Below are positions 1-64,000 of a DNA stretch of 64,000 nt, piece by piece. A model generated the notes under the pieces. It was not told where the DNA came from. It did not search any database and worked only from the letters and a program-made list of their open reading frames with translations. Every line of letters begins with the position of its first letter. Positions within the stretch are counted from its first letter, which is position 1. Origin of the DNA: Aurantiacibacter poecillastricola (GTDB lineage Bacteria; Pseudomonadota; Alphaproteobacteria; Sphingomonadales; Sphingomonadaceae); assembly GCF_030730945.1 (NCBI RefSeq), contig NZ_JAVAMS010000002.1, forward strand, positions 186,001 to 250,000, in the 5' to 3' direction. The translations under genes were made by a program, and so were the position numbers.

Positions 1-82
1 CCTTCAGCGCCTGGAACGCCGCCGCGCCTTCGCCGAAGGTCTTGGTGATGCCTTCCAGTTCGATGAGGGGCGCCTCGCTCAC
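1..82 (-). CDS. ABC transporter ATP-binding protein, MacB/LolD type (N-terminus only)
   Basis: Only the first 27 codons lie in the window; the gene continues beyond the left edge. They begin at a GTG at position 82 and read MSEAPLIELEGITKTFGEG, the usual opening beta strand of a LolD/MacB-type ATPase before its Walker A motif. The GTG overlaps the stop of the upstream adaptor gene in the sequence GTGA, so the two are translationally coupled. The expected role is the energising subunit of a MacAB-like efflux pump. Whether the permease is fused (MacB) or separate cannot be seen. Confidence 0.75.
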   Translation of the reverse strand, partial: MSEAPLIELEGITKTFGEGAAAFQALK

Positions 83-1377
83 TGCTGCGCGGCCCTGATG
101 CCGGTTACGACCTCCATGCCCGGTTCGAGCTCGTCCGATGTCACGACGGTAAGCCGCCCGTCGGTCTGGCCGGTAACGACCTCGATCGCACGCAGGGTGC
201 CATCTTCCTCCACCACATGCACGGTCTGGCGGCTGCCAACGCCGATTCTGGCATTGTCCTCACCTTCTAGGCCGAATTCCTGCGGTCCGAAGATGCCGCC
301 TTCCTCTTCCTTCTCTTCGGGATCGAAGCGGAGTGCGCCGTTGGGCACCAGCATGGAAATGCCGGTGCTGGTGGTGGCGATGGTGGCGGTGGCGGTCATG
401 CCCGGACGCAGCAGTCCTTCCTCGTTGGCGACGAGCAGCCGTGCTTCATAGCTGACGACCTGCTGGCCCTGCTGTTGCTGCTGGTCCGTCAGGGCGATGT
501 TGTTGGAGGCAAGATCAACTCGCTCCACCACGGCGGGGAAGCGGCGACCGGGATAGGCGTCCACGGTGAAGGTGGCGTCCTGTCCCGGCTGCACCTGTCC
601 CACGTCGGCCTCGTCGATGGAGACGCGCAGCTGCATGGTGCCAAGGTCCTCCGCCAGCACGAACAGCGTAGGCGTGTTGAAGCTGGCGGCGACCGTCTGC
701 CCCGGCTCCACCTGCCGCGCGAGGACGACGCCGGAGACGGGCGAGCGGATGACGGCCCGGTCGCGATTGGTCTGCGCGCTGGAAAGCTGTGCCTGCGCGC
801 TCGAGACATTGGCACGGGCGCTGGCGACGGCGGCCTGGCCCCGGCGCACGGCGGCCTCGGCCTGCTCCATCTCCGCCTGGCTGGGCACGCGCCCGTCGGA
901 CAGGCGGCGCACTTCGCGCAGGCGTTCGAGCTGGGCGGTATCGGCCTGCAAGGTGGCCTCCGCCTGCGCCACGGCGGCGCGGGCGGCGTTGCGATTGGCC
1001 TCGCCCTGCTGGATCTGGTCCTGGATGACGTCGGTGTTGATGCGGGCGAGCACCTGGCCGCGCGATACGATATCGTTCACGTCCACCAGAACGTCGTCGA
1101 TCCGGCCCGAGACTTCCGAGCCCACTTCCACCTGGTTGGTCGGGCGCAGGTTGCCCGTGGCGGTTACCGTAAGGTCGAGCGAGCGTTCCTCTACCCCGAC
1201 CGTGATGTAGTCGGGCGCCTCCTCCCCGCCGGAGAAGACTGTCGCGAGGAGGATCAGGGCGAGCACGATCGCGCCCAGCACCCAGACCCAGCGCTTCTTG
1301 TACCAGGGCCGGGGCTTCCCGGTGTCGAGATAGGTGCCGATATCCTCGTCGCTTGCGGGGGTGTCCATCTTGCTCAT
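79..1377 (-). CDS. MacA-like periplasmic adaptor (membrane fusion) protein
   Basis: This 432-residue protein links an inner-membrane ABC transporter to an outer-membrane channel. It has a short cytoplasmic N-terminus, one membrane segment at about residues 29-48, and a biotinyl-lipoyl-like domain (VEVGSEVSGRIDDVLVDVND). A long alanine- and glutamine-rich coiled-coil hairpin follows, and then the barrel and membrane-proximal domains. An acidic insertion (PEEKEEEGGIF) near residue 350 is unusual. It overlaps the outer-membrane factor upstream (ATGA) and the ATPase downstream (GTGA), giving the operon order channel, adaptor, ATPase. The substrate could be a macrolide, lipid, siderophore or peptide; the sequence does not say. 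Confidence 0.88.
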   Translation of the reverse strand: MSKMDTPASDEDIGTYLDTGKPRPWYKKRWVWVLGAIVLALILLATVFSGGEEAPDYITVGVEERSLDLTVTATGNLRPTNQVEVGSEVSGRIDDVLVDVNDIVSRGQVLARINTDVIQDQIQQGEANRNAARAAVAQAEATLQADTAQLERLREVRRLSDGRVPSQAEMEQAEAAVRRGQAAVASARANVSSAQAQLSSAQTNRDRAVIRSPVSGVVLARQVEPGQTVAASFNTPTLFVLAEDLGTMQLRVSIDEADVGQVQPGQDATFTVDAYPGRRFPAVVERVDLASNNIALTDQQQQQGQQVVSYEARLLVANEEGLLRPGMTATATIATTSTGISMLVPNGALRFDPEEKEEEGGIFGPQEFGLEGEDNARIGVGSRQTVHVVEEDGTLRAIEVVTGQTDGRLTVVTSDELEPGMEVVTGIRAAQQ

Positions 1378-2828
1378 TCGGCGGTCCTGTCAATTTCGGC
1401 GAGCGGCTCTGCAGCGGCTACCGGCGGGAGGTCGTAGTCGGAAATGCTCCATCCGCCGCCCAGCGCCTGAGTCAGGCGGACGAAGGCGCTGGCCCTGTCA
1501 GCCTGGGCGGTGACGAGTTGGTTGCGCGCCGAGAGCAGCTGGTTTTCGGCGGTCAGCAGGGTGCGGAAATCGGTGAGGCCCGCCTGGTACTGGCTGCGCG
1601 CGAGAAGGGCGGAATTGCTTGCTGCGTCGAGCGCTTCCTCGGTGATCACCACACGCTCGCTGGCCGTGCGCTGGTCGACGGCGGCGGTTTCCACATCCTC
1701 CAGCGCGTTGAGGATCGATTGCTCCCACGCGGCCAGCGAAGCATCTGCACCGGCTTCGGCTATGTCCACCTGCGCGGCGGTGCGCCCGCCATCGAAGATG
1801 AGCTGGCTGACCCCTGCGAAAAGCCCGCCCGTCACAAGATCGAACAGATTGCCCGCCGTGTCGGGACCGGTGCCGATATTCCCGGTAAGGCGCACCAGCG
1901 GCAGCAATTGCGCGCGCGCCACGCCAATGCGCGCGGTGCTGGAGACGAGGTTGAACTCCGCCGCGCGCACGTCCGGCCGGCGGCGCAGCACTTCGGCGGG
2001 TGCCTCGAAACCGGCGAGCAAGGGCGGGGAGGGGACCGGCTCCGGCTCGCTCGCAACGATGGCATCGAGCACGCGGCCCGGCGGTTCGCCGATCAGGGTG
2101 GAGATGGAGTTGGCGGTGGCGACCAGATTGCTTTCCAGCAACGGGATCGTGGCCGCGGTCTGCGCGCGCTGCGTGCGCGCCTGCTCCACATCCAGGCTGG
2201 AGACGAGCCCGGCCTGGTTGCGCCATCGCGCGATCTGCAGGTTGTCGTCCTGATAGGCGAGGGTGGAGCGGGCGATGGCCAGCTGTTCGGCCAGGCTGCG
2301 CGCGTTGATCGTGGCGATTGCTACTTGCCCCACGATCAGGCGCTGCAGGTCTGCCAGAGTATAGCCTTGCGCGAGCAGGTCCCCTTCTGCCGCGGCCACA
2401 TTGCCGGAGATCTGCCCGAAGAGGTCTGCCTCCCAAGCGGCGTCCGCGCCGAGCGAGAGTTGCACGCCGTCGCGCGAGAGGTCCCCCACGTCGCGCGCCA
2501 GGCCGCCATTGGCAGAGATCGAGGGCAGGTAGCCAGCCCGTGCCTGCACCAGCGAGGCGCGTGCCTGCTCCAGCCGGGCGGCGCTTTGTGCCAGGTCTCG
2601 ATTGTCGAGGATCGCCTGCTGCACGAACCGGGTTAGGAGGGGGTCGTCCAGTAGCGTCCAGTACTGGCTGATGTCGGCGGAAATCGGGGCCGGGTCGGCG
2701 ACTTGCCATTCTGCCGGAATGGCGACACGCGGTTCGGCAATGTCGATGCTGTGCGTGCCGCATGCCGCAAGCACCAGCAGCGAGCCCGATACAAGCAGGA
2801 CGCGTGCGGCCCGCATGATCCCCGTCAT
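1374..2828 (-). CDS. Outer-membrane efflux lipoprotein, NodT/TolC family
   Basis: This is the outer-membrane channel of the tripartite efflux system, 484 residues from the ATG at 2828. It has a lipoprotein signal with lipobox LAAC before a conserved Cys, then two OEP repeats of helical hairpins. The motif RRRPDVRAAEFNLVSSTARIG is typical of the NodT subfamily. An upstream GTG at 2834 and a downstream ATG at 2816 are alternative starts; 2828 was chosen because a purine-rich GGGGTGTGGAA sits just before it. It is first in the operon, and a candidate operator palindrome lies at 2901-2918. A lipid-anchored channel is usual for RND pumps but also occurs with MacAB-type systems. Confidence 0.88.
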   Translation of the reverse strand: MTGIMRAARVLLVSGSLLVLAACGTHSIDIAEPRVAIPAEWQVADPAPISADISQYWTLLDDPLLTRFVQQAILDNRDLAQSAARLEQARASLVQARAGYLPSISANGGLARDVGDLSRDGVQLSLGADAAWEADLFGQISGNVAAAEGDLLAQGYTLADLQRLIVGQVAIATINARSLAEQLAIARSTLAYQDDNLQIARWRNQAGLVSSLDVEQARTQRAQTAATIPLLESNLVATANSISTLIGEPPGRVLDAIVASEPEPVPSPPLLAGFEAPAEVLRRRPDVRAAEFNLVSSTARIGVARAQLLPLVRLTGNIGTGPDTAGNLFDLVTGGLFAGVSQLIFDGGRTAAQVDIAEAGADASLAAWEQSILNALEDVETAAVDQRTASERVVITEEALDAASNSALLARSQYQAGLTDFRTLLTAENQLLSARNQLVTAQADRASAFVRLTQALGGGWSISDYDLPPVAAAEPLAEIDRTAE

Positions 2829-2900
2829 TTCCACACCCCGTCTATTCGATCCCCGTTGTCAGGCAGTGTCTTACGCATTGGTTTCAAATGTTCCAAGCTC

Positions 2901-2918
2901 ACGGTTGTAACAAACCGT
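2901..2918. promoter_or_regulatory. Candidate operator palindrome between efflux operon and HupE gene
   Basis: Perfect 6-base arms ACGGTT and AACCGT are separated by GTAACA, in the 134-base divergent gap between the efflux channel gene and the HupE-like gene. The size fits a dimeric repressor such as TetR or MarR, but no regulator gene is adjacent. A chance palindrome cannot be excluded. Confidence 0.35.
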
Positions 2919-2962
2919 ATTCCGCTTAATGAACGTGCCATCCCCGCAACATATGGTTACCG

Positions 2963-4051
2963 ATGCCTGCTTCACGCCTACTCCTCGCCTGCCTGGTCGC
3001 GGTTATCGCGCTGATCGCCCGACCGGCGAGCGCGCATCCCGCTCCGTTCAGCTATCTCGATGTGGAACTGCACGAGCAGCACATCGAGGGGACGCTCACC
3101 GTGCACACGATCGACGTCGCGCATGAACTCGGCTTCGAGGAACCGTCGACCCTGCTCGACGAACGTGTATTAGACAGGCAAGACACCCGGATCAAGGCGC
3201 TGCTGCGCGACAGGTTTGCCTTTTCAGACGGATCGGGCGCGGTGCTTTCGCCGGTGTTCGGGACGCCTGTCCCTTCGGTCGAGCAGGATGCGCTGCGCCT
3301 GCCCTACCGCATCGAGGGCACGCCGCCCGCTGCCTTGCAGGTGGATGCGCGCATGTTTCCCTACGATCCGGCACACCAGACCTTCGTCAACATCTACGAG
3401 GATGGCGAGCTGGTGCAGCAATTCCTGTTCGGCGAGGACAGCGCCCCGCAGACCCACTATGCCGGGACGGCGGCCGGCGTGGCGGCGGTGTTCGCCACCT
3501 TCCTTCCCTCGGGCGCGCATCACGTGCTGATAGGGCCGGACCATGTCCTTTTCCTTATCGGGCTTATCCTGCTTGGCGGTTCGCTCCGGCGCCTCGCGAT
3601 CATCGTCACTGCATTCACGCTGGGCCATTCGGTGACGCTGGCTCTGGCCGCGACGGGGACGTTCGCCCCGCCTGCATGGTTGATAGAGCCGCTCATCGCG
3701 CTCAGCATCGTGATCGTCGGCGTGGACAATCTCCTCCGCCGTGAAGGCCAGCGTGACCTGCGACCCCTGTTCGCACTGGTCTTCGGCCTCGTCCACGGCT
3801 TCGGCTTTGCCTTCGTGCTGCGAGAGTTCGGCCTGCCGCCGGGCAATCTTGCCTGGTCGCTCCTCGCCTTCAACATCGGCGTGGAAATCGGGCAGCTCGC
3901 CATTGTCGTGCCCTTCGCGCTGGCGCTCGCATGGATCCGTGCCCGCTGGCCCATTGTCGCAAAGCGTATCGTTATCGGCGGATCGCTTGCGGTGATCCTC
4001 GCAGGTGCCTATTGGTTCGTTGACAGAGTCCTGAATCTGGGGAGCGGATAA
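2963..4051 (+). CDS. HupE/UreJ family membrane protein with secreted N-terminal domain
   Basis: The protein has 362 residues. A signal peptide ends at about Ala24 (RPASA/HPAP), followed by a roughly 140-residue extracytoplasmic region. The C-terminal half carries about six membrane segments beginning near residue 170. The core motif HHVLIGPDHVLFLIG and the second His segment (TLGHSVTLALA) are hallmarks of the HupE/UreJ_2 group, which is linked to nickel, cobalt or other metal uptake. The next gene starts 3 bases downstream, so the two are probably co-transcribed. No urease or hydrogenase genes are present, so the transported metal is unknown; a role in supplying the neighbouring metallohydrolase is only a guess. 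Confidence 0.8.
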   Translation: MPASRLLLACLVAVIALIARPASAHPAPFSYLDVELHEQHIEGTLTVHTIDVAHELGFEEPSTLLDERVLDRQDTRIKALLRDRFAFSDGSGAVLSPVFGTPVPSVEQDALRLPYRIEGTPPAALQVDARMFPYDPAHQTFVNIYEDGELVQQFLFGEDSAPQTHYAGTAAGVAAVFATFLPSGAHHVLIGPDHVLFLIGLILLGGSLRRLAIIVTAFTLGHSVTLALAATGTFAPPAWLIEPLIALSIVIVGVDNLLRREGQRDLRPLFALVFGLVHGFGFAFVLREFGLPPGNLAWSLLAFNIGVEIGQLAIVVPFALALAWIRARWPIVAKRIVIGGSLAVILAGAYWFVDRVLNLGSG

Positions 4052-4053
4052 CA

Positions 4054-5013
4054 ATGCAGCGCGTGGCCATCCTTTCGGCAATCCTTCTTGGCGGCGTAGC
4101 CGTCACCGGCGCGGTGGCGCAAGGTATTCCCGGTATCGAGAATATCGAGCAGGTCGGAGAGAACCTCTATCGCATTCCCGGCGCGGGCGGGAACACGATT
4201 GTGTTTGTCCGCTCCGACGACGTGGTGCTGGTCGATACCAAGGTGGCCGGGCAGGGCGAGGCGCTGATGGAGCAGGTCCGCTCGGTCACCGACAAGCCAA
4301 TTGCCATGGTGATCAACACCCATTCCCATCCCGATCATGTTGGCTCGAACGCCTTTTTCCGTGAGAATCACGCGGTACAGGTGGTGGCGCAGGCCAACAC
4401 CGCTGCGCGCATGCAGGCAGAGGGCGGGCAGTTCCCTGCCAATCCGGTCGACACCGAATTCACCACGTATCGCCAGATCGGCGAGGGCGAGGACCGGATC
4501 GAGCTCTACTGGTTCGGCGCGGGCCATACCGATGGCGATGCCTTCGTGATGTTCCCCGAGAACAAGACGATGGTGGCGGGCGACATCTACGCCTGGCACA
4601 TGAGCCCGCTGATCGATCCGGGCTCGGGTGGCTCCATGCTGGCGCTGCCGACCACTGTCACCGCCGCCTATTACAATATTCCCGAAGCCGAGACGGTTAT
4701 CTCGGGGCATGGCGGCGTACATACGCGCGAGGAATTCCTGAGCTGGGTCACCTTCAACCGCGGCCTCGTGCAGATCGCCGAGGAAACCGCACAGAGGGGC
4801 GGCACGCCCGAGGAAGCGCTTGCCCGGCTCGAGGCCGTGCCCAGCTGGGCGGTGTTCATGGGCGACGAGCCACTGCCCGGGCTTGAATATGGCGGAACGC
4901 CGCGTGGGCGGGCCTATATCAACCTGATGGTCGCCTTTGAGGAACTGATGGGCGAGGAGCCTCAGCTGCGCATGGGCATCGCCACCTCCGAGATACCTGC
5001 GCGCCAGAACTAG
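4054..5013 (+). CDS. Secreted metallo-beta-lactamase-fold hydrolase
   Basis: This 319-residue protein has a signal peptide (cleavage near VTGAVAQ, about residue 22) and a full MBL-fold metal site. The site comprises THSHPDH (His90, His92, Asp94, His95), His158 in GAGHTDGD, Asp177 in VAGDIY and His219 in ISGHGG. The fold hydrolyses esters, lactones, thioesters or lactams with two zinc ions. The C-terminal tail resembles the quinoprotein-relay-associated and SoxH-like MBL proteins more than true beta-lactamases. It sits 3 bases after the HupE-like gene and 1 base before xdhC. The substrate is unknown, and antibiotic resistance should not be assumed. Confidence 0.85.
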   Translation: MQRVAILSAILLGGVAVTGAVAQGIPGIENIEQVGENLYRIPGAGGNTIVFVRSDDVVLVDTKVAGQGEALMEQVRSVTDKPIAMVINTHSHPDHVGSNAFFRENHAVQVVAQANTAARMQAEGGQFPANPVDTEFTTYRQIGEGEDRIELYWFGAGHTDGDAFVMFPENKTMVAGDIYAWHMSPLIDPGSGGSMLALPTTVTAAYYNIPEAETVISGHGGVHTREEFLSWVTFNRGLVQIAEETAQRGGTPEEALARLEAVPSWAVFMGDEPLPGLEYGGTPRGRAYINLMVAFEELMGEEPQLRMGIATSEIPARQN

Positions 5014-5014
5014 C

Positions 5015-5869
5015 ATGAGCTCCAGCCTAGCCGGCGACCACGCCGCCCTGCGCGCGGCTTGCGAGCCGGGCGTGGGCCTTTGCACCATCACCCATATCGA
5101 GGGCAGCTTCTCCCGTCGCCTCGGCGCGCAGCTGGCTGTGCACCGCGATGGGCAAGTGACGGGCAGCCTTGCCGATGGCTGCCTCGAACAGGAGCTTGCG
5201 CGCGAAATCGCCAGAGGCGGGGATCGGCGCGTGCTGCGCTACGGCGCGGGCTCCCCGAAGATCGACTTTCGCCTGCCATGCGGCGGCGGGCTCGACATCC
5301 TTATCGATCCCGAACCCGATCGCGAGGCCTGCCGCGCCGTCGTCGCCCGGCTGGAGGAGCGTGAGGAAGCGCGGCTCACCCTCCCATCGCCAAGCCCATT
5401 GGCCGAGAGGCGCTACGTTCCCGAATTGCGGCTGGTCCTGTTCGGTGAAGGTCCCGAACTCGCCGCCATGACGCAGGTTGCACAGGTCGCCGGTATCGCT
5501 GCCGAGGCGCATGGCCGCGACGACGGCGACATGGCGTTGGGCCAGATACCCAACCACCTTTCAGCCGACCGCTGGACGGCCATCGTACTCCTGTTCCACG
5601 ATCATGAGTGGGAGCGCGCAATCCTCGAATGGGCGCTGACGACCCCTGCCTTCCTCATCGGCGCACAGGGCGGGGCACCGGCACGGCTACAGCGCGAGGC
5701 CGATCTGGTTGCCGCCGGTTTCGCGCCGGAGCAGGTGGCACGGATCGCCAGCCCCATCGGCACGGTGAAGCACAGCCGTGAGCCCCTGGGCCTTGCACTA
5801 TCCGCGCTGGCAGACATTGCGGGAGCCTACGAATTGCGCCATCCGCACCACCATGCCGGAGAGCGATGA
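5015..5869 (+). CDS. XdhC/CoxI family molybdenum-hydroxylase maturation protein
   Basis: This 284-residue protein matches the XdhC/CoxI family. The N-terminal part contains THIEGSFSRRLGAQL, GSLADGCLEQE and a conserved CGGGLDILIDP Cys-Gly motif. A C-terminal Rossmann-type domain begins at about residue 135 (ELRLVLFGEGPEL). XdhC proteins bind and sulfurate molybdenum cofactor and insert it into xanthine or aldehyde dehydrogenases. The gene overlaps the downstream mocA-like gene by 17 bases. No molybdenum hydroxylase structural gene lies in the window, so the client enzyme must be encoded elsewhere. Confidence 0.85.
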   Translation: MSSSLAGDHAALRAACEPGVGLCTITHIEGSFSRRLGAQLAVHRDGQVTGSLADGCLEQELAREIARGGDRRVLRYGAGSPKIDFRLPCGGGLDILIDPEPDREACRAVVARLEEREEARLTLPSPSPLAERRYVPELRLVLFGEGPELAAMTQVAQVAGIAAEAHGRDDGDMALGQIPNHLSADRWTAIVLLFHDHEWERAILEWALTTPAFLIGAQGGAPARLQREADLVAAGFAPEQVARIASPIGTVKHSREPLGLALSALADIAGAYELRHPHHHAGER

Positions 5870-6455
5870 TCGCGAGGTGCTGGTGGCGATACTCGCCGCC
5901 GGACGCGCCACTCGCTTCGGCGGCGGAAAGCTCGATGCGCCTCTCGCCGGAAAGCCGGTAGGAGCTTGGGTGCTCGATGCGGTCGCCGAAGCAGACCTGG
6001 CGCCGGGCGTTATTGTCAGCGGACCGGACAGGCCGGACTTCGTCCGGGGACGCGCGGGGTGGCGCGCCATTACCAATCCCGACCCTTCGCAAGGCCTGGG
6101 CAGCTCGGTCTCGTTGGCCATTGGCGAAGCTCGGAAGCAGGGAAGGGATGTCCTGCTTCTGCTGGCAGACATGCCGCTCATTTCGCCAGAGCATCTATGC
6201 CGCCTCACCGCTTCTTCGCTTAATGCCGCCACGACGTGGCCGGAAGGGCGCGTCGGAGTGCCTGCGCTGATCCGGCGAGCCTTTCTCGAACACCTCGTCG
6301 GTTTACGGGGAGATCGCGGAGCGGGGCAGCACCTCGCGGATCTGGAGGGTCTTGAGATCCTGTCGTGTCCGCCCGAATTGCTGATCGATATAGATTGTCC
6401 TGAAGACCTTGTCCGGGCAAGCCAGCTCCTCGAACGAAGACAAGGGGGGCAGTAG
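5853..6455 (+). CDS. MocA/MobA-like nucleotidyltransferase (molybdenum cofactor cytidylyltransferase type)
   Basis: The 200-residue product begins at the ATG at 5853, inside the end of xdhC. It has the NTP-transferase signature LAAGRATRFGGGKLDAPL, a GLGSSVSLAI segment and the metal-binding LLADMP motif. Family members transfer CMP or GMP onto molybdopterin or related cofactors. Pairing with xdhC points to cofactor preparation for a molybdenum hydroxylase, probably as MCD cytidylation. The open frame extends upstream to 5778, but that part lies wholly within xdhC, and the conserved domain starts only about 8 residues after the chosen ATG. Confidence 0.82.
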   Translation: MPESDDREVLVAILAAGRATRFGGGKLDAPLAGKPVGAWVLDAVAEADLAPGVIVSGPDRPDFVRGRAGWRAITNPDPSQGLGSSVSLAIGEARKQGRDVLLLLADMPLISPEHLCRLTASSLNAATTWPEGRVGVPALIRRAFLEHLVGLRGDRGAGQHLADLEGLEILSCPPELLIDIDCPEDLVRASQLLERRQGGQ

Positions 6456-6661
6456 AGGTAGTCGATTGCGCAATTGTTCGCCAGGTTGGGTAAATTGCAA
6501 TTGGTTGCATTTGCGTCTTTTTTGTCTCAAGAGATTCCCGTGGCTGACGCATAAGCCGCGCGTCGTTGGCTCCGGGGGGCACTTCGGCGACTTGTCATTG
6601 TCTGAGCCCATACGATTTTTCGATCGGGTTTCGGGATTTCCCCTATTGTTGTCTGATATTT

Positions 6662-8119
6662 ATGCGCGCGCTTCTCCGTTCCGTAATGACCGCTTCGCTT
6701 GCCGCCATGGCAGCGGGACTGCACGCGCAGGACATTGCCGATGGCGAAACTCCGGTAGATGAAGACGCGCCGATCGGGGTGCGGATGAACGATGAGGGCG
6801 CGGTCACTGCCTACCCGCAAACCTACGGGCCGCCGGCAACCGAGGCCGAACTGGTCCGCGAACCGGCGCCTGTCGCGATTCCGGATCCCCTCGATTTCGC
6901 CGCGGCGCAGGCCGCCGCCACGCACCCGCTGGTCGAAGCCGCCGAGGCGGAAGCCACGGCGCTCGGTTCGGAACTGCGCGGCGCGCGCTGGCTGCGCTAT
7001 CCCAGCCTCTCGGTAGAGGCGCTGGCAGCGACCGAGGGCTCGTCATTCGCCGACGAGGACGGGCTCGCGCTCAACGCCGTGGTGGAGCAGCCGATCTGGA
7101 GCGGCGGACGCATCGGAGGCGAAATCCGCCGTGCCCGTTCCAACCTCCGCTCAGGACAGGACCGGGTGGACGAGGCGCAGCGCGACATCGTGTTGCGCGT
7201 GGTCCAGGCCTATTACAACTACGTGCTGGCGACAGAACGCTACACCGTTCTCGAAGACAGTCTCGTCGAACACAACCAGTTGCTGGAGGCGATCGGCCGC
7301 CGGGTGGACCAGCAGGTGTCCCCCCGGGCCGACCTGACGCTGGGCCAGTCGCGCACTGCGCAGGTCGAGCTGGACCTCGCCTCGACCGAGGAAAGCCGGG
7401 ACAGCGCGCTCGTCCGTCTTCTCGAACTGACCGGCGGCATAGCCGTGGAGCCGACGCTGCCACCCCCCGGCATGGCGGAAATCCTGCCGCCGGAGGAAAT
7501 CGCGCTCGCCGAGGCGCTGGCCTGCAGCCCCAGCCTGGCAGCGCTTACCGACCTGATCGATGTGGCGGAAGCGAACAAGGATATCGCCCGTGCCCAGCTA
7601 TGGCCGCAAGTGCTGCTGCAGCTCTCGCAGAACGAGATCACCGGCACCCGCGCCGCCATCGTGCTGCGCGCGCAGACCGGCAATGGCCTCTCGCAACTTG
7701 CCGCGATCGACACCTCAGATGCCCGCATCCAGCGCGCGCTGGCCGAGTTCGGCGAGGCAGAGCGGACCTTGCGAGAGCAGCTGCGCCGCGATTACGTGCT
7801 CGTCCGCGCCTCGCTCGCCCGGATCGAGGCGGGCGTACTCGCCGCCGACGCCGCGGCCGAGATCATCGACAGCTATCAGCGTCAGTTCATCGCCGGCAGG
7901 CGAAGCTGGCTCGACGTTATGAACGCCACGCGGGAAGCGGCCAATGCGCGCCTTTCCGAAACGGATGCCCGCGTCACGGCAGCAGGTGGAACCGCGCGCA
8001 TCCTCGCCCTGACTTGTCGCTGGCAGCCGGCCGGCGCCGTGAACGGCGCAGTCATGGACACCGTCATGGGCACGGGGAGCGGCGCGGTATCGGGCGCGAC
8101 AGAAGGAATTGACGAGTGA
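6662..8119 (+). CDS. TolC-family outer-membrane protein of a type I secretion system
   Basis: This 485-residue protein begins MRALLRSVMTASLAAM with a signal peptide ending near GLHAQ. Two OEP helical-hairpin repeats follow, including LNAVVEQPIWSGGRIGGEI, which is typical of type I TolC proteins. The C-terminus is a low-complexity Gly/Ser/Thr/Met tail. The frame is open upstream to 6566, but the signal peptide fixes the start at 6662; no strong ribosome-binding site is visible. It ends in a GTGA overlap with the ABC gene, so TolC, ABC and HlyD form one operon. The 206-base upstream gap is AT-richer and probably holds the promoter, though no convincing -35/-10 pair was found. Confidence 0.87.
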   Translation: MRALLRSVMTASLAAMAAGLHAQDIADGETPVDEDAPIGVRMNDEGAVTAYPQTYGPPATEAELVREPAPVAIPDPLDFAAAQAAATHPLVEAAEAEATALGSELRGARWLRYPSLSVEALAATEGSSFADEDGLALNAVVEQPIWSGGRIGGEIRRARSNLRSGQDRVDEAQRDIVLRVVQAYYNYVLATERYTVLEDSLVEHNQLLEAIGRRVDQQVSPRADLTLGQSRTAQVELDLASTEESRDSALVRLLELTGGIAVEPTLPPPGMAEILPPEEIALAEALACSPSLAALTDLIDVAEANKDIARAQLWPQVLLQLSQNEITGTRAAIVLRAQTGNGLSQLAAIDTSDARIQRALAEFGEAERTLREQLRRDYVLVRASLARIEAGVLAADAAAEIIDSYQRQFIAGRRSWLDVMNATREAANARLSETDARVTAAGGTARILALTCRWQPAGAVNGAVMDTVMGTGSGAVSGATEGIDE

Positions 8120-10248
8120 GTGACGGCAGCGTCGAACGCGCTATAGCGAATTATGCCCGCGCGACGGGCAAGCCGCTTTCCCCGCACTGGAACGCGGAGC
8201 TTCGCGAGGTGGAACTTGCCGAGGGCGTCGACGCGCTCGCCGGCCTTCTTGCCACACTGGGGTGGGAGCCTGCGCGCCGCATCGAAGGGCGGCCGCGTCC
8301 CGACCAGTTCCCGCTGATCGTTCACGATCCCGCTTCCGGCTGGGCCGTTGTGCAGCAATGGGATGGCAGCGACGTGATGGCTCTGGTGGGCGAGCGCGCC
8401 AGCCTGCCCTACGATCCCGATCAGCGCTTCTTCACCCTGAGCCTGCCAGACCCGCTTTCGAGCGATGGCGACAAGGCGATTTCGGTTTTTTGGCGCGCGA
8501 TCAAGCGGCGCAAGCAGCCGCTGGTGATGGCCGGACTTGCCACCGTGTTCGCCAATCTGCTGACGCTGGCGACCTCGCTCTATTCGATGCAGCTTTACGA
8601 CCGGGTCATCCCGCTCGCCAGCTTCGATACGCTGCTTGTGCTGACTGCGGGCGTGCTGTTTGCGCTTACGCTGGACCTGTGCCTCAGGTCCCTGCGCGCG
8701 CTGCTGATCGAGCGCGAGGCGCAGGATATCGATGCCGAGGTGTCGGAATTCTTCTTCGCCCGCGCGCAATCCATCCGCCTCGATGCGCGGCCTCCGGGCA
8801 TCGGTACCATGGCCTCGCAGCTGCGCGGTCAGGAGCAGATTCGCCAAGTGCTTTCGTCCGGCTCGCTGTTCATGCTGGCCGACCTGCCATTCGCCCTGTT
8901 CTTCATCGCCGTCATCGCGATGATCGGCGGTCCGCTCGCGCTGGTGCCCGCGGTCAGCCTGCCCATCGCCATCGGCTTCGCACTGATCCTTTCCCGCATC
9001 ATCCGCACCGGCACGGACCGCGCGCAGGTAAGTGGCAATCGCAAGAACGGCATGCTGGTCGAATCGCTCGACGCGACGGAGACGGTAAAGGCCAATCGCG
9101 GCGGCTGGTTCATGATGGGCCGCTGGAACCGGCTGGTGCGCGAAATCCATCACTACGAAGACCCGGTGAAGAGGGCCTCTGCTATTGCCGGATCGCTCTT
9201 CTCGACCCTGCAGCAGACCGCCTATGTCGCGCTAATGGGGTGGGGCGCCTACCTCGCCGCCAATGGCGAGATCACGACGGGTGCGCTGCTTGCCTGTTCG
9301 ATCATCGCGGGGCGCATCAACGGCCCGCTGGTGGCACAGCTGCCGAACATGATCGTACAATGGGGCTACGCGCGTTCATCGCTGAAGGCGCTCGACCAGA
9401 TCATGAGGCTGCCGCTCGACCCGGCCAGTGGGGCCGGCGCGCTGCGGCCCGATACGATGGCCGGCAGCTACGAGGTGAAGGACGCGGTGTTCGTCTATCC
9501 GGGTTCGCAGCGCCCGGCAGTGGAAGTGGAAAGCTTCCAGCTCAACCCCGGAGAGCGCGTGGCCATCATCGGCGGGATCGGTTCGGGCAAGTCGACTTTG
9601 CTGAAGCTGCTTTCGGGCCTCTACTCACCACAGCAAGGTCGCGTGCTGCTGGGCGGGCTCGATCTCAGCCAGGTGGCGGAGGACATCTCGCGCCGTCATA
9701 TCGGCTATGTCTCGCAAGACGCGCGTCTGGTGAACGGGACTTTGCGCGACAACCTCGCGATGGGTCTGGGCGACGTGACCGACGAGGAAATCATGGAAGT
9801 CGCGCGCGATACCAAGCTCGACGCCATGATTGCGACGCAGCCTAATGGCCTTTCGCTGCAGATCCAGGAAGGCGGCCGCGGCCTGTCGGGTGGACAGCGT
9901 AGCCTCGTCGGCATCAACCGTTTGCTGCTTTCCGATCCCAAGATCTGGCTGCTGGACGAACCGACGGCCTCGCTCGACCAGAACACGGAGAACGCCGCGC
10001 TGGAGGCGATTGACCGCGAGCTCGACGACGACGGCATCCTCGTGATGGTCACGCACAAGCCGCAATTGCTGCCGCGCTTCAGCCGCATCGTGGTCATGGC
10101 GCAGGGCAAGATCGTGCGCGACGGGCCGACGAAGGAAATCCTTGGCGACCTCTCGCCCAAGAAGCTGGGCGATGGTGCACGCGGGCCGGCCAAGGGTCCG
10201 CCCTCCGGCATGGTGACCACCAAGATTTCGAACAAGAAAGCATCGTGA
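8116..10248 (+). CDS. Type I secretion system permease/ATPase (LssB/HlyB-like)
   Basis: This 710-residue half-transporter ABC exporter starts with GTG. Residues 1-125 form a C39-peptidase-like domain without any cysteine, so it cannot cleave a leader and probably only docks substrate. The six-helix membrane domain spans about 140-420. The nucleotide-binding domain follows: Walker A GGIGSGKST near 486-494, Q-loop in YVSQDARLV, signature GLSGGQRSL, Walker B KIWLLDEPTASLD and switch His in VTHKPQ. The signature block resembles the LapB/LssB group, which exports RTX adhesins. It is coupled to the genes on both sides by 4-base overlaps. A C-terminal tail rich in Lys, Gly and Pro follows the ATPase. 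Confidence 0.92.
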   Translation: MSDGSVERAIANYARATGKPLSPHWNAELREVELAEGVDALAGLLATLGWEPARRIEGRPRPDQFPLIVHDPASGWAVVQQWDGSDVMALVGERASLPYDPDQRFFTLSLPDPLSSDGDKAISVFWRAIKRRKQPLVMAGLATVFANLLTLATSLYSMQLYDRVIPLASFDTLLVLTAGVLFALTLDLCLRSLRALLIEREAQDIDAEVSEFFFARAQSIRLDARPPGIGTMASQLRGQEQIRQVLSSGSLFMLADLPFALFFIAVIAMIGGPLALVPAVSLPIAIGFALILSRIIRTGTDRAQVSGNRKNGMLVESLDATETVKANRGGWFMMGRWNRLVREIHHYEDPVKRASAIAGSLFSTLQQTAYVALMGWGAYLAANGEITTGALLACSIIAGRINGPLVAQLPNMIVQWGYARSSLKALDQIMRLPLDPASGAGALRPDTMAGSYEVKDAVFVYPGSQRPAVEVESFQLNPGERVAIIGGIGSGKSTLLKLLSGLYSPQQGRVLLGGLDLSQVAEDISRRHIGYVSQDARLVNGTLRDNLAMGLGDVTDEEIMEVARDTKLDAMIATQPNGLSLQIQEGGRGLSGGQRSLVGINRLLLSDPKIWLLDEPTASLDQNTENAALEAIDRELDDDGILVMVTHKPQLLPRFSRIVVMAQGKIVRDGPTKEILGDLSPKKLGDGARGPAKGPPSGMVTTKISNKKAS

Positions 10249-11399
10249 TGAAGGCGCTTCGCCCCGCACACTGGATTATCATCGTCATCGCCGCGACCCT
10301 GATCGCTTTCATCAGCTGGGCGCAATGGGCGGAGCTGGACCAGGTTACCCGTGCACCGGGCCGGGTGGTGCCCTTCGCCCGCGTGCAGATCGTGCAGAGC
10401 GAGGAAGGCGGCGCCATCAGCGCCATCAGTGTGCGCGAAGGCGACATGGTGCAGCAGGGCGACCTGCTCGTCGAACTCGATACGGTGCAGCTTGCCGCGG
10501 GCGTCGAGGAAGCGCGCGCTCAGGTTGCCGCATTGCAGAGCCGCATGGCGCGCATCGATGCCGAGCTGTTCAACAAGCCGCTCTCCTTCCCCGCCAGCCT
10601 CGCGGGCTTTCCCGAATTCACCGCCAACCAGCGCCAGCTGTTCATGCGTCGCCAAGCCGCACATGCCGCCGAACTGCGCGCGCTGAGCAACATGGCGGAG
10701 CTGCAGCAGGAAGAGCTGGACCTGAACCAGCCGCTGGTTTCCACCGGCGACGTGGCGCAGTCCGAAATCATCCGGATGGAGCGCGCCATCGTCGAGACGC
10801 AAGGCCGCATCTCGAACATCCAGGCGCAATATGTCCGCGACCTGCAGACCGAATTTACCCAGACCGAGGAGGAACTGGTTGCCGCGCAGCAGCAACTCAC
10901 CCAGCGCGAGGATTCCCTGCGTGCGGCTTCGCTCGTCGCGCCGACAGACGGTATCGTCAAGAACGTCCGCCTTACAACCGTGGGCGGCGTGCTGCGGCCG
11001 GGCGACGAGGTCTTGCAGATCGTGCCGACTGGCGAACAGCTGATCGTGGAAGCGCAGGTGCCGCCGCGCGACATTGCTTTCGTGCAGTTGGGCCAGCGAG
11101 CCCGCGTGAACTTCGACGCGTATGACAGCGCGGTCTACGGTTCGGGCGACGGCGAGGTAGTCTATATCAGCCCCGATACCTTGTCCGAGGAGCGGGATGA
11201 CGGAACCGTCAACACCTACTACCGCGTGAACCTTGAGGTCAGCACCGACACCATGAACCCGCGCAACGCCGGCGAGACGATCGACCTGCAACCGGGCATG
11301 ACGGCGACGGCTGAAATCCTGACGGGGTCGCAAACTGTGTGGGAGTACATCACGAAGCCGATCCTCAAGACGACCAGACAATCCCTGCAGGAACGCTGA
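10245..11399 (+). CDS. HlyD-family type I secretion periplasmic adaptor
   Basis: This 384-residue adaptor starts at GTG 10245, overlapping the ABC stop; an in-frame ATG follows directly at 10248. A membrane anchor at about residues 9-26 (WIIIVIAATLIAFISWAQW) is followed by a biotinyl-lipoyl half (GRVVPFARVQIVQSEEGG). A long coiled coil comes next, then the second lipoyl half (SLVAPTDGIVKNVRL) and the beta-barrel. The ending matches the HlyD secretion-protein signature region. With the preceding TolC and ABC genes it completes an inner-to-outer membrane exporter. The following gene is on the other strand, so no substrate gene is appended to this operon. Confidence 0.92.
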   Translation: MMKALRPAHWIIIVIAATLIAFISWAQWAELDQVTRAPGRVVPFARVQIVQSEEGGAISAISVREGDMVQQGDLLVELDTVQLAAGVEEARAQVAALQSRMARIDAELFNKPLSFPASLAGFPEFTANQRQLFMRRQAAHAAELRALSNMAELQQEELDLNQPLVSTGDVAQSEIIRMERAIVETQGRISNIQAQYVRDLQTEFTQTEEELVAAQQQLTQREDSLRAASLVAPTDGIVKNVRLTTVGGVLRPGDEVLQIVPTGEQLIVEAQVPPRDIAFVQLGQRARVNFDAYDSAVYGSGDGEVVYISPDTLSEERDDGTVNTYYRVNLEVSTDTMNPRNAGETIDLQPGMTATAEILTGSQTVWEYITKPILKTTRQSLQER

Positions 11400-11423
11400 A
11401 CCGGCGGACCGCTGCCTTCCCGC

Positions 11424-11825
11424 CTAGCGGGGATATTGTGCGAGTTCGCGCAGCTGGCGGGTTCGCTCGCGCGTAAGCTCCGCCTTGCACTGGGCGACCA
11501 GCATTGGCTCCATCGAGCCGCCTCGGGCATAAAACCCTTCGCTCGTGCAGTGCGCGTCCCGGAAGGACAGCCAAGCTCGCTGGGCCTTCAGCAGTTGTGC
11601 GAAATATCCCGCCCGGCCATCGTCTGCCGAGGTCGCGGCATCCAGCCGGCGCATTTCCGCAGCGGTTTCCCGCCACTGCTCATTGAGCGCATCGTCGGCC
11701 TTCTGCCAGTCCAGCGCTGCGCAATGGGTCATGTCCTGTTGGGTGATCGCCGAAGTGCAATCAGGCATATCGGCCTGCGCGCCATGCTGAGCCAGCAAGA
11801 GAAGCAGGGTAGGGGCAAGATGCAT
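11424..11825 (-). CDS. Secreted LprI/DUF1311-like protein
   Basis: This is a small 133-residue protein with a signal peptide (MHLAPTLLLLLAQHGAQA). It has the cysteine-rich LprI pattern: DCTSAITQQDMTHCAALDWQ, then LLKAQRAWLSFRDAHC and LVAQCKAELTRERTRQL. DUF1311/LprI proteins are periplasmic or lipid-anchored, and some inhibit lysozyme, so a role in envelope protection is possible but not shown. It lies immediately after the DUF3445 gene on the same strand (3-base gap) and may be the last gene of that operon. Confidence 0.8.
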   Translation of the reverse strand: MHLAPTLLLLLAQHGAQADMPDCTSAITQQDMTHCAALDWQKADDALNEQWRETAAEMRRLDAATSADDGRAGYFAQLLKAQRAWLSFRDAHCTSEGFYARGGSMEPMLVAQCKAELTRERTRQLRELAQYPR

Positions 11826-11828
11826 CGG

Positions 11829-12629
11829 CTAGTCCTTCGTTGATCGAGCGGCGAACTGCCCAAGCTGCGGAGCGAACCAGCGCGCACCCCGGCGCTCCGC
11901 TTCGGCAGGCGGAATGGTTGCCAGCGCTCTCGCCAGTCGCGCGATGTTGCTGGCGCAGAGCGATTCCAGCGGCGCGACATAGACGCCGATCGTGAACAGG
12001 ATGGCGCCCGTTTGCGGGAGGCGGCGCAGGGTCTGGCGCTCGCAGCGTACGAACAGGGTTTCGCCTGCATTTTCTGCGGTGACGTGCGCGAAGGTTTGCG
12101 CAGGTGGCTTCGTCTCGATCCAGCGCAGCGAGGGTGTGGGGGAGACGAACCAGTTGGTCCGCCCGAAAATCCTGCCGGGACGCAGCTTGGCCATGAAGTG
12201 GTCGACCCCGCTGGCGAGCTGTTCTTCATAACCGTCGATCGGAGCGTGGAGGGCGACCAGAGGCAGGCCCAGCTTCTCTGCCGGGAGCCAGTCGGTCGGG
12301 TAGGCCACCGCGGCACCGATCAACCGGTAGGGCTCGTCCGGAGAAGGTGCCGTCAGCAAGCACATGTCCTCATGCGCAGACCGTGCCGCGCCCGCCAGTC
12401 CGCCGCTCGTGCCGATGATCGCTGCCAGTTCCTCGCCCGGAGCCTGCGCCTCGGGCAGGATCTGCACGCTTTCTGGATGTGCATCGAAAGCGGCAGCGCG
12501 TGCGGAGAGGTCGGGCTCTGGTTGCAGCCATTCGTCCTCCCCCAGCGTCACCAGCCCCATTTTCAACGCCCCGCCGCCGCGCGCCCTTGGCAGCAGGTCC
12601 TCAACCGAGAAGCCGAGCTTTGCGCTCAA
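11829..12629 (-). CDS. DUF3445 protein (heme-dependent oxidative N-demethylase alpha-like)
   Basis: The product is 266 residues when read from a TTG at 12629 that overlaps the stop of the upstream epimerase gene in TTGA. The first domain residues (KMGLVTLGEDEWLQPEPDL) follow about 23 residues in, whereas the longer open frame upstream is only the shadow of the epimerase. Recognisable segments are LLTAPSPDEPYRLIGAAVAYPTDWLP, GRIFGRTNWFV, FVRCERQTLRRLPQTGAILFTI and the C-terminal YVAPL. DUF3445 includes the alpha subunit of dimethylamine heme monooxygenase-type enzymes. No partner flavoprotein or ferredoxin gene is adjacent, so the substrate is unknown. The TTG start is inferred. Confidence 0.8.
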   Translation of the reverse strand: MSAKLGFSVEDLLPRARGGGALKMGLVTLGEDEWLQPEPDLSARAAAFDAHPESVQILPEAQAPGEELAAIIGTSGGLAGAARSAHEDMCLLTAPSPDEPYRLIGAAVAYPTDWLPAEKLGLPLVALHAPIDGYEEQLASGVDHFMAKLRPGRIFGRTNWFVSPTPSLRWIETKPPAQTFAHVTAENAGETLFVRCERQTLRRLPQTGAILFTIGVYVAPLESLCASNIARLARALATIPPAEAERRGARWFAPQLGQFAARSTKD

Positions 12630-13069
12630 TGACCGGCGCCTTCCTTCGGACTTTCCATGATCTCGGTAAGCTGGCCCATCATGTCCTTGGGGTGGAGGAA
12701 GAAGATCGGCGTGCCGTGTGCGCCGATGCGGGTGGGGCCGAGGATGCGCTTGCCCATCGCCTCGAACTCGGCGCGGGCAGCCTCGATGTCGGGGACTTCG
12801 AAGCAAACATGATGCTGACCGCCCAGCGGGTTCTTGGCGAGGAAGCCCGTTACCGGCGATTCCTCGCTGAGCGGAGCCAGCAGTTCCAGCTGTGTGCCCT
12901 CCTGCCCGCCAGCGCCCGGCGTGTTTACGAAGCATACCTTCACGCCCTGTTCGGGGAGGTCGAAGGGCTCGGTGATGTTGGTCGCGCCCAGCACTTCGCG
13001 GTAGAAGGCGATGGCCTCGGCAAGGTCGGGAACGGCAACGCCGATGTGGTTGAAGCGGCCAAGCTGCAT
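12626..13069 (-). CDS. mce: Methylmalonyl-CoA epimerase
   Basis: This is a 147-residue glyoxalase/VOC-fold protein with two beta-alpha-beta-beta-beta modules. Metal ligands expected for the family are visible: His in NHIGVAVPD, Glu or Gln in TQLELLAP, His in GGQHHVCFEVPD and Glu in GQLTEIMES. The enzyme interconverts the (S) and (R) forms of methylmalonyl-CoA on the propionyl-CoA to succinyl-CoA route. The start at 13069 has a good AAGGAG about 8 bases upstream. Its usual partner, methylmalonyl-CoA mutase, is not in the window. It is followed by a TTGA overlap with the DUF3445 gene, an odd pairing. Confidence 0.85.
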   Translation of the reverse strand: MQLGRFNHIGVAVPDLAEAIAFYREVLGATNITEPFDLPEQGVKVCFVNTPGAGGQEGTQLELLAPLSEESPVTGFLAKNPLGGQHHVCFEVPDIEAARAEFEAMGKRILGPTRIGAHGTPIFFLHPKDMMGQLTEIMESPKEGAGH

Positions 13070-13095
13070 GGTGTGTCTCCTTGTTGGAAGGTCTC

Positions 13096-13914
13096 CTAGC
13101 GCAGGCCCAGCCGCTCTACCAACTCTCCGATATTGCCGATCACGATGTCGGGCGTTTTGCCCGGTGGCTGCTGCTCCCATTCGGCGGCGCTGGTCGAGCC
13201 TGAAGTCACAGCGATGCCCACCGCCCCGCCAACGCGCGCCATCTGCATCTCCGCCGTAGCATCGTCGCCCACGACGCCTACGTCCTGTGCCGCAATGCCC
13301 AGCTGGCTGGCAATGAAGGCAAGGGCGTGTTCGCTCGGCTTGCCGGTCGGTTGCGGCTGCACTCCGGTGACGCGCGCGATCGCGCCGTTGATGGCGCAGC
13401 TATAACCGAAGCTGCGGCCTTCCTTGGTGGCGAAGAACGGCACGTCCGACGCGGTGAGGAAAGCCGCGCCATCCAGCACGGCCTCGCAGGCGGCGTGGAT
13501 ATGCGGCATCGAGCAATCGGGGTGCCAGGCGATGTAGACGGCGTCGCAACCCTTGTGGTCACCGTCCGGCAAAACGCAGGTCACGCCCAGTTCCTCCAGC
13601 GCGTCGACCACGCCATCGGTGCCCAGCACCAGCACCCGCTCGTACCCTCCGTCCGCGATGACCTTGGCCGCGACCGAGTTGGGCGTGAACAGCTTTTCGT
13701 CCGGCACCGGCAGTCCGATATCGCGCAAACGCGGGGCCTGCACGCGGCTGGCGTAGGCGCTGCCGTTGGTGAGCGCGATCCATGGCACGCCGAGATCGTC
13801 GAGATGGCCGAGAGCCTCCGCCGCGCCGGGAATGGCTTCATAGCTGCCCAGCTTGCGATTGGAGAGGATCAGCGTCCCGTCCAGATCGAACATAAAACCC
13901 TTTGGTGTGCGCAT
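13096..13914 (-). CDS. HAD-superfamily class IIA phosphatase (NagD-like)
   Basis: This 272-residue HAD hydrolase has motif I FDLDGTLI (nucleophile Asp in DLDGT), motif II IALTNGS, and a C2-type cap. Motif III Lys is in the PTGKPSEHALAF segment and motif IV in VGVVGDDATAEMQMA. HAD-IIA enzymes dephosphorylate small phosphoesters such as nucleotides, sugar phosphates, pyridoxal phosphate or 4-nitrophenyl phosphate. It lies directly downstream of the carboxyltransferase/kinase block (162-base gap) and on the same strand. That makes it a candidate for removing an aryl phosphate made by that block, which is inference only. The final residues end just before the epimerase gene. Confidence 0.83.
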   Translation of the reverse strand: MRTPKGFMFDLDGTLILSNRKLGSYEAIPGAAEALGHLDDLGVPWIALTNGSAYASRVQAPRLRDIGLPVPDEKLFTPNSVAAKVIADGGYERVLVLGTDGVVDALEELGVTCVLPDGDHKGCDAVYIAWHPDCSMPHIHAACEAVLDGAAFLTASDVPFFATKEGRSFGYSCAINGAIARVTGVQPQPTGKPSEHALAFIASQLGIAAQDVGVVGDDATAEMQMARVGGAVGIAVTSGSTSAAEWEQQPPGKTPDIVIGNIGELVERLGLR

Positions 13915-14076
13915 CAGTCAGCCTTCGAACCTGGAACACATGGAACATTGTCCATGGGTAAAAATCGCGGGGTACCCGATCGAGCGGGAGTGCTTGAAAT
14001 ATCTGGAGAAAACGGCAGCTGGCATGACCGCCCGGTGGACTTCGCCCTCATCTGTAGGACAGCGCCATGTACCACC

Positions 14077-15537
14077 TCACCGCTGCACCTCTATCGAGAG
14101 ATCGTCCTTCTCCAGGCTAAGGCCGTCGAGATCGCTGCGTGACAGGACATCGCGCAGCAGGTTCATCAGCGGCACCTTGCGCGGATCGTATTCCCGCTGT
14201 GCCGGGCCAGCCGCCTGCATCGCGTCGACAAGGTTCTGCGGCATGGTGGCGCGCAGCAGGAATTCCTCGTCCGAGAGGCCAGTTCCCAGCTTCTTTCGCA
14301 GTTCGGCCACATCGGTCATGCCCTTTTCGGCCTCGAGTTCCTTCGTGCGCGGATTGGCCATGATGCGGTCCATCACGTCCGGATCGACCGGTGCATTGGG
14401 CCTGCCGAACTTGCCGATAGCAAAGCGGATGATCTCGTCGGGGATCACGCTCCAGCGTTCCTCGCTGGTCACGTTCATCACTGCCTGCGTCTGGAGCATC
14501 TGGGCGAACGGCGTCATCACGATGGGCCAGCCAAGCTCGCGCCGCACGCGGCCCATTTCCTCGATCACCGCGCCTTCCAGCTCCGGAACGCCCTGGTCCG
14601 CCAGGTGGCGGCGCATGGTGCCCACCATGCCGCCGGGCAGGTTGTGCTGGAAATAGGCGGCGTCGAAATGCATCGGCTCGCCCTTGGGCAGGTTCTCGGC
14701 ATCGGCAATGGCAGTGAACCAATCTGCGATCTCGTCCACCGCCTCGTCATCCAGATCGACCGTGTGGCCCGTTGCGCGAAGGTTCGCCACCGTGCCCTTC
14801 ACGGATGGATGCGAGGTGCCGCTAGAAAGGCCGCCGCTGGCGCATTGCAGGGCGGCGATGCCCATGTCCGCCGCCTCGCAATAGGCCTGCTCGGCAAGGC
14901 CGATGGTGGAATGCGAGTGCAGTTCCAGCGGCAGGTCGCCGATCTCGGCCATGATCGCGGGGATCAGGGTTGCGGCGCGCTTGGAGGTCAGCAAGCCGCC
15001 GGGGTCCTTGATGTAGAGCGCATCGATATCCTTGCTTGCCGCCATGGTGCGGGCAGCCTCGGCATAGTGCGCATCGTCGTGGATCGGGCTGATCGAATAG
15101 ACCAGCGCGCCCACCACCTGCTCCCCGCCGGCACGCTTCACCATGCGGGCGACCTCGACGTTCGATTTCGCATCGTTCATCGGATCGGCAAGGGCAAAGC
15201 GGCGGATGCCGTTGCGCGCGAGAGTGGCGAAAGCCAGCTCCATGAAATCGGGCGTGGCGGTTTCCCAGGCGATGAAGCGGAAGCCGGTGGAGAGGAACTG
15301 CAGCGGCGTGTTGCCGCAGATGTCCGCCATGCCGCGAATGCGCTCCCACGGGTCCTCCTGCTTGTAGCGCACGGCCACGCCCATGTGGGTGGAGGTGGTA
15401 AAATCGATGGCAGAGAAGCCCGCGCGCTCCATGACGGGCGCGATGGAGAGTGTCTTCGCGGTGTCGATACCGGTCGCGCCCCACAGGCACTGGTTGCCAT
15501 CGCGCAAGCTGGTTTCGACGATCTGGATGTTTGTCAT
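14077..15537 (-). CDS. OadA/5S-type carboxyltransferase subunit of a biotin-dependent carboxylase
   Basis: This 486-residue enzyme starts at MTNIQIVETSLRDGNQ. The N-terminal HMGL-like TIM barrel carries the metal Asp in SLRDGNQ, the conserved Lys in YIKDPGG (carbamylated in relatives) and the metal His pair in LELHSHSTIGLA. A conserved PYC/OADA domain occupies about 290-470 (RVRRELGWPIVMTPFAQML). Relatives move CO2 between carboxybiotin and a 2-oxoacid. Here the usual IKDMAG and HTHDT motifs have diverged to IKDPGG and HSHST, suggesting a different acceptor. No biotin domain is attached; the separate carrier gene lies 127 bases upstream. By analogy with HpeCBA it may carboxylate a phosphorylated aryl methyl ketone. 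Confidence 0.8.
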   Translation of the reverse strand: MTNIQIVETSLRDGNQCLWGATGIDTAKTLSIAPVMERAGFSAIDFTTSTHMGVAVRYKQEDPWERIRGMADICGNTPLQFLSTGFRFIAWETATPDFMELAFATLARNGIRRFALADPMNDAKSNVEVARMVKRAGGEQVVGALVYSISPIHDDAHYAEAARTMAASKDIDALYIKDPGGLLTSKRAATLIPAIMAEIGDLPLELHSHSTIGLAEQAYCEAADMGIAALQCASGGLSSGTSHPSVKGTVANLRATGHTVDLDDEAVDEIADWFTAIADAENLPKGEPMHFDAAYFQHNLPGGMVGTMRRHLADQGVPELEGAVIEEMGRVRRELGWPIVMTPFAQMLQTQAVMNVTSEERWSVIPDEIIRFAIGKFGRPNAPVDPDVMDRIMANPRTKELEAEKGMTDVAELRKKLGTGLSDEEFLLRATMPQNLVDAMQAAGPAQREYDPRKVPLMNLLRDVLSRSDLDGLSLEKDDLSIEVQR

Positions 15538-15564
15538 TATGCGCTCAACTCCCAATCGCCGAGT

Positions 15565-15644
15565 GGGCTGAGCATGTCGAAGCCCTGCCTTTCTTCTCGC
15601 GTCTTGGCTGAAAGACCAAGGCAGCCCTTCGACAGGCTCAGGGC
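15565..15644. repeat. REP-like intergenic inverted repeat
   Basis: The arms 15565-15590 and 15619-15644 are 26 bases each and match at 21 positions when one is inverted. They carry the cores TGTCGAAGCCCTGCCT and AGGCAGCCCTTCGACA. A smaller inverted pair CTTGG/CCAAG lies in the loop. It occupies nearly the whole gap between the biotin carrier and carboxyltransferase genes. Sequences of the form TTCGACAGGCTCAG recur widely in sphingomonad genomes, so this is probably a dispersed palindromic element that could stabilise or end the upstream transcript. Confidence 0.7.
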
Positions 15645-15664
15645 AGTCGGATGTATGGCAGCCA

Positions 15665-16165
15665 TCAGTCCACTTTCACCCGGATGATTGCCTGCCCCTT
15701 CTCGATGGCGGCGCCGTTCTCCGGCAGCACCGCCGTGACCGTGCCGGAAACACCTGCGCGCACAGAGTTCATCAGCTTCATCACCTCGATGATGGCGATC
15801 ACCGTGTCGGGCTCTACCCGGTCGCCCACCTCGACGAAGGGATCTTCGCCGGGACGCGGGGCGGCGTAGTAGTTGCCGAGCAATGGCGCGGGGACGTCGA
15901 CTTCTCCCTCGCTTGGCTCGCCATGGGCCTGCGCAGTGCCGGATGGGGGCGGGGAGGGCGGCGGTTCGACGCCTGCCTCGCCTTCGGGTTCGGGCTCGTC
16001 GCCGGCTTCGTCCTCGACCTCGTCGGTCACCCAGCGACCGCCACCGGTACCGCCATCGCGGCGGATGCGGAGGCGGAAGCCCTCCATCTGCACGTCGAGC
16101 GAGGAAAACTGCGACTCACCCAGCAGCCGGGCGATCTCGGCCACGTCCTTGCCTGTCAGCGTCAC
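15665..16165 (-). CDS. Biotin carboxyl carrier protein
   Basis: This 166-residue protein starts at a GTG (16165) that overlaps the stop of the kinase ATP-binding subunit in GTGA. It has an AccB-like N-terminal helix (LTGKDVAEIARLLGESQFSSLDVQMEG) and an acidic, proline-rich linker at about 45-95. The C-terminal biotinyl domain carries the acceptor Lys130 in EVMKLMN. The family usually reads EAMKMMN or EAMKLMN, so the motif is intact enough for biotinylation. It shuttles carboxybiotin to the downstream OadA-like subunit. No biotin carboxylase gene is visible in the window, so charging must use an enzyme encoded elsewhere. A much longer open frame extends upstream but overlaps the kinase gene and is not coding. 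Confidence 0.83.
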   Translation of the reverse strand: MTLTGKDVAEIARLLGESQFSSLDVQMEGFRLRIRRDGGTGGGRWVTDEVEDEAGDEPEPEGEAGVEPPPSPPPSGTAQAHGEPSEGEVDVPAPLLGNYYAAPRPGEDPFVEVGDRVEPDTVIAIIEVMKLMNSVRAGVSGTVTAVLPENGAAIEKGQAIIRVKVD

Positions 16166-17205
16166 GCTTTCCTGCCTCCGAAGATCGACATGACGTGGTT
16201 GTAGGCCTTGCCTTCGGGCTTCTTGACCGGCGCGCTCTCGGCGTCCTTCATCGCCCAGACCGTCTCGGGCCGCGATTGCAGCAGCAGGATCTGGCCGTCC
16301 TCGTCCAATGCCCACTCGATATCCTGCGGCTTTCCGTAATGCCGTTCCACCTTGCGGCCCACCTCGCGCAAGGCCAGCAATTCGTCGTCGGTGAGACAGG
16401 GGGCGTTTCGCCTGTCCGCCTCGTTCTCCACCTCCACGATGCCGCCGCCATCCGCGGGCACCTGCCGCGCGTGCTTGTCGGAGATCTCGCGGCTGGAAAT
16501 CTCGCCGGTGATCTTGCCGACCACCCATTTGTCCGGCGTCACCTCGCCCGAGACCACGCTGGAGCCGAGACCCCACGCCCCCTCGATAGTGATGACCGAC
16601 TTGTCGCCGCTGGTGGGGGAGCGGGTGAACATCACGCCTGCGCATTTCGCATCCACCATGCGCTGCACCACCACGGCCATGGCAACGCCATCTTCGGGAA
16701 AGTCCTGCTTGCGGCGGTATGTCATGCTCTCGACCGAGTAGAGCGAGGCCCAGCACTCGCGCACACGGTCCAGCATGGTCTCTGCATCGAGCACCCACAG
16801 GAAGGTGTCCTGCAGACCCGCGAAACTGGCGTCCTCGGCGTCCTCGGTAGTGGCGGAGGAGCGCACGGCGACCGGCTGGCCGTCCTCGCAAAGCTGCGCA
16901 TGGGCGGCCTTCAGCGCCTCCTGCACCTCGGCAGGCATCGGCTCGTCCATCACCCGTGCGCGCAGGTTTTCGGACAGCTTGGTCGCCGCGCCAAGGTCCT
17001 GCGGGTCGAGAGCCTCGACCTGCGGGCGGATCGGTTCGCGGGCTTCCAGCGCGGAAAGGAATTGCTCGAAGGCGGCGACGGTCACCACGAAGCCGGGCGG
17101 CACGGTGATGCCCGCCTGCGTCAGCTCGCCCAGCGAGCCGCCCTTGCCGCCCACGGTGGGGCGATCCTTAATGCCGACATCGGCGAACCAGGCGACCGCC
17201 TCCAT
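16162..17205 (-). CDS. PEP-synthase-like ATP-binding subunit (phenylphosphate synthase beta / HpeH-I type)
   Basis: This 347-residue protein is a stand-alone PEP/pyruvate-binding, ATP-grasp-like domain. It has GGKGGSLGELTQAGITVPPGFVVT at the N-terminus and the nucleotide segment AVRSSATTEDAEDASFAGLQDTF. Also present are MVDAKCAGVMFTRSP and GLGSSVVSGEVTPD, and the family ending DIEWALDEDGQILLLQSRP. It corresponds to the first third of PEP synthase and to the roughly 40-kDa subunit of phenylphosphate synthase. The expected job is to load beta-phosphate from ATP onto the mobile His subunit encoded just upstream. It lies 3 bases after that gene and overlaps the biotin carrier gene downstream. Confidence 0.82.
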   Translation of the reverse strand: MEAVAWFADVGIKDRPTVGGKGGSLGELTQAGITVPPGFVVTVAAFEQFLSALEAREPIRPQVEALDPQDLGAATKLSENLRARVMDEPMPAEVQEALKAAHAQLCEDGQPVAVRSSATTEDAEDASFAGLQDTFLWVLDAETMLDRVRECWASLYSVESMTYRRKQDFPEDGVAMAVVVQRMVDAKCAGVMFTRSPTSGDKSVITIEGAWGLGSSVVSGEVTPDKWVVGKITGEISSREISDKHARQVPADGGGIVEVENEADRRNAPCLTDDELLALREVGRKVERHYGKPQDIEWALDEDGQILLLQSRPETVWAMKDAESAPVKKPEGKAYNHVMSIFGGRKA

Positions 17206-17208
17206 CGC

Positions 17209-19056
17209 TCAGGCCTCCTCCAGCTCGCGGGCCTCGGCGGGGTGGGCGAGGATCGTCACCGTGCCCTTGCCGCCATCGACGCGGATGGTGGCCCCGTCGG
17301 GAATCTTCTGCGAGGCGTTGCCGGTGCCCACCACGGCGGGCAGGTCGTACTCACGCGCCACGATGGCCATGTGGCTCATCGAGCCGCCAATGTCGGAGAC
17401 CGCCGCGCTGATCTTCTGGAACAGCGGCGACCAGGTGGGGTTCGTCACCTGGCACACGAGGATGTCGCCCGACTGGATGCGGTCGATCTCCTTCACCGAC
17501 TTGATGACCCGCGCGGTGCCTTCCACCACGCCGTTGCAGGCGGCAAAGCCTTTCAGCTCGTTCGGGTCCGCCTCGCCATCGGACAGCCACGCGTCGAGGT
17601 TCTCGCGGGTGATGCCCCACAGCATGACGATGGCGGGATCGTCGATCACGTCGGGCACGACGCCCAGCGCCGGGGGCACCGTCTCGCCCGCCCAGGTCTC
17701 GATCGCCGCCTGCCGCTGCCTGACGATCGCCGGCCAGCGCGAGGGGCCAAGCGGTTCGGACCCGCTGGACCAGCTGAGCATCAGGTCGACGATGGCGCTT
17801 TCCAGCTCGTAATGGGTGAGGTGGAACACGTCCTCCTCCTTCTCGAAGAAGCCGTGATCGCGCAGCAGCGCGCCATATTCGCGGATCTTGTTGAAGAACA
17901 GATTCGTGTACCAGTGCTCGCAGTAGAACTTGTGGCCTTCCACATAGGGGAACACGCGGTGCGCCAGCTCGATCAGCTGGTCGTAGGTCGCCTTGTCTTC
18001 CTTTGTATCGAGCAGTTCGCGGTAATCGGCGACCATCTGGTCACGCTCTTCCACCAGCTTGTCCATCGGGCGCTCGATGTTCTCGCCCGCCTTGATCTTC
18101 TCGATATAGCCGGGGAGGGCAGCGAAGGGCATTGAGAGGTCGTCGTTCCAGCTGCGGTGATAGTGGTAGAAGCCATCGCCGACATTCACGTTGAACCACG
18201 GGTTGCGGCTTTTCTCCAGCTCGCCCAGCCACTCGCGGCCCGAATTGCCTACTGTGTCGAGATCGGCGAGCACATTGTCGATATCCATCTCGGGCGTGAA
18301 GTGCTGGTCCACGCCCAGCTCCACCGCGCGGCGGGCGAGGCGCTTCACTTCCTCGTCGGGCTTGAAGATCTCCGCTTCCATGCCCGCCACCATGCGGCTG
18401 ATCGCCTGGTCGGAAATCTCGGGGAAGGCCGTCTTGCAGAAGTCGAAGAAGGTGAGATACGCGCCGTAGCCCAGCAGCAGGAACTCGAAGTGGTGATGCC
18501 ACATCTGGTAGTAGCCGTTGAGTTGCTTGCGATAGGTCTCGATCAGCGCGTGGTTGGCGGCCACGCCCTTGCCCGAGTGGGTGGTCTCGATGGGCTCCAG
18601 ATCGGGCAGATGCGGCTTCGGCAGGTCCTGCGCCTCGGCGATCAGCGCCTTCATCTTGTCCTTCCACTGGTCGTAAAGCTTCTCCCAGTGCTCGTAATAG
18701 TAGAAGCCGCGCTGCTGGAATTCCGCCGCGCGCGCCTCGACCTCCTCGGGGTCGGTGACGGGCACGCCGCCGATGAAGACGCGGCCATTGATGATGCGGT
18801 GGTCGATGCCCTTGGTGGTGGGCAGCACGTGGACGCGGGTGTTGAAGGCGCCCAGCGCGCAATAGGCGGCTTCTGCCGTGATCATGTCGAAGTGATGCAT
18901 GGGCTCTGGGAAATGCATCGAGTTGTAGAACCAGAACCGCTCGTCATCGCCCGGCTGGAACTGGCAGTAATAGGGGTAGGCGGCCTGCGCCTCTTCGGTG
19001 CCCGGTGTGACTTTTAGCGAGCTGGGGAGCGGGAAGCTCTTCGCAGTGTCTGACAT
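17209..19056 (-). CDS. PEP-utilizing phosphotransferase large subunit with swivelling His domain (phenylphosphate synthase alpha / HpeH-I type)
   Basis: This protein has 615 residues from the ATG at 19056. Residues 1 to about 480 form a Trp/Tyr-rich substrate domain without PEP-synthase similarity that I can recognise. The C-terminal 100 residues form the swivelling domain with phospho-His562 in GGSMSHMAIVARE. The size and layout match the 70-kDa alpha subunit of phenylphosphate synthase and the acetovanillone kinases HpeHI and Acv. They phosphorylate a phenolic hydroxyl. Another ATG lies at 19068, but a TATAAT at 19074-19079 would put the transcript start at or after it, favouring 19056. The gene heads the block kinase large, kinase small, biotin carrier, carboxyltransferase. 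Confidence 0.8.
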   Translation of the reverse strand: MSDTAKSFPLPSSLKVTPGTEEAQAAYPYYCQFQPGDDERFWFYNSMHFPEPMHHFDMITAEAAYCALGAFNTRVHVLPTTKGIDHRIINGRVFIGGVPVTDPEEVEARAAEFQQRGFYYYEHWEKLYDQWKDKMKALIAEAQDLPKPHLPDLEPIETTHSGKGVAANHALIETYRKQLNGYYQMWHHHFEFLLLGYGAYLTFFDFCKTAFPEISDQAISRMVAGMEAEIFKPDEEVKRLARRAVELGVDQHFTPEMDIDNVLADLDTVGNSGREWLGELEKSRNPWFNVNVGDGFYHYHRSWNDDLSMPFAALPGYIEKIKAGENIERPMDKLVEERDQMVADYRELLDTKEDKATYDQLIELAHRVFPYVEGHKFYCEHWYTNLFFNKIREYGALLRDHGFFEKEEDVFHLTHYELESAIVDLMLSWSSGSEPLGPSRWPAIVRQRQAAIETWAGETVPPALGVVPDVIDDPAIVMLWGITRENLDAWLSDGEADPNELKGFAACNGVVEGTARVIKSVKEIDRIQSGDILVCQVTNPTWSPLFQKISAAVSDIGGSMSHMAIVAREYDLPAVVGTGNASQKIPDGATIRVDGGKGTVTILAHPAEARELEEA

Positions 19057-19073
19057 GGTTGACGGCATCCTCG

Positions 19074-19079
19074 ATTATA
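19074..19079 (-). promoter_or_regulatory. Candidate -10 box (TATAAT) of the kinase/carboxylase operon
   Basis: A perfect TATAAT lies on the minus strand, 18 bases upstream of the ATG at 19056. No good -35 hexamer is found 16-18 bases further upstream (GGGCAT at the 17-base position), so an activator may be needed. If used, it yields a very short leader. Confidence 0.4.
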
Positions 19080-19132
19080 TTTGGACGCATCTAATCATGC
19101 CCGCATCGGGAAGCCAAGCAGATTGACTTGGT

Positions 19133-20038
19133 CTAGTTTCGGTTCGTTACCCGGTGCGCGAAGCTTGTCAGATCCCGCAGAACCGGTGCGCGGCTGCGCA
19201 GTGGCCTGGCGAGGGCGGTGAGAATGTCGATATGGTCGACCCCGGAATATTCCACCTGCTGTTCAGAGACACCGGCTTCCCGCAAGACCCGCCCGAGGGA
19301 TTGGCCGTTATGTTCCAGCACGGTGGTGTCATCCGCTCCCGTCAGGATCAGCGCCGGCGGGGCTCCCGGCTGGACGTGATTGATAGGCTGCGTTTCGGCA
19401 GGCTCGGGCCACTCGCCGAAAGCCGCGATGCTGGCATCGGTTTCGAACGGGGCGAAGTCGTATGGGCCTGCAAGCCCTGCAAAACCGCGGATCGCCCCGC
19501 GCTCCGCCTCGCTCATCCATCGCACGTCATAGGCCAGCATCGCCGCGATATAGGCGCCAGCCGAGTGGCCCGACAGCACGATGCGCGAGGGATCGCCGCC
19601 ATATTCAAAGATATTGGAATAGACCCATCCCAGGGCCTGCGCGCCGTCCTCCACGAAGGAGGGGTAGTGCACGTCGGGCACCAGCCGGTAGTCCGCCACC
19701 ACCACCCCGAAGCCCTGCGCCGCCAGTGCGCGTCCAACGAAATCGTAGCCGGTACGAGACCCGCTGTCCCACGCGCCGCCGTAGAAGAACACGATGACAG
19801 GCAGGTTCTCGCCCGCGTTTTCCGGCGCGTAGATATCGAGCTTGCGTCGCTCGCCCTTGCCATAGGGCAGGCCTTTAGCGATTTTCCGCGCGGCGGCGTC
19901 CTTGGGCACCAGCGCGTTGAAGGTGTGGAGCGGCGAGATCGCATAGGAGATGCCCAGCGTAGCGGCGGCGATTGCGACGAGGGCTAGCGTGTATCTCACC
20001 CGCCATGCGTAAGCCGAGCCGCCAATCACGGCAAGCAT
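19133..20038 (-). CDS. Alpha/beta-hydrolase (carboxylesterase-like) with N-terminal membrane anchor
   Basis: This 301-residue protein has an N-terminal hydrophobic segment (RYTLALVAIAAATLGISYAI), probably an anchor or uncleaved signal. The esterase core has an oxyanion-hole motif FFYGGAWDSGSR in place of the usual HGGG. The nucleophile Ser is in GHSAGA, the acid in LTGADDTTV and the His in GVDHIDIL. This layout resembles kynurenine formamidase- and lipase-type BD-FAE proteins. An AGGAG precedes the start. It is divergent from the LigW-like gene 53 bases away. In this neighbourhood an aromatic or feruloyl ester is a reasonable guess as substrate, but nothing in the sequence fixes it. Confidence 0.82.
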   Translation of the reverse strand: MLAVIGGSAYAWRVRYTLALVAIAAATLGISYAISPLHTFNALVPKDAAARKIAKGLPYGKGERRKLDIYAPENAGENLPVIVFFYGGAWDSGSRTGYDFVGRALAAQGFGVVVADYRLVPDVHYPSFVEDGAQALGWVYSNIFEYGGDPSRIVLSGHSAGAYIAAMLAYDVRWMSEAERGAIRGFAGLAGPYDFAPFETDASIAAFGEWPEPAETQPINHVQPGAPPALILTGADDTTVLEHNGQSLGRVLREAGVSEQQVEYSGVDHIDILTALARPLRSRAPVLRDLTSFAHRVTNRN

Positions 20039-20091
20039 TGCTCCTGCCGTGCCTCGCGCTAGTCTGTCGCAAAATGGGAGAGGAGACGAGA

Positions 20092-21135
20092 ATGCCTGGA
20101 AAGACGCGCCTGATCGCCTGCGAGGAAGCCTGGACGATTCCTGAAGTCGCCGCCGAATTGAAGAAAGTCGCGCGCAGTCCCAGCCAGAGCCTCGACAAGC
20201 TGCTTGTGGCGGGGATCTACGATGCGGAAGAGGATACTTCCGGCTACGGCAAGATGAACTTCCTGCAAGGCCTGCTCGACATAGAGGAGCAGCGCCTGCC
20301 GCAGATGGACGAACACGGCGTGGACATGCACCTGCTCACCCTGACGGCGCCCGGCGTACAGATGTTCGACGCCGATACCGCCACCGATCTCGCCGCGCTG
20401 AGTAACGATCGCATGGCCGAGATCTGCGCCAATCGCCCCGACCGTTTCGCCGGTCTCGGCAGCTTTGCCCCGCATAGTCCGAAGCGCGCAGCGAAGGAGG
20501 TGGAGCGGGTGATGACCGAGTTCAAGCTGAACGGCCTCGTCGTGAACAGTCATACCAATGGCGACTATTTCGATGACTACCGCTTCTGGCCTATCCTCGA
20601 AGCGGCGGAGGCGCATGACGCCTGCATCTACATCCACCCCCGCGCCCCGTCCGACACTCTGAAGGGACCGTTGCAGGACTATGCGATGGACAGTGCCATG
20701 TGGGGATATGGCGTGGAGGTGGGGACGATGATGCTGCGCATGATGGCAGGCGGCGTCTTCGACAGATTTCCGAAGCTGAAGATCTGCGTCGGCCATATGG
20801 GCGAGATGGTGCCGTTCTTCATCTGGCGCATAAACTTCATGAACTCGCGCGCGCAGACCGTTGGCAGGGCTCCGAAAACCGAGCGGAGCATGGAGGAATA
20901 CTTCCGCGACAACTTCGTCTTTACCACCAGCGGCGTAGAGGACCACCTCGCCCTGCGCTATGCCATCACCCGCATGGGAATAGACAATGTGATCTGGGCG
21001 ATCGACTACCCCTATCAACCAATGAAGCCCGCAGTGGATTTCATAAAGTCCTTCGAATGCACCGATGAGGAGCGCGAGGCGCTGTGTCACGGCAATGCGG
21101 AGCGGATTTTCCATATTGCGCCGCTCGACCAGTAA
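20092..21135 (+). CDS. Amidohydrolase-superfamily decarboxylase, LigW / gamma-resorcylate decarboxylase-like
   Basis: This 347-residue TIM-barrel protein belongs to the ACMSD group. Segments strongly recall 5-carboxyvanillate decarboxylase LigW: RLPQMDEHGVDMHLLTLTAPGVQ, NSHTNGDYFDDYRFWPI, YIHPRAPSD, GYGVEVGTMMLRM, VGHMGE and AIDYPYQP. Expected metal ligands are the early Glu (CEEAW), His of YIHP, His of GHMGE and Asp of IDYPYQ. Family members remove CO2 from hydroxylated benzoates without oxygen, some reversibly. The start at 20092 follows GGAGAGGAGACGAG; an in-frame ATG at 20074 is less likely. Its co-directional neighbour is a CoA transferase. The exact substrate, such as 5-carboxyvanillate or a resorcylate, is not determined. 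Confidence 0.8.
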   Translation: MPGKTRLIACEEAWTIPEVAAELKKVARSPSQSLDKLLVAGIYDAEEDTSGYGKMNFLQGLLDIEEQRLPQMDEHGVDMHLLTLTAPGVQMFDADTATDLAALSNDRMAEICANRPDRFAGLGSFAPHSPKRAAKEVERVMTEFKLNGLVVNSHTNGDYFDDYRFWPILEAAEAHDACIYIHPRAPSDTLKGPLQDYAMDSAMWGYGVEVGTMMLRMMAGGVFDRFPKLKICVGHMGEMVPFFIWRINFMNSRAQTVGRAPKTERSMEEYFRDNFVFTTSGVEDHLALRYAITRMGIDNVIWAIDYPYQPMKPAVDFIKSFECTDEEREALCHGNAERIFHIAPLDQ

Positions 21136-21177
21136 ACGCGCGTTTACCTACCTTGTCCAAGCGCGTAGGCGGAACTG

Positions 21178-22314
21178 ATGAGCGCAACCCCCCAAAACGC
21201 CCCGCTGGCCGGTATCAAGGTCGTCGAACTCGCCCGTATCCTGGCTGGCCCGTGGGCCGGGCAGGTGCTGGCCGATCTCGGCGCCGAAGTTACCAAGGTC
21301 GAAAGCCCCGATGGAGACGATACCCGCGGCTGGGGTCCGCCTTTCGTCGACCGGCCCGACGGCAGCAAGGATGCCGCCTATTTCCACGCCGCCAATCGCG
21401 GCAAGGACAGCGTGATTGCCGACTTCAACCGCGCAGGCGATATCAGCAGGGTCAAGGCGCTGATCGCGGAGGCCGACGTGGTGATCGAGAATTTCCGCCT
21501 TGGCAGCCTCGCCAAGTTCGGCCTCGATTACGAAAGCCTCAAGGCCGCCAATCCGCGCCTCGTCTATTGCTCGATCACCGGCTTCGGGCATGACGGCCCC
21601 TATTCCTCGCGGGCAGGCTATGATTTCATCGTGCAGGGCATGAGCGGCATCATGGACCTGACCGGCGAGCCCGAGGGCGAACCGCACAAGATCGGCGTCG
21701 CCTATGCCGACATCATGACGGGCCTCTACGCCGTGATTGGCATCCAGGCGGCGCTGCGCCAGCGCGAGACGACCGGGCGCGGGCAACTGGTGGACATGGC
21801 CCTGTTCGATGTGATGGTGGGCACGCTTGCCAACCAGGCGATGAATTTCCTCGCCTCGGGTCGCAGCCCGAAACGCATGGGCAACGCCCATCCCAACATC
21901 GCCCCTTACGAGGCGTTCGAGGCGAAAGATGGCTGGCTGATCGTGGCGGTGGGTAACGACCGGCAGTTTCAGCGCTTTGCCGAGGCGATTGACCTGCCGG
22001 TGCGCGAGGAGTGGACGAGCAACGCCCGCCGCGTGAAGAACCGCGTCTCGCTCTCCGCCTCCATCACCAAACGCATCGCCGAGATGAAGCGCGACGACCT
22101 GCTGCTGAAGATGGAGAACCGCAACATCCCCGCAGGTCCGATCAACAACGTGAAACAGGCCCTCACCGATCCGCAGATCGTGGCGCGCGGAATGGTGATC
22201 GACCTCGACGAGGATGGGCTGAAAGGCCTGCGCACCCCGATCAGGTTCTCCGACGCGCAGCTGGTGCTGGGCAAGCCATCTCCCGTGCTGCCGCGCGACG
22301 AGGAAGAGGATTGA
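21178..22314 (+). CDS. CaiB/BaiF (class III) CoA transferase
   Basis: This 378-residue enzyme matches the family III CoA-transferase pattern. It has LAGIKVVELARILAGPWAGQVLADLGAEVTKVE at the start, then RGKDSVIADFNR, NFRLGSLAKFGLDY, YCSITGFGHDGPYSSRAGYDFIVQGMSG and GQLVDMALFDVMV. The Asp-containing last segment normally supplies the acyl anhydride-forming carboxylate. It moves CoA between carboxylic acids. The stop overlaps the ATG of the OsmC-like gene (TGATG). In this aromatic-catabolic setting it may activate a beta-keto acid such as vanilloylacetate, as VceB is reported to do in Sphingobium; formyl-CoA or succinyl-CoA transfer to another acid is equally open. Confidence 0.87.
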   Translation: MSATPQNAPLAGIKVVELARILAGPWAGQVLADLGAEVTKVESPDGDDTRGWGPPFVDRPDGSKDAAYFHAANRGKDSVIADFNRAGDISRVKALIAEADVVIENFRLGSLAKFGLDYESLKAANPRLVYCSITGFGHDGPYSSRAGYDFIVQGMSGIMDLTGEPEGEPHKIGVAYADIMTGLYAVIGIQAALRQRETTGRGQLVDMALFDVMVGTLANQAMNFLASGRSPKRMGNAHPNIAPYEAFEAKDGWLIVAVGNDRQFQRFAEAIDLPVREEWTSNARRVKNRVSLSASITKRIAEMKRDDLLLKMENRNIPAGPINNVKQALTDPQIVARGMVIDLDEDGLKGLRTPIRFSDAQLVLGKPSPVLPRDEEED

Positions 22315-23480
22315 TGGCGACGGGCGATAACATCCTCGGCGCCGACAGCAGGCCGTCCTTCTTCCTGGTGGAAGGCGGCGACAAGGCTCTCTCTCCGCCG
22401 CAGGACCGGCTGGGGCAAGCGGTGCGTTTTGCCGCCCGTTCGCTCTCGGTGATGCAGAAGGAAGGTCTGGTCGCATCGTCCGTCAGTGGGCAGGTGTGGC
22501 GCGTGGTTTCGGACGAAGGGGCCTATCTCGATGGCTTCGACGAGGCGCCTTGCCCATTGAGCTTCCTTACCGTGGGCATGGTCTCCAGTTTCATGACCGA
22601 ACTGCTGGCGCTGGCCAAGCAGCGCGGCATCGCGCTGGGGCGCGTCGAGCTGGTGCAGGACAATTACTACACGATGAAAGGCAGCGCGCTCAAAGGCACG
22701 ATGACCGGCGGCGCGAAGGACGTGGACCTCGAGGCGCGGATCGAGAGCGATGCCGATGCCGAGACGCTGCGTGCATTGGTGTGCGACGCGGTTGCGGCCT
22801 CCCCGCTCAGCGGCTTGATGCGCGGTGCGCAGGATTCGCTCTTCACCCTCACCCACCAGGGGCGGCCGGTCGTGCCTGACAAGGCGAAGGTCGTGGAGGG
22901 GGAAGTGCCGCCCGACCCCTCCGGGCTGATTGAAGGTGTCACGCCTGCATCGGCCCAGCCCATCATTCGCCGCGCCGGGATGAGCCCGCTGACGGAGGAA
23001 GCAACCTCCTCGCAAGGCTCCTCGCTGGCGGAGGAGCAGGACCGCGTGCTCCATGTTCGCGGCATCTGCACCGTGCGTGAGGACGGGGTGAAGCAGATCG
23101 AACAGCAGCTGTTCAACCCGCATGGCAGCATCTTCCATTTCCTCAGCGACGAGCAGGGCCGCGCGCCCGATGCGATCAGCTTCATGGCGGCGGGCATCGG
23201 CTTTTGCTTCATGACCCAGCTGGGCCGCTATGCGAAGATCGCGAAAAAGCACCTGGGCGCCTACAACGTGGTGCAGGACATCCACTTTTCGCCTGGCGGC
23301 GCAAGCGGCGGCACGGGCGAAGCTGGGAAGGCCGACCCCGTCGAGACGCATGTCTACCTCGACACCGACGAAGACGAAGACTTTGCCCGTGCAGCGCTCG
23401 ACATGGGAGAGCAGACCTGCTTCCTCCACGCCTTCTGCCGCACGGACCTCAAAGCGCGGGTGCGGGTGACGAAAGCCTGA
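22314..23480 (+). CDS. Tandem OsmC-like two-domain protein
   Basis: The product has 388 residues and contains two OsmC/Ohr-like halves. The first, about 30-180, has PCPLSFLTVGMVSSFMTEL with a Cys, plus GRVELVQDNYYTMKG. The second, about 240-388, has ISFMAAGIGFCFMTQLGRYAK with a Cys and AYNVVQDIHFSP. In OsmC proteins such Cys residues reduce organic hydroperoxides, yet single-domain OsmC is about 140 residues, so this is a fusion. It starts inside the stop codon of the CoA transferase and runs into the HTH-DUF4019 gene 2 bases later. The tight coupling suggests a job linked to CoA chemistry or thiol protection rather than general stress. Confidence 0.72.
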   Translation: MATGDNILGADSRPSFFLVEGGDKALSPPQDRLGQAVRFAARSLSVMQKEGLVASSVSGQVWRVVSDEGAYLDGFDEAPCPLSFLTVGMVSSFMTELLALAKQRGIALGRVELVQDNYYTMKGSALKGTMTGGAKDVDLEARIESDADAETLRALVCDAVAASPLSGLMRGAQDSLFTLTHQGRPVVPDKAKVVEGEVPPDPSGLIEGVTPASAQPIIRRAGMSPLTEEATSSQGSSLAEEQDRVLHVRGICTVREDGVKQIEQQLFNPHGSIFHFLSDEQGRAPDAISFMAAGIGFCFMTQLGRYAKIAKKHLGAYNVVQDIHFSPGGASGGTGEAGKADPVETHVYLDTDEDEDFARAALDMGEQTCFLHAFCRTDLKARVRVTKA

Positions 23481-23482
23481 AG

Positions 23483-24256
23483 ATGTCGCAGCAGCTTGCC
23501 GATCTCACCGAGAAGGAGAAGGAGGCGCTTCGCCTGCTGCTGGGCGGGCACGATGCCAAGTCCTCGGCCACCGAGCTTGGCCTGTCGGTGCACACGATCA
23601 ACGATCGCCTGCGATCGGCGCGGCGCAAGCTGGGCGTGACGAGCAGCCGCGAAGCCGCAAGAATCTGGTGGGACGCCGAGGGGGCGACACCCAAATTTCC
23701 TGCACCCCAGCAATTCGGGATGGGCGAGGGCCCCCCTGCCGCCGCAGTATCGGGCCATTCGAAACCCGCCCGGCTCGGCACCCGAACGCTGGCCTGGCTT
23801 GCAGGAGGAATTGCCATGATCGCCCTCGTTACCGTCTTCGCCATGCTCGCATTTAGCCCCGCCAATCCCGTCGCCGAAGCCCCTGCGCAGTCCGCGCCTG
23901 CGGTGACGTCTGCCGAGGATGCCCGCGCCGAAGAGGCCGCGCGCGATTTCCTTTCGCTTGTCGATGCGCAGCGGTGGGAGGAGAGCTGGGAGCAGGCCAG
24001 CCCGCTGTTCCAGAGCCAGGTGACGGTAGAGCAATGGGCCGAAAGCGTGACATCGGCGCGCGGACTGATGGGCGAATTCGTCTCACGCGAGCTTGCCACC
24101 ATCCAGCAGGCGGAGAACCTGCCGGGCATGCCGACGGGAGACTACGTGGTCACGCAGTTTTCCGCCACCTATGCCAACAAGGCCGATGCGGTCGAGACGG
24201 TCATCATGCGGGCCGAGGATGAAGGGCCAAGGGTCATCGGCTACTTCATCCGCTGA
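23483..24256 (+). CDS. Membrane-anchored LuxR-type HTH protein with periplasmic DUF4019 domain
   Basis: This 257-residue protein has an N-terminal LuxR/GerE-like helix-turn-helix (residues 8-62, LTEKEKEALRLLLGGHDAKS and ELGLSVHTINDRLRSARRKL). A loosely conserved linker follows, then one membrane helix at about 103-124 (LAWLAGGIAMIALVTVFAML). The C-terminal domain (about 135-257) contains FLSLVDAQRWEESWEQASPLFQ, as in DUF4019. The expected topology puts the DNA-binding end in the cytoplasm and DUF4019 in the periplasm, as in ToxR or CadC. It is the last gene of the LigW-like, CoA transferase, OsmC run and may regulate it. The signal sensed is unknown. Confidence 0.78.
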   Translation: MSQQLADLTEKEKEALRLLLGGHDAKSSATELGLSVHTINDRLRSARRKLGVTSSREAARIWWDAEGATPKFPAPQQFGMGEGPPAAAVSGHSKPARLGTRTLAWLAGGIAMIALVTVFAMLAFSPANPVAEAPAQSAPAVTSAEDARAEEAARDFLSLVDAQRWEESWEQASPLFQSQVTVEQWAESVTSARGLMGEFVSRELATIQQAENLPGMPTGDYVVTQFSATYANKADAVETVIMRAEDEGPRVIGYFIR

Positions 24257-24262
24257 CCGCCT

Positions 24263-25612
24263 TCAGGCGGCCTTGTGCTTGTAGACCGAGCGGTGGTGGC
24301 TGAATTCGCGGAAGCCCCAGACGCCGTGATAGCTGCCCATGCCGCTGCCGTTCACCCCGCCGAAGGGCAGGCGGTTCTCGAGGTAGTGCGAGAACACGCC
24401 GTTAAGGGTGGTACCGCCCGAGCTGGTGCGCTTGAGAACCTTGTCCATGTTCTCCTCGCTTGACGAGAACATGTAGAGCGCCAGCGGCTTGTCGCGCGCC
24501 TCGATATAGTCGATCACCTGGTCGAGCGTGTCGTAGGTCATTACCGGCAGGACGGGGGCGAAGATCTCGTCCTGCATGACCTTCATCTGCGGGGTGACAT
24601 TGGTAAGCATGGTCGGGTGGATCGTGAGATCGTCTTCGTCCATCTGGCCGCCCACGGCGATGTTGGCACCCTTGGCCACGGCATCGTCAACGAGGCCCTT
24701 CACGCGGCTGAAATTCCGCTCGTTCACGATCTGCGCGATCGAGGACTTGTCGAGCTCGCCCGAGCCGTAGAGGTTCTTCTGGACGTTTTCGCGGAAGCCC
24801 TCGACCAGCTCGTCCTGCTTGTCCTCGGGCACGAAGACGTAGTCCGGGCAGATGCAGGCCTGTCCGCCATTGAACTGCTTGGCTCCCGCCAACGCGGCGG
24901 CGACTGGCGCTATCTCGGTGCCGTGATCGATGATGACGGGGCTCTTGCCGCCCAGCTCCAGGGTGACGGTGGAAAGATGCTTCGCCGCCGCCGCCATCAC
25001 GATCTTGCCCACACGTGGCGAGCCGGTGAAGAAGATGTGGTTGAACGGCAGTTCCAGCAGCGCCTCTGCCACCGAGACATCGCCTTCGAACACCGCGCAT
25101 TCGTTTTCCTCGAACACTTCCTCGACGATGGCCTTGGCGATCTTCGCGACGTTCGGGCAGAGGTCGGTCAGCTTCACCATGCAGGTGTTGCCCGCCGCGA
25201 TGGCCGCTGCGACCGGGCCGAAGGTAAGGCCGAGCGGAAAGTTCCACGGACCGAGGATCAGGCAGACGCCGCGCGCCTCTGGCACGATCATCGCCGTGTC
25301 GTTCCCACCCTTCGAGGGTTCGACCGAAGTGGGCTGCATCCACTCTTCGAGATTGTCGATGTTGAGCTGGATATTGCCGATCACGCCCATCACCTCGGTC
25401 GTGCGGATCTCGGCCTCGGGCTTGCGCGTATCTTTCAGCACGGCGGCAACGATATCGTCCGCATGCGCCTCGACCGCATTCTTCAGTTTGGTGAGCTTCG
25501 CCTTGCGCGCAGCGGCGTCGGAGGCCTTGGCGTTCCACTGGTTCGCCCGCTGTGCCTCGAACACGCGCTTGATGTCGGCGGAAAGGTCTGCAGCGGTGGG
25601 TTGGTCGGTCAT
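24263..25612 (-). CDS. Aldehyde dehydrogenase, probable aromatic aldehyde (vanillin/coniferyl) dehydrogenase
   Basis: This 449-residue NAD(P)-dependent enzyme has the shorter class-3-like build. The catalytic Cys is in NGGQACICPDYV, the general base Glu in TVTLELGGKSP, and the nucleotide-binding loop in FFTGSPRVGKIV. It ends RLPFGGVNGSGMGSYHG, typical of coniferyl aldehyde dehydrogenase and YwdH-type proteins. The gene follows ligB by 19 bases. It thus closes a ligA-ligB-aldehyde dehydrogenase operon, and vanillin or another lignin aldehyde is the natural candidate substrate. Its length is below that of Sphingobium LigV, so the exact aldehyde is unproven. Confidence 0.85.
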   Translation of the reverse strand: MTDQPTAADLSADIKRVFEAQRANQWNAKASDAAARKAKLTKLKNAVEAHADDIVAAVLKDTRKPEAEIRTTEVMGVIGNIQLNIDNLEEWMQPTSVEPSKGGNDTAMIVPEARGVCLILGPWNFPLGLTFGPVAAAIAAGNTCMVKLTDLCPNVAKIAKAIVEEVFEENECAVFEGDVSVAEALLELPFNHIFFTGSPRVGKIVMAAAAKHLSTVTLELGGKSPVIIDHGTEIAPVAAALAGAKQFNGGQACICPDYVFVPEDKQDELVEGFRENVQKNLYGSGELDKSSIAQIVNERNFSRVKGLVDDAVAKGANIAVGGQMDEDDLTIHPTMLTNVTPQMKVMQDEIFAPVLPVMTYDTLDQVIDYIEARDKPLALYMFSSSEENMDKVLKRTSSGGTTLNGVFSHYLENRLPFGGVNGSGMGSYHGVWGFREFSHHRSVYKHKAA

Positions 25613-25631
25613 GTCTGGTCCTGCTCCCGGT

Positions 25632-27315
<1,684 letters not shown>

Positions 27316-27393
27316 GACAGGCGGAGGCGTAGCGGCGAGCAGTCACCAAATTGAAAGGGCAGGGCTAGGGAATGCTACCCATGTCCCGAAGGC

Positions 27394-28428
27394 CTAGCGC
27401 ACCTCCTGGATTTCCTCGCTGCGGCACTGCGAATAGGTGCTCCATCCCGAGCACATGCCATAGGGGCTGCGAATGAATATCGCCTCGATCCGGGTGATCT
27501 CGCCGTTCTCGACCTTGAACAGCTCGCCGATCTGCCAGGTCCAGTTGATCGGGCGATGATCGAAGAAACCGAAGGCGAACACCAGTCCGCGTTCGGGGTC
27601 CACCGCCACGGATCGGCGATCGCGCACTCCGGTGACGACCCCTTCCAGCGCTTCCTCAAACTGCTGGCGACATTCCAGGATGGTGCCGAAAGCGGGCCGG
27701 TCGGCAAGGTCGTGCCCCGCGGGCGCCGCGGCGATGACGCCGTTCTCGATACGCAGACAATCGTTGGAGAACGGGTAGTAACCCTGACCGTCGTTCCGTT
27801 GCAGCCCTTCGAAATAGGCATTGCCGATTGCGATCAGCTCGGCACGGGTATGGCGTTCGCTCTCGGGAACGGGCGTCAGATAGCCTTCCCACGGTTCGCC
27901 CAATGCCTCTACTGCGGCTCCGATGGCGGGAAAGGGATTGGTGGAGGTGGCGTCTGACGAGTCGCCCAGCCCCCTCTCCGGTCGAGCGGCGATCTGCTCG
28001 ATTTCGCTGATCCGGCCATCGGCATCGATGCGCAGTCGCAAGGCGACCCCGACCGGCTCTGCCTCGAGGTCCGGCCCGGCGGCGCTGCTGCCAGCCACCT
28101 CGCGCACGGTTGCCAGCGCGGCGACCTGCTGGGTCTCCACGTCGGAGACGACCAGCCGGTAACCCTGTGCGGAGCTCGTCGTCGCCCACAGTCCTTCGTT
28201 GCCGAGCGGCAGTTCGACGCCGTTCTCCGTAAAGCGGACTGTGCGGGCGAAGAGCGCGTCCGATACGTTCCCCTCGGCCATCGCCTGCAGGTAGCTCTCG
28301 ACATATCCTTCCAGGCATTCTCGCTGGCAGGATTGCTCCTCCGGCGGAACGCCGCCCACCTGTGCGGCGGCCGGAATGGCAAGTGCGGCCAAGAGCGCGC
28401 CAAGGCCCATCGCGATCAGTCGTAACAT
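27394..28428 (-). CDS. Secreted hypothetical protein with repeated SnoaL/NTF2-like segments
   Basis: The 344-residue product begins at the ATG at 28428, preceded by GGGGAGGA; an in-frame TTG two codons earlier is less likely. It has a signal peptide (LRLIAMGLGALLAALAIPAAAQ). Two similar halves start at about 35 (CLEGYVESYLQAMAEGNVSDAL) and about 195 (ELIAIGNAYFEGLQRNDGQG). Each resembles the opening of an NTF2-like or SnoaL-like domain, and paired cysteines (CQREC, NDCLRI, ILECRQQ) suggest disulfides. Similar secreted proteins of unknown function are common in sphingomonads. Its place between the lig operon and ferC is suggestive only. Confidence 0.7.
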   Translation of the reverse strand: MLRLIAMGLGALLAALAIPAAAQVGGVPPEEQSCQRECLEGYVESYLQAMAEGNVSDALFARTVRFTENGVELPLGNEGLWATTSSAQGYRLVVSDVETQQVAALATVREVAGSSAAGPDLEAEPVGVALRLRIDADGRISEIEQIAARPERGLGDSSDATSTNPFPAIGAAVEALGEPWEGYLTPVPESERHTRAELIAIGNAYFEGLQRNDGQGYYPFSNDCLRIENGVIAAAPAGHDLADRPAFGTILECRQQFEEALEGVVTGVRDRRSVAVDPERGLVFAFGFFDHRPINWTWQIGELFKVENGEITRIEAIFIRSPYGMCSGWSTYSQCRSEEIQEVR

Positions 28429-28509
28429 CGGCAATCCTCCCCTCGGCCTGCTTCCGGGCCTTCGGGGTCAGACTGTATCGATTTTCGCGGCGCTGGCCAG
28501 TGGCGGGCG

Positions 28510-28935
28510 TCAGTCCGTGCCATCACCTTGCCACAGGGCATTGAGGGCGGGGAGCAGGTGGCTGCGATGTTCGGCGGGAACGCGGGCGATCAGCTCGACT
28601 TCGAATTGCTCTATCACGTCCAACGCCTTCCCGCGCATCGTATCGCCCTGTGCTGTCAGCATGAGGCCCTGAGACTTGCCGTCGATCGCATGCCGTTCGA
28701 TCAGGCCCGCATCGTCCAGCCGCTTGAGCAGGGGCACCATGTTGGCCCGCTGGATATCCAGCTTGCGGCCCAGTGCGCTGGCGGTGATCTCGGGATTCTC
28801 CGCGATCAGCAGCAGCGCCGAAGCTTCCGACTGGCGCAGGTCCAGCTGGGCCAGCCGTCCCGCCAGTTCTGCACCTGCGACATTGGCGGCGCGGCGCAGC
28901 GAGTAACCGGGAAAGCGGATCAGCGGATCGTCCAT
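28510..28935 (-). CDS. ferC: MarR-family repressor, FerC-like
   Basis: This 141-residue MarR regulator has a winged-helix core: helices LRQSEASALLLIAENPEITASALGR and LDIQRANMVPLLKRLDDAGLI, then the wing ERHAIDGKSQGLMLT. In Sphingobium SYK-6 a MarR protein (FerC) sits beside ferBA, represses it and is released by feruloyl-CoA or related thioesters. Here the gene is divergent from ferB with a 105-base gap containing a clear palindrome (28962-28985). Context makes FerC the best call; other hydroxycinnamoyl-CoA-responsive MarR proteins such as HcaR or CouR are the alternative names. Confidence 0.8.
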   Translation of the reverse strand: MDDPLIRFPGYSLRRAANVAGAELAGRLAQLDLRQSEASALLLIAENPEITASALGRKLDIQRANMVPLLKRLDDAGLIERHAIDGKSQGLMLTAQGDTMRGKALDVIEQFEVELIARVPAEHRSHLLPALNALWQGDGTD

Positions 28936-28961
28936 CCCTTATGGCTAGCGAATGTTGTTGC

Positions 28962-28985
28962 CCATAGCAATCGGCATCGCTATGG
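28962..28985. promoter_or_regulatory. Probable FerC operator in the ferC-ferB divergent gap
   Basis: Perfect 7-base arms CCATAGC and GCTATGG are separated by ten bases (AATCGGCATC). Nine of the 12 base pairs in the 24-base element are symmetric. It is centred about 67 bases before ferB and 38 bases before ferC, in the only gap between the two divergent genes. The size suits a MarR dimer. A TTGTTG hexamer at 28955-28960 just upstream may be a -35 element for ferB. Confidence 0.6.
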
Positions 28986-29040
28986 CGCATGACAATTATC
29001 GCAGAGGCGTGCGAGTCGCGCCACAGAGAGGAGAACCATC

Positions 29041-29913
29041 ATGGCCGACAATGCGAAGGGTCCTTCCCAGCCCGATCCCCGCCCCCAGGAAGAAACCGTA
29101 AAGTACGAGATCGTGGACGGCGTTGCCTGGGTCTCGCTCAACCGCCCGGACAAGAAGAACTGCCAGAGCCCGAAGCTCAACCGCCAGATGATGGTGGTAC
29201 TCGACGAGCTGGAATTCCGTGACGACGTGCAGGTGCTTGTCCTCACCGGTGAGGGCGATTCGTGGTCGGCGGGCATGGACCTGCTGGAATACTTCCGCCA
29301 CGCCGAGCAGGAAGGCCTGCACAAGGTGCGCCAGCATCAGCGGGAGGCCTATTCCTGGTGGGAGCGCCTCCGCTGGTACGAGAAGGCTACCATCGCCATG
29401 GTCAACGGCTGGTGCTTCGGCGGTGCCTACGGTCCGCTGTTCGCCTGCGACATCGCGATCGCGTCGGACAAGGCGCAGTTCGGCCTGTCCGAGATCAACT
29501 GGGCGATCCTGCCCGGCGGCGGCGCATCCAAGGTGGCGGCCGACCTCATGCCCTACCGCAAGGCCATGTATCACGCCATGATGGGCGAGAACCTGACCGG
29601 CCAGCAGGCCGCGGAGCAGGGTCTCGTCACCGAATGCGTGCCGCACGACCAGCTCAAGGCACGGGTCGGCGAAGTGGCCGACAAGCTGAAGGCCAAGGAC
29701 AGCCAGGCCCTGCGCGCCACCAAGTGGGCCATGCGCCGCGTTATGGAAATGACCTACGACAATGCCGAGGACTACCTGATCCGCGCGCAGGAAGCGCTGA
29801 ACGATTTCGGCGGCTGGGAAACCCGCAAGGAAGCGTCCAAGCAGTTCCTCGATGAAAAGACCTTCAAGCCCGGCCTCGGCGCTTTCGACAAGACGAAGGT
29901 GCAGAAGGACTAG
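29041..29913 (+). CDS. ferB: Feruloyl-CoA hydratase/lyase
   Basis: This crotonase-fold enzyme (290 residues) hydrates feruloyl-CoA and splits off acetyl-CoA to give vanillin. It resembles the p-hydroxycinnamoyl-CoA hydratase-lyases closely. The oxyanion-hole loop is SWSAGMDLLEYF, and the MVNGWCFGGAYGPLFACD segment and the SEINWAILPGG segment follow, the latter with the catalytic Glu. The ending GMKQFL-like KQFLDEKTFKPGLGAF is also characteristic. The start has a GAGAGGAGAA Shine-Dalgarno about 7 bases upstream. It is the first gene of ferBA, and its downstream gap to ferA contains two stable hairpins. Confidence 0.93.
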   Translation: MADNAKGPSQPDPRPQEETVKYEIVDGVAWVSLNRPDKKNCQSPKLNRQMMVVLDELEFRDDVQVLVLTGEGDSWSAGMDLLEYFRHAEQEGLHKVRQHQREAYSWWERLRWYEKATIAMVNGWCFGGAYGPLFACDIAIASDKAQFGLSEINWAILPGGGASKVAADLMPYRKAMYHAMMGENLTGQQAAEQGLVTECVPHDQLKARVGEVADKLKAKDSQALRATKWAMRRVMEMTYDNAEDYLIRAQEALNDFGGWETRKEASKQFLDEKTFKPGLGAFDKTKVQKD

Positions 29914-29927
29914 GCCAGACCGGCTAG

Positions 29928-29955
29928 CGGCGGCGCGGGCTTGTCCGCGCCGCCG
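29928..29955 (+). promoter_or_regulatory. Strong hairpin in the ferB-ferA gap
   Basis: An 11-base perfect stem CGGCGGCGCGG/CCGCGCCGCCG has a 6-base loop GCTTGT. It lies 15 bases after the ferB stop. There is no following T-run, so a rho-independent terminator is unlikely; it more likely stabilises the ferB 3' end or slows polymerase. Confidence 0.65.
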
Positions 29956-29986
29956 GTTCACCATAGGAATTCGCAAAAAGAACGCG

Positions 29987-30006
29987 GCCCCGGCAGATGT
30001 CGGGGC
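29987..30006 (+). promoter_or_regulatory. Second hairpin upstream of ferA
   Basis: Eight-base stem GCCCCGGC/GTCGGGGC (one G-U pair) has the loop AGAT, ending 25 bases before the ferA ATG. A short A-rich stretch (CAAAAAGAA) separates it from the first hairpin. It may modulate ferA translation or mark a processing site. Confidence 0.5.
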
Positions 30007-30031
30007 TTCGCATGTCCGAGGGGATATACCG

Positions 30032-32152
30032 ATGAGCACCCGCCGCTTCACCAACGAACAGATCGACCGCCTCCTGCGACCCAAATCGGTCGCCGTGGTC
30101 GGCGCATCGGACCGCCACGGCGCGCTGGGTTGCACGCTGCTCAACAACCTTGTGCAATACGAGTTCGATGGCGACATCTACCCGGTCAATCCCAAGCGCG
30201 AAGAGTTACAGGGCCTGAAGGTCTACAAGGACGTGAAGGACCTTCCCGCAGGCGTCGATTGCGCCGTACTTGCGATCCCCCGTCCTTTCGTGGTGCAGAC
30301 CGTGCGCGACCTTGCCGAGAATGGCTGCGGCGCCGTGGTAATCTACGCCGCGGGCTTCTCCGAAGCGGGCGAGGAAGGCGCGAAGGACCAGGCCGAACTG
30401 GCGCGCATCGCCGAAGAGCACGGCATCATCATCGAAGGCCCGAATTGCCTCGGCTGCACCAACTACGTGGAGCGCATCCCGCTCACCTTCGTCGAGACGA
30501 ACATGAAGACTCCGCCCGAAGGCACGCGGGCTGTGGGCATCGCCAGCCAGTCGGGCGCGCTGGCCGCCGTGCTGGCCACCACGCTGCATCCGCGCGGCTG
30601 CTACGTCTCGACCTCGGTTTCCACGGGGAACGAGGCGGCCTCGGGTGTCGAGGATTTCGTCGAGTGGCTGGTCGACGATCCGGCTACCGACGTCATCGCC
30701 ATGTATGTCGAGCACCTGCGTCGTCCCAAGGCCTTCATTGCCGCGGCGAGGCGCGCGCGCGCGGCGGGCAAGCCGATCGTAATGCTGCATCCGGGCAAAA
30801 GCGACAGGGCGCAGGAATCCGCTGCAACCCATACCGGCGCGATGGCAGGCAACCATGCCCTGATGAAAGCCAAGCTCCGCCGTGAAGGCATAATCTTCGC
30901 CGACACGCTGGAGGAACTGGCAGATATCGCCACCATCGCCGTGACCTGTCCTACCCTGCCGGGCGCAAACATGGCGGTGCTGGGTGAAAGCGGCGCGCTG
31001 CGCGGCCTGGCCTTCGACCTTGCGGAGGACGTTGGCCTCCAGCTGGTCGATCTCAATGACGAGAACAGCCCGAACCTGCGCGCAGTGCTGCCCGATTTCG
31101 TGCCGGTGTCGAACCCCACCGACATCACCGCCATCGGCCTGTCCGAACCGGAGATCTATACCAAGCTGCTAAGCGCCCTGCTGGAGGACGAGCGGGTCGG
31201 CTCCGTGGTTGCCTCGATCATCCAGTCCGACCCGATTACCAGCAAGATCAAGTTCCCCGCCATCCAGAAGGTGTTCGAAGGCGGAAAGCCGGCCAAGCCG
31301 CTGGTTTTCGCAGGTGTCGACGAAGGCGCGACAGTACCGCAGGACTATATCGACGGGCTGCGCGAAGTCGGGATCCCATGGTTTCCCAGCACCGAGCGCG
31401 CCTACCGCGCCATCGCCCGCCTGGCAGACCTCGCCAAACGCGACCTTGAGGCCCGCTCCGGCGAATCGCTGGAAGTGCCGGGCGTTGCCGAAGAGCACGG
31501 CGTTATCCCCGAATACCGCGCCAAGGACCTGCTGCGTCCGCTCGGCATACCGTTTCCGGAGAGCACCTTCGCCGCCAATGCCGAGGATGCTGCGAGCGCT
31601 GCCGAAGCGCTCGGCTACCCCGTGGTCATGAAGGCGCAGGCCGCCGCGCTGGGTCACAAGAGCGATGCGGGCGGCGTGATCCTGAACCTCAAGAATGCGG
31701 GCGACGTGCGCGAGGCGTTCGACCGGATGACGAACAATGTCGCGAAATACGACGCGTCGATCCGCCTCGATGGCGTGCTGGTCGAGAAAATGGGGACGAT
31801 GGGCACCGAGATGATCGTGGGCGCCAAGCACGATCCGCAATGGGGGCCGGTAGTACTCGCCGGGTTCGGCGGCGTGACGGCGGAGATCCTGAAGGACGTG
31901 AAGCTCTTCACCACCGATCTCGGGTTGGAGCAGGTGAAGGCGAAGCTGCTCGAACTGAAGCAGGCTCCGCTACTCACCGGCTGGCGCGGCTCGCCCGCGC
32001 TCGATGTCGATGCGCTGGCCGAGATGATCGTGACCATGGGCCGCATCATGGAGGGCAATCCGTCGATCCGCGAAGTCGATCTCAACCCCGTGATCGTCTA
32101 TCCGCAAGGACAGGGCGTAATGGCGCTCGACGCGCTGATGCTGGTGGACTGA
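30032..32152 (+). CDS. ferA: Feruloyl-CoA synthetase (ADP-forming acyl-CoA synthetase family)
   Basis: This 706-residue enzyme activates ferulate and related hydroxycinnamates with CoA and ATP. Domain order is CoA-binding Rossmann (1-130, RPKSVAVVGASDRHGALG), two succinyl-CoA-ligase-like domains (150-450, GIASQSGALAAVLA and the THTGAMAGNHALM His loop), and a C-terminal ATP-grasp_5 domain (480-706, GYPVVMKAQAAALGHKSDAGGV and REVDLNPVIVY). This NDP-forming architecture, rather than the adenylating type, is what Sphingobium FerA has. The start at 30032 follows GAGGGGATA; upstream residues in the same frame fall in the intergenic hairpins. It is co-oriented with ferB and faces the TonB-like gene tail-to-tail 4 bases later. 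Confidence 0.92.
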   Translation: MSTRRFTNEQIDRLLRPKSVAVVGASDRHGALGCTLLNNLVQYEFDGDIYPVNPKREELQGLKVYKDVKDLPAGVDCAVLAIPRPFVVQTVRDLAENGCGAVVIYAAGFSEAGEEGAKDQAELARIAEEHGIIIEGPNCLGCTNYVERIPLTFVETNMKTPPEGTRAVGIASQSGALAAVLATTLHPRGCYVSTSVSTGNEAASGVEDFVEWLVDDPATDVIAMYVEHLRRPKAFIAAARRARAAGKPIVMLHPGKSDRAQESAATHTGAMAGNHALMKAKLRREGIIFADTLEELADIATIAVTCPTLPGANMAVLGESGALRGLAFDLAEDVGLQLVDLNDENSPNLRAVLPDFVPVSNPTDITAIGLSEPEIYTKLLSALLEDERVGSVVASIIQSDPITSKIKFPAIQKVFEGGKPAKPLVFAGVDEGATVPQDYIDGLREVGIPWFPSTERAYRAIARLADLAKRDLEARSGESLEVPGVAEEHGVIPEYRAKDLLRPLGIPFPESTFAANAEDAASAAEALGYPVVMKAQAAALGHKSDAGGVILNLKNAGDVREAFDRMTNNVAKYDASIRLDGVLVEKMGTMGTEMIVGAKHDPQWGPVVLAGFGGVTAEILKDVKLFTTDLGLEQVKAKLLELKQAPLLTGWRGSPALDVDALAEMIVTMGRIMEGNPSIREVDLNPVIVYPQGQGVMALDALMLVD

Positions 32153-32156
32153 CGCT

Positions 32157-32990
32157 TCACGACCCGCGGGAGCGGCGCGTGTAGTCGATCCGGATCCGTA
32201 CCCAGCTTCCGACCTGGTATTCACCACCGAGGCGCGGTGGACGGACCTTGAACTGCCACGCCGCCGCCTGGACGGCGCGCGCGATCCCTGCGCCTTGCGG
32301 ATATTCATCTATTATTTCGCAATCTTCCACGCGCCACTCCGGCGCCGTGCGGCAGGCGATGAGCGCCCAGCCGGGGCTGCGGGCAGTAGAGAGGTAGCCG
32401 GCGAGGTCCTCCGGCCCGGGTTCCCGGTACCAGCTTGCCGCATAAAGGGGCGAACCATCGGGCGCGGTGCCGACCCGTTCGCTATCCGCACCTCGGCTGT
32501 TACCTGTGTCGGCAGGTCCGTAATTGGCGCCCGGCCTCACGACGGCACGGATGCTCGAAGTCGCGCTCGCAGTGGGCGTGGGCGCAGGCGAAGGGCGCGG
32601 TTCCGGCGGCGGGACAGTCAGCGGCGCAGGAATCGGAACGGGAAGGGCAGTCGGCAGGGACGGCTGCTGCGGGGCGATTGGCGCGAGGCTTGGCGAGACA
32701 GCCTGATCTTGCTGCGTGCTTTCTGGCGTATCCGGTTCCTCGGGCTGGGCGCTTTCGGGTGCCTGGCTCACATCGAAACTGGTGATGGTGGGGGCTTCCG
32801 GTCCGCTCATCTCCGTACGAAAGCCGATCGAGAGAAGCAGCAGGATGATGAGAAGTTCGATCGCCAGCGCGAGAAAAAGTGCGCGACCCCGGCGGAGTGC
32901 ACCGCGTGGCAGCCAGCCGGAATACCACGCCGGGCCTGAATCTGGCGAACCTACCTGGCCGCGCGCATGGATGATCGACTGTCCTGTCAC
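32157..32990 (-). CDS. TonB-like envelope protein
   Basis: The product is up to 277 residues, reading from a GTG at 32990 with no clear Shine-Dalgarno. A cytoplasmic, positively charged N-terminus precedes one membrane helix (LFLALAIELLIILLLLSIGF). A long Pro/Ala/Thr/Glu-rich periplasmic linker with many PxP units follows, and then a small C-terminal domain. That domain holds CRTAPEWRVEDCEIIDEYPQGAGIARAVQAAAWQFKVRPPRLGGEYQVGSW in outline, and ends WVRIRIDYTR, like the TonB C-terminal fold. No exbB or exbD genes or TonB-dependent receptor are adjacent. It could energise a receptor or be a TonB-fold scaffold. Confidence 0.65.
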   Translation of the reverse strand: MTGQSIIHARGQVGSPDSGPAWYSGWLPRGALRRGRALFLALAIELLIILLLLSIGFRTEMSGPEAPTITSFDVSQAPESAQPEEPDTPESTQQDQAVSPSLAPIAPQQPSLPTALPVPIPAPLTVPPPEPRPSPAPTPTASATSSIRAVVRPGANYGPADTGNSRGADSERVGTAPDGSPLYAASWYREPGPEDLAGYLSTARSPGWALIACRTAPEWRVEDCEIIDEYPQGAGIARAVQAAAWQFKVRPPRLGGEYQVGSWVRIRIDYTRRSRGS

Positions 32991-33070
32991 TTGCGAACGG
33001 GATCTCTAGGACAAAAGGGATGAACGCGCACTGGCAGTGATGGGCGAGGCGTTCAACCGCTATGGCGGGC

Positions 33071-33108
33071 AAAGAAAAGGGGCCGGAAGATCGCTCCTCC
33101 AGCCCCTC
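33071..33108 (-). terminator. Rho-independent terminator after the OmpA gene
   Basis: Read on the minus strand, GGGGCTGGAGGA and TCTTCCGGCCCC pair (with two G-U pairs) around a short loop, followed by TTTTCTTT. It begins about 25 bases after the OmpA stop codon at 33133. Confidence 0.85.
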
Positions 33109-33132
33109 TCTGATTATGTGTAGCGTTGCCGC

Positions 33133-34344
33133 TTACATGCCCGAACCCGGACCGTAGGTGACTTCCACGCGGCGGTTCTGCAGCTCACGCACACCGTCGG
33201 CGGTCGGCACGCGGGGCATGCTCTCGCCGAAGGCTTCGGTGGAGATGCGCGACGCCGGGATGCCGCGACCGGTGAGGTATTCCTGCACCGAGTCGTTGCG
33301 ACGCTCTGCCAGGCCCATGTTGTACTCGACGGTACCCGAACGGTCGGTGTGACCGGCGAGCATGATCGAGGCCGAGCCGCAATCGCCATAGGCGGTGATC
33401 GCCGAGTTCAGCACGGTGGCCGCTTCCGGAGTGATCGTCGACTCGTCCCAGTCGAAGAACACGATGTACGGACCCTGCTCGCAAACCGGCGCCGGCGGAG
33501 GCGGCGGGGGCGGCGGGGGAGGAGGCGGCGGGGGCGGCGGCGGGGGCGGAGGCGGCGGGGGCGGCGGCGGAGCCGCTTCTTCGCCACCGAACATGAACCG
33601 CAGGCCCATCGTGCCCGAGTGCTGTGCGAAGTCGGTCGACATCGAGATCGGCAGCAGGCTGGTGTTGTCGAACGTGGGTTCGTCGATCAGGCGACGATAC
33701 TTGTATTCGGCAAACAGCTGGGCGCTGTCCGAAAGGTTGGCCGAGATACCGGCGATGCCCTGATAGGCAAAGGTGGTATCGGCATCGTTCACGATGCGAA
33801 TGTCGCTCGGCAGGTAGTCGAGGTCGACCACGAAGATACCGGCGCCGGCGCCGATATAGGGTTCGACCGCGCCAAGCTGGATGTCGTACAGCGCGTTGAG
33901 GAAGACGCCATAGGTCTCCACATCGCCGCGACCGTCAGCCAGGATCGCACCCACGCTGGTGCCGTTCGGCTCGCCACGAAGCAGCACGGCGCCGGAATCG
34001 GAACCGTCGATGTTCGCGCCGCCGACGGTCAGGCCGCGGTGGAAGTCGACATCCATGGACTGGTAGTTACCGTCGAGTTCGAGACGGAAACCGTTGTCGA
34101 AGGCGTAACCGATCTGGGCGCCAGCGGTCCAACCCAGGTCGACATTGGTTTCGAACTCATAGGGCGTGCCGGCGGGAATTGCCCCAACGCGATCGGTCGC
34201 ATCCACGGTATCGGTAAATTCACCCTCGTTATCGGCGTTCTCGTTCGTCACGACACCGCCGCTAACTCCGATATAGGCCTGTGCCTGGGCGGCTGCCGGG
34301 AAGGCGAGCGCGACCAGAGAGGCACTGATCAAAAGTCTTTTCAT
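33133..34344 (-). CDS. OmpA-family outer-membrane porin with polyproline linker
   Basis: The protein has 403 residues. A signal peptide (LLISASLVALAFPAAAQA) precedes an eight-strand outer-membrane barrel (about 22-250, ending in GLRFMFGG). A linker of 26 consecutive prolines (coding bases 33493-33570) follows, and then a peptidoglycan-binding OmpA domain. That domain contains YIVFFDWDESTITPEA, LAGHTDRSGTVEYNMGLAERRNDSVQEYL and NRRVEVTYG. It anchors the outer membrane to peptidoglycan. The linker is exceptionally pure. The ATG at 34344 is set by the signal peptide. A strong terminator follows the gene, and 168 upstream bases hold its promoter; a TATGAT on the minus strand is a possible -10. 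Confidence 0.92.
   Translation of the reverse strand: MKRLLISASLVALAFPAAAQAQAYIGVSGGVVTNENADNEGEFTDTVDATDRVGAIPAGTPYEFETNVDLGWTAGAQIGYAFDNGFRLELDGNYQSMDVDFHRGLTVGGANIDGSDSGAVLLRGEPNGTSVGAILADGRGDVETYGVFLNALYDIQLGAVEPYIGAGAGIFVVDLDYLPSDIRIVNDADTTFAYQGIAGISANLSDSAQLFAEYKYRRLIDEPTFDNTSLLPISMSTDFAQHSGTMGLRFMFGGEEAAPPPPPPPPPPPPPPPPPPPPPPPPPPAPVCEQGPYIVFFDWDESTITPEAATVLNSAITAYGDCGSASIMLAGHTDRSGTVEYNMGLAERRNDSVQEYLTGRGIPASRISTEAFGESMPRVPTADGVRELQNRRVEVTYGPGSGM
33493..33570 (-). repeat. Polyproline codon tract
   Basis: Twenty-six CCN codons in a row, mostly CCG, with CCC and CCT interspersed, lie inside the OmpA gene. The opposite strand reads as polyglycine or polyarginine in other frames. Slippage in copying such a GC-only tract would change the linker length in steps of one proline. 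Confidence 0.9.
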
Positions 34345-34512
34345 TGTTGTCCTCATTACGTCCAACGGGAAAACCCTCCCGCATCCCTTGCTCAATCGGG
34401 ACCTTACATCATAGTTCCGCGAAGGAGAACAAATCTTTCAATCCCGATCAGGGTGTTGCGCAAAATCCACAATCTGCGCGCACCCGCTATGTTGCGAAGC
34501 GATCGAACTGCT

Positions 34513-35697
34513 TCAAAAAGCCGATAATCCGGTTATCGCGCGCCCCAGGATTAGCGCGTGGACATCGTGCGTGCCTTCATAGGTGTTCACCGTTTCCAGG
34601 TTCAGCATGTGCCGCATGACCTGGTATTCGTCGGAAATCCCGTTTCCGCCATGCATGTCGCGGGCATGGCGCGCGATATTCAGCGCCTTGCCGACATTGT
34701 TGCGCTTCACGATGGAGATCATTTCCGGCGCGAACCGCCCCTCGTCCATCAGGCGGCCGACCCTCAGCGATGCCTGCAGACCGAGGCTGATCTCGGTCAC
34801 CATGTCGGCCAGCTTGAGCTGGTAGAGCTGTTTGGAGGCGAGCGGCACGCCGAACTGCTCGCGGTCGAGACCATACTGGCGCGCGGCGTGATAGCAGAAC
34901 TCCGCTGCACCCATGCTGCCCCAGCTGATGCCGTAGCGAGCGCGATTGAGACAGCCGAAGGGGCCCTTGATCCCCTCCACATTGGGCAGGAGCGCATCGG
35001 CGGGCAGCTTCACCTCGTCCATCTGGATCATGCCCGTCGTGGAGGCACGCAAGGACAGCTTGCCACCGATCTTGGGGGCTTCCAGCCCCTTCATGCCCTT
35101 TTCCAGCACGAAACCGCGGATCTTGCCGCCATGCGCTTCGGACTTGGCCCAGACCACGAAGACATCGGCGAAGGGGGAGTTGGAAATCCACGTCTTCGCG
35201 CCCGAAAGCGAATAGCCGTCGCCGTCCTTCTTCGCATGGGTTCGCATGCCCGCCGGGTCCGATCCCGCATCGGGCTCGGTAAGGCCGAAACAGCCGATCA
35301 GTTCGCCCGAGGCAAGGCCGGGAAGATATTTCTGCTGCTGCTCGTCCGATCCGTAGGCATGGATGGGGTACATGACGAGGCTCGACTGGACGCTGGCCAT
35401 GGAGCGATAGCCGCTGTCCACGCGCTCGATCTCGCGGGCGACGAGACCGTAGGCGACATAGCTCGCGCCCGCCCCGCCGAATTCCTCGGGGATGGTGACG
35501 CCCAGCATGCCGGCCGCGCCCATCTGCGGAAAGAGCTCGTGCGCGTCGATTTCCTTGGCGAAATCCTCGATCACCCGCGGTTGCAGGGTCGATTGCGCAA
35601 AGGAATGCGCGGCGTCGCGGATGAGGCGCTCGTCCTCGTCCAGCTGGTCATCGAGATTGAAGGGATCGGCCCAATCGAAGGGCACCATGTCGGCCAT
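34513..35697 (-). CDS. gcdH: Glutaryl-CoA dehydrogenase (acyl-CoA dehydrogenase family)
   Basis: The 394-residue flavoenzyme oxidises and decarboxylates glutaryl-CoA to crotonyl-CoA during lysine, tryptophan and some aromatic degradation. Typical family segments are [19 protein letters not shown] (FAD and substrate loop), [24 protein letters not shown] and RQFG-type [14 protein letters not shown]. The C-terminal [21 protein letters not shown] carries the catalytic Glu and is diagnostic for the glutaryl-CoA subfamily. The start at 35697 has AAAGGAG upstream. It is a single gene here, flanked by OmpA and a response regulator. Confidence 0.9.
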
Positions 35698-35789
35698 TGC
35701 AAATAGTCTCCTTTGCAACCGACCTAGTTGCTCGCGCGCGGTGCGGCAAGGAGAGGCTGTGCGCCGGGAGCGGTCCCGACCGGAAAGGC

Positions 35790-36170
35790 CTAGTGAGCCA
35801 GCTTCCTCGCCTTGCCCATCATGGCCATGAGCTTGCTGGGAGGGCACGGCTTCTCGGCGGCCTGGGCATCGGGATAGCGCTGGGCGATCTCGCGTTCGGT
35901 GAAATGACCGGAATGGAAGATGATCGGCACCCCGGCTTCCGTCAGAACGTCAGCCAAGGGGAATACTTCGCCATCGGCCGTCATCACGTCGAGAATGGCG
36001 AAATCGGGCATTTCCTGGTCGATGGCGATCATCGCATGATCGCGCGTCGCATAGGGGCCTTCCACGCGGAAACCCATGTCGCGCACGGTCTCCGACAGGT
36101 CGAGGGCAATGATGACCTCATCTTCCACGACCAGCACCGTGGGCTGGTGGTTTTCTGCCTGACTTGCCAT
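35790..36170 (-). CDS. Single-domain response regulator
   Basis: This 126-residue receiver has all canonical residues: acidic pair Glu16-Asp17 (VVEDEV), phospho-acceptor Asp61 in [10 protein letters not shown], Ser87 in FHSGHF and Lys107 in AEKPCP. There is no output domain. Proteins of this type in Alphaproteobacteria act as phosphate sinks or CheY-like effectors. They often partner with HWE/HisKA2 kinases, and the [12 protein letters not shown] opening is usual for that subgroup. No kinase gene is adjacent. It lies 93 bases from the start of the gcdH gene on the same strand. Confidence 0.87.
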
Positions 36171-36263
36171 TGCTCGATTGTCTCTCGGTTGCTCTGATCT
36201 TCTCGCGAGATTTAACCATTACGCTCGGGGCGACGCCGGGGTTCCCGAAGCGCGACAGCCCTC

Positions 36264-36953
36264 TCAGGAGGTGCGGCCGAACTTCTCCTCGTAGGCGGCG
36301 GTATCGCCCGACTGCAGGAGGCGCGCCTGCTCCACCCAGTTGTCCCGCCGGATACGACCCTGGAAGCGGCCGAGTTGCGCATCGACGCGGTCTATATCGG
36401 CTTCGTCCCAGCCGGCGATCTGGCTGAAACTGGTCACGCCCTGTTCGTGCAGGATGGTGACCAGCTTGGGGCCGACACCCTTGATGCGGGAAAGATCGTC
36501 TCCGGCGGACGAGGCAGGAGAAGCCGGGGTCGAGCCTTCGCTTTCGTGCGGCGGCACATCCTTCATCGCCTCGCGCATGGGCACGCCGTCACCGGTTTCG
36601 GCGTCGGTGCCCAAGGGGGAAGCGGCGGTACTGTCCGCATTCGCCGCGGCGGAGGTGGGGCCGGGCGAGGCAGCCGTGCGCGCGGCCTCGGCATCCTGCG
36701 CGTCCGTGGCAATGGGCGGTGCGCCGCGCGGCGCGGGCTCTCCGTTCTTGGCGGGCTCGTTCCTGCCGGCGGCAACAGGGGGCGAATCGATCAGCGCCTG
36801 GTTGCGCTTCGCCCCTGTTCCGACCTGTTCGTCCCTCTCGTCCCGCTCCACCTTGGTGCGGCGCGAGGCGACGAAGATCCACCACGCCACCAGCAGCCCG
36901 ATTACCAGCGCGGCAAGGACCAGGATCCAGTTCGCCTGCACAACTTCAGCCAT
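36264..36953 (-). CDS. Membrane protein with C-terminal helix-hairpin-helix domain
   Basis: The protein has 229 residues. A single N-terminal membrane helix (WILVLAALVIGLLVAWWIFV) precedes a roughly 110-residue low-complexity cytoplasmic linker rich in Ala, Pro, Glu and Ser. The C-terminal helix-hairpin-helix/SAP-like domain carries LSRIKGVGPKLVTILHEQGVTS in outline, SQIAGWDEADIDRVDAQLG and WVEQARLL. The same domain occurs at the end of several NuoE-like and ribosomal-associated alphaproteobacterial proteins, where it may bind nucleic acid or protein. It follows the 30-residue membrane protein by 18 bases, and both follow an OmpA-like gene. An in-frame function in envelope assembly is only inferred. 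Confidence 0.75.
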   Translation of the reverse strand: MAEVVQANWILVLAALVIGLLVAWWIFVASRRTKVERDERDEQVGTGAKRNQALIDSPPVAAGRNEPAKNGEPAPRGAPPIATDAQDAEAARTAASPGPTSAAANADSTAASPLGTDAETGDGVPMREAMKDVPPHESEGSTPASPASSAGDDLSRIKGVGPKLVTILHEQGVTSFSQIAGWDEADIDRVDAQLGRFQGRIRRDNWVEQARLLQSGDTAAYEEKFGRTS

Positions 36954-36971
36954 GTTCGTTTCTCCGAATAT

Positions 36972-37064
36972 TCATGCGTCGCGTCCCCAGATGGCCCAGC
37001 CCATGCCCAGCCCTATGGCATAGGCAAGCAGCATGAGAACCATCACTTCCATCCAGATCGGCAT
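36972..37064 (-). CDS. 30-residue single-span membrane protein
   Basis: A tiny reading frame encodes 30 residues: MPIWMEVMVLMLLAYAIGLG at the start and a GWAIWGRDA ending. It has one hydrophobic helix and two Trp near the membrane faces. A strong GAAGGAAAG Shine-Dalgarno lies 3 bases before the ATG. It sits 55 bases after the OmpA-like gene and 18 bases before the HHH membrane protein, in the same orientation, so all three are probably one transcript. The ribosome site and hydrophobic pattern make it credible despite its size. No function is known to me; a small subunit or regulator of the neighbour is possible. Confidence 0.7.
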   Translation of the reverse strand: MPIWMEVMVLMLLAYAIGLGMGWAIWGRDA

Positions 37065-37119
37065 CGGCTTTCCTTCGCGCTGCGCTTTGCAGCAGGTGGT
37101 TCGATTCGGGCAACTCGCC

Positions 37120-37860
37120 CTAGCGTGCGCTGGGCGTATCGACCGGGGTCGGCATCAGCGGCTGGGTCGAGATGACCGAGAATTCGATACGACGGTTGGC
37201 GGGATCGGTCGGTTCCAGCCCTTCGACCGGATGGGAGGAGCCCTCACCCTCCACCCGCAGGGCCGCGGACGGGATCCCGCGCCGCACCAGAGCCGCGCGA
37301 ACGGCATCGGCGCGCTCGGCGGAAAGGGCGATATTCGCCTCCTCCGGCCCGGAGCGATCGGTGTGCCCGCTGATCTGGATCACCGCGCCGACACAGGGGG
37401 TAAGCGCCGTCGCGACTTCGTCGAGCAGGGAGCGGCTGGCGATGTCGATGCGCGAGGAGCTTTCCTCGAAGCGGATCGTGCGGGCACGCAGCAGCGCCTG
37501 CACGTCTTCCTGGCAGTGGAGCGGATTGAAGTGATCCTCCACCATCATGTCGCCATCGGACCAGCTGATCCCGCCGACCCCTGGCAGGTCCGCCACGGCG
37601 CGGGCGATGCGGGCGCGGGTGGTTTCGTCCAGCGGTTCCCCGCCAACGAGGACGGGGTGGCGACTGGGCCAGCCATTGGGCGAGGTGAAGCGCGCCTGCA
37701 CCTGGTCGCCGCCGCCCGCTTGTGCGATGGCGGCAGGAGCGGCGTCGGCAAGACGCTGGGCAATCTGCGGCGCGCTGACCCCGCCGAAGACGAAGGCCAG
37801 CGTGATACAGCTAATTAGGCCGACGGCTAGGGCTGTCTGCGGCTTGCGAAGGATATTCAT
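37120..37860 (-). CDS. OmpA-domain envelope protein
   Basis: This 246-residue protein has an N-terminal hydrophobic signal or anchor (ALAVGLISCITLAFVFGGVSA). A BON-like or irregular middle contains ISWSDGDMMVEDHFNPL. The OmpA C-terminal domain has VIQISGHTDRSGPEEANIALSAERADAVRAALVRRGIP and NRRIEFSV. The domain binds peptidoglycan. There is no outer-membrane barrel, so it is a periplasmic or inner-membrane-tethered peptidoglycan-binding protein. It leads the short operon with the 30-residue protein and the HHH membrane protein. Confidence 0.83.
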   Translation of the reverse strand: MNILRKPQTALAVGLISCITLAFVFGGVSAPQIAQRLADAAPAAIAQAGGGDQVQARFTSPNGWPSRHPVLVGGEPLDETTRARIARAVADLPGVGGISWSDGDMMVEDHFNPLHCQEDVQALLRARTIRFEESSSRIDIASRSLLDEVATALTPCVGAVIQISGHTDRSGPEEANIALSAERADAVRAALVRRGIPSAALRVEGEGSSHPVEGLEPTDPANRRIEFSVISTQPLMPTPVDTPSAR

Positions 37861-37971
37861 GTCCCCATGCTTCTAGCCCGAGGAATCAGGGCCCGTCGAG
37901 GCCCTGTGCAAGACTGACGTAGCGCTGGCTCGCAAAGCGCTTCCTGGGGGATGCCTGAATGCGCCAGCAAG

Positions 37972-39537
37972 CTAGAGCGGCGGTCTTTCCGGCGGTGGCC
38001 GGGGATTGTCCTCGGTCCTGCTTTTCTTGCTGAACAACACCCTGTCCTCCGGGCCGAAGCCGCGGGTCCAGATGATGTATCCGTAGACGCCGATGATTGC
38101 CGGGATGCCGAACGCAAGTTCTGCCCATTCCGGCAGGAGGATGGCGAGCTGTCCGACCAGCACCGCCGCGGCTGCGGCCCAGACAAGCGTCCAGCGCCAG
38201 TTGTTGATCGAGTGGCCCAGGATGCGGCTGAGCATCAGCGCCTTCACCAGCGAGGCGACGCCCAGCGCCACCATCAGTGCGCCAGCAGCGCAGGCCGCCC
38301 GCCAGATGTCGGCTCTCTGCGGGTCGGTGAACTCCATCGTCTCGATCACCAGCATGGCCGCGACGGTCAGCGCAGCCTGCAGGCAGATGGTGGCGATGGA
38401 TACCCAGAGATTGCGGAGCCGCGCTACATATATCAGCGCTGCCTCCGAAACGACGGCGGTGGCAGCAACCACTTCTGCCGCCAGAAGGAAGGCAAGGGCG
38501 GCAGTGCCGGGCACGAACTCGCCCTCGTCCCCCATCAGCCCCATCAGCGCCTCGCCGGGAATACCTAGCGCCAGCGCGATGCCCGCCTGCGCGGCGACGA
38601 TCCAGAAGCCCACCTGGCACACCTGCCGGGCAATGGCGGCGTAGTCCTTTTCTTTCAGCTTGGCGGTGATCACCGGGCCGAGGATCGGCTCGAAACTCGT
38701 CTTCAGCTTTTGTGGCAGGCTGGCGACCTGCTGTGCCATCCAGTAGATGCCGAGCGCCACGGGCCCTGCAAACCAGCCGAGGATCAGCAGGTCTACTCGC
38801 CGCGTGCCCCATTCGATGGCATCGGTGACGGCCAGAGGGAGTGCCCGCATCACCATCGGCCCGATGCGGGCGGGGTGGGGGGACCAGCCTTTCGGCAGTC
38901 CGTAAGTGCGGAAGAATGGTACCAGCGCCGTCACCAGCCCGGCGAAGATCGAGGCGATATAGGCAAGGATCAGCCCGCCATCGCCGATCTGCGGCATGAA
39001 CCAGAACGCGCCTGCCAGGATCGAGATCGTCCACGGCTCCACCACGGCGCGGGCGCGAACGGTCGTGCCAATGTCGTATTTGAACGCCTGCGCCGCCAGC
39101 ACGATCTCGGTCAGCGCGTAGCCGGGAATGGCGAGTACGATCCAGCGGTCGAGCTCGCTCGACATGCCATTGGGAAACAGCGGAGCGGGGAAGAGGAAAT
39201 AGGCGATCCCCGCAATGCTGGAGAACACCAGCGCCACCAGCATGGAATCGGCGATGAGGTTCACCTCCGCGCCTTCACCCTCTCGCAAACGTTGGGCAAG
39301 GCCGCGCTTCTCGCCGATCGAGCAGACGAGCGCGGTCAGCTCGACGACCAGCAGCGCATAGGCGTAAATGCCCAGCGCCTCGGCCCCGTAAAGCTGGCCG
39401 GCGATGAACAGGAAGGGCAGGCGCGCCAGCAGGCGCAGCACGAAGCCGAAGAAGTTCGTGCGCCCGCCCTTGGCCAGCGCGGCAATATCGCCGCCCGGTT
39501 CCTCCGCGGCCCGTTCCTTCGCCGTCGGCGTATTCAA
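37972..39537 (-). CDS. Polysaccharide flippase (Wzx/MATE-like membrane protein)
   Basis: This 521-residue protein has about 12-14 membrane helices, in the polysaccharide biosynthesis/Wzx family. Recognisable parts are the first helices FFGFVLRLLARLPFLFIAGQLYGAEALGIYAYALLV in outline, EWGTRRVDLLILGWFAGPVALGIYWMAQQVASLPQKLK and GFWIVAAQAGIALALGIPGEALM. The best start is a TTG at 39537 sharing bases with the gpsA stop (TTGA); upstream reading overlaps gpsA. Substrates are lipid-linked oligosaccharides or similar. Sitting behind tsaD and gpsA is a conserved sphingomonad arrangement rather than a glycan locus, since no glycosyltransferases are nearby. Confidence 0.78.
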   Translation of the reverse strand: MNTPTAKERAAEEPGGDIAALAKGGRTNFFGFVLRLLARLPFLFIAGQLYGAEALGIYAYALLVVELTALVCSIGEKRGLAQRLREGEGAEVNLIADSMLVALVFSSIAGIAYFLFPAPLFPNGMSSELDRWIVLAIPGYALTEIVLAAQAFKYDIGTTVRARAVVEPWTISILAGAFWFMPQIGDGGLILAYIASIFAGLVTALVPFFRTYGLPKGWSPHPARIGPMVMRALPLAVTDAIEWGTRRVDLLILGWFAGPVALGIYWMAQQVASLPQKLKTSFEPILGPVITAKLKEKDYAAIARQVCQVGFWIVAAQAGIALALGIPGEALMGLMGDEGEFVPGTAALAFLLAAEVVAATAVVSEAALIYVARLRNLWVSIATICLQAALTVAAMLVIETMEFTDPQRADIWRAACAAGALMVALGVASLVKALMLSRILGHSINNWRWTLVWAAAAAVLVGQLAILLPEWAELAFGIPAIIGVYGYIIWTRGFGPEDRVLFSKKSRTEDNPRPPPERPPL

Positions 39538-40517
39538 GCCGTATGCCCCTCGGCCTTCAGCGGGCGTGCGAGCAGCGCGGTCACGACATCGCGCGCGGGC
39601 TTGCCGCCCAGCAATTCGTTGACCGCATCGGTGATCGGCATGGAGACGCCGTGCTCGGCCGCGATCCTGCACAGGACGGGCGCGGTATGCGCACCTTCCG
39701 CCACGGTGCGCTTGTCCGACAGCGCTTCCTCGGCGCTCATTCCCTCGCCCAGCGCCTTGCCGAGCGAAAAATTGCGGCTGGAGGTGGAGGAACAGGTGAG
39801 CACGAGGTCGCCAAGCCCGCACAGTCCCGCCATGGTGTCGAAACTCGCGCCTTCCTTGGCACCGAAACGCGCCATCTCGGCAAAGCCGCGCGTGATGAGC
39901 GCGTTGCGTGCATTCTGCCCGAGGCCGAGCCCTTCCACCACGCCGCAGGCAATGGCGAGCACGTTCTTGACCGCTCCGCCGATTTCCGCGCCGATCACGT
40001 CGTCGGAGTAATAGGGCCGGAAATTGGGCCGCGCGATGGCCGGGGCCAGCCGCTCCCACTGCACTTCCTCGCCACCGCAGGCGAGAGTGACGGCAGCGGG
40101 CAGGCCGGCTGCGACTTCATGGGCGAAGGTGGGACCGGAGAGGACCGCAATGTCGGCTTCGGGAGCGGCATCGCGCGCAACCTGGTGCATCATGCGCCCG
40201 GTGCTTTGCTCGATCCCCTTGGAACACAGCACGAGATCGCGCGGAAACCGCTCCATGCGGGCCATGACTTCGCCCAGGTGCTGCGCGGGCGTGACCATCA
40301 GGAAGATGTCGCACTCTTGGAGATCTGCCAGATCGCCCGTCACTTCGATATTCGCTGGGAGTTTCGCGCTCGGCAGGTAAGGCTCGTTCACGCGGCTTTC
40401 GCGCATTCTTTCGGCCAGGCCATCGCCGTGCGCCCACAGCATGACCTTGCGCCCGTCCTGCGCCAGCATCAGCGCCAGCGCGGTGCCCCATGCGCCTGCT
40501 CCGACGACGCCGATCAT
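39534..40517 (-). CDS. gpsA: NAD(P)H-dependent glycerol-3-phosphate dehydrogenase
   Basis: The 327-residue enzyme reduces dihydroxyacetone phosphate to sn-glycerol-3-phosphate for phospholipid synthesis. It begins with the Rossmann motif [13 protein letters not shown]. It also has [53 protein letters not shown] with the catalytic Lys, and [11 protein letters not shown]. It overlaps tsaD upstream (ATGA) and the flippase downstream (TTGA), so the three are translationally linked. Confidence 0.95.
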
Positions 40518-41551
40518 GCCTTCACTCCTGCACCGCGCGCGGGCTCCGCCTCGGGATCGAGCGGCCAGCGCGGGCGGGCCTTCAGGTCGAGCGGATCTGG
40601 CGCGTAACCGGCATTCACACGTTCGAGCCCGGCCCAGGCGATCATCGCGGCATTATCGGTGCAAAGCGGCAATGGCGGCGCGGTGAAGGGGAGGCCGAAC
40701 TCGCCCGCCAGACCTTCCAGGCCCGTACGGATCACCTGGTTGGCCGCGACGCCGCCAGCCACCACCAGAGCCGAAACCGGCTCCATCGCCGACAGCGCGC
40801 GGCGGGTGCGGTCGATAATGCAGTCGAGCGCGGCCTGCTGGAAGCTGGCGGCAATGTCCGCTTCGGTGTGTTCCCCGGCTTCGTACGCCCGCAGCACCGC
40901 GCTCTTTAGCCCGGCAAAGCTGAAATGCGGTTCCTTGCTGTTCACCAGCGGACGCGGCAGGGGCACCGCTTGCGGATCGCCTTCGCGAGCCAGCCTCTCC
41001 ACCGCCGGACCGCCCGGATAGCCGAGGCCGAGGATTTTCGCGGTCTTGTCGAAGGCCTCGCCCAGCGCATCGTCGATCGTGGTGGCGAGGCGCTTGTAGC
41101 GGCCCACGCCATCTACCCGCAGGATCTGGCAGTGCCCGCCGCTCACCAGCAGCAGCGCATAGGGGAAATCGAGCGCCTCGTCGGCGAGGCGCGGGGAGAG
41201 TGCGTGGCCCTCCAGATGATTGATCGCCATCAGCGGCGTGTCGCTCGCCATGGCAAGCGCCTTGGCAGTGACGAGGCCGACCATCACGCCGCCGATCAGG
41301 CCGGGACCTGCCGTCGCTGCGATGGCATTGCAATCGGCAAGCGTCTTGCCGCTGTCCTTCAGCACGCGTTCTACCAGCGGGGCGAGGCGCTCGGCATGGG
41401 CGCGGGCGGCGATCTCTGGCACTACGCCGCCATAGGGCGAGTGCTCCACTTCCTGGCTGGCGACGACTTCGGCGAGGATCTCCCGCTTGTCCGTCACCAG
41501 CGCCGCTGCGGTTTCGTCGCAGCTGCTTTCTATGCCGAGAACCAGTGTCAT
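40514..41551 (-). CDS. tsaD: tRNA N6-adenosine threonylcarbamoyltransferase
   Basis: TsaD transfers the threonylcarbamoyl group to A37 of ANN-decoding tRNAs, with TsaB, TsaC and TsaE. The 345-residue ASKHA-fold protein shows [14 protein letters not shown], the metal-binding ARAHAERL (first His), the second His in [10 protein letters not shown], and [11 protein letters not shown]. It also has [13 protein letters not shown] and the Asp in [13 protein letters not shown]. It is divergent from hemC with only 44 bases between start codons, an arrangement common in Alphaproteobacteria. Confidence 0.96.
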
Positions 41552-41595
41552 CCCGCTTCCCCTTAGCCTGTCACACCGCTAGGGCAAGCACACCC

Positions 41596-42525
41596 ATGAC
41601 CAGCCATCCACTCCTGAAGCTCGGAACCCGCCGCTCGCCCCTCGCTCTCGCGCAGGCGGAGGAGACGCGGGCGCGGCTTTGCAAAGCGCATGGCTGGGAC
41701 AGCAATGCGGTGGAACTCGTGCCGGTCGAAGCGAGCGGCGACAAGATCCAGGACCGCCCGCTGGCCGAGATCGGCGGCAAGGCGCTGTGGACCAAGGAAC
41801 TCGACGCCTGGCTGGCGGAGGGGTTGATCGACGCCTCGGTGCATTCGCTGAAGGACGTGGAGACAATCCGTCCCGATGCCTTCACCCTCGTCGCCATCCT
41901 GCCGCGCGCCGACAAACGAGACCGACTGGTGGGAGCGGCAAGGCTCGCGGACCTGCCGAAGGGTTCTGTGATCGGCACAAGTGCCCCGCGCCGTGCGGCA
42001 CAGGCGCTGTGGCTGCGGCCCGATTGCCGCGTCGTCACGTTTCGCGGCAATGTCGCCACCCGGCTCGGCAAGCTGGAGGCAGGCGAAGCGGATGTGACTT
42101 TTTTGGCCTCCGCCGGGCTCTCGCGCCTCGGGCAGGACGATGTCGGCACCCCGCTCGCCCCCGAAGCATGGCTGCCCGCCGCAGGGCAGGGAGCCATCGC
42201 CGTCGAATGCCGTGCCGATGACAAGCGTGCCCGCGAACTGCTGGGCGCGCTCGACCACGCGCCAAGCCGCGCCGAGGTGATGGCGGAGCGGGCGCTGCTG
42301 CTGGCGCTGGGCGGCAACTGCCATTCGCCCATCGCGGTACTTTGTTCATACGACGAAAGCGAGCTGGCGATGCGAGCGGCGTTGTTCAGCCCAGCCGGGC
42401 AGGAGAAGGTTGAGGGCGAAGTGCGGTTCGCCGTCGACGACCTCAAGGCACCAGCCCAGCTCGCCGAAGACCTGCTCAAACGCGCCGCTTCGAGCATTAC
42501 GTCGGTGTTTGCAGGCCCTGAGTGA
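41596..42525 (+). CDS. hemC: Porphobilinogen deaminase (hydroxymethylbilane synthase)
   Basis: The 309-residue enzyme joins four porphobilinogen molecules into hydroxymethylbilane for heme and related tetrapyrroles. It has LKLGTRRSPLALAQAE, the active-site Asp region VHSLKDVETIRPDAF, GTSAPRRAAQ, RGNVATRLGKLE, and the dipyrromethane-attachment Cys in GGNCHSPIAV. The start at 41596 leaves a domain-proximal N-terminus. hemD starts 10 bases after its stop. Confidence 0.95.
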   Translation: MTSHPLLKLGTRRSPLALAQAEETRARLCKAHGWDSNAVELVPVEASGDKIQDRPLAEIGGKALWTKELDAWLAEGLIDASVHSLKDVETIRPDAFTLVAILPRADKRDRLVGAARLADLPKGSVIGTSAPRRAAQALWLRPDCRVVTFRGNVATRLGKLEAGEADVTFLASAGLSRLGQDDVGTPLAPEAWLPAAGQGAIAVECRADDKRARELLGALDHAPSRAEVMAERALLLALGGNCHSPIAVLCSYDESELAMRAALFSPAGQEKVEGEVRFAVDDLKAPAQLAEDLLKRAASSITSVFAGPE

Positions 42526-42535
42526 TCCTTCTCCC

Positions 42536-43204
42536 ATGATCTTCGTCCTCAGGCCCGAACCGGGTTTGCAATCGACCCTGCAACTAGCGCGGGAGATGGG
42601 GCTAGCCGCCATCGGCATGCCGCTCTTCGAAGTCATGCCGATTGCCTGGGACACTCCCGATGCGGGAGAGTTCGATGCCTTGCTGCTGGGCAGCGCCAAT
42701 GCGGTGCGCCATGGGGGGAAAGGGCTGGAGGCTTACCGCGATTTACCTGTTCACGCCGTGGGCAAGGCTACCGCCGAGGCTGCGCGGGAGGCCGGGTTTA
42801 CCGTGGCAACCGTGGGCGAGGGCGGGCTGCAAGCCGTGCTCGACGCGAACGCGCAGCCGACGCGCTATCTGCGGCTTGGCGGGGTGGAAACCGTGCCACT
42901 GGAACCCGGCCGTCACACCATAGCGAAGCGCGCCGTATACGAGGTTCGCCCCTTGCCCATCACTGGCAGCGCGCAGATCGGATTGAGGACGGGTACACCC
43001 TGCATCCTCCTCCACAGCGCCGCTGCCGCGCGCCATTTCGGGGCGGAGATCGACAGGGTGGGTCTCGCACGATCAGCCATGCATCTGGCCTGCATCGGTC
43101 CGCGCGTTGCCGATGCCGCCGGCAGGGGCTGGGCTGCGGTGTCGAGCGCTGCCCAGCCCAATGATACGGCATTGTTGGCCTTGGCGCGCGACATGTGTCA
43201 TTAA
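42536..43204 (+). CDS. hemD: Uroporphyrinogen-III synthase
   Basis: This 222-residue protein cyclises hydroxymethylbilane with inversion of ring D. It is poorly conserved, as usual for HemD. Visible family marks are FVLRPEPGLQSTLQLARE at the start, DALLLGSANAVRHGG, PVHAVGKATAEAAREAGF, CILLHSAAAARHFG and LACIGPRVADAAGRGWAAV. The position directly after hemC and before the mitofilin-like gene is the classical alphaproteobacterial hem order and settles the identity. Confidence 0.9.
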   Translation: MIFVLRPEPGLQSTLQLAREMGLAAIGMPLFEVMPIAWDTPDAGEFDALLLGSANAVRHGGKGLEAYRDLPVHAVGKATAEAAREAGFTVATVGEGGLQAVLDANAQPTRYLRLGGVETVPLEPGRHTIAKRAVYEVRPLPITGSAQIGLRTGTPCILLHSAAAARHFGAEIDRVGLARSAMHLACIGPRVADAAGRGWAAVSSAAQPNDTALLALARDMCH

Positions 43205-43224
43205 GGTGGCAGCCCGATAAGGCA

Positions 43225-43257
43225 GGCCGCACGAAGCTTGCGACGGGCCGCACGAAG
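43225..43257 (+). repeat. Short direct repeat before the mitofilin-like gene
   Basis: The 12-base word GGCCGCACGAAG occurs at 43225-43236 and again at 43246-43257, ending just before the GAAGGAAAG ribosome site. It may have come from a small duplication or may be a regulatory site. Confidence 0.45.
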
Positions 43258-43263
43258 GAAAGT

Positions 43264-44235
43264 ATGGATCAGAGCTACGACTTTACGCGTGCACGCACGG
43301 GGCAGCGCAGCATAAGCCTGCGCGCGGCGCTGATAGCGCTGGCGGTCGCTTTCGTGCTGGGACTGGCCATCGCCTTCACTTTCGCGGGCACCGGCAACGG
43401 GCTTGGCGGCCTTTTCAACGTGCGCAGCGAAGAGGACGCGACCACCGCGCCGGCCGATGACGGCGAATCCTTGTTGTCCAGCGAAGTCACGGCTCCCGAA
43501 CCAACTCCCAGCGCCTCCGAAAGCGCCGAAGCGGTAGCAGAGGACGCGCGCGAGGCGGTGGAGCGGGTCGAGCAGGTGGTGGAACAGCAAGGCGGACTCG
43601 ACAGCCGCGTGGCAGCGATGGAGCAGAGGCTGACCCGGCTCGACATGCAGTCGCAGGCCGCAGCGGGCAATGCCGCGCGGGCCGAGGGGCTGCTCATCGC
43701 CTTTGCCAGCCGACGTGCCATCGAACGCGGTGCACCGCTCGGCTATCTCGCCGACCAGCTACGCCTGCGTTTTGCGGAGGCGCGGCCTAATGCCGTGGAG
43801 ACCGTGATCGATGCGGCGCGCGATCCCGTGACGCTCGACAGGCTGGCAGCCCGCCTCGAAGGGCTGGCTCCCGTGCTGACCGACGGCCCGGCTGACGAGG
43901 ACGTGTTCACCCGCCTCAGCCACGAGCTTTCCTCGCTGTTTGTCGTGCGACGGGAGGACACACCCTCTCCGGTGGCCGAGCGCCGGCTGGAGCGGGCGCG
44001 ACTGTTCCTCGAAAGCGGCCGGATAGAGGCGGCGGTACAGGAAGTGCGCGCTCTCCCCAATGCTGCCGAGGCCGAGGACTGGATCGCCGACGCCGAGCGT
44101 TTCGCTGCTGCCCAGCGCGCGCTGGAGACGCTGGAAACCGCCGCCGTGCTGGATCCGCGCGGTCTGCGCGACGGGGAAGGCACTCCGGTGCAGCAGCTCA
44201 GCCCGGCCTTGCCCGGTGCGGGCGGGATCGACTAG
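43264..44235 (+). CDS. Mitofilin/HemX-like inner-membrane coiled-coil protein
   Basis: This 323-residue protein has a short cytoplasmic start, one membrane helix (about 20-42, ALIALAVAFVLGLAIAFTFA) and an acidic linker. A coiled coil (about 95-150, DAREAVERVEQVVEQQGGLDSRVAAMEQRLTRL in outline) leads into a helical C-terminal domain with a mitofilin-like end (ARLFLESGRIEAAVQEVRALP). Alphaproteobacterial proteins of this kind are ancestors of mitochondrial Mic60 and shape inner-membrane folds. It follows hemC-hemD, the conserved context for the family. Confidence 0.82.
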   Translation: MDQSYDFTRARTGQRSISLRAALIALAVAFVLGLAIAFTFAGTGNGLGGLFNVRSEEDATTAPADDGESLLSSEVTAPEPTPSASESAEAVAEDAREAVERVEQVVEQQGGLDSRVAAMEQRLTRLDMQSQAAAGNAARAEGLLIAFASRRAIERGAPLGYLADQLRLRFAEARPNAVETVIDAARDPVTLDRLAARLEGLAPVLTDGPADEDVFTRLSHELSSLFVVRREDTPSPVAERRLERARLFLESGRIEAAVQEVRALPNAAEAEDWIADAERFAAAQRALETLETAAVLDPRGLRDGEGTPVQQLSPALPGAGGID

Positions 44236-44238
44236 GAC

Positions 44239-45465
44239 CTAGCCCTTCAGCAATTCCGGCAGGTCGCCGCTGACGCCGCGCGCTTCGTCCATGAACCAAC
44301 GCTTGAGCGATGGCATGCGCTGCACTCCGGCCATGCCGAAGCGGCGCACTGCGCTCGCCAGTATGCCGGGCAGACCGAACAGGCGGGTGAGCGTGTCGGT
44401 CGCGCCCATCACCATCAGCGAGTCCATTGCGCGCCATTGTTCATAGCGCGCCAGCATCTGCGCATCGCCGGGATCGAGCCCGAGCCGTCGCGCCTCGGTC
44501 AGGACGTCCACCAGCGCACCCACATCGCGCAGGCCGAGGTTGAGGCCCTGCCCGGCAATCGGGTGCATCCCGTGCGCCGCATCGCCGATGAGGGCGAGGC
44601 GATGGTCGATGATCCTGGCGGTATGCTGGAAGCCCAGCGGATAGGATGAGCGCGAACCCTTCAGCTCGATATCGCCCATGATGTCATGCATGCGCTTTTC
44701 GATCTCGTGCAGGAACGCGCGGTCCGACAGGGCGAGAACTCCGTCTGCATCCTTCTCCGCGACGGTCCATACCAGCGCCGAGCGGTGGCGGCCCTCTTCG
44801 TCGTCGAGCAATGGAAGGAGCGCGAAAGGCCCGTCGGGATAGAAAATCTCCCAGGCGACGCCCTCGTGCGGTTTCTCGTGCACCAGTCCGATAATGATGG
44901 CGCGGTGGTGATAGTCCCACTGCGCCATGGTGAAGCCCGCTTCCTCGCGCGTGGGCGATCCGCGACCTTCGGCGGCGACCATCAGGCTGGCCCGAAGGAC
45001 CGTGCCATCCTCCAGTGTGGCGGAGACGCCGTGCTCCCCCCGCTGGCGGTCAACGATATTCGCCTTCGAGTGCCATGTAATGAGCTTCTCGTCCTTTGCC
45101 GCCTCGAACAGCGTGAGGCGTAGCGTGCGGTTGGCGAACATGCGCCCGAGCGTGCCTTCGTGCCGTTCCGGCCGGAAGTCGATGCGACCCGGCTTCATCC
45201 CGTCGGTGACAGCAATACTCTCGATCGGACAGCCATGCGGCTCAAGCGTGTCGGCAAGGCCGATATTGGTGAACAGGTTCCAGCTGGCGGTGGAGATCGC
45301 CGAAGCGCGTCCGTCGAACCCTTCCGCGGTGAGTTCGGCCGGATCGGCCCGGTCGACAACATGGCTGGAGATGCCTTTCCTGGCCGCGGCGAGCGCCAGC
45401 GTCATACCCACCAGGCCTCCGCCGAGGATGAGGAGATCGCGCCCGGGATTCAACTTGTCGCTCAT
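44239..45465 (-). CDS. FAD-dependent ubiquinone-biosynthesis hydroxylase (UbiH/UbiF type)
   Basis: The 408-residue flavoprotein monooxygenase has the N-terminal GxGxxG motif in LLILGGGLVGMTLALAAARKG and a DG-type motif (VAAEGRGSPTR). The second FAD motif is ALIGDAAHGMHPIAGQGLNLGLRD. These, with GFDGRASAIS near the start, place it among UbiH/UbiF/UbiL ring hydroxylases of the coenzyme Q pathway. Which ring position it hydroxylates cannot be read from the sequence. The start is probably the ATG at 45465; a GTG four codons upstream is possible. It is divergent from the DsbD-like gene by 27 bases. Confidence 0.87.
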   Translation of the reverse strand: MSDKLNPGRDLLILGGGLVGMTLALAAARKGISSHVVDRADPAELTAEGFDGRASAISTASWNLFTNIGLADTLEPHGCPIESIAVTDGMKPGRIDFRPERHEGTLGRMFANRTLRLTLFEAAKDEKLITWHSKANIVDRQRGEHGVSATLEDGTVLRASLMVAAEGRGSPTREEAGFTMAQWDYHHRAIIIGLVHEKPHEGVAWEIFYPDGPFALLPLLDDEEGRHRSALVWTVAEKDADGVLALSDRAFLHEIEKRMHDIMGDIELKGSRSSYPLGFQHTARIIDHRLALIGDAAHGMHPIAGQGLNLGLRDVGALVDVLTEARRLGLDPGDAQMLARYEQWRAMDSLMVMGATDTLTRLFGLPGILASAVRRFGMAGVQRMPSLKRWFMDEARGVSGDLPELLKG

Positions 45466-45492
45466 GCTATCGCTCACTAGTTGTCGCGCACT

Positions 45493-47523
45493 ATGCAGGC
45501 AAGCTCGTCATCACGTTTCATGGCCTATTTCCGGTATCTGGCGATCCTTTGTGCCTGTCTCGGCGCAGCGCTCGCCGTGCCCGTTTCCGCCCAGCGCGCG
45601 AACTATATCGAAGCCGATCTGGTTGCGGAGGAAGCACCGGTGGCCGGTGAAACGCTCACTGTCGCGTTGCGCTTCCGCCCGCAGGAGGGCTGGCACGGCT
45701 ACTGGGCCAACCCTGGCGACGCTGGCGAGGGCATGCGGCTGGACTGGCAGTTGCCCGAAGGCTGGGAAGCGGGCGAGCCGCTTTATCCCGTGCCCCGGGA
45801 ACTGGAGCTGCTGGGCCTCATCAACCACGTCTACAAGGATCCCTATGCGGTGCTCGTGCCGCTGGAGGTTCCTGCGAGCGCGGCAGTTTCGGTCAATCCG
45901 GAGGTCAGCGTGGACGCGCAATGGCTAGCCTGTTCGGACAGGCTTTGCGTGCCAGAGCGCGCGACGCTCACACTGCGCTATCCGCAGCAGACGCCCGAGC
46001 TTGCCGCGCAGTTCGATGCCCACCGCGCCGCCATTCCGCCGCTGCTCGATTCCGAGGCCAGCCTCGCCATCGCGGGTGACACGCTGCGCCTTGCCATCCC
46101 GCTGCCCGCCAGCCTCGACCTCGCCGATCCGCATGTCTTCCTCGAGCAGAAGGACGTTATCGATTATGCAGCACCGCAAGCCTTCTACCGCGATGGGAAC
46201 ATGCTGGTGGCGGAGATCGCGCGTGGCGGCCTACGCAACGAACCGGGCGAACTGAACGGCATTCTCGCCTTTGCCGATGAAGGGGAGGGCGTGCGCTTCT
46301 CCGCCGCGCCGGGAGAGGTGCCGACAGGCGGCACGCGCATCGGCGGGCAGTCTTCGGAGACACCGCTCGCCCTCCTGCTGGGCGGAGCGCTGCTGGGGGG
46401 CTTGCTCCTCAATTTGATGCCCTGCGTCTTCCCGATCCTCAGCCTGAAGGCGCTCACGCTGGCGCGCGCCGGGGGTGAGGAACGGCAGGCGCGGATCGAA
46501 GGGCTGGCCTATACAGCCGGCGTCGTCCTCGCCTGCCTCGCGCTGGGTGCCTTGTTGCTGGTGCTCAGGGCAGGCGGCGCGCAGATCGGCTGGGCGTTCC
46601 AGTTGCAGGAGCCGCTGGTGGTCGCCGCCCTGCTGGTGGTGGCAACGCTGATCACCGCCAATTTCGCCGGGCTGTTCGAGATCCCCTCGCTGCCCATCCG
46701 CACCCGGGGCGAGGGCGGAGCCTTCATGACCGGCCTGCTCGCTGCCGTGGTGGCAACTCCGTGTACGGGGCCGTTCATGGCTGCAGCGCTGGGCGCGGCG
46801 CTGCTCCTCCCTGCGCCGCAAGCGCTGCTGCTCTTCGCCATGCTGGGTCTCGGCCTTGCGCTGCCTTTCCTGTTGCTGGGCTTCGTGCCCGCGCTGCGCC
46901 GGATGCTCCCGAAGCCGGGAGCTTGGATGGAGACGTTCCGCCGAATCCTCGCCATCCCGATGGGTCTGACTGCGCTCGCGCTGGCGTGGCTCGCCATTCG
47001 GCTGGGGGGCATGAGCTTTGCCTTCGCGGCACTGGCCCTCTCGATCCTGCCAGTCGTGGCGCTGGCGGCGCGGCGGAACGCCAACCGCGTCGTGGCGGGC
47101 ATTGCGCTCGTCGCAGCGCTGTATTTCGCCGGATCGCTTCCCTTCCGCGTCGAGGAGCAGGTCGCTCGCAGCGAAAGCGTGCTGGAGCCACAGGCCTACT
47201 CTCAGGAAGCGCTCGCGGAGGCACGCGCTTCGGGCGTGCCTGTGTTCCTGTGGTTCACTGCGGACTGGTGCCTCACATGCAAGGTGAATGAGCAGGTCGC
47301 CATCGAGCGGGAGGCGACGCGCGAGGCTTTCGAGGAGGCTGGCGTCATCGCGATGCGCGGGGACTGGACGCGCCGCGATCCCGCCATCACGCGCTACCTG
47401 GAGGAGTGGCAGGTGGCGGGCGTGCCGCTTTATGTCTGGTATCCGGCTGGCAGCGAGGGCGAGCAATTGCCGCAGGTGCTCACTCCCGATGCACTGGTGG
47501 AGCTTGCCGAGAGCGCCGACTAG
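45493..47523 (+). CDS. DsbD/ScsB-like thiol:disulfide interchange protein
   Basis: The 676-residue transmembrane reductase carries electrons from cytoplasmic thioredoxin to the periplasm. Domain order is signal peptide, N-terminal immunoglobulin-like DsbD-alpha-type domain (about 25-290), and CcdA-like eight-helix core with Cys in NLMPCVFPILSLKAL and ATPCTGPFMAA. A C-terminal thioredoxin domain has Cys593 and Cys596 in ADWCLTCKV. The split between core and ends follows ScsB. Starts at 45481 (TTG), 45493 (ATG) and 45520 (ATG) are all possible and no Shine-Dalgarno is clear. Its stop codon overlaps the stop of the following gene on the other strand. Confidence 0.87.
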   Translation: MQASSSSRFMAYFRYLAILCACLGAALAVPVSAQRANYIEADLVAEEAPVAGETLTVALRFRPQEGWHGYWANPGDAGEGMRLDWQLPEGWEAGEPLYPVPRELELLGLINHVYKDPYAVLVPLEVPASAAVSVNPEVSVDAQWLACSDRLCVPERATLTLRYPQQTPELAAQFDAHRAAIPPLLDSEASLAIAGDTLRLAIPLPASLDLADPHVFLEQKDVIDYAAPQAFYRDGNMLVAEIARGGLRNEPGELNGILAFADEGEGVRFSAAPGEVPTGGTRIGGQSSETPLALLLGGALLGGLLLNLMPCVFPILSLKALTLARAGGEERQARIEGLAYTAGVVLACLALGALLLVLRAGGAQIGWAFQLQEPLVVAALLVVATLITANFAGLFEIPSLPIRTRGEGGAFMTGLLAAVVATPCTGPFMAAALGAALLLPAPQALLLFAMLGLGLALPFLLLGFVPALRRMLPKPGAWMETFRRILAIPMGLTALALAWLAIRLGGMSFAFAALALSILPVVALAARRNANRVVAGIALVAALYFAGSLPFRVEEQVARSESVLEPQAYSQEALAEARASGVPVFLWFTADWCLTCKVNEQVAIEREATREAFEEAGVIAMRGDWTRRDPAITRYLEEWQVAGVPLYVWYPAGSEGEQLPQVLTPDALVELAESAD

Positions 47524-48095
47524 GTCGCGTCCTCTTCGGGCAGGTCGCTCTCCACCGGCTCCGGCCTTCCTCCCGCCTGGCACCATTCGAGGAATTCGCC
47601 GGTGATCCGCGTACCCTCGATCTCCAGCGTGCCGCGCCCCGGCAGGGTGGCGGTAATGTCGCGCGTGCCCGAGAACACCTCGAGCTGCGGATCGTCGGCG
47701 GGAAGGCGCGCTTCCCAGTGCCATTCGCCATCCGCCAGCGCCGCATCGACGAGGAACCGGCTGTTGATGCCATTGCCGATCACCGGAAAAAGCGCACCTT
47801 GTCCGGGATAAGCCCGCGCATGGCGGATGATGACGAGTTGGGGAGGCTCCTCGTCGACGTCGCACGCCAGTGTCAGCAATGGATCAGCGCCCCTGTCGCC
47901 GTAGCGGATCGCCTGTCCGTCTTCGGACACCTGCCACACCGCCTGGCTGGTATCGGGCGACGGTTCGGCGCCAGCCTGCCGCTTCCCCGCATCGTCGAGC
48001 GATACGCGCTGCACGCCCTGTTGCCGGGCGGCGGGCTGGCGTTCGCATGCGGTAACGGCCATGGCGGTGAAGGCGAGAGCGAAAGCGATACGCAT
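47520..48095 (-). CDS. Putative lipoprotein
   Basis: This 191-residue product has a lipoprotein signal (MRIAFALAFTAMAVTAC with the Cys at 17). The rest is mainly beta-rich and acidic, with YGDRGADPLLTLACDVDEEPPQLVIIRHA, EWHWEARLP and a C-terminal EFLEWCQAG. Small-amplitude conservation of this pattern is known among erythrobacterial lipoproteins of unknown function, but I do not recognise a named family. Convergent with the DsbD-like gene, sharing CTAG at the stops. Confidence 0.65.
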   Translation of the reverse strand: MRIAFALAFTAMAVTACERQPAARQQGVQRVSLDDAGKRQAGAEPSPDTSQAVWQVSEDGQAIRYGDRGADPLLTLACDVDEEPPQLVIIRHARAYPGQGALFPVIGNGINSRFLVDAALADGEWHWEARLPADDPQLEVFSGTRDITATLPGRGTLEIEGTRITGEFLEWCQAGGRPEPVESDLPEEDAT

Positions 48096-48158
48096 GGTGA
48101 AGCGCTACTCCGCCTCGCTTGTTTCAGGCAAGCGATCTTCGGCGATAGGCTGGGGATG

Positions 48159-48725
48159 TTAGGCGCAGGCGTTGAAGACGCGGATCACGGCTTCGGAAGG
48201 CGGTACCTGGAGCGCCTCGCCGGATTCCGGCTGCACGGTGATCGGGCCCTCGTTCTCGGTGAAGGCGCGTTGCAGCCCTTCCGCCTGCGGTGGGACCGCG
48301 CCCTGCCAGACATATTCCGGGCCCAGTTCGTTACGGACCGCGTTCATTTCGACCGAGGCGTCGTAGTCGCTGCCGATGAAGCGGAGCATCTGCTCGCCGC
48401 CTTCCTCGGCAGTGTCGTAGAGCGTGACGATAATGGACTGGGTGCCCGATGGTCCGGTGTCGCAGGCAATCGCCAGTACCCCTTCGCTTTCGGGCGGACC
48501 GTAGAGCGCACTGCGGAACGCGGACTTGTACACCCAGCGAAGCCCATCGGCCCCGACCGGGTCTTCCATGTCGCCCGTTGCTACCGGCGAAGGATCGGGC
48601 GCGGGAGAAGGCGCTGGCGTCTGCACGCTCTCGTCCTGCGCCAGATCAACGGGTTCAGGCGCGGGGTCATCTCCCGAACACGCGCCGAGAGCAAGTACGA
48701 CAAGCGCAGCGGCGATCCTGTGCAT
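48159..48725 (-). CDS. Putative lipoprotein
   Basis: The 188-residue product starts at an ATG preceded by GGAAAGGAG. It has a lipoprotein signal (HRIAAALVVLALGACSG), then an acidic, proline-rich linker (DPAPEPVDLAQDESVQTPAPSP). The compact C-terminal part contains WVYKSAFRSALYGPPESEGVLAIAC and FNACA. The second half weakly resembles the neighbouring lipoprotein at 47520-48095 (both hold LxIAC-like or LTLAC-like strands before acidic loops). No named family was recognised. Confidence 0.65.
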   Translation of the reverse strand: MHRIAAALVVLALGACSGDDPAPEPVDLAQDESVQTPAPSPAPDPSPVATGDMEDPVGADGLRWVYKSAFRSALYGPPESEGVLAIACDTGPSGTQSIIVTLYDTAEEGGEQMLRFIGSDYDASVEMNAVRNELGPEYVWQGAVPPQAEGLQRAFTENEGPITVQPESGEALQVPPSEAVIRVFNACA

Positions 48726-48787
48726 TACCAAGTCTCCTTTCCCCGCCAACGGGACGGGGAAGGGGGTGTTCCGAAGCCTGGCTACGC

Positions 48788-50977
48788 CTAGCCTTTCCCG
48801 AACTTCTTCTGCGTACGCCCGTAACGCAGTTTGCGTGTGCCCGGCTTGCCCTCGTTGGAACGGCCCACGACCGGCGCCTTTTTCTCCGCCTCGCCGAGAC
48901 CCAGTTCGTCGTTCTCGAGCCTGCGGATCTCGTCGCGCAGGCGTCCCGCTTCCTCGAACTCCAGATTGGCGGCGGCGTTGCGCATGCGTTTTTCGAGGTC
49001 CTCGATGTAAGCGCGAAGGTTGTGGCCGACGAGGTTGTTCACCTCGTCATCGCCGGTATCGACGGTCACCCCATCGGCAGCTGCCGAATGGGCCACGATG
49101 TCGGCGATGTCGCGCTTGATCGTGGTCGGCGTGATGCCGTGTTCTGCGTTGTATTCGCGCTGCTTCTCGCGGCGACGCTCGGTCTCCGCCATGGCGCGTT
49201 CCATGCTGCCCGTCACGCGGTCGGCATAGAGGATCACGCGGCCATCGACGTTGCGCGCGGCTCGCCCGATGGTCTGGATCAGCGAGGTTTCGGAGCGCAG
49301 GAACCCTTCCTTGTCGGCATCGAGGATCGCCACCAACCCGCATTCGGGAATGTCTAACCCCTCGCGCAGCAGGTTGATGCCGATCAGCACGTCGTAGACG
49401 CCAAGGCGCAGGTCGCGGATAAGCTCGATACGCTCCAGCGTCTCCACGTCGGAGTGCATGTAGCGCACGCGCACGCCCTGCTCGTGCATGAACTCGGTCA
49501 GGTCTTCGGCCATGCGCTTGGTCAGCGTGGTGACGAGGGTGCGGTAGCCTTTCTGCGCGGTCGCCTTGGCCTCGGCGATGCAGTCCTGCACCTGGTCCTC
49601 GACCGGCTTGATCTCGACCGGCGGGTCGATGAGGCCAGTGGGGCGGATCACCTGCTCGGCAAAGACACCGCCGGTCTGTTCCAGCTCCCAAGGGCCGGGC
49701 GTGGCGGATACGGCCACGGTCTGCGGGCGCATCGCGTCCCACTCGTTGAAGCGCAGCGGACGGTTGTCGATGCAAGAGGGCAGGCGGAAGCCGTATTCGG
49801 CCAGCGTCAGCTTGCGGCGATGGTCGCCCCGCGCCATCGCGCCGATCTGGGGAATGGTCTGGTGGCTTTCGTCCACGAAAAGGAGGGCATTCTCGGGCAG
49901 GTATTCAAACAACGTGGGCGGCGGTTCGCCGGGCAGGCGCCCCGTCAGGAAGCGGGAGTAGTTCTCGATCCCGTTGCAGCTGCCGGTGGCGGCGATCATT
50001 TCCAGGTCGAAATTGGTGCGCTGTTCCAGCCGCTGCGCTTCCAGCAGCCGGCCTTCCTCGTGCAGTTCCTTGAGGCGTTCCTCCAGCTCGAACTTGATGG
50101 CTTCCGAAGCCTGTTTCATCGTTGGGCCGGGGGTGACGTAGTGCGAATTCGCATAAACGCGCACCTTGGAGAGGGTCTGCCCCTTCTTTCCTGTTAGCGG
50201 ATCGAACTCGGCGATTTCCTCGATATCGTCGCCGAAGAAGCTGATGCGCCAGGCGGTGTCCTCGAGGTGGCTGGGGAAGATCTCCAGATTATCGCCGCGC
50301 ACGCGGAAGCAGCCGCGCGCAAAAGCGGTGTCGTTGCGCTTGTATTGAAGGGCCACCAGTTTCCGAATGAGCTCGCGCTGGTCGACGGTGTCGCCAGTCT
50401 TGATGTCGAACACCATGGCCGAATAGGTCTCGACCGAGCCGATGCCGTAAAGGCAGGAGACCGATGCCACGATCAGCACGTCGTCCCTCTCCAGCAGGGC
50501 TCGCGTGGCGGAGTGGCGCATGCGGTCGATGGCCTCGTTCACGCTCGACTCCTTCTCGATATAGGTGTCGGAGCGCGGGACGTAGGCTTCGGGCTGGTAG
50601 TAGTCGTAATAGCTGACGAAATACTCGACCGCGTTTTCCGGGAAGAAGCTCTTGAATTCGCCGTAAAGCTGGGCGGCGAGGATCTTGTTGGGCGCCAGTA
50701 CGAGGGCAGGGCGTTGCAACTGCTCTACCACCTTTGCCATCGTGAAGGTCTTGCCGCTGCCCGTCACGCCGAGCAGCACTTGAGTCTGCTCCTTGTCCTT
50801 CGCCGCTTCCACAAGTTCGGCAATCGCGGTGGGCTGGTCGCCCGCGGGCTCGTAGCTGGAGACGAGCTTGAACGGCTTCTGCTCGTCCGGCTTTTCCGGG
50901 CGAGCGGGCTTGTGGGGGGTGAATTCGCCGGTGGTATCGGGCTCTTCCAGCCCGCGGCGGATAACGAGTTCGGCCAT
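48788..50977 (-). CDS. uvrB: Excinuclease ABC subunit B
   Basis: UvrB verifies DNA damage and positions UvrC in nucleotide-excision repair. The 729-residue protein shows Walker A GVTGSGKT (residues 70-77), the beta-hairpin [15 protein letters not shown], helicase motifs such as [11 protein letters not shown] and [31 protein letters not shown] in outline, QTIGRAARN, and a C-terminal UVR domain ([26 protein letters not shown] in outline). The N-terminus is about 35 residues longer than in E. coli UvrB and is Pro/Glu-rich. A Lys-rich tail closes the protein. An in-frame ATG was taken as start. Confidence 0.97.
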
Positions 50978-51064
50978 GCCGCGTTATATGGGAGCGAATT
51001 GATCCTTGCTCAACCGGGCGCAAGGCTCCAGCATCGCGCGCGACCCATGAAAAAGGATTTTTGC

Positions 51065-51610
51065 ATGAATTTCAAGTTCGCGCTCTGCGCATCCGCCGTA
51101 TTCGCCCTCGCGGCCTGCGGCGATTCCGGCACGGTGGAGGATCCCAACGATCCTGCCCAGATCGAGGCCGCGACGCGCGACCTGCCCAAGCCCCAGCCCG
51201 GCGAATACCGCACTACCGGCGAGCTTGTCGAACTCGAGCTGCCCGGCGCCTCCGAAGAAGAAGTGCAGATGATGCGCGGCATCATGGAGCAGGGCGCTGC
51301 ACAGGATCGCACCTTCTGCATGACGCAGGAGGAAGCCGACCAGGGCTACCAGGAATTCCTCGACAATATGGCGCAGGGTTCCGACGAGTGCGAATTCACC
51401 GAATTCACTGTTTCAGGCGACAACCTCGATGCCACCATGGCGTGCGACGACGGTGCGGGCTCTGTCGGCACCATGTCCTTCGGCGGCACCATCAGTGAAA
51501 CCTCGCAGGACATGACGGTGACGATGGACATGGAAAACGCCGGGGAAGGCCAGGCCATGCGGATGGTGCTGCGCAACCGGTCCGAACGCATCGGCGAATG
51601 TGAAGGGTGA
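51065..51610 (+). CDS. DUF3617 lipoprotein (first of three)
   Basis: This 181-residue lipoprotein has lipobox LAAC at Cys18 and an acidic body. Characteristic DUF3617 elements are PKPQPGEYRTTGELVELELPG, CMTQEEADQGYQEFLDNM, DECEFTEFTVSGDNLDATMAC and a final beta strand ending in GEC. The start at 51065 has AAAAAGGA eight bases upstream; an ATG at 51047 lies too far upstream of the signal. DUF3617 proteins are secreted and of unknown function. Two paralogs follow on the same strand. Confidence 0.82.
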   Translation: MNFKFALCASAVFALAACGDSGTVEDPNDPAQIEAATRDLPKPQPGEYRTTGELVELELPGASEEEVQMMRGIMEQGAAQDRTFCMTQEEADQGYQEFLDNMAQGSDECEFTEFTVSGDNLDATMACDDGAGSVGTMSFGGTISETSQDMTVTMDMENAGEGQAMRMVLRNRSERIGECEG

Positions 51611-51759
51611 TCGTCCGTTGAGCAAGACTGTGGCTGCCTGACCTGAAATGGGACGGCGGCCACACTGCGCACTCGCCGCAATTGGCTTGCCCGCAGGCGC
51701 TTGTTAACTCCTGCCAGGCTCGCGGGCACCCTCCGCCCGGGCGATGACAGGGGAATACG

Positions 51760-52299
51760 ATGCGTCTGAACCATGCACTGCCGCTTCTTGCAGGCCTTGC
51801 GCTCGCGGCCTGCTGGGGCAATTCGGACGAGGACCTGACCGACGAGGCGCTCTCGGCGGACGAGGTGTCGGGCGCGCTCGGCGATGACGGCGTGATGCCC
51901 GCGCCGGGTGAGTACAGCATCAGCTACGATCTCGTCTCGGTCGAGATGGTGAACGGCCAGGTGCAGGACATGGCTGCGCTGGAAGCTGCGTTCGCGGAAG
52001 GTGCGGAAGAGCAGACCAGCTTCTGCGTGACCGAGGCTATGGACCGCGAGGCATGGATCTCCGCCATGACCGACAATTCCTGCACCTTCTCCCGCTTCTC
52101 CGGGCTGGAAACCGGGGAGATCGATCTCGCCATGACCTGCGAGGCAGAAGACGGGCCACAGGGCCGTATCACCATGATCGGCACTTCGGGCGAAGCAAGC
52201 TCCGACATGGAAATGAGCTTCACGCAGCCGATCCCGGGCGTGGGCGACGCCGACATTGCTCTGCGCGTCGCGACCCAGCGTACTGGCGATTGCAGATAG
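51760..52299 (+). CDS. DUF3617 lipoprotein (second of three)
   Basis: This 179-residue acidic lipoprotein (lipobox LAAC) shares the DUF3617 layout. It has MPAPGEYSISYDLVSVEM, TSFCVTEAMDREAWISAM, SCTFSRFSGLETGEIDLAMTC and a closing GDCR. It lies 149 bases after the first copy, with a purine-rich ACAGGGGAAT upstream, and 19 bases before the third copy. Sequence identity to its neighbours is low outside the motifs, so the duplication is old. Confidence 0.8.
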   Translation: MRLNHALPLLAGLALAACWGNSDEDLTDEALSADEVSGALGDDGVMPAPGEYSISYDLVSVEMVNGQVQDMAALEAAFAEGAEEQTSFCVTEAMDREAWISAMTDNSCTFSRFSGLETGEIDLAMTCEAEDGPQGRITMIGTSGEASSDMEMSFTQPIPGVGDADIALRVATQRTGDCR

Positions 52300-52318
52300 G
52301 GCTGCTAGTCTGCATGGC

Positions 52319-52897
52319 ATGAGTCGCATTCGATTTCAGGGCTACCGTGAAGGCACCATTGCCATCACCACCATGATTGCCCTGTCCGCCTGCGCCGACG
52401 AGGCGCAGCCCTTGTCCAAAGAGACCATAGCCGAGCGCGCGGCGAGGCTCACCGCACCGCAGCCCGGCCTGTATCGCACCACTAGCGAACTCGTGAACTT
52501 CGAGCTGCCCAACGCCCCGCCGCCAGAGGCGGAGCGGATGCGCCACCGCTTTGGCTTCGTCGAACCGCAAGTGGCCGAAGCATGCCTCACCGCCGAAGAG
52601 GCTGCTCGCGGTTTCCTCCCACTGCTGGATGCGATGCAGGATGGGACCTGCCAGTTCATCCGCTTCGATACGGGCGAGACCTCACTCGACGCTCTGATGC
52701 AATGCGAATCGGCGAACGGTACGATCTCGCAGGCGGAGATGACAGGCGAGACGAGTACCTCAGCCTCCAGCCTCGAAACGCGCATAGAACAGCGCGGAGA
52801 GGGTTTGCCGGGCGGCGAAATGCGCTTCACTTTGCTGGTCGAGACAATGCGGCTTGGCTCCTGCGCGGGTGAAGGCTCGGGCATAGCCGGGAACTGA
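52319..52897 (+). CDS. DUF3617 protein (third of three)
   Basis: This 192-residue protein has a weaker signal (GTIAITTMIALSAC). It shows the same order of motifs: TAPQPGLYRTTSELVNFELPN, EACLTAEEAARGFLPLLDAM, TCQFIRFDTGETSLDALMQC and a final LGSC. It is closest to the first copy in the LYRTT(S/G)ELVxxELP part. It follows the second copy by 19 bases and is 3 bases before the alpha/beta hydrolase, so the last two DUF3617 genes and the hydrolase may be one transcript. Confidence 0.78.
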   Translation: MSRIRFQGYREGTIAITTMIALSACADEAQPLSKETIAERAARLTAPQPGLYRTTSELVNFELPNAPPPEAERMRHRFGFVEPQVAEACLTAEEAARGFLPLLDAMQDGTCQFIRFDTGETSLDALMQCESANGTISQAEMTGETSTSASSLETRIEQRGEGLPGGEMRFTLLVETMRLGSCAGEGSGIAGN

Positions 52898-52900
52898 GCG

Positions 52901-53743
52901 ATGGCGGACGGGCGCGATACTTCAAGGCGGATAGTCTATGCCGTGGCAGCGCTTGCCGCAGGCGCGATGGCCATACCGCCCGTGCGGCGCCGGGTGCTGG
53001 CCGCGGCGAATGGCGCGCGCCACTCGGTAAAGCGGCGCGTCGAGCTGCTGAAGGGCGAAGCGCCGCCCGATGCCCATGCTCCGCCGCTAAGGTTTTTCGT
53101 TGCCGAGCTGGGACAACTGGCCGCGCCTGCCATTCGCCTGTTCAAGCCGCCATTGCCGATCGAGGAGGCCGCGGCACCCAAGGTCGTCATCCTGTTGCCC
53201 GGCTTCGCCACCCATCCCTGGCGCATGAAGTACATGGCCAAGGAACTCGAACGCGCTGGTCACATCGTGAAACGCTGGGGCCTCGGCTACAATTACGGGC
53301 CGACGAAGGAAAATATCGAGCTGCTCGCCAATCGCGTCTGCTCGGTACGCGAGCGATACCGGCAGAACGTCGTGCTCGTGGGCTGGAGCCTCGGCGGAAT
53401 ATTCGCCCGGGAAGTGGCGAAGATGCATCCCAATTGCATCGCTAAGGTCATCACGATGGGCACGCCCTTTAGCCACACACCCTATTCGAACAACATGTGG
53501 CGCATCTACCAGGCCGTTGCCGGGCACAGGGTGGAGGAGCCGCCGATCGAGACCAACACGGCCGAGAAGCCGCCCGTCGAAACGGTCGCCTTCTGGAGCC
53601 CGCGCGACGGCGCGATCTCGCGACGCGCCGCCTGCGGCCTTCCCGGGGAGCGCGACCGCGCGGTGGCGCTGCGTTGTACGCATATGGGGTTCTGCAACTC
53701 CAGCGAGGTCATTCTGGCTCTCGACAAGGAACTTAAGCGATAA
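52901..53743 (+). CDS. Alpha/beta-hydrolase (esterase/lipase family)
   Basis: This 280-residue protein has an N-terminal hydrophobic or anchor segment (VYAVAALAAGAMAI) followed by an alpha/beta-hydrolase core. The core has VVILLPGFATHPWRM before the oxyanion hole and nucleophile Ser in VGWSLGGIFAREVA. The acid is probably Asp in FWSPRDGAISRRA and His in CTHMGFCNSSE. The substrate is unknown. It precedes the ATP-grasp gene of the Anbu operon by about 80 bases and may belong to the same transcription unit. Confidence 0.8.
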   Translation: MADGRDTSRRIVYAVAALAAGAMAIPPVRRRVLAAANGARHSVKRRVELLKGEAPPDAHAPPLRFFVAELGQLAAPAIRLFKPPLPIEEAAAPKVVILLPGFATHPWRMKYMAKELERAGHIVKRWGLGYNYGPTKENIELLANRVCSVRERYRQNVVLVGWSLGGIFAREVAKMHPNCIAKVITMGTPFSHTPYSNNMWRIYQAVAGHRVEEPPIETNTAEKPPVETVAFWSPRDGAISRRAACGLPGERDRAVALRCTHMGFCNSSEVILALDKELKR

Positions 53744-53821
53744 TGAGGCTTTGATTCCCGAACGGGTTTGGCGCATGCTGCACGTGCGAATAAGCCGAGC
53801 GTCTTTGGCAAGGGGATCCGA

Positions 53822-55252
53822 GTGACCGCGTCCGAACCGGACAAATTCGACGAAATGCATACGCCCGAAGGCGATGTGCGCGAAGCCTATCAGGGATACC
53901 AGGAATGGCTGGGGCAGCAGGACGATGGTTACCTGCGCCGAAAGCATTTCGAAGCGGAAAGCTTCTTCCGGAAAACGGGCATCACCTTCAATGTCTATGG
54001 AGAGGACGATGCCGAGGAACGGCTGATCCCCTTCGACATGGTGCCGCGCATCATTTCAGGGGGCGAATGGCGCCGCCTTTCCCGCGGAATCGAACAACGG
54101 GTGAGGGCACTCAATGCCTTCATGCACGATCTCTATCACCGGCAGGAAATCATCCGCTCAGGTCGGCTTCCGGAACGCCTGTTTCGCGACAATGCCGCGT
54201 GGCTGCCGCAGATGGTCGGCTTCACACCGCCGGGCGGGGTCTACACCCATATCGTCGGCATCGATCTGGTGCGCACGGGCCCTGACGAATTCATGGTGCT
54301 GGAGGATAATGCCCGCACCCCCAGCGGCGTCTCCTACATGCTGGAGAACCGCGAGACGATGATGTCCATGTTCCCCGAACTGTTCAGCAAGGTGAAGGTG
54401 TGCGACGTCTCCGACTATCCGCGGCGTCTGGCGAAGAGCCTGGCCGCCTGCGCGCCCGAAGGTGTTGAAGGCAATCCCAGCATCGCGGTGCTGACACCGG
54501 GCATCTACAATTCAGCCTATTACGAGCATGCCTTCCTCGCCGACCAGATGGGCGCCGAACTGGTAGAAGGCAGCGACCTTCGCGTGGTGAACGGCAAGGT
54601 ACAGATGCGCACCACCGTGGGTTTCCGCCCGGTGGACGTGATCTACCGCCGCGTGGATGACGAATTCCTCGACCCGCTTACCTTCAATCCCGACAGCGTG
54701 CTGGGCGTGCCGGGCATCATGGACGTGTACCGGGCGGGCAATGTCACCATCGCAAATGCGCCGGGAACGGGCGTTGCCGATGACAAGGCGATCTACTCCT
54801 TCATGCCCGACATCGTGGAGTTCTACACAGGCGAGAAGCCGCTCTTGCCCAATGTCGAGACGTTCCGCTGCGCCGATCCCGACGCACTCAAATACGTGCT
54901 CGACAATTTGGCCGAGCTGGTGGTGAAGGAAGTGCACGGTTCTGGCGGGTACGGAATGCTGATCGGCCCGGCAGCCAGCAAGAAGGAAATCGCCGCCTTC
55001 CGCCACAAGCTGGAAAACAAGCCGGAAAACTACATCGCCCAGCCGACCCTGTCCCTATCCACCTGCCCGATCTTCACCAAGAAGGGCCTTGCGCCGCGCC
55101 ACGTCGATCTCAGGCCTTTCGTGCTGTGTTCGCCGGATGGCGTCGACATCACGCCGGGCGGGTTGACCCGTGTGGCGCTGAAGAAGGGCTCGCTGGTAGT
55201 GAATTCCAGCCAGGGAGGCGGCACCAAGGACAGCTGGGTGCTGGACGACTGA
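53822..55252 (+). CDS. Circularly permuted type-2 ATP-grasp protein
   Basis: This 476-residue protein is read from a GTG (53822) preceded by AAGGGGATC. The family hallmarks are IPFDMVPRIISGGEWRRLSRGIEQRVRALNAFMHDLYHR in outline, VLEDNARTPSGVSYMLENRE, TPGIYNSAYYEHAFLADQMG, and the late VVKEVHGSGGYGMLIGPAA. The last supplies the permuted ATP-binding residues. Such enzymes are predicted to form peptide-like (amide) bonds with ATP. It is the first of four genes (ATP-grasp, alpha-E, transglutaminase, Anbu) separated by 22, 15 and -4 bases. The longer open frame from 53768 lacks a ribosome site. Confidence 0.88.
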   Translation: MTASEPDKFDEMHTPEGDVREAYQGYQEWLGQQDDGYLRRKHFEAESFFRKTGITFNVYGEDDAEERLIPFDMVPRIISGGEWRRLSRGIEQRVRALNAFMHDLYHRQEIIRSGRLPERLFRDNAAWLPQMVGFTPPGGVYTHIVGIDLVRTGPDEFMVLEDNARTPSGVSYMLENRETMMSMFPELFSKVKVCDVSDYPRRLAKSLAACAPEGVEGNPSIAVLTPGIYNSAYYEHAFLADQMGAELVEGSDLRVVNGKVQMRTTVGFRPVDVIYRRVDDEFLDPLTFNPDSVLGVPGIMDVYRAGNVTIANAPGTGVADDKAIYSFMPDIVEFYTGEKPLLPNVETFRCADPDALKYVLDNLAELVVKEVHGSGGYGMLIGPAASKKEIAAFRHKLENKPENYIAQPTLSLSTCPIFTKKGLAPRHVDLRPFVLCSPDGVDITPGGLTRVALKKGSLVVNSSQGGGTKDSWVLDD

Positions 55253-55274
55253 TGCGGATCGGAGATTCAACGCA

Positions 55275-56219
55275 ATGCTAGGCCGCGTCGCCCACGGCAT
55301 CTTCTGGATGTATCGCTATCTCGAGCGCGGGGAAAACACCGCCCGCCTGCTCGCCGCCGGGCAGCGCATGGCGCTGACCCGCGGCCAGGACATGGCTGAC
55401 CAGGAATGGAAGTCCATTCTCACCACGCTCGGCCTGCGCCAGGCCTACGAGAAGCACCACGAGGGCTATGACGGGCCCCAAGTGTGCGATTTCGTGCTGC
55501 GCTCAAAGCACAATCCCGAAAGCGTGCTTTCGATGATGGAGCGAGCGCGAACCAACGCGCGCGCCTGCCGCTCGGCCATCACCGCCGAGGTGTGGGAAGC
55601 GGTGAACGAGGGGTGGATGACCCTGCGCGACCTGCTGGCTCGGCCGGTGCGCAATTCCAACCTTAACATGTCGCTGGGCGCGATCCGCCGCGAAAGCACG
55701 CTGGCGCGCGGCGCCTCGCACGGCTCCATGCTGCGCAACGAGACCTATTGCTTCGCCCGCATGGGTACCTGGCTGGAGCGGGCAGACAACACCGCGCGTA
55801 TCCTCGACGTGAAATACTACCTGCTGCTGCCCTCGCTATCCTATGTGGGCACGCCGCTCGACACCGGTCAGTGGGATAACGTGCTGCGGGCGCTGGCAGC
55901 AGAGCGTGCCTATCGTTGGCTCAATGCTGGACGAATGGATGCGCGGTCGATTGCCGATTTCCTTATCCTGGACGAACGATTTCCGCGTAGCCTCAGGTTC
56001 TGCTATTCGGAAATGCGAAGCAATTTGGCCGAACTTGCGCGGCTCCACGGCGCCGAAGGCACTTGCCACGAAGCCATGCGCGAGGCGGACCTGCGCCTCA
56101 ACGGCAAGAGCGTGGAGGACATCTTCGACCAGGGGCTGCACCAGTTCCTGCTCGAATTCATTTCGGCGAACCAGTCGCTCGCCGGCGCCATCGCCCAAGA
56201 TTATCGCTTCGTCTCCTGA
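55275..56219 (+). CDS. Alpha-E domain protein
   Basis: This 314-residue all-helical protein begins MLGRVAHGIFWMYRYLERGENTARLL, the canonical alpha-E opening. The middle contains SVLSMMERARTNARACR, NETYCFARMGTWLERADNTARILDVKYYL, and the end DIFDQGLHQFLLEFI. Alpha-E domains are found almost only next to the permuted ATP-grasp and transglutaminase genes. They are thought to assist or receive the ligase product. The gene is 22 bases downstream of the ATP-grasp gene and 15 bases before the transglutaminase. Confidence 0.9.
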   Translation: MLGRVAHGIFWMYRYLERGENTARLLAAGQRMALTRGQDMADQEWKSILTTLGLRQAYEKHHEGYDGPQVCDFVLRSKHNPESVLSMMERARTNARACRSAITAEVWEAVNEGWMTLRDLLARPVRNSNLNMSLGAIRRESTLARGASHGSMLRNETYCFARMGTWLERADNTARILDVKYYLLLPSLSYVGTPLDTGQWDNVLRALAAERAYRWLNAGRMDARSIADFLILDERFPRSLRFCYSEMRSNLAELARLHGAEGTCHEAMREADLRLNGKSVEDIFDQGLHQFLLEFISANQSLAGAIAQDYRFVS

Positions 56220-56234
56220 CGGGAAAGCAAACCC

Positions 56235-57059
56235 ATGCGCCTCAACATTCGTCACACCACCCGCTATCGCTTCGCCAGCCCCGTGGCACATGGCATCCAG
56301 CGCCTGCGGCTGACGCCTAAGGAGACGCAGGGGCAACGCATCCTCGAATGGAAGATGGAGTTCGAAGGCGCCTACGAACAGCTCACCTATGACGACCAGA
56401 ACTTCAACCACGTGACCCTTGCGGCAGTGGAGGAAGGCACGCGCGAGGTCGTCGTTTCGTGTTCCGGAAAGGTCGATACGCAGGACCATGCAGGCGTCAT
56501 CGGTCAACATGCAGGGCACCTGCCGCTCTGGGCGTTCCTCAGCCAGACAGAGCTCACGCGCCCCGGCCCGAAGATCAAGGCGCTCATCGCCGATGTGGAG
56601 CGCAGCGAGGAAGGCATGGTCGGCACGCTGCACAATCTCTCCGACGTCATTCGCGAGAAGGTGAAATACGGCACCGGGTCCACCGGTGTTTCCACCACCG
56701 GAGAGGAAGCGGTGGAAGAAGGTATGGGCGTGTGTCAGGACCATGCACATATCTTCATCGCCGCCGCCCGCTCGCTGGATATTCCCGCCCGCTATGTCAG
56801 CGGCTACCTGATGATGAACGACCGTGTCGAACAGGAAGCCTCGCACGCCTGGGCGGAAGCCTATGTGCAGAATCTGGGCTGGGTCGGTTTCGACATTTCC
56901 AATGGTATCAGCCCCGATCCGCGCTATGTGCGCGTGGCCACGGGTCGCGACTATTCCGATGCCGCGCCCATCACCGGGATCAGTTTCGGCGCGATCACCG
57001 AGGATCTGTCGGTCGATCTCGCCGTCGAACAACAGCAGGAAGACCAGCAGCAGCAATGA
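56235..57059 (+). CDS. Transglutaminase-like cysteine peptidase
   Basis: The 274-residue protein has an N-terminal bacterial transglutaminase-like beta domain (MRLNIRHTTRYRFASPVAHGI) and the papain-like catalytic domain. The triad is Cys167 in GVCQDHAH, His204 in ASHAWAEAYV and Asp220 in VGFDISNG. Family members usually cleave or transfer peptide bonds. The C-terminal tail EQQQEDQQQQ is unusual and glutamine-rich. It overlaps the Anbu gene by 4 bases (ATGA). With ATP-grasp and alpha-E it fits a predicted peptide-tag making and removing cycle. Confidence 0.9.
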   Translation: MRLNIRHTTRYRFASPVAHGIQRLRLTPKETQGQRILEWKMEFEGAYEQLTYDDQNFNHVTLAAVEEGTREVVVSCSGKVDTQDHAGVIGQHAGHLPLWAFLSQTELTRPGPKIKALIADVERSEEGMVGTLHNLSDVIREKVKYGTGSTGVSTTGEEAVEEGMGVCQDHAHIFIAAARSLDIPARYVSGYLMMNDRVEQEASHAWAEAYVQNLGWVGFDISNGISPDPRYVRVATGRDYSDAAPITGISFGAITEDLSVDLAVEQQQEDQQQQ

Positions 57060-57811
57060 CCTATTGCGTAGGAATGGTGCTCGAAAAGGGCCTCGTCCTC
57101 ATGAGCGATACCCGCACCAATTCGGGCGTCGACAATATCTCCGTGTTCCGCAAGATGTTCCACTGGACCGTACCGGGAGAGCGTATCATCACGCTGATGA
57201 CCGCCGGCAATCTCGCTACCACGCAGGCGGTGATCAGCCGGCTTGAGGAGCGTACGAAGGCCCCGTCGGAACGGCAGAATTCGCTGATGGAACTGCCTAC
57301 CATGTTCCAGGTCGCCAGCGAAACCGGCAAGCTCCTGCGGGAGGTGATCGCCGAAACGCAGGAGGATAACGGCCAGCGCGGGAAGGGTCGGTTCACGGCA
57401 AGCATTATTCTCGCAGGTCAGATCAAGGGCATGGAGCCGCGCCTGTTCATGATCTATCCTGAGGGCAATTTCATCGAAGCCAGCTTCGACACGCCATTCT
57501 TCCAGATTGGCGAGACGAAATATGGTCGCCCGATCATCATTCGCGGCTACGACCGGCAGATGAGCTTCGAGGATGCCGTGAAATTGCTGATGGTCAGCTT
57601 CGATTCCACGCTGAAAGCCAATCTCTCCGTTGGTCTCCCTCTGGATCTCATGGTGATCGAGCGGGAAGGTTTCGGCGCAAAGCACGAGCGGCGGATCGAG
57701 GCGAGCGATCCCTATTTCAATGCCATAAGCGACAGCTGGAGCGAGGCGCTGCGCAGCGCTTTCCATTCGCTGCCCGATTACAGTTTCTACCAGCCTGATG
57801 AGGCTGAATAG
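57056..57811 (+). CDS. Anbu (ancestral beta-subunit) proteasome-like peptidase
   Basis: The 251-residue Ntn-hydrolase starts MTYCVGMVLEKGLVLMSDTRT. Removal of Met exposes Thr1, with Asp17 (SDTRTN) and Lys32 (FRKMF) in the expected active-site positions. The segments RFTASIILAGQIKG and ETKYGRPIIIRGY are typical of Anbu (also named BPH). Known Anbu particles form lock-washer or helical assemblies and show little peptidase activity. The start overlaps the transglutaminase stop. A 210-base gap follows it. The set suggests specialised processing of a modified peptide, not general proteolysis. Confidence 0.92.
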   Translation: MTYCVGMVLEKGLVLMSDTRTNSGVDNISVFRKMFHWTVPGERIITLMTAGNLATTQAVISRLEERTKAPSERQNSLMELPTMFQVASETGKLLREVIAETQEDNGQRGKGRFTASIILAGQIKGMEPRLFMIYPEGNFIEASFDTPFFQIGETKYGRPIIIRGYDRQMSFEDAVKLLMVSFDSTLKANLSVGLPLDLMVIEREGFGAKHERRIEASDPYFNAISDSWSEALRSAFHSLPDYSFYQPDEAE

Positions 57812-57944
57812 GTGATACTCCCTAGTTGAAATCGCCAGTCAGGCGGTTTCCGCAGACTGCGTGGAATCCCGGACGCTGAAATTTTACGAGGGAAAGATCG
57901 GATCCGGATGTTTTCTGTTCCTCGCAGGAGCCATACTAATCCCA

Positions 57945-57961
57945 TATAGCAATTTGTTATA
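57945..57961. promoter_or_regulatory. Candidate operator palindrome upstream of the LuxR-type gene
   Basis: The 17-base quasi-palindrome TATAGCAATTTGTTATA matches its own reverse complement at 14 of 16 non-central positions. It lies 60 bases before the ATG at 58022, in the AT-rich gap that follows Anbu. A second short inverted pair, CCTGT/ACAGG (58003-58018), sits right against the start codon. These may bind the LuxR-type product or hide its ribosome site. Confidence 0.45.
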
Positions 57962-58021
57962 GGTGGAATTCCGAAGTATTACGGATTTCACGATGCTAAA
58001 TTCCTGTACAAAGACAGGGGC

Positions 58022-58711
58022 ATGGAACACCGCATCACAATCCACATCGTCGGCGGCAACAGCCGCTCCCGCGCAGAGCAATCGCGCCTGATCCTCGCCA
58101 TGGGCCACCATGCGGAGGTTTACTCGGACCTTATTGAACTCATCGACCGCCCTCCGCAGTCGGGGGTCATCCTCGCCAGCGATGACCTGCTGGAGAACGG
58201 CGTCGCTTCCCTGCTGGACGAACTGGCAGACGCCGGGATCTGGACGCCCTTGGTCGCCGCCAAGATAGAACCGGGTGTGGAAGAGGTCGTGGAAGCGATC
58301 CAGGCGGGCGCGCTCGATTTTCTCGAACTTCCTTTGAGCGAAAGCGAAGTCAGGCGCATGGTCGCGCATGTCCACTCCGACGCTGGCCGCCATGCAGAGG
58401 CGCGCCGCCGCCTGATCGATGCCCGCCGCCGTATTAGCATGCTCTCCCGGCGAGAGCGGGAAGTGCTCGACTGGTTGAGCGAGGGCTGTTCCAACAAGGC
58501 CATTGCCCGCAATCTCGAGATCAGCCCGCGCACCGTTGAAATCCACCGCGCCAATATGATGGACAAGCTCGGGGCGAACCATGCAGCGGAAGCCGTCCGA
58601 CTAAGGCTGGAGGCAGCCTTCAAGGAAAGGAAGGGAGCGACCGGAAAAAAGCCTGAAGCGCCCGTAGGTGGCGCCGCAAAAGTTAGGGAAATGGTCAACC
58701 CGAACGATTGA
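58022..58711 (+). CDS. LuxR/FixJ-type regulator with degenerate receiver domain
   Basis: The 229-residue protein has a receiver-like domain (1-118) joined to a GerE/LuxR helix-turn-helix (138-195, MLSRREREVLDWLSEGCSNKAIARNL in outline). The receiver lacks canonical residues. The acidic pair is Gly11-Gly12, the usual acceptor Asp position aligns with Ser53 (Asp54-Asp55 follow), the switch Thr is Ala, and the conserved Lys is Leu103 (FLELPL). It is therefore likely a pseudo-receiver acting without phosphorylation. A basic, low-complexity tail follows the HTH. It stands 210 bases behind the Anbu operon on the same strand. Confidence 0.85.
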   Translation: MEHRITIHIVGGNSRSRAEQSRLILAMGHHAEVYSDLIELIDRPPQSGVILASDDLLENGVASLLDELADAGIWTPLVAAKIEPGVEEVVEAIQAGALDFLELPLSESEVRRMVAHVHSDAGRHAEARRRLIDARRRISMLSRREREVLDWLSEGCSNKAIARNLEISPRTVEIHRANMMDKLGANHAAEAVRLRLEAAFKERKGATGKKPEAPVGGAAKVREMVNPND

Positions 58712-58741
58712 GCTTGTTCCGAACGTTTTATCAGCAAGAAG

Positions 58742-59419
58742 TCAGCGGCAGTAGGACTCGCCCTCGATCACAGCCTCGAGGTGGAGATGATCGCGGTGCG
58801 CTGCGTTGTAATCGGGTCCGAGTACGACATCAAAACGGCGGCACGCGCTGCGCTGAACGATGCGCAGGAACTCCCGTTCGCGACTGTCTCCGTTCCAGCC
58901 ATCCGCAACGCTGATCCGCCGACCATCCGCCAGCACGAAACCACCGACGTCTATGGCATCGGCGCTCGCGTGGGCGCTGCGGCGGCCGGACCCCGCCACG
59001 TTGCGGCACGCGAAACTGCCCATCGTCTGGATGCTCGCGAGGCGCGCGCCGAAGACCTGCTGTGCCGCCCGGTCCACCCCATAGCGCGCCCAGGCAGCGA
59101 ACGCAGCGGAGACAGGGCAGGTGACAGGCCCGAGATTGGTGACCTCCAGCCGTCCCGTGTCGCTCGCCAGCGCATGCATCTGCACGGTGTTGAGGTTGGA
59201 GCAGCCTTGCCCCAAATAGCGATCCGGCAGCGCATCGAACCGCACGCCGGCCCGGCCGAGGTCGTTGAGGCACTGGTTCGCTTCCGGACGCTGCGACAGG
59301 CCCGGCAAGGCGCCTTCGCCCGAAGTGGGTGTCCCGCTTCGATCCTCCCGGCTACCCGGCAGGACGGAGCATCCCCCCAGCGCAGCCGTTGTGAGCAGGA
59401 GCATGAGCGCTTTCTTCAT
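58742..59419 (-). CDS. Extensin-like lipoprotein (DD-peptidase-like fold)
   Basis: The 225-residue lipoprotein has lipobox LGGC at Cys17 and an extensin-like C-terminal domain. The core motifs are SAHASADAIDVGGFVLADG (His and Asp metal ligands of the LAS/DD-carboxypeptidase fold) and HRDHLHLEAV near the end. The rest has CLNDLGRAGVRFDALPD and CSNLNTVQMHAL. Proteins with this domain are thought to act on peptidoglycan cross-links. The start has AAGGAG seven bases upstream; the longer frame to 59473 lacks a signal. It is tail-to-tail with the LuxR-type gene and divergent from serC. Confidence 0.85.
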   Translation of the reverse strand: MKKALMLLLTTAALGGCSVLPGSREDRSGTPTSGEGALPGLSQRPEANQCLNDLGRAGVRFDALPDRYLGQGCSNLNTVQMHALASDTGRLEVTNLGPVTCPVSAAFAAWARYGVDRAAQQVFGARLASIQTMGSFACRNVAGSGRRSAHASADAIDVGGFVLADGRRISVADGWNGDSREREFLRIVQRSACRRFDVVLGPDYNAAHRDHLHLEAVIEGESYCR

Positions 59420-59623
59420 GTGGACTCCTTCGCACAGGCCCCGGCAGGGCCAGTCGCTCAGTATGTCAGCCACGAACTTAAGGGAACCCGTACCGGGTCC
59501 GAGGCATCCCTATGGTTACACAAGTAACCGCAAATTCGTTTGACTCATTCGCGGCCATCTCTAGTGGCCGCTGCGGGCCACGCGGTCCCAACGCCGCGCG
59601 AGCTCTCTGCAAGGAGAGAATAC

Positions 59624-60784
59624 ATGACTAAGCAACCTGAGCTCCGTCCGGAGCGCCCCTTCTTTTCATCCGGTCCCACTGCGAAGCCTCCCGGCTGGTC
59701 GCCCGACAAGCTCGACCTCAAGTCGCTGGGCCGTTCGCACCGTTCCAAATACGCCAAGGGCCGGCTGAAATACGCCATCGACCTTACCCGTGAACTGCTG
59801 GGCGTGCCCGACGACTATCTCGTCGGCATCATGCCCGGCTCCGACACCGGCGCGCTGGAATGCGCGATGTGGACCATGCTCGGCGCGCGACCCGCGACGA
59901 TCGCCGCATGGGAAAGCTTCGGCAATGTCTGGATTCAGGACGCGGTCAAGCAGCTCAAGCTGAAGGACCTGCAGGTGCTGGACGCCGATTACGGCGAGAT
60001 TCCCGACCTTGCGCAGATCCCGCAGGAAAACGACGTCGTCTTCACCTGGAACGGCACCACCTCGGGCGCAAAGATTCCGGACACGGACTGGTTGGCGCCG
60101 GGCCGCGAAGGCCTTGCCATCAACGATGCCACCAGCGCCATCTTCGCGATGGAGATGGACTGGGCGAAGCTCGATGCCACCACCTACAGCTGGCAGAAGG
60201 TGCTGGGCGGCGAGGCGCAGCACGGCATGCTCATTCTCAGCCCGAAGGCAGTGCAACGCATCGAAAGCTACGATCCCGAGTGGCCGCTGCCCAAGCTCTT
60301 CCGTCTGAAGAAGGGCGACAAGCTGAACCGCTCGATCTTCGAAGGCGCCACGATCAACACGCCCTCCATGCTGGCGACGGAAGACTACATCGCCGCGCTG
60401 GAATGGGTGAAGTCGATCGGCGGAAAGGAAGAGATGTTCCGCCGTGCCGACGCCAATGCGAAGATCGTGAAGGACTGGATCGAAGCGACGCCGTGGCTGC
60501 GCAACATGGTCTCCGACCCTGCCAAGCGGACGAATACCGGCGTGTGCATGGTCTTCCAGGGCGACTGGATCGACAGTCTCTCTGAAGAGGAACAGGCTGC
60601 CGTGCCCAAGAAGATCGCTTCCAGGTTGGAAGAGATGGACATCGGCTACGATTTCAACGGCTACCGCGATGCCCCTCCGGGCCTGCGCATCTGGTGCGGC
60701 GGATCGGTCGAGTCCGAGGACATCGAGCGCCTGTTGCCGTGGATCGAATGGGCTTACGAAGAGCTCAAGGCCGGCAATCTCTGA
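59624..60784 (+). CDS. serC: Phosphoserine aminotransferase (alphaproteobacterial type)
   Basis: The 386-residue PLP enzyme converts 3-phosphohydroxypyruvate to phosphoserine. It starts MTKQPELRPERPFFSSGPTAKPPGW and is of the longer alphaproteobacterial subtype. The PLP Lys is in TYSWQKVLGGEAQHGML. The MPGSDTGALECAMWTMLG and FTWNGTTSGAKIPD segments are characteristic. An AAGGAGAG Shine-Dalgarno lies about 6 bases before the ATG. The open frame runs further upstream to 59540 but has no ribosome site. serA follows 106 bases downstream. Confidence 0.95.
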   Translation: MTKQPELRPERPFFSSGPTAKPPGWSPDKLDLKSLGRSHRSKYAKGRLKYAIDLTRELLGVPDDYLVGIMPGSDTGALECAMWTMLGARPATIAAWESFGNVWIQDAVKQLKLKDLQVLDADYGEIPDLAQIPQENDVVFTWNGTTSGAKIPDTDWLAPGREGLAINDATSAIFAMEMDWAKLDATTYSWQKVLGGEAQHGMLILSPKAVQRIESYDPEWPLPKLFRLKKGDKLNRSIFEGATINTPSMLATEDYIAALEWVKSIGGKEEMFRRADANAKIVKDWIEATPWLRNMVSDPAKRTNTGVCMVFQGDWIDSLSEEEQAAVPKKIASRLEEMDIGYDFNGYRDAPPGLRIWCGGSVESEDIERLLPWIEWAYEELKAGNL

Positions 60785-60795
60785 TTCTCGCGTGA

Positions 60796-60813
60796 CCCGG
60801 GCGCTTGCCCGGG
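60796..60813 (+). terminator. GC hairpin between serC and serA
   Basis: A perfect 7-base stem CCCGGGC/GCCCGGG with the loop GCTT begins 12 bases after the serC stop. No T-run follows immediately (ACGCTACCCCGTTTTCC), so it may stabilise serC mRNA or cause partial termination before serA. Confidence 0.4.
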
Positions 60814-60890
60814 ACGCTACCCCGTTTTCCCGAAGTCGGCAGACGCCACAGCCTTATCCGCGTCCCGGCCATTCCTGACAGGATTTCCCC

Positions 60891-62474
60891 ATGACCAAGC
60901 CCAAAGTCCTCATTTCCGACAAGATGGACGAAAACGCAGCCCGCATCTTCAAGGAACGCGGCTGCGACGTCGATGTCATCACCGGTCAGACGCCCGAAGA
61001 ACTCAAGGCGATCATCGGCGAGTATGACGGTCTTGCCATTCGCTCCTCCACGACGGTGACAGCCGATATCCTGGAAGCCGCGACCAACCTCAAAGTCATC
61101 GGGCGCGCCGGCATCGGCGTGGACAATGTCGATATCCCCGCCGCCTCGTCCAAGGGCGTGGTGGTGATGAATACGCCGTTCGGCAACTCCATCACCACTG
61201 CCGAACATGCCATCGCTATGATGATGGCACTCGCCCGCCAAATCCCCGAGGCCAACGCCCGGACCAAGGCTGGCGAATGGCCGAAGAAGGATTTCATGGG
61301 TATCGAGGTGACCGGCAAGACGCTGGGCCTGATCGGCGCCGGCAATATCGGCGCCATCGTCGCCAGCCGCGCACTGGGCCTCAAGATGAAGGTGGTGGCC
61401 TACGATCCCTTCCTCACTACCGAGCGCGCGATCGAGATCGGCGTGGAAAAGGTGGATCTGGGCCAGCTGCTGGAGCGCGCCGATTTCATCACGCTGCACA
61501 CCCCGCTGACCGACGAGACCCGCAACATACTCTCGCGAGAGCGGCTGGAACAGACCAAGCCCGGCGTGCGCATCATCAACTGCGCGCGCGGCGGCCTGAT
61601 CGACGAGGCGGCGCTGAAGGACATGCTGGAGAGCGGCCATGTCGCAGGCGCCGCGCTCGACGTGTTCCTGAAGGAGCCCGCGAAGGACAATCCCCTGTTC
61701 GACGCTCCCAACTTCATCTGCACCCCGCATCTCGGCGCATCGACCACCGAGGCGCAGGTCAACGTGGCGTTGCAGGTCGCCGACCAGATGAGCGACTACC
61801 TGGTGAACGGCGGCGTGATGAATGCGCTCAACATGCCCAGCCTTTCCGCCGAGGAAGCGCCGAAGCTGAAGCCCTACATGGCGCTGGCGGAGAACCTCGG
61901 CTCACTGGTGGGCCAGCTTGCACATGGCGAGTTGAGCAAGATCAGCATCGAGACCGAGGGCCATGCTGCGGAGCTTAACCAGAAACCCATCGTCGGCGCC
62001 GTCCTGGCGGGCCTGATGAAGCGCTATTCGCAGAGCGTGAACATGGTCAACGCACCATTCCTCGCAAAGGAGCGCGGCATGGAAGTGCGCGAGATTCGCA
62101 ACGAGCGCGAGGGCACGTTCCAGACGCTGGTGCGCGTTACCGTGGCGACCAGCCAGGGCAACCGCTCCGTGGCGGGCACTCTGTTCGGCAATTCCGATCC
62201 GCGCCTTGTCGAGATTTTCGGTATCGGGATCGAGGCGGACTTGGCGGGCGAGATGCTATATATCGTCAACCGGGACGCCCCCGGATTCATCGGCCGCGTG
62301 GGCGCGCTGATGGGCGAGCACGATATCAATATCGGCACCTTCCACCTCGGTCGCCGCGATGCGGGTGACGAAGCGATCATCCTGCTCAGCGTCGACCAGC
62401 CCATCCCGCAGGAGGTCATCGATGCCGCCTGCAAGCTGGACGGCGTGAAGGTGGTGCGGGCGCTCTCGTTCTGA
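60891..62474 (+). CDS. serA: D-3-phosphoglycerate dehydrogenase (ACT-domain type)
   Basis: The 527-residue enzyme starts serine synthesis by oxidising 3-phosphoglycerate. It has a substrate-binding half, then the NAD motif TLGLIGAGNIGAIVASRALGLKMKVVAYDP in outline. The catalytic Arg is in NCARGGLIDEAAL, with Glu in the ALDVFLKEP region and His in TPHLGASTTEAQ. The intervening domain (about 325-450) and a C-terminal ACT domain with AGEMLYIVNRDAPGFIGRVGALMGEHDINIGTF in outline suggest serine feedback control. The next gene is hisZ. Confidence 0.96.
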   Translation: MTKPKVLISDKMDENAARIFKERGCDVDVITGQTPEELKAIIGEYDGLAIRSSTTVTADILEAATNLKVIGRAGIGVDNVDIPAASSKGVVVMNTPFGNSITTAEHAIAMMMALARQIPEANARTKAGEWPKKDFMGIEVTGKTLGLIGAGNIGAIVASRALGLKMKVVAYDPFLTTERAIEIGVEKVDLGQLLERADFITLHTPLTDETRNILSRERLEQTKPGVRIINCARGGLIDEAALKDMLESGHVAGAALDVFLKEPAKDNPLFDAPNFICTPHLGASTTEAQVNVALQVADQMSDYLVNGGVMNALNMPSLSAEEAPKLKPYMALAENLGSLVGQLAHGELSKISIETEGHAAELNQKPIVGAVLAGLMKRYSQSVNMVNAPFLAKERGMEVREIRNEREGTFQTLVRVTVATSQGNRSVAGTLFGNSDPRLVEIFGIGIEADLAGEMLYIVNRDAPGFIGRVGALMGEHDINIGTFHLGRRDAGDEAIILLSVDQPIPQEVIDAACKLDGVKVVRALSF

Positions 62475-62482
62475 CCCGGCCT

Positions 62483-62508
62483 TTCATCCCGGCTTCCGCC
62501 GGGATGAA
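62483..62508 (+). repeat. Perfect intergenic hairpin element before hisZ
   Basis: An 11-base perfect stem TTCATCCCGGC/GCCGGGATGAA flanks the loop TTCC, 8 bases after the serA stop. This kind of CATCCCGGC palindrome is a recurrent sphingomonad intergenic element. It contains an ATG (62504) in frame with hisZ, which is why that ATG was not used as the start. Confidence 0.7.
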
Positions 62509-62530
62509 CCTGCCGCTAGAGGCTGCTGCC

Positions 62531-63643
62531 ATGACCGATCCGACACAGGACCTGCTGCCCGAAGGGCTGGAAGATCGCCTGCCGCAATCCATGGCCGCAG
62601 CGACCCGTATCGAGCGCGCGATGCTCGAAGTGATGGCCGCGCACGGTTACGACCGTGTGCGGCCGCCGCTGATCGAGTTCGAGCGCTCGCTTGCCCGGCG
62701 GATGGACGGGGTGCGCACGCGCCGCATGATCCGCTTTACCGATCCCACGTCCCTGCGCACGCTCGCCCTGCGCTCGGACATGACGGTGCAGGTCGGCCGC
62801 ATCGCCGCCACCGGTCTTGGCGATGCGCCGCGCCCGCTGCGCCTCTGCTATGCCGGGCAGGTCGCCCGGATCACCGGCAGCAAACTGGAGCCGCGGCGGG
62901 AAAACCTGCAGGTCGGTGCGGAGCTGATCGGGCGCGATACCGTCGCCGCTGCGGGCGAGGTGGTGGAACTCGCCATTGCCGCGCTGGAGGCAGCCGGGGT
63001 GGAGAACATCTCGGTCGATTTCACCTTGCCGGACCTCGTCGAGACGCTGGCCGACGGCCCGTTGCCGCTGGATCCCGAAGCGCGAGAAAGGGTGCGCCGC
63101 GAACTCGATACCAAGGATGCGGGCGGACTGGTCGAGGCGGGCGGCGCAGCCTATCTCCCCTTGATCCATGCCACCGGCACCTTCGAGCAATCCGCCGAAA
63201 TGCTGGCGGATCTCGACACCGCAGGCGTGCTCGATACGCGTATCGACGGTTTGCGCCAGATCGCCGCGCGCATTGGCGACCGCGCCCGGCTCACGCTCGA
63301 TCCCAGCGAGCGCCACGGCTTCGAATACCAGAGCTGGCTGGGTTTCACCCTTTATGCAGAAGGCGTGCGGGGCGAGATCGGGCGCGGCGGCACCTATTGC
63401 ATCGGTGGCAGTGAGGAGCCCGCGACCGGCTTCTCGCTCTACCCCGAGGAACTTGTGGAAGCGGTAAAGGCAGACGAACCGCTTGGCGAAAAACTGTTCC
63501 TCCCATTGGGCCACGACCGCGCAATTGCCGCGAATTTGCGCGCAGAGGGCTGGCGCACCGTTGCCGCGCTAGACGAGAGCGACGAGGCAAGCGCGCTCGG
63601 CTGCACGCACAGGCTTGATGGCAGCGAGGTGAAGGCGCTCTAG
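62531..63643 (+). CDS. hisZ: ATP phosphoribosyltransferase regulatory subunit
   Basis: The 370-residue protein is a histidyl-tRNA-synthetase-like catalytically inactive paralog that supports the short HisG in histidine synthesis. It begins MTDPTQDLLPEGLEDRLPQSM. It has motif-2-like LRTLALRSDMTVQVGRIA, RITGSKLEPRRENLQVGAELIG, and the late FEYQSWLGFTLYAEGVRGEIGRGGTY. The C-terminal anticodon-binding domain is absent, as expected for HisZ. The start at 62531 follows a hairpin. Its stop overlaps the stop of the convergent partial gene (CTAG). Confidence 0.9.
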   Translation: MTDPTQDLLPEGLEDRLPQSMAAATRIERAMLEVMAAHGYDRVRPPLIEFERSLARRMDGVRTRRMIRFTDPTSLRTLALRSDMTVQVGRIAATGLGDAPRPLRLCYAGQVARITGSKLEPRRENLQVGAELIGRDTVAAAGEVVELAIAALEAAGVENISVDFTLPDLVETLADGPLPLDPEARERVRRELDTKDAGGLVEAGGAAYLPLIHATGTFEQSAEMLADLDTAGVLDTRIDGLRQIAARIGDRARLTLDPSERHGFEYQSWLGFTLYAEGVRGEIGRGGTYCIGGSEEPATGFSLYPEELVEAVKADEPLGEKLFLPLGHDRAIAANLRAEGWRTVAALDESDEASALGCTHRLDGSEVKAL

Positions 63644-64000
63644 CGGCCCTGCAACCACGCGCGCGCAGCTTCGGTAGGCCCGAAGCCGGCACGCCCGAAA
63701 TGGCGCGAGAGGCGCATGTGGTTGACGATACCCTTTCCCGGAAAGGCATGGCGGCACGCATTGCCACCAGCCTCCAGCAGCGCACCTTCCAGCAGGATCG
63801 CCTGCAGGCTTATCGGGTGCGCGCCGCCGTGAAGGATGAGGAAATCGGGATAGCTTCCGCCGCTCTTGATATGCCGGACGGGCGATAGCGCCTCGAGGTC
63901 GGCACCGGCAAAGGCCGGGTCCAGCAAGCGGCGCCTGAGGAAACCCGAAGCCGTGCTCGGCTCGCTGGCGAGATAGGCCGCGCCGTCATTCGCAATCACG
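63640..64000 (-). CDS. Alpha/beta-hydrolase C-terminal part (partial at window end)
   Basis: At least 119 residues are visible and the gene runs past the right edge. Segments SPVRHIKSGGSYPDFLILHGG and a terminal KGIVNHMRLSRHFG resemble the last strands and catalytic His of carboxylesterase/BD-FAE hydrolases (usual forms: HGxxD and GxxHxxxxxxFG). The usual Asp after the HGG is replaced by Ala-His-Pro, so the acid may be shifted or lost. The nucleophile elbow lies outside the window. A GTG at 63999 is only the first in-frame start codon inside the window. Confidence 0.6.
   Translation of the reverse strand, partial: VIANDGAAYLASEPSTASGFLRRRLLDPAFAGADLEALSPVRHIKSGGSYPDFLILHGGAHPISLQAILLEGALLEAGGNACRHAFPGKGIVNHMRLSRHFGRAGFGPTEAARAWLQGR

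Follow-up and report, generated by a model that had tools for sequence, protein, structure and literature searches.

A five-gene, minus-strand operon of the Acv/Hpe type in Aurantiacibacter poecillastricola probably acts on 4-hydroxyphenyl methyl ketones without a dedicated biotin carboxylase (BC), and it carries a distinct biotin carrier for whose charging AccC, the housekeeping BC of fatty-acid synthesis, is the most likely enzyme. The BC-less architecture occurs in 33 loci from several genera. What is new here is the distinct carrier of the BC-less operons; the Acv/Hpe pathway type was already known. The operon lies in a 64,000-nucleotide stretch of contig NZ_JAVAMS010000002.1 (positions 186,001 to 250,000), hereafter the window. 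An earlier sequence-only reading of this stretch had correctly noted that a BC was missing, although the conservation of the BC-less state and the different carrier type that goes with it had escaped it.

Operon architecture

The operon comprises two kinase subunits (H and I), a biotin carrier (C), a carboxyltransferase (B) and a HAD phosphatase (D) (Table 1). The four adjacent genes H, I, C and B, with His562 and Lys130 as their key residues, had been recognized earlier and lie exactly where they were placed; the operon is longer than then described, D having been missed. The genes are tightly spaced (3 bp between H and I, an overlap between I and C, 127 bp between C and B and 162 bp between B and D), so that H-I-C-B-D reads as one operon, and D also comes after B in the operons of relatives. 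Promoter and terminator scans yielded about as much as scans of shuffled sequence. The C-B spacer contains an inverted repeat whose core lies at 15627-15642.

Table 1. Features of the operon in window coordinates
Feature	Position	Strand	Basis
H, kinase large subunit, HpeH/AcvA type	17209..19056	-	PF00391 (PEP-utilizers mobile domain) near the C-terminus; NF006153 over about the full length
I, ATP-grasp kinase subunit, HpeI/AcvB type	16162..17205	-	PF01326 (PPDK_N ATP-binding domain)
C, biotin carboxyl carrier, BC-less type, PRPG thumb	15665..16165	-	PF00364 biotinyl domain, alignment, trees; GTG start
Spacer, site of the BC in SYK-6	15538..15664	-	no BC sequence by tblastn; contains an inverted-repeat element
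B, OadA-type carboxyltransferase, HpeB/AcvE type	14077..15537	-	PF00682 (HMGL-like) and PF02436 (PYC_OADA)
D, HAD-IIA phosphatase in the HpeD/AcvF place	13096..13914	-	PF13344/PF13242; TIGR01460 below cut-off

The swivel motif of H, SDIGGSMSH, contains the phospho-His562 (numbered from the second in-frame ATG). This version of the T/SxxGGxxxH swivel domain of two-component dikinases occurs in the window's H; of 59 H sequences, 58 have it. Both NF006153 and NF006151, each named "hypothetical protein", match H above their cut-offs over nearly its whole length. H does not group with ordinary PEP synthase, a danger to which the sequence-only reading had itself pointed: ordinary PEP synthase matches H in the swivel domain only, and it and pyruvate phosphate dikinase (PPDK) are single chains with a PEP/pyruvate domain, whereas the subunits are split in the block. 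Closest to the window's H stand its counterparts in other acv-type operons, SYK-6 included; this comparison took in a selection of 25 H sequences and five outside sequences whose long branches meet, and was read for nearest neighbours only. For I, the best PDB match is 9GOJ chain A (275 bits), which is HpeI (PMC12167813). In C the biotinylated lysine is number 130 when counted from the GTG start and 133 when counted from another start codon, and TIGR00531 matches C below its cut-off. B bears the motifs RDGNQ, IKDPGG and HSHST, of which the latter two had been called diverged. Both turn out to be typical of the family: IKDPGG occurs in 33/33 BC-less and 30/37 BC-containing relatives, and the H-x-H pair is kept in 70/70, as HSHST in 6/33 BC-less operons and as HAHCT in SYK-6.

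Relatives and probable substrate

In gene order and families the operon resembles the Acv operon of Sphingobium lignivorans SYK-6 (order H-I-C-BC-B-D), with identities of 82% for H, 68% for I, 45% for C, 72% for B and 60% for D, which bears out the earlier description of a phosphorylate-then-carboxylate block of this type. SYK-6 encodes one full-length H. Unlike the window, it has C and B separated by a dedicated BC, and its carrier belongs to another clade. The identities of H and B make acetovanillone or a related compound the very probable substrate; they argue for the same substrate class, and the new class that had been held open is not our first choice.

The acvABCDEF genes are homologous and syntenous to hpeHICBAD (PMC9618137). 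In Rhodococcus rhodochrous GD02, hpeHICBADEF encodes a kinase, carrier, carboxyltransferase and phosphatase of like kinds and follows a like logic (PMC9618137), but the operon includes a BC of its own (HpeA) as well as hpeEF, the late genes; the window's I matches the HpeI structure 9GOJ, and the remaining GD02 proteins were compared by description only. Seventeen distant loci have carboxyltransferases 44-48% identical to the window's, and a BC is present in 15/15 of those with a readable carrier. In such distant sets, exemplified by pBAR1 of Sphingomonas bisphenolicum, the carrier, BC, carboxyltransferase and phosphatase are of the same families, but a Tm-1-like gene replaces H and I; these sets are possibly of the MarK type. 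The split kinase is also shared with the phenylphosphate synthase/carboxylase system on a plasmid of Azoarcus KH32C (H 43% identical), where, unlike in the window, ppc carboxylase genes come next and no biotin carrier or OadA-type transferase is annotated. Among the part of the ORFs around the block that was scanned, no ppc carboxylase gene lies beside the kinase.

Absence of the biotin carboxylase

Over the window's first 30 kb, tblastn found no BC, and a search of the genome (reported as 100% complete) with the BC C-terminal domain returned three copies, every one on other contigs: AccC beside AccB, and two BCs fused to their own biotin domain. The search for an orphan BC suggested by the sequence-only reading turned up none of the Acv type. 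This state is widespread. Of 75 loci, five are cut by contig ends and hence unclassified; the 70 with readable architecture, window included, divide into 33 without and 37 with a BC, four of the latter (L050, L053, L066 and L068) having been assigned by hand since the automatic rule missed them. L134 and L135 are identical to L012 and L025, respectively, and were not counted as new loci. An assembly gap is rejected as the cause because the absence is common to 33 loci; the missing BC is real.

A hidden Acv-type BC elsewhere can be set aside as well, since none was found in any of 22 BC-less genomes. In 19 of these AccC is the only stand-alone BC, two have extra stand-alone BCs, each with its own carriers, and one (2.2 Mb available) has none. 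Leaving AccC aside, the closest stand-alone BC in these genomes shares 60% identity with the SYK-6 BC; eight operon BCs that were fetched reach 67-88%, and the fused BCs of BC-less genomes 43-49%. The 21 other BC-less genomes contain 39 longer BC frames (above some 610 residues), every one of which ends in a C-terminal biotin motif and so is a fused protein; the motif was inspected because one operon BC frame is 623 residues long.

A distinct carrier type

The BC-less operons carry a carrier type of their own, tied in these alignments and trees to the conserved BC-less state. On gene trees of 50 of the 70 classified loci, namely those with all five genes near full length (which excludes L069), BC state changes once on the C tree, compared with five times on H, five on I (starred branches alone force just two), three on B and four on D. 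Apart from L069, the BC-less carriers form a single clade with 100/100 support under a site-mixture model (63 carriers). AU tests, with groups defined once a first tree was known, reject an origin of the BC-less carriers within the BC-containing carriers of sphingomonads (p 1.1e-5). Simple loss of the BC from an otherwise unchanged operon is disfavoured by the carrier tree. In a tree with 13 distant carriers and AccB, made without L069, L020 and L056 (the last two being near-copies), the BC-less group has no firm position (support 21).

A mark of the type lies in the thumb, which reads PRPG in 32/33 BC-less and 0/33 BC-containing aligned carriers. The rule holds in 7/7 further loci, one of them (L141) a near-copy of SYK-6, so that arginine replaces lysine in totals of 36/37 BC-less and 0/36 BC-containing operons. 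L069 lacks a BC and has a BC-type carrier; it is a single short MAG contig with an odd N-terminal domain. L065, a BC-less Novosphingobium locus, combines H and B of a BC-containing lineage with a carrier of the BC-less type.

Conceivably, the BC-less carriers group together through convergence after several independent losses of the BC, a history that is compatible with charging by AccC and that we regard as possible, if somewhat doubtful. It draws on the separate B tree, where all four changes of BC state are forced by starred branches, and on L065, whose carrier has the main group's residue in 10/14 listed columns, in five of which its BC-containing sister L067 differs. It must contend with the full support for the carrier clade under the site-mixture model and with the AU rejection of a placement of the L065 carrier with its carboxyltransferase sisters (p 0.011).

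Charging of the carrier

That AccC would charge C is proposed from elimination of the other BCs, together with the change of carrier. In overall likeness the BC-less carriers stand only a little nearer to AccB: mean identity to the AccB consensus is 0.465 for BC-less vs 0.425 for BC-containing carriers, with overlapping ranges, and 0.421 for the window's own. A basic residue in the N-terminal strand of the carrier is present in 30/30 AccB and 30/31 BC-less carriers and in 0/31 BC-containing ones. As a general AccB-like marker it fails, for it also occurs in 14/14 readable distant carriers, all with a BC (L158, which has a BC, is not among the 14, and L142 and L145 are carrierless where their contigs end); it is kept only as a difference within the family. 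In AccC itself, no position separates BC-less from BC-containing genomes.

Charging of C in trans by a BC domain that is part of a fused subunit of an acyl-CoA or pyruvate carboxylase is unlikely. Candidates exist, as two fused proteins in the genome itself, as fused BC genes in 20/22 BC-less genomes and as a BC-domain gene some 4-6 kb downstream of D in L014, L016, L017 and L037, but a fused BC domain as a rule serves the biotin tethered to it, and in Alteraurantiacibacter buctensis (L035) and the MAG of L012, both of which have the block, no BC besides AccC was found, though these assemblies may be incomplete.

It is quite improbable that C and B fix no CO2 and instead work as a decarboxylase or transcarboxylase, with another acid as the carboxyl source and no need of a BC. 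B has homology to the 5S subunit of transcarboxylase, and next to the block lies a gene for methylmalonyl-CoA epimerase (12626-13069). That neighbour, however, is shared by just 10/32 other BC-less loci, some of whose contigs end too early, and recurs at unclassified L009 and BC-containing L023; the genome lacks the sodium-pump subunit OadB (PF03977); the block contains no second carboxyltransferase of the 12S type, PF01039 transferases occurring only elsewhere in the genome; and homologous BC-containing operons use the same B.

Decay into non-working remnants, for which the loss of one subunit might speak, is very improbable given open frames, an architecture kept across genera and, in six tested BC-less pairs, a dN/dS far below 1 that points to purifying selection (0.07-0.30 for C in five pairs, the sixth being without amino-acid change in C; 0.02-0.09 for B in all six; 0.06-0.12 for H in the four pairs with H).

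Proposed mechanism and implications

The operon is proposed to act on acetovanillone, 4-hydroxyacetophenone and acetosyringone. I would bind ATP and phosphorylate His562 of H, from which the phosphate would move to the ring hydroxyl; B would then carboxylate the phosphorylated ketone at its methyl carbon with the group that C carries as carboxybiotin, and D would take the phosphate off. The kinase, carboxyl-transfer and phosphatase steps are modelled on homology to Hpe enzymes tested in print. The ketone operon probably borrows its missing enzyme part from fatty-acid synthesis.

A broader proposal, put forward tentatively and at slightly less than an even chance, is that in many sphingomonads a lignin-ketone carboxylase dispenses with its own BC thanks to a carrier type chargeable by AccC. 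Free AccC would then serve both fatty acids and aromatic ketones, and the carrier gene rather than the catalytic subunits, moved between operons as a unit, would decide which BC is used. In actinobacterial acyl-CoA carboxylases, several transferases share one alpha subunit. The likeness lies in a single BC for several carboxylases, but the shared part there is a fused BC-carrier, whereas here it would be free AccC with a separate carrier.

On this best reading, charging by AccC would couple lignin-ketone use to fatty-acid synthesis, and the two would compete for carboxybiotin. For transfer to a host, the pathway would be shorter by one gene or would call for a matching AccC. An otherwise complete pathway may for the same reason appear broken in genome annotation, and the two carrier types offer a natural experiment on carrier specificity for a BC.

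Genomic neighbourhood

A search for late-step genes (HpeEF or VceAB) found one BKACE gene in the genome, far from the block; its neighbours look unrelated, and its assignment as VceA is unsupported by them. Within the window, at 24.2-32.2 kb, lie genes for an aldehyde dehydrogenase, a LigB-domain dioxygenase, an enoyl-CoA hydratase and a fused CoA-ligase, in agreement with the ferulate and protocatechuate neighbourhood described by the sequence-only reading.

The operon and its pathway

The four minus-strand genes put forward by the sequence-only reading, which encode two kinase subunits (H and I), a biotin carrier (C) and an OadA-type carboxyltransferase (B), were borne out in both existence and position, and the biotin carboxylase (BC) is indeed absent from their block. 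Together with a fifth gene for a HAD-IIA phosphatase (D), they give the order H-I-C-B-D, which is that of hpeHICBAD in Rhodococcus rhodochrous GD02 and acvABCDEF in Sphingobium lignivorans SYK-6, the known operons for acetovanillone and 4-hydroxyacetophenone, minus the BC.

Features of the operon and its surroundings in the window
Feature	Position	Remark
HAD-IIA phosphatase gene (D)	13096-13914	fifth operon gene, absent from the sequence-only reading
Methylmalonyl-CoA epimerase gene	12626-13069	TIGR03081 above cut-off; immediately after the phosphatase gene
Amidohydrolase gene and CoA-transferase III gene	20089-22314	divergent from the block
Type I secretion-like ABC transporter and HlyD-like adaptor gene	8116-11399	from reading of the translation alone
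C-B spacer	15538-15664	contains an inverted-repeat element
Core of the inverted-repeat element	15627-15642	chance expectation none

Enzyme assays reported in PMC9618137 describe phosphorylation of acetovanillone and 4-hydroxyacetophenone by HpeHI, carboxylation of the phosphorylated ketone by HpeCBA with ATP, and removal of the phosphate by HpeD. The structure of HpeI (9GOJ) is described in PMC12167813, as is the abolition of activity on replacing the phospho-His, and 9GOJ is the best PDB match of the window I subunit. Its chain 9goj_A carries the molecule name phosphoenolpyruvate synthase and the NCBIfam H families are named as hypothetical proteins, so that annotation conceals this kinase family. 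A carboxyltransferase query against genome contigs yielded 74 loci, one of them in SYK-6 (L044), which is taken to be acv because SYK-6 has a single full-length H. Unlike the window, this locus has a BC between C and B (H-I-C-BC-B-D), and its proteins are 82% (H), 68% (I), 45% (C), 72% (B) and 60% (D) identical to those of the window. This order and these identities make the assignment to the Acv/Hpe kind of pathway well supported; judged from homology alone, the substrate would be the same as well. Literature searches found no published report of BC-less acv operons or their carrier, which does not prove absence from print, and the supplement of PMC9618137 depicts hpe homologues clustered in "various combinations". 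We call the BC-less operon a novel form of an already known pathway.

By analogy, subunit I would use ATP to phosphorylate His562, and a swivel domain would pass the phosphate to the ring hydroxyl of the ketone, a step with printed support for HpeHI. AccC, the housekeeping BC of fatty-acid synthesis, would carboxylate the biotin on Lys130 of C; B would then place the carboxyl group on the methyl carbon beside the carbonyl, as shown in print for HpeCBA, and D would take the phosphate off the product, as shown for HpeD. Further enzymes would cleave the beta-keto acid and so feed the aromatic acid into vanillate/protocatechuate catabolism. At 5-13 kb from the block are a LigB-domain gene and probable ferulate genes. 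No genes for the late steps (HpeEF or VceAB) were located in the window's genome, whose one BKACE gene is far from the block and does not look linked; the divergent amidohydrolase and CoA-transferase III genes are possible candidates. The former recurs near the block in 18 of the 74 relatives, the latter in 9 at no less than 67% identity, and the methylmalonyl-CoA epimerase gene is seen again in 12.

Distribution of BC-less loci

By BC state, the 74 loci plus the window divide into 33 without BC, 37 with BC and 5 cut by contig ends. In the carboxyltransferase tree, 31 of the 33 BC-less loci fall into a single sphingomonad branch, along with 3 unclassified loci and 12 BC-containing ones (including SYK-6, Altericroceibacterium and Croceibacterium xixiisoli); L065, from Novosphingobium, and L069, on a short gammaproteobacterial MAG contig, make up the remaining two. 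This tree needs four BC-state changes, each forced by starred branches. Among 397 genomes sampled from the same GTDB family, 45 had a carboxyltransferase match at E <=1e-140, 33 of these at 70% identity or more, own genome counted. An order-wide sample (n=396), searched with a different query, gave 20 genomes at E <=1e-150, and a class-wide sample (n=385) gave 3, all of the own genus and including the own genome.

Carrier type and BC state

The carrier stands apart from the other four genes. Trees were compared for 50 loci having all five genes (27 lacking BC, 23 carrying it). For the carrier, one change of BC state suffices (support 99); H requires 5 changes, I 5, B 3 and D 4, of which starred branches alone force 4, 2, 3 and 3. 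Among 63 carriers, the BC-less ones minus L069 form one clade (support 100/100). The best tree joining BC-less carriers to sphingomonad BC-containing carriers was rejected (AU p 1.1e-5), as was placement of the L065 carrier with its carboxyltransferase sisters (p 0.011), the tested groups having been picked after a first tree was seen. Simple loss of BC from an otherwise unaltered operon should have left a carrier tree resembling those of its neighbours; it does not, which argues against plain gene loss from the operon. Adding AccB, the housekeeping carrier, and distant carriers leaves the placing of the BC-less group unsettled.

The thumb motif divides in the same way, being PRPG (Arg) in 32 of 33 aligned BC-less carriers and PKPG (Lys) in all 33 aligned BC-containing ones. 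Seven extra loci from a genome search agree (4 BC-less with Arg; 3 BC-containing with Lys, one of which, L141, is a near-copy of SYK-6). Only the carrier of L069 departs from this pattern, and its N-terminus also appears damaged. In this BC-less block (1530-1967) the carrier belongs to the BC-containing type and its N-terminal domain is odd; the block may be a genuine additional case or the product of a sequence error. At the third position of the last N-terminal strand, Arg or Lys is found in 30/30 AccB and 30/31 BC-less carriers, and in 0/31 BC-containing carriers of the family. As a sufficient sign of AccC charging this residue fails: it is basic in 14/14 readable distant carriers despite the presence of BC, and therefore cannot by itself mean that a carrier is AccC-charged. 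Overall AccB likeness is only slightly greater for BC-less (0.465) than for BC-containing carriers (0.425), with overlapping ranges (window carrier, 0.421), and no matching change was seen in AccC. Carrier type remains linked to BC state, which does not prove a putative AccC–carrier interface in the BC-less group. The BC-less carriers may also be alike through convergence, which would leave the AccC reading unaffected.

Source of carboxybiotin

The window's genome (reported 100% complete) has three BC genes: that of AccC, which adjoins AccB, and two whose products join BC to a biotin domain of their own. Across 22 BC-less genomes, the own one and 21 others traced through their loci, the search outside the operon turned up no Acv-type BC, and AccC is the only stand-alone BC in 19. 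Two genomes have extra stand-alone BCs (one in L005, three in L024), each adjoining its own carrier, and no stand-alone BC was seen in the L017 genome (2.2 Mb of sequence). The L004 genome, one of the 19, additionally has two BC pieces running off short contigs; their identity to the SYK-6 BC, 44%, is like that of the fused proteins. In the 21 genomes other than the own, all 39 longer BC frames end in a biotin motif, and they are 43-49% identical to that BC. Elimination leaves AccC as the best candidate source of carboxybiotin. A fused carboxylase subunit could do the charging in most of these genomes, but this is ruled out wherever AccC is the sole BC present; AccC is the sole BC found in Alteraurantiacibacter buctensis (L035) and the L012 MAG, assemblies of unstated completeness.

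Should the block instead be a transcarboxylase or decarboxylase, partner subunits would be expected, but these are absent, and the epimerase neighbour is inconstant (10 of 32 other BC-less loci). Decay of the BC-less blocks is contradicted by purifying selection: a simple counting method puts dN/dS well under 1 in all six BC-less pairs compared, and the genes are kept.

Distant carboxylase sets with BC (C-BC-B-D; L082, L096, L097) also occur in the A. rhizosphaerae (L005) and A. xanthus (L024) genomes, and both designs can therefore coexist in one cell. The core of the C-B spacer element, CTTCGACAGGCTCAGG, recurs in identical or near-identical form in the C-B spacers of L010, L011, L016, L024 and L026.
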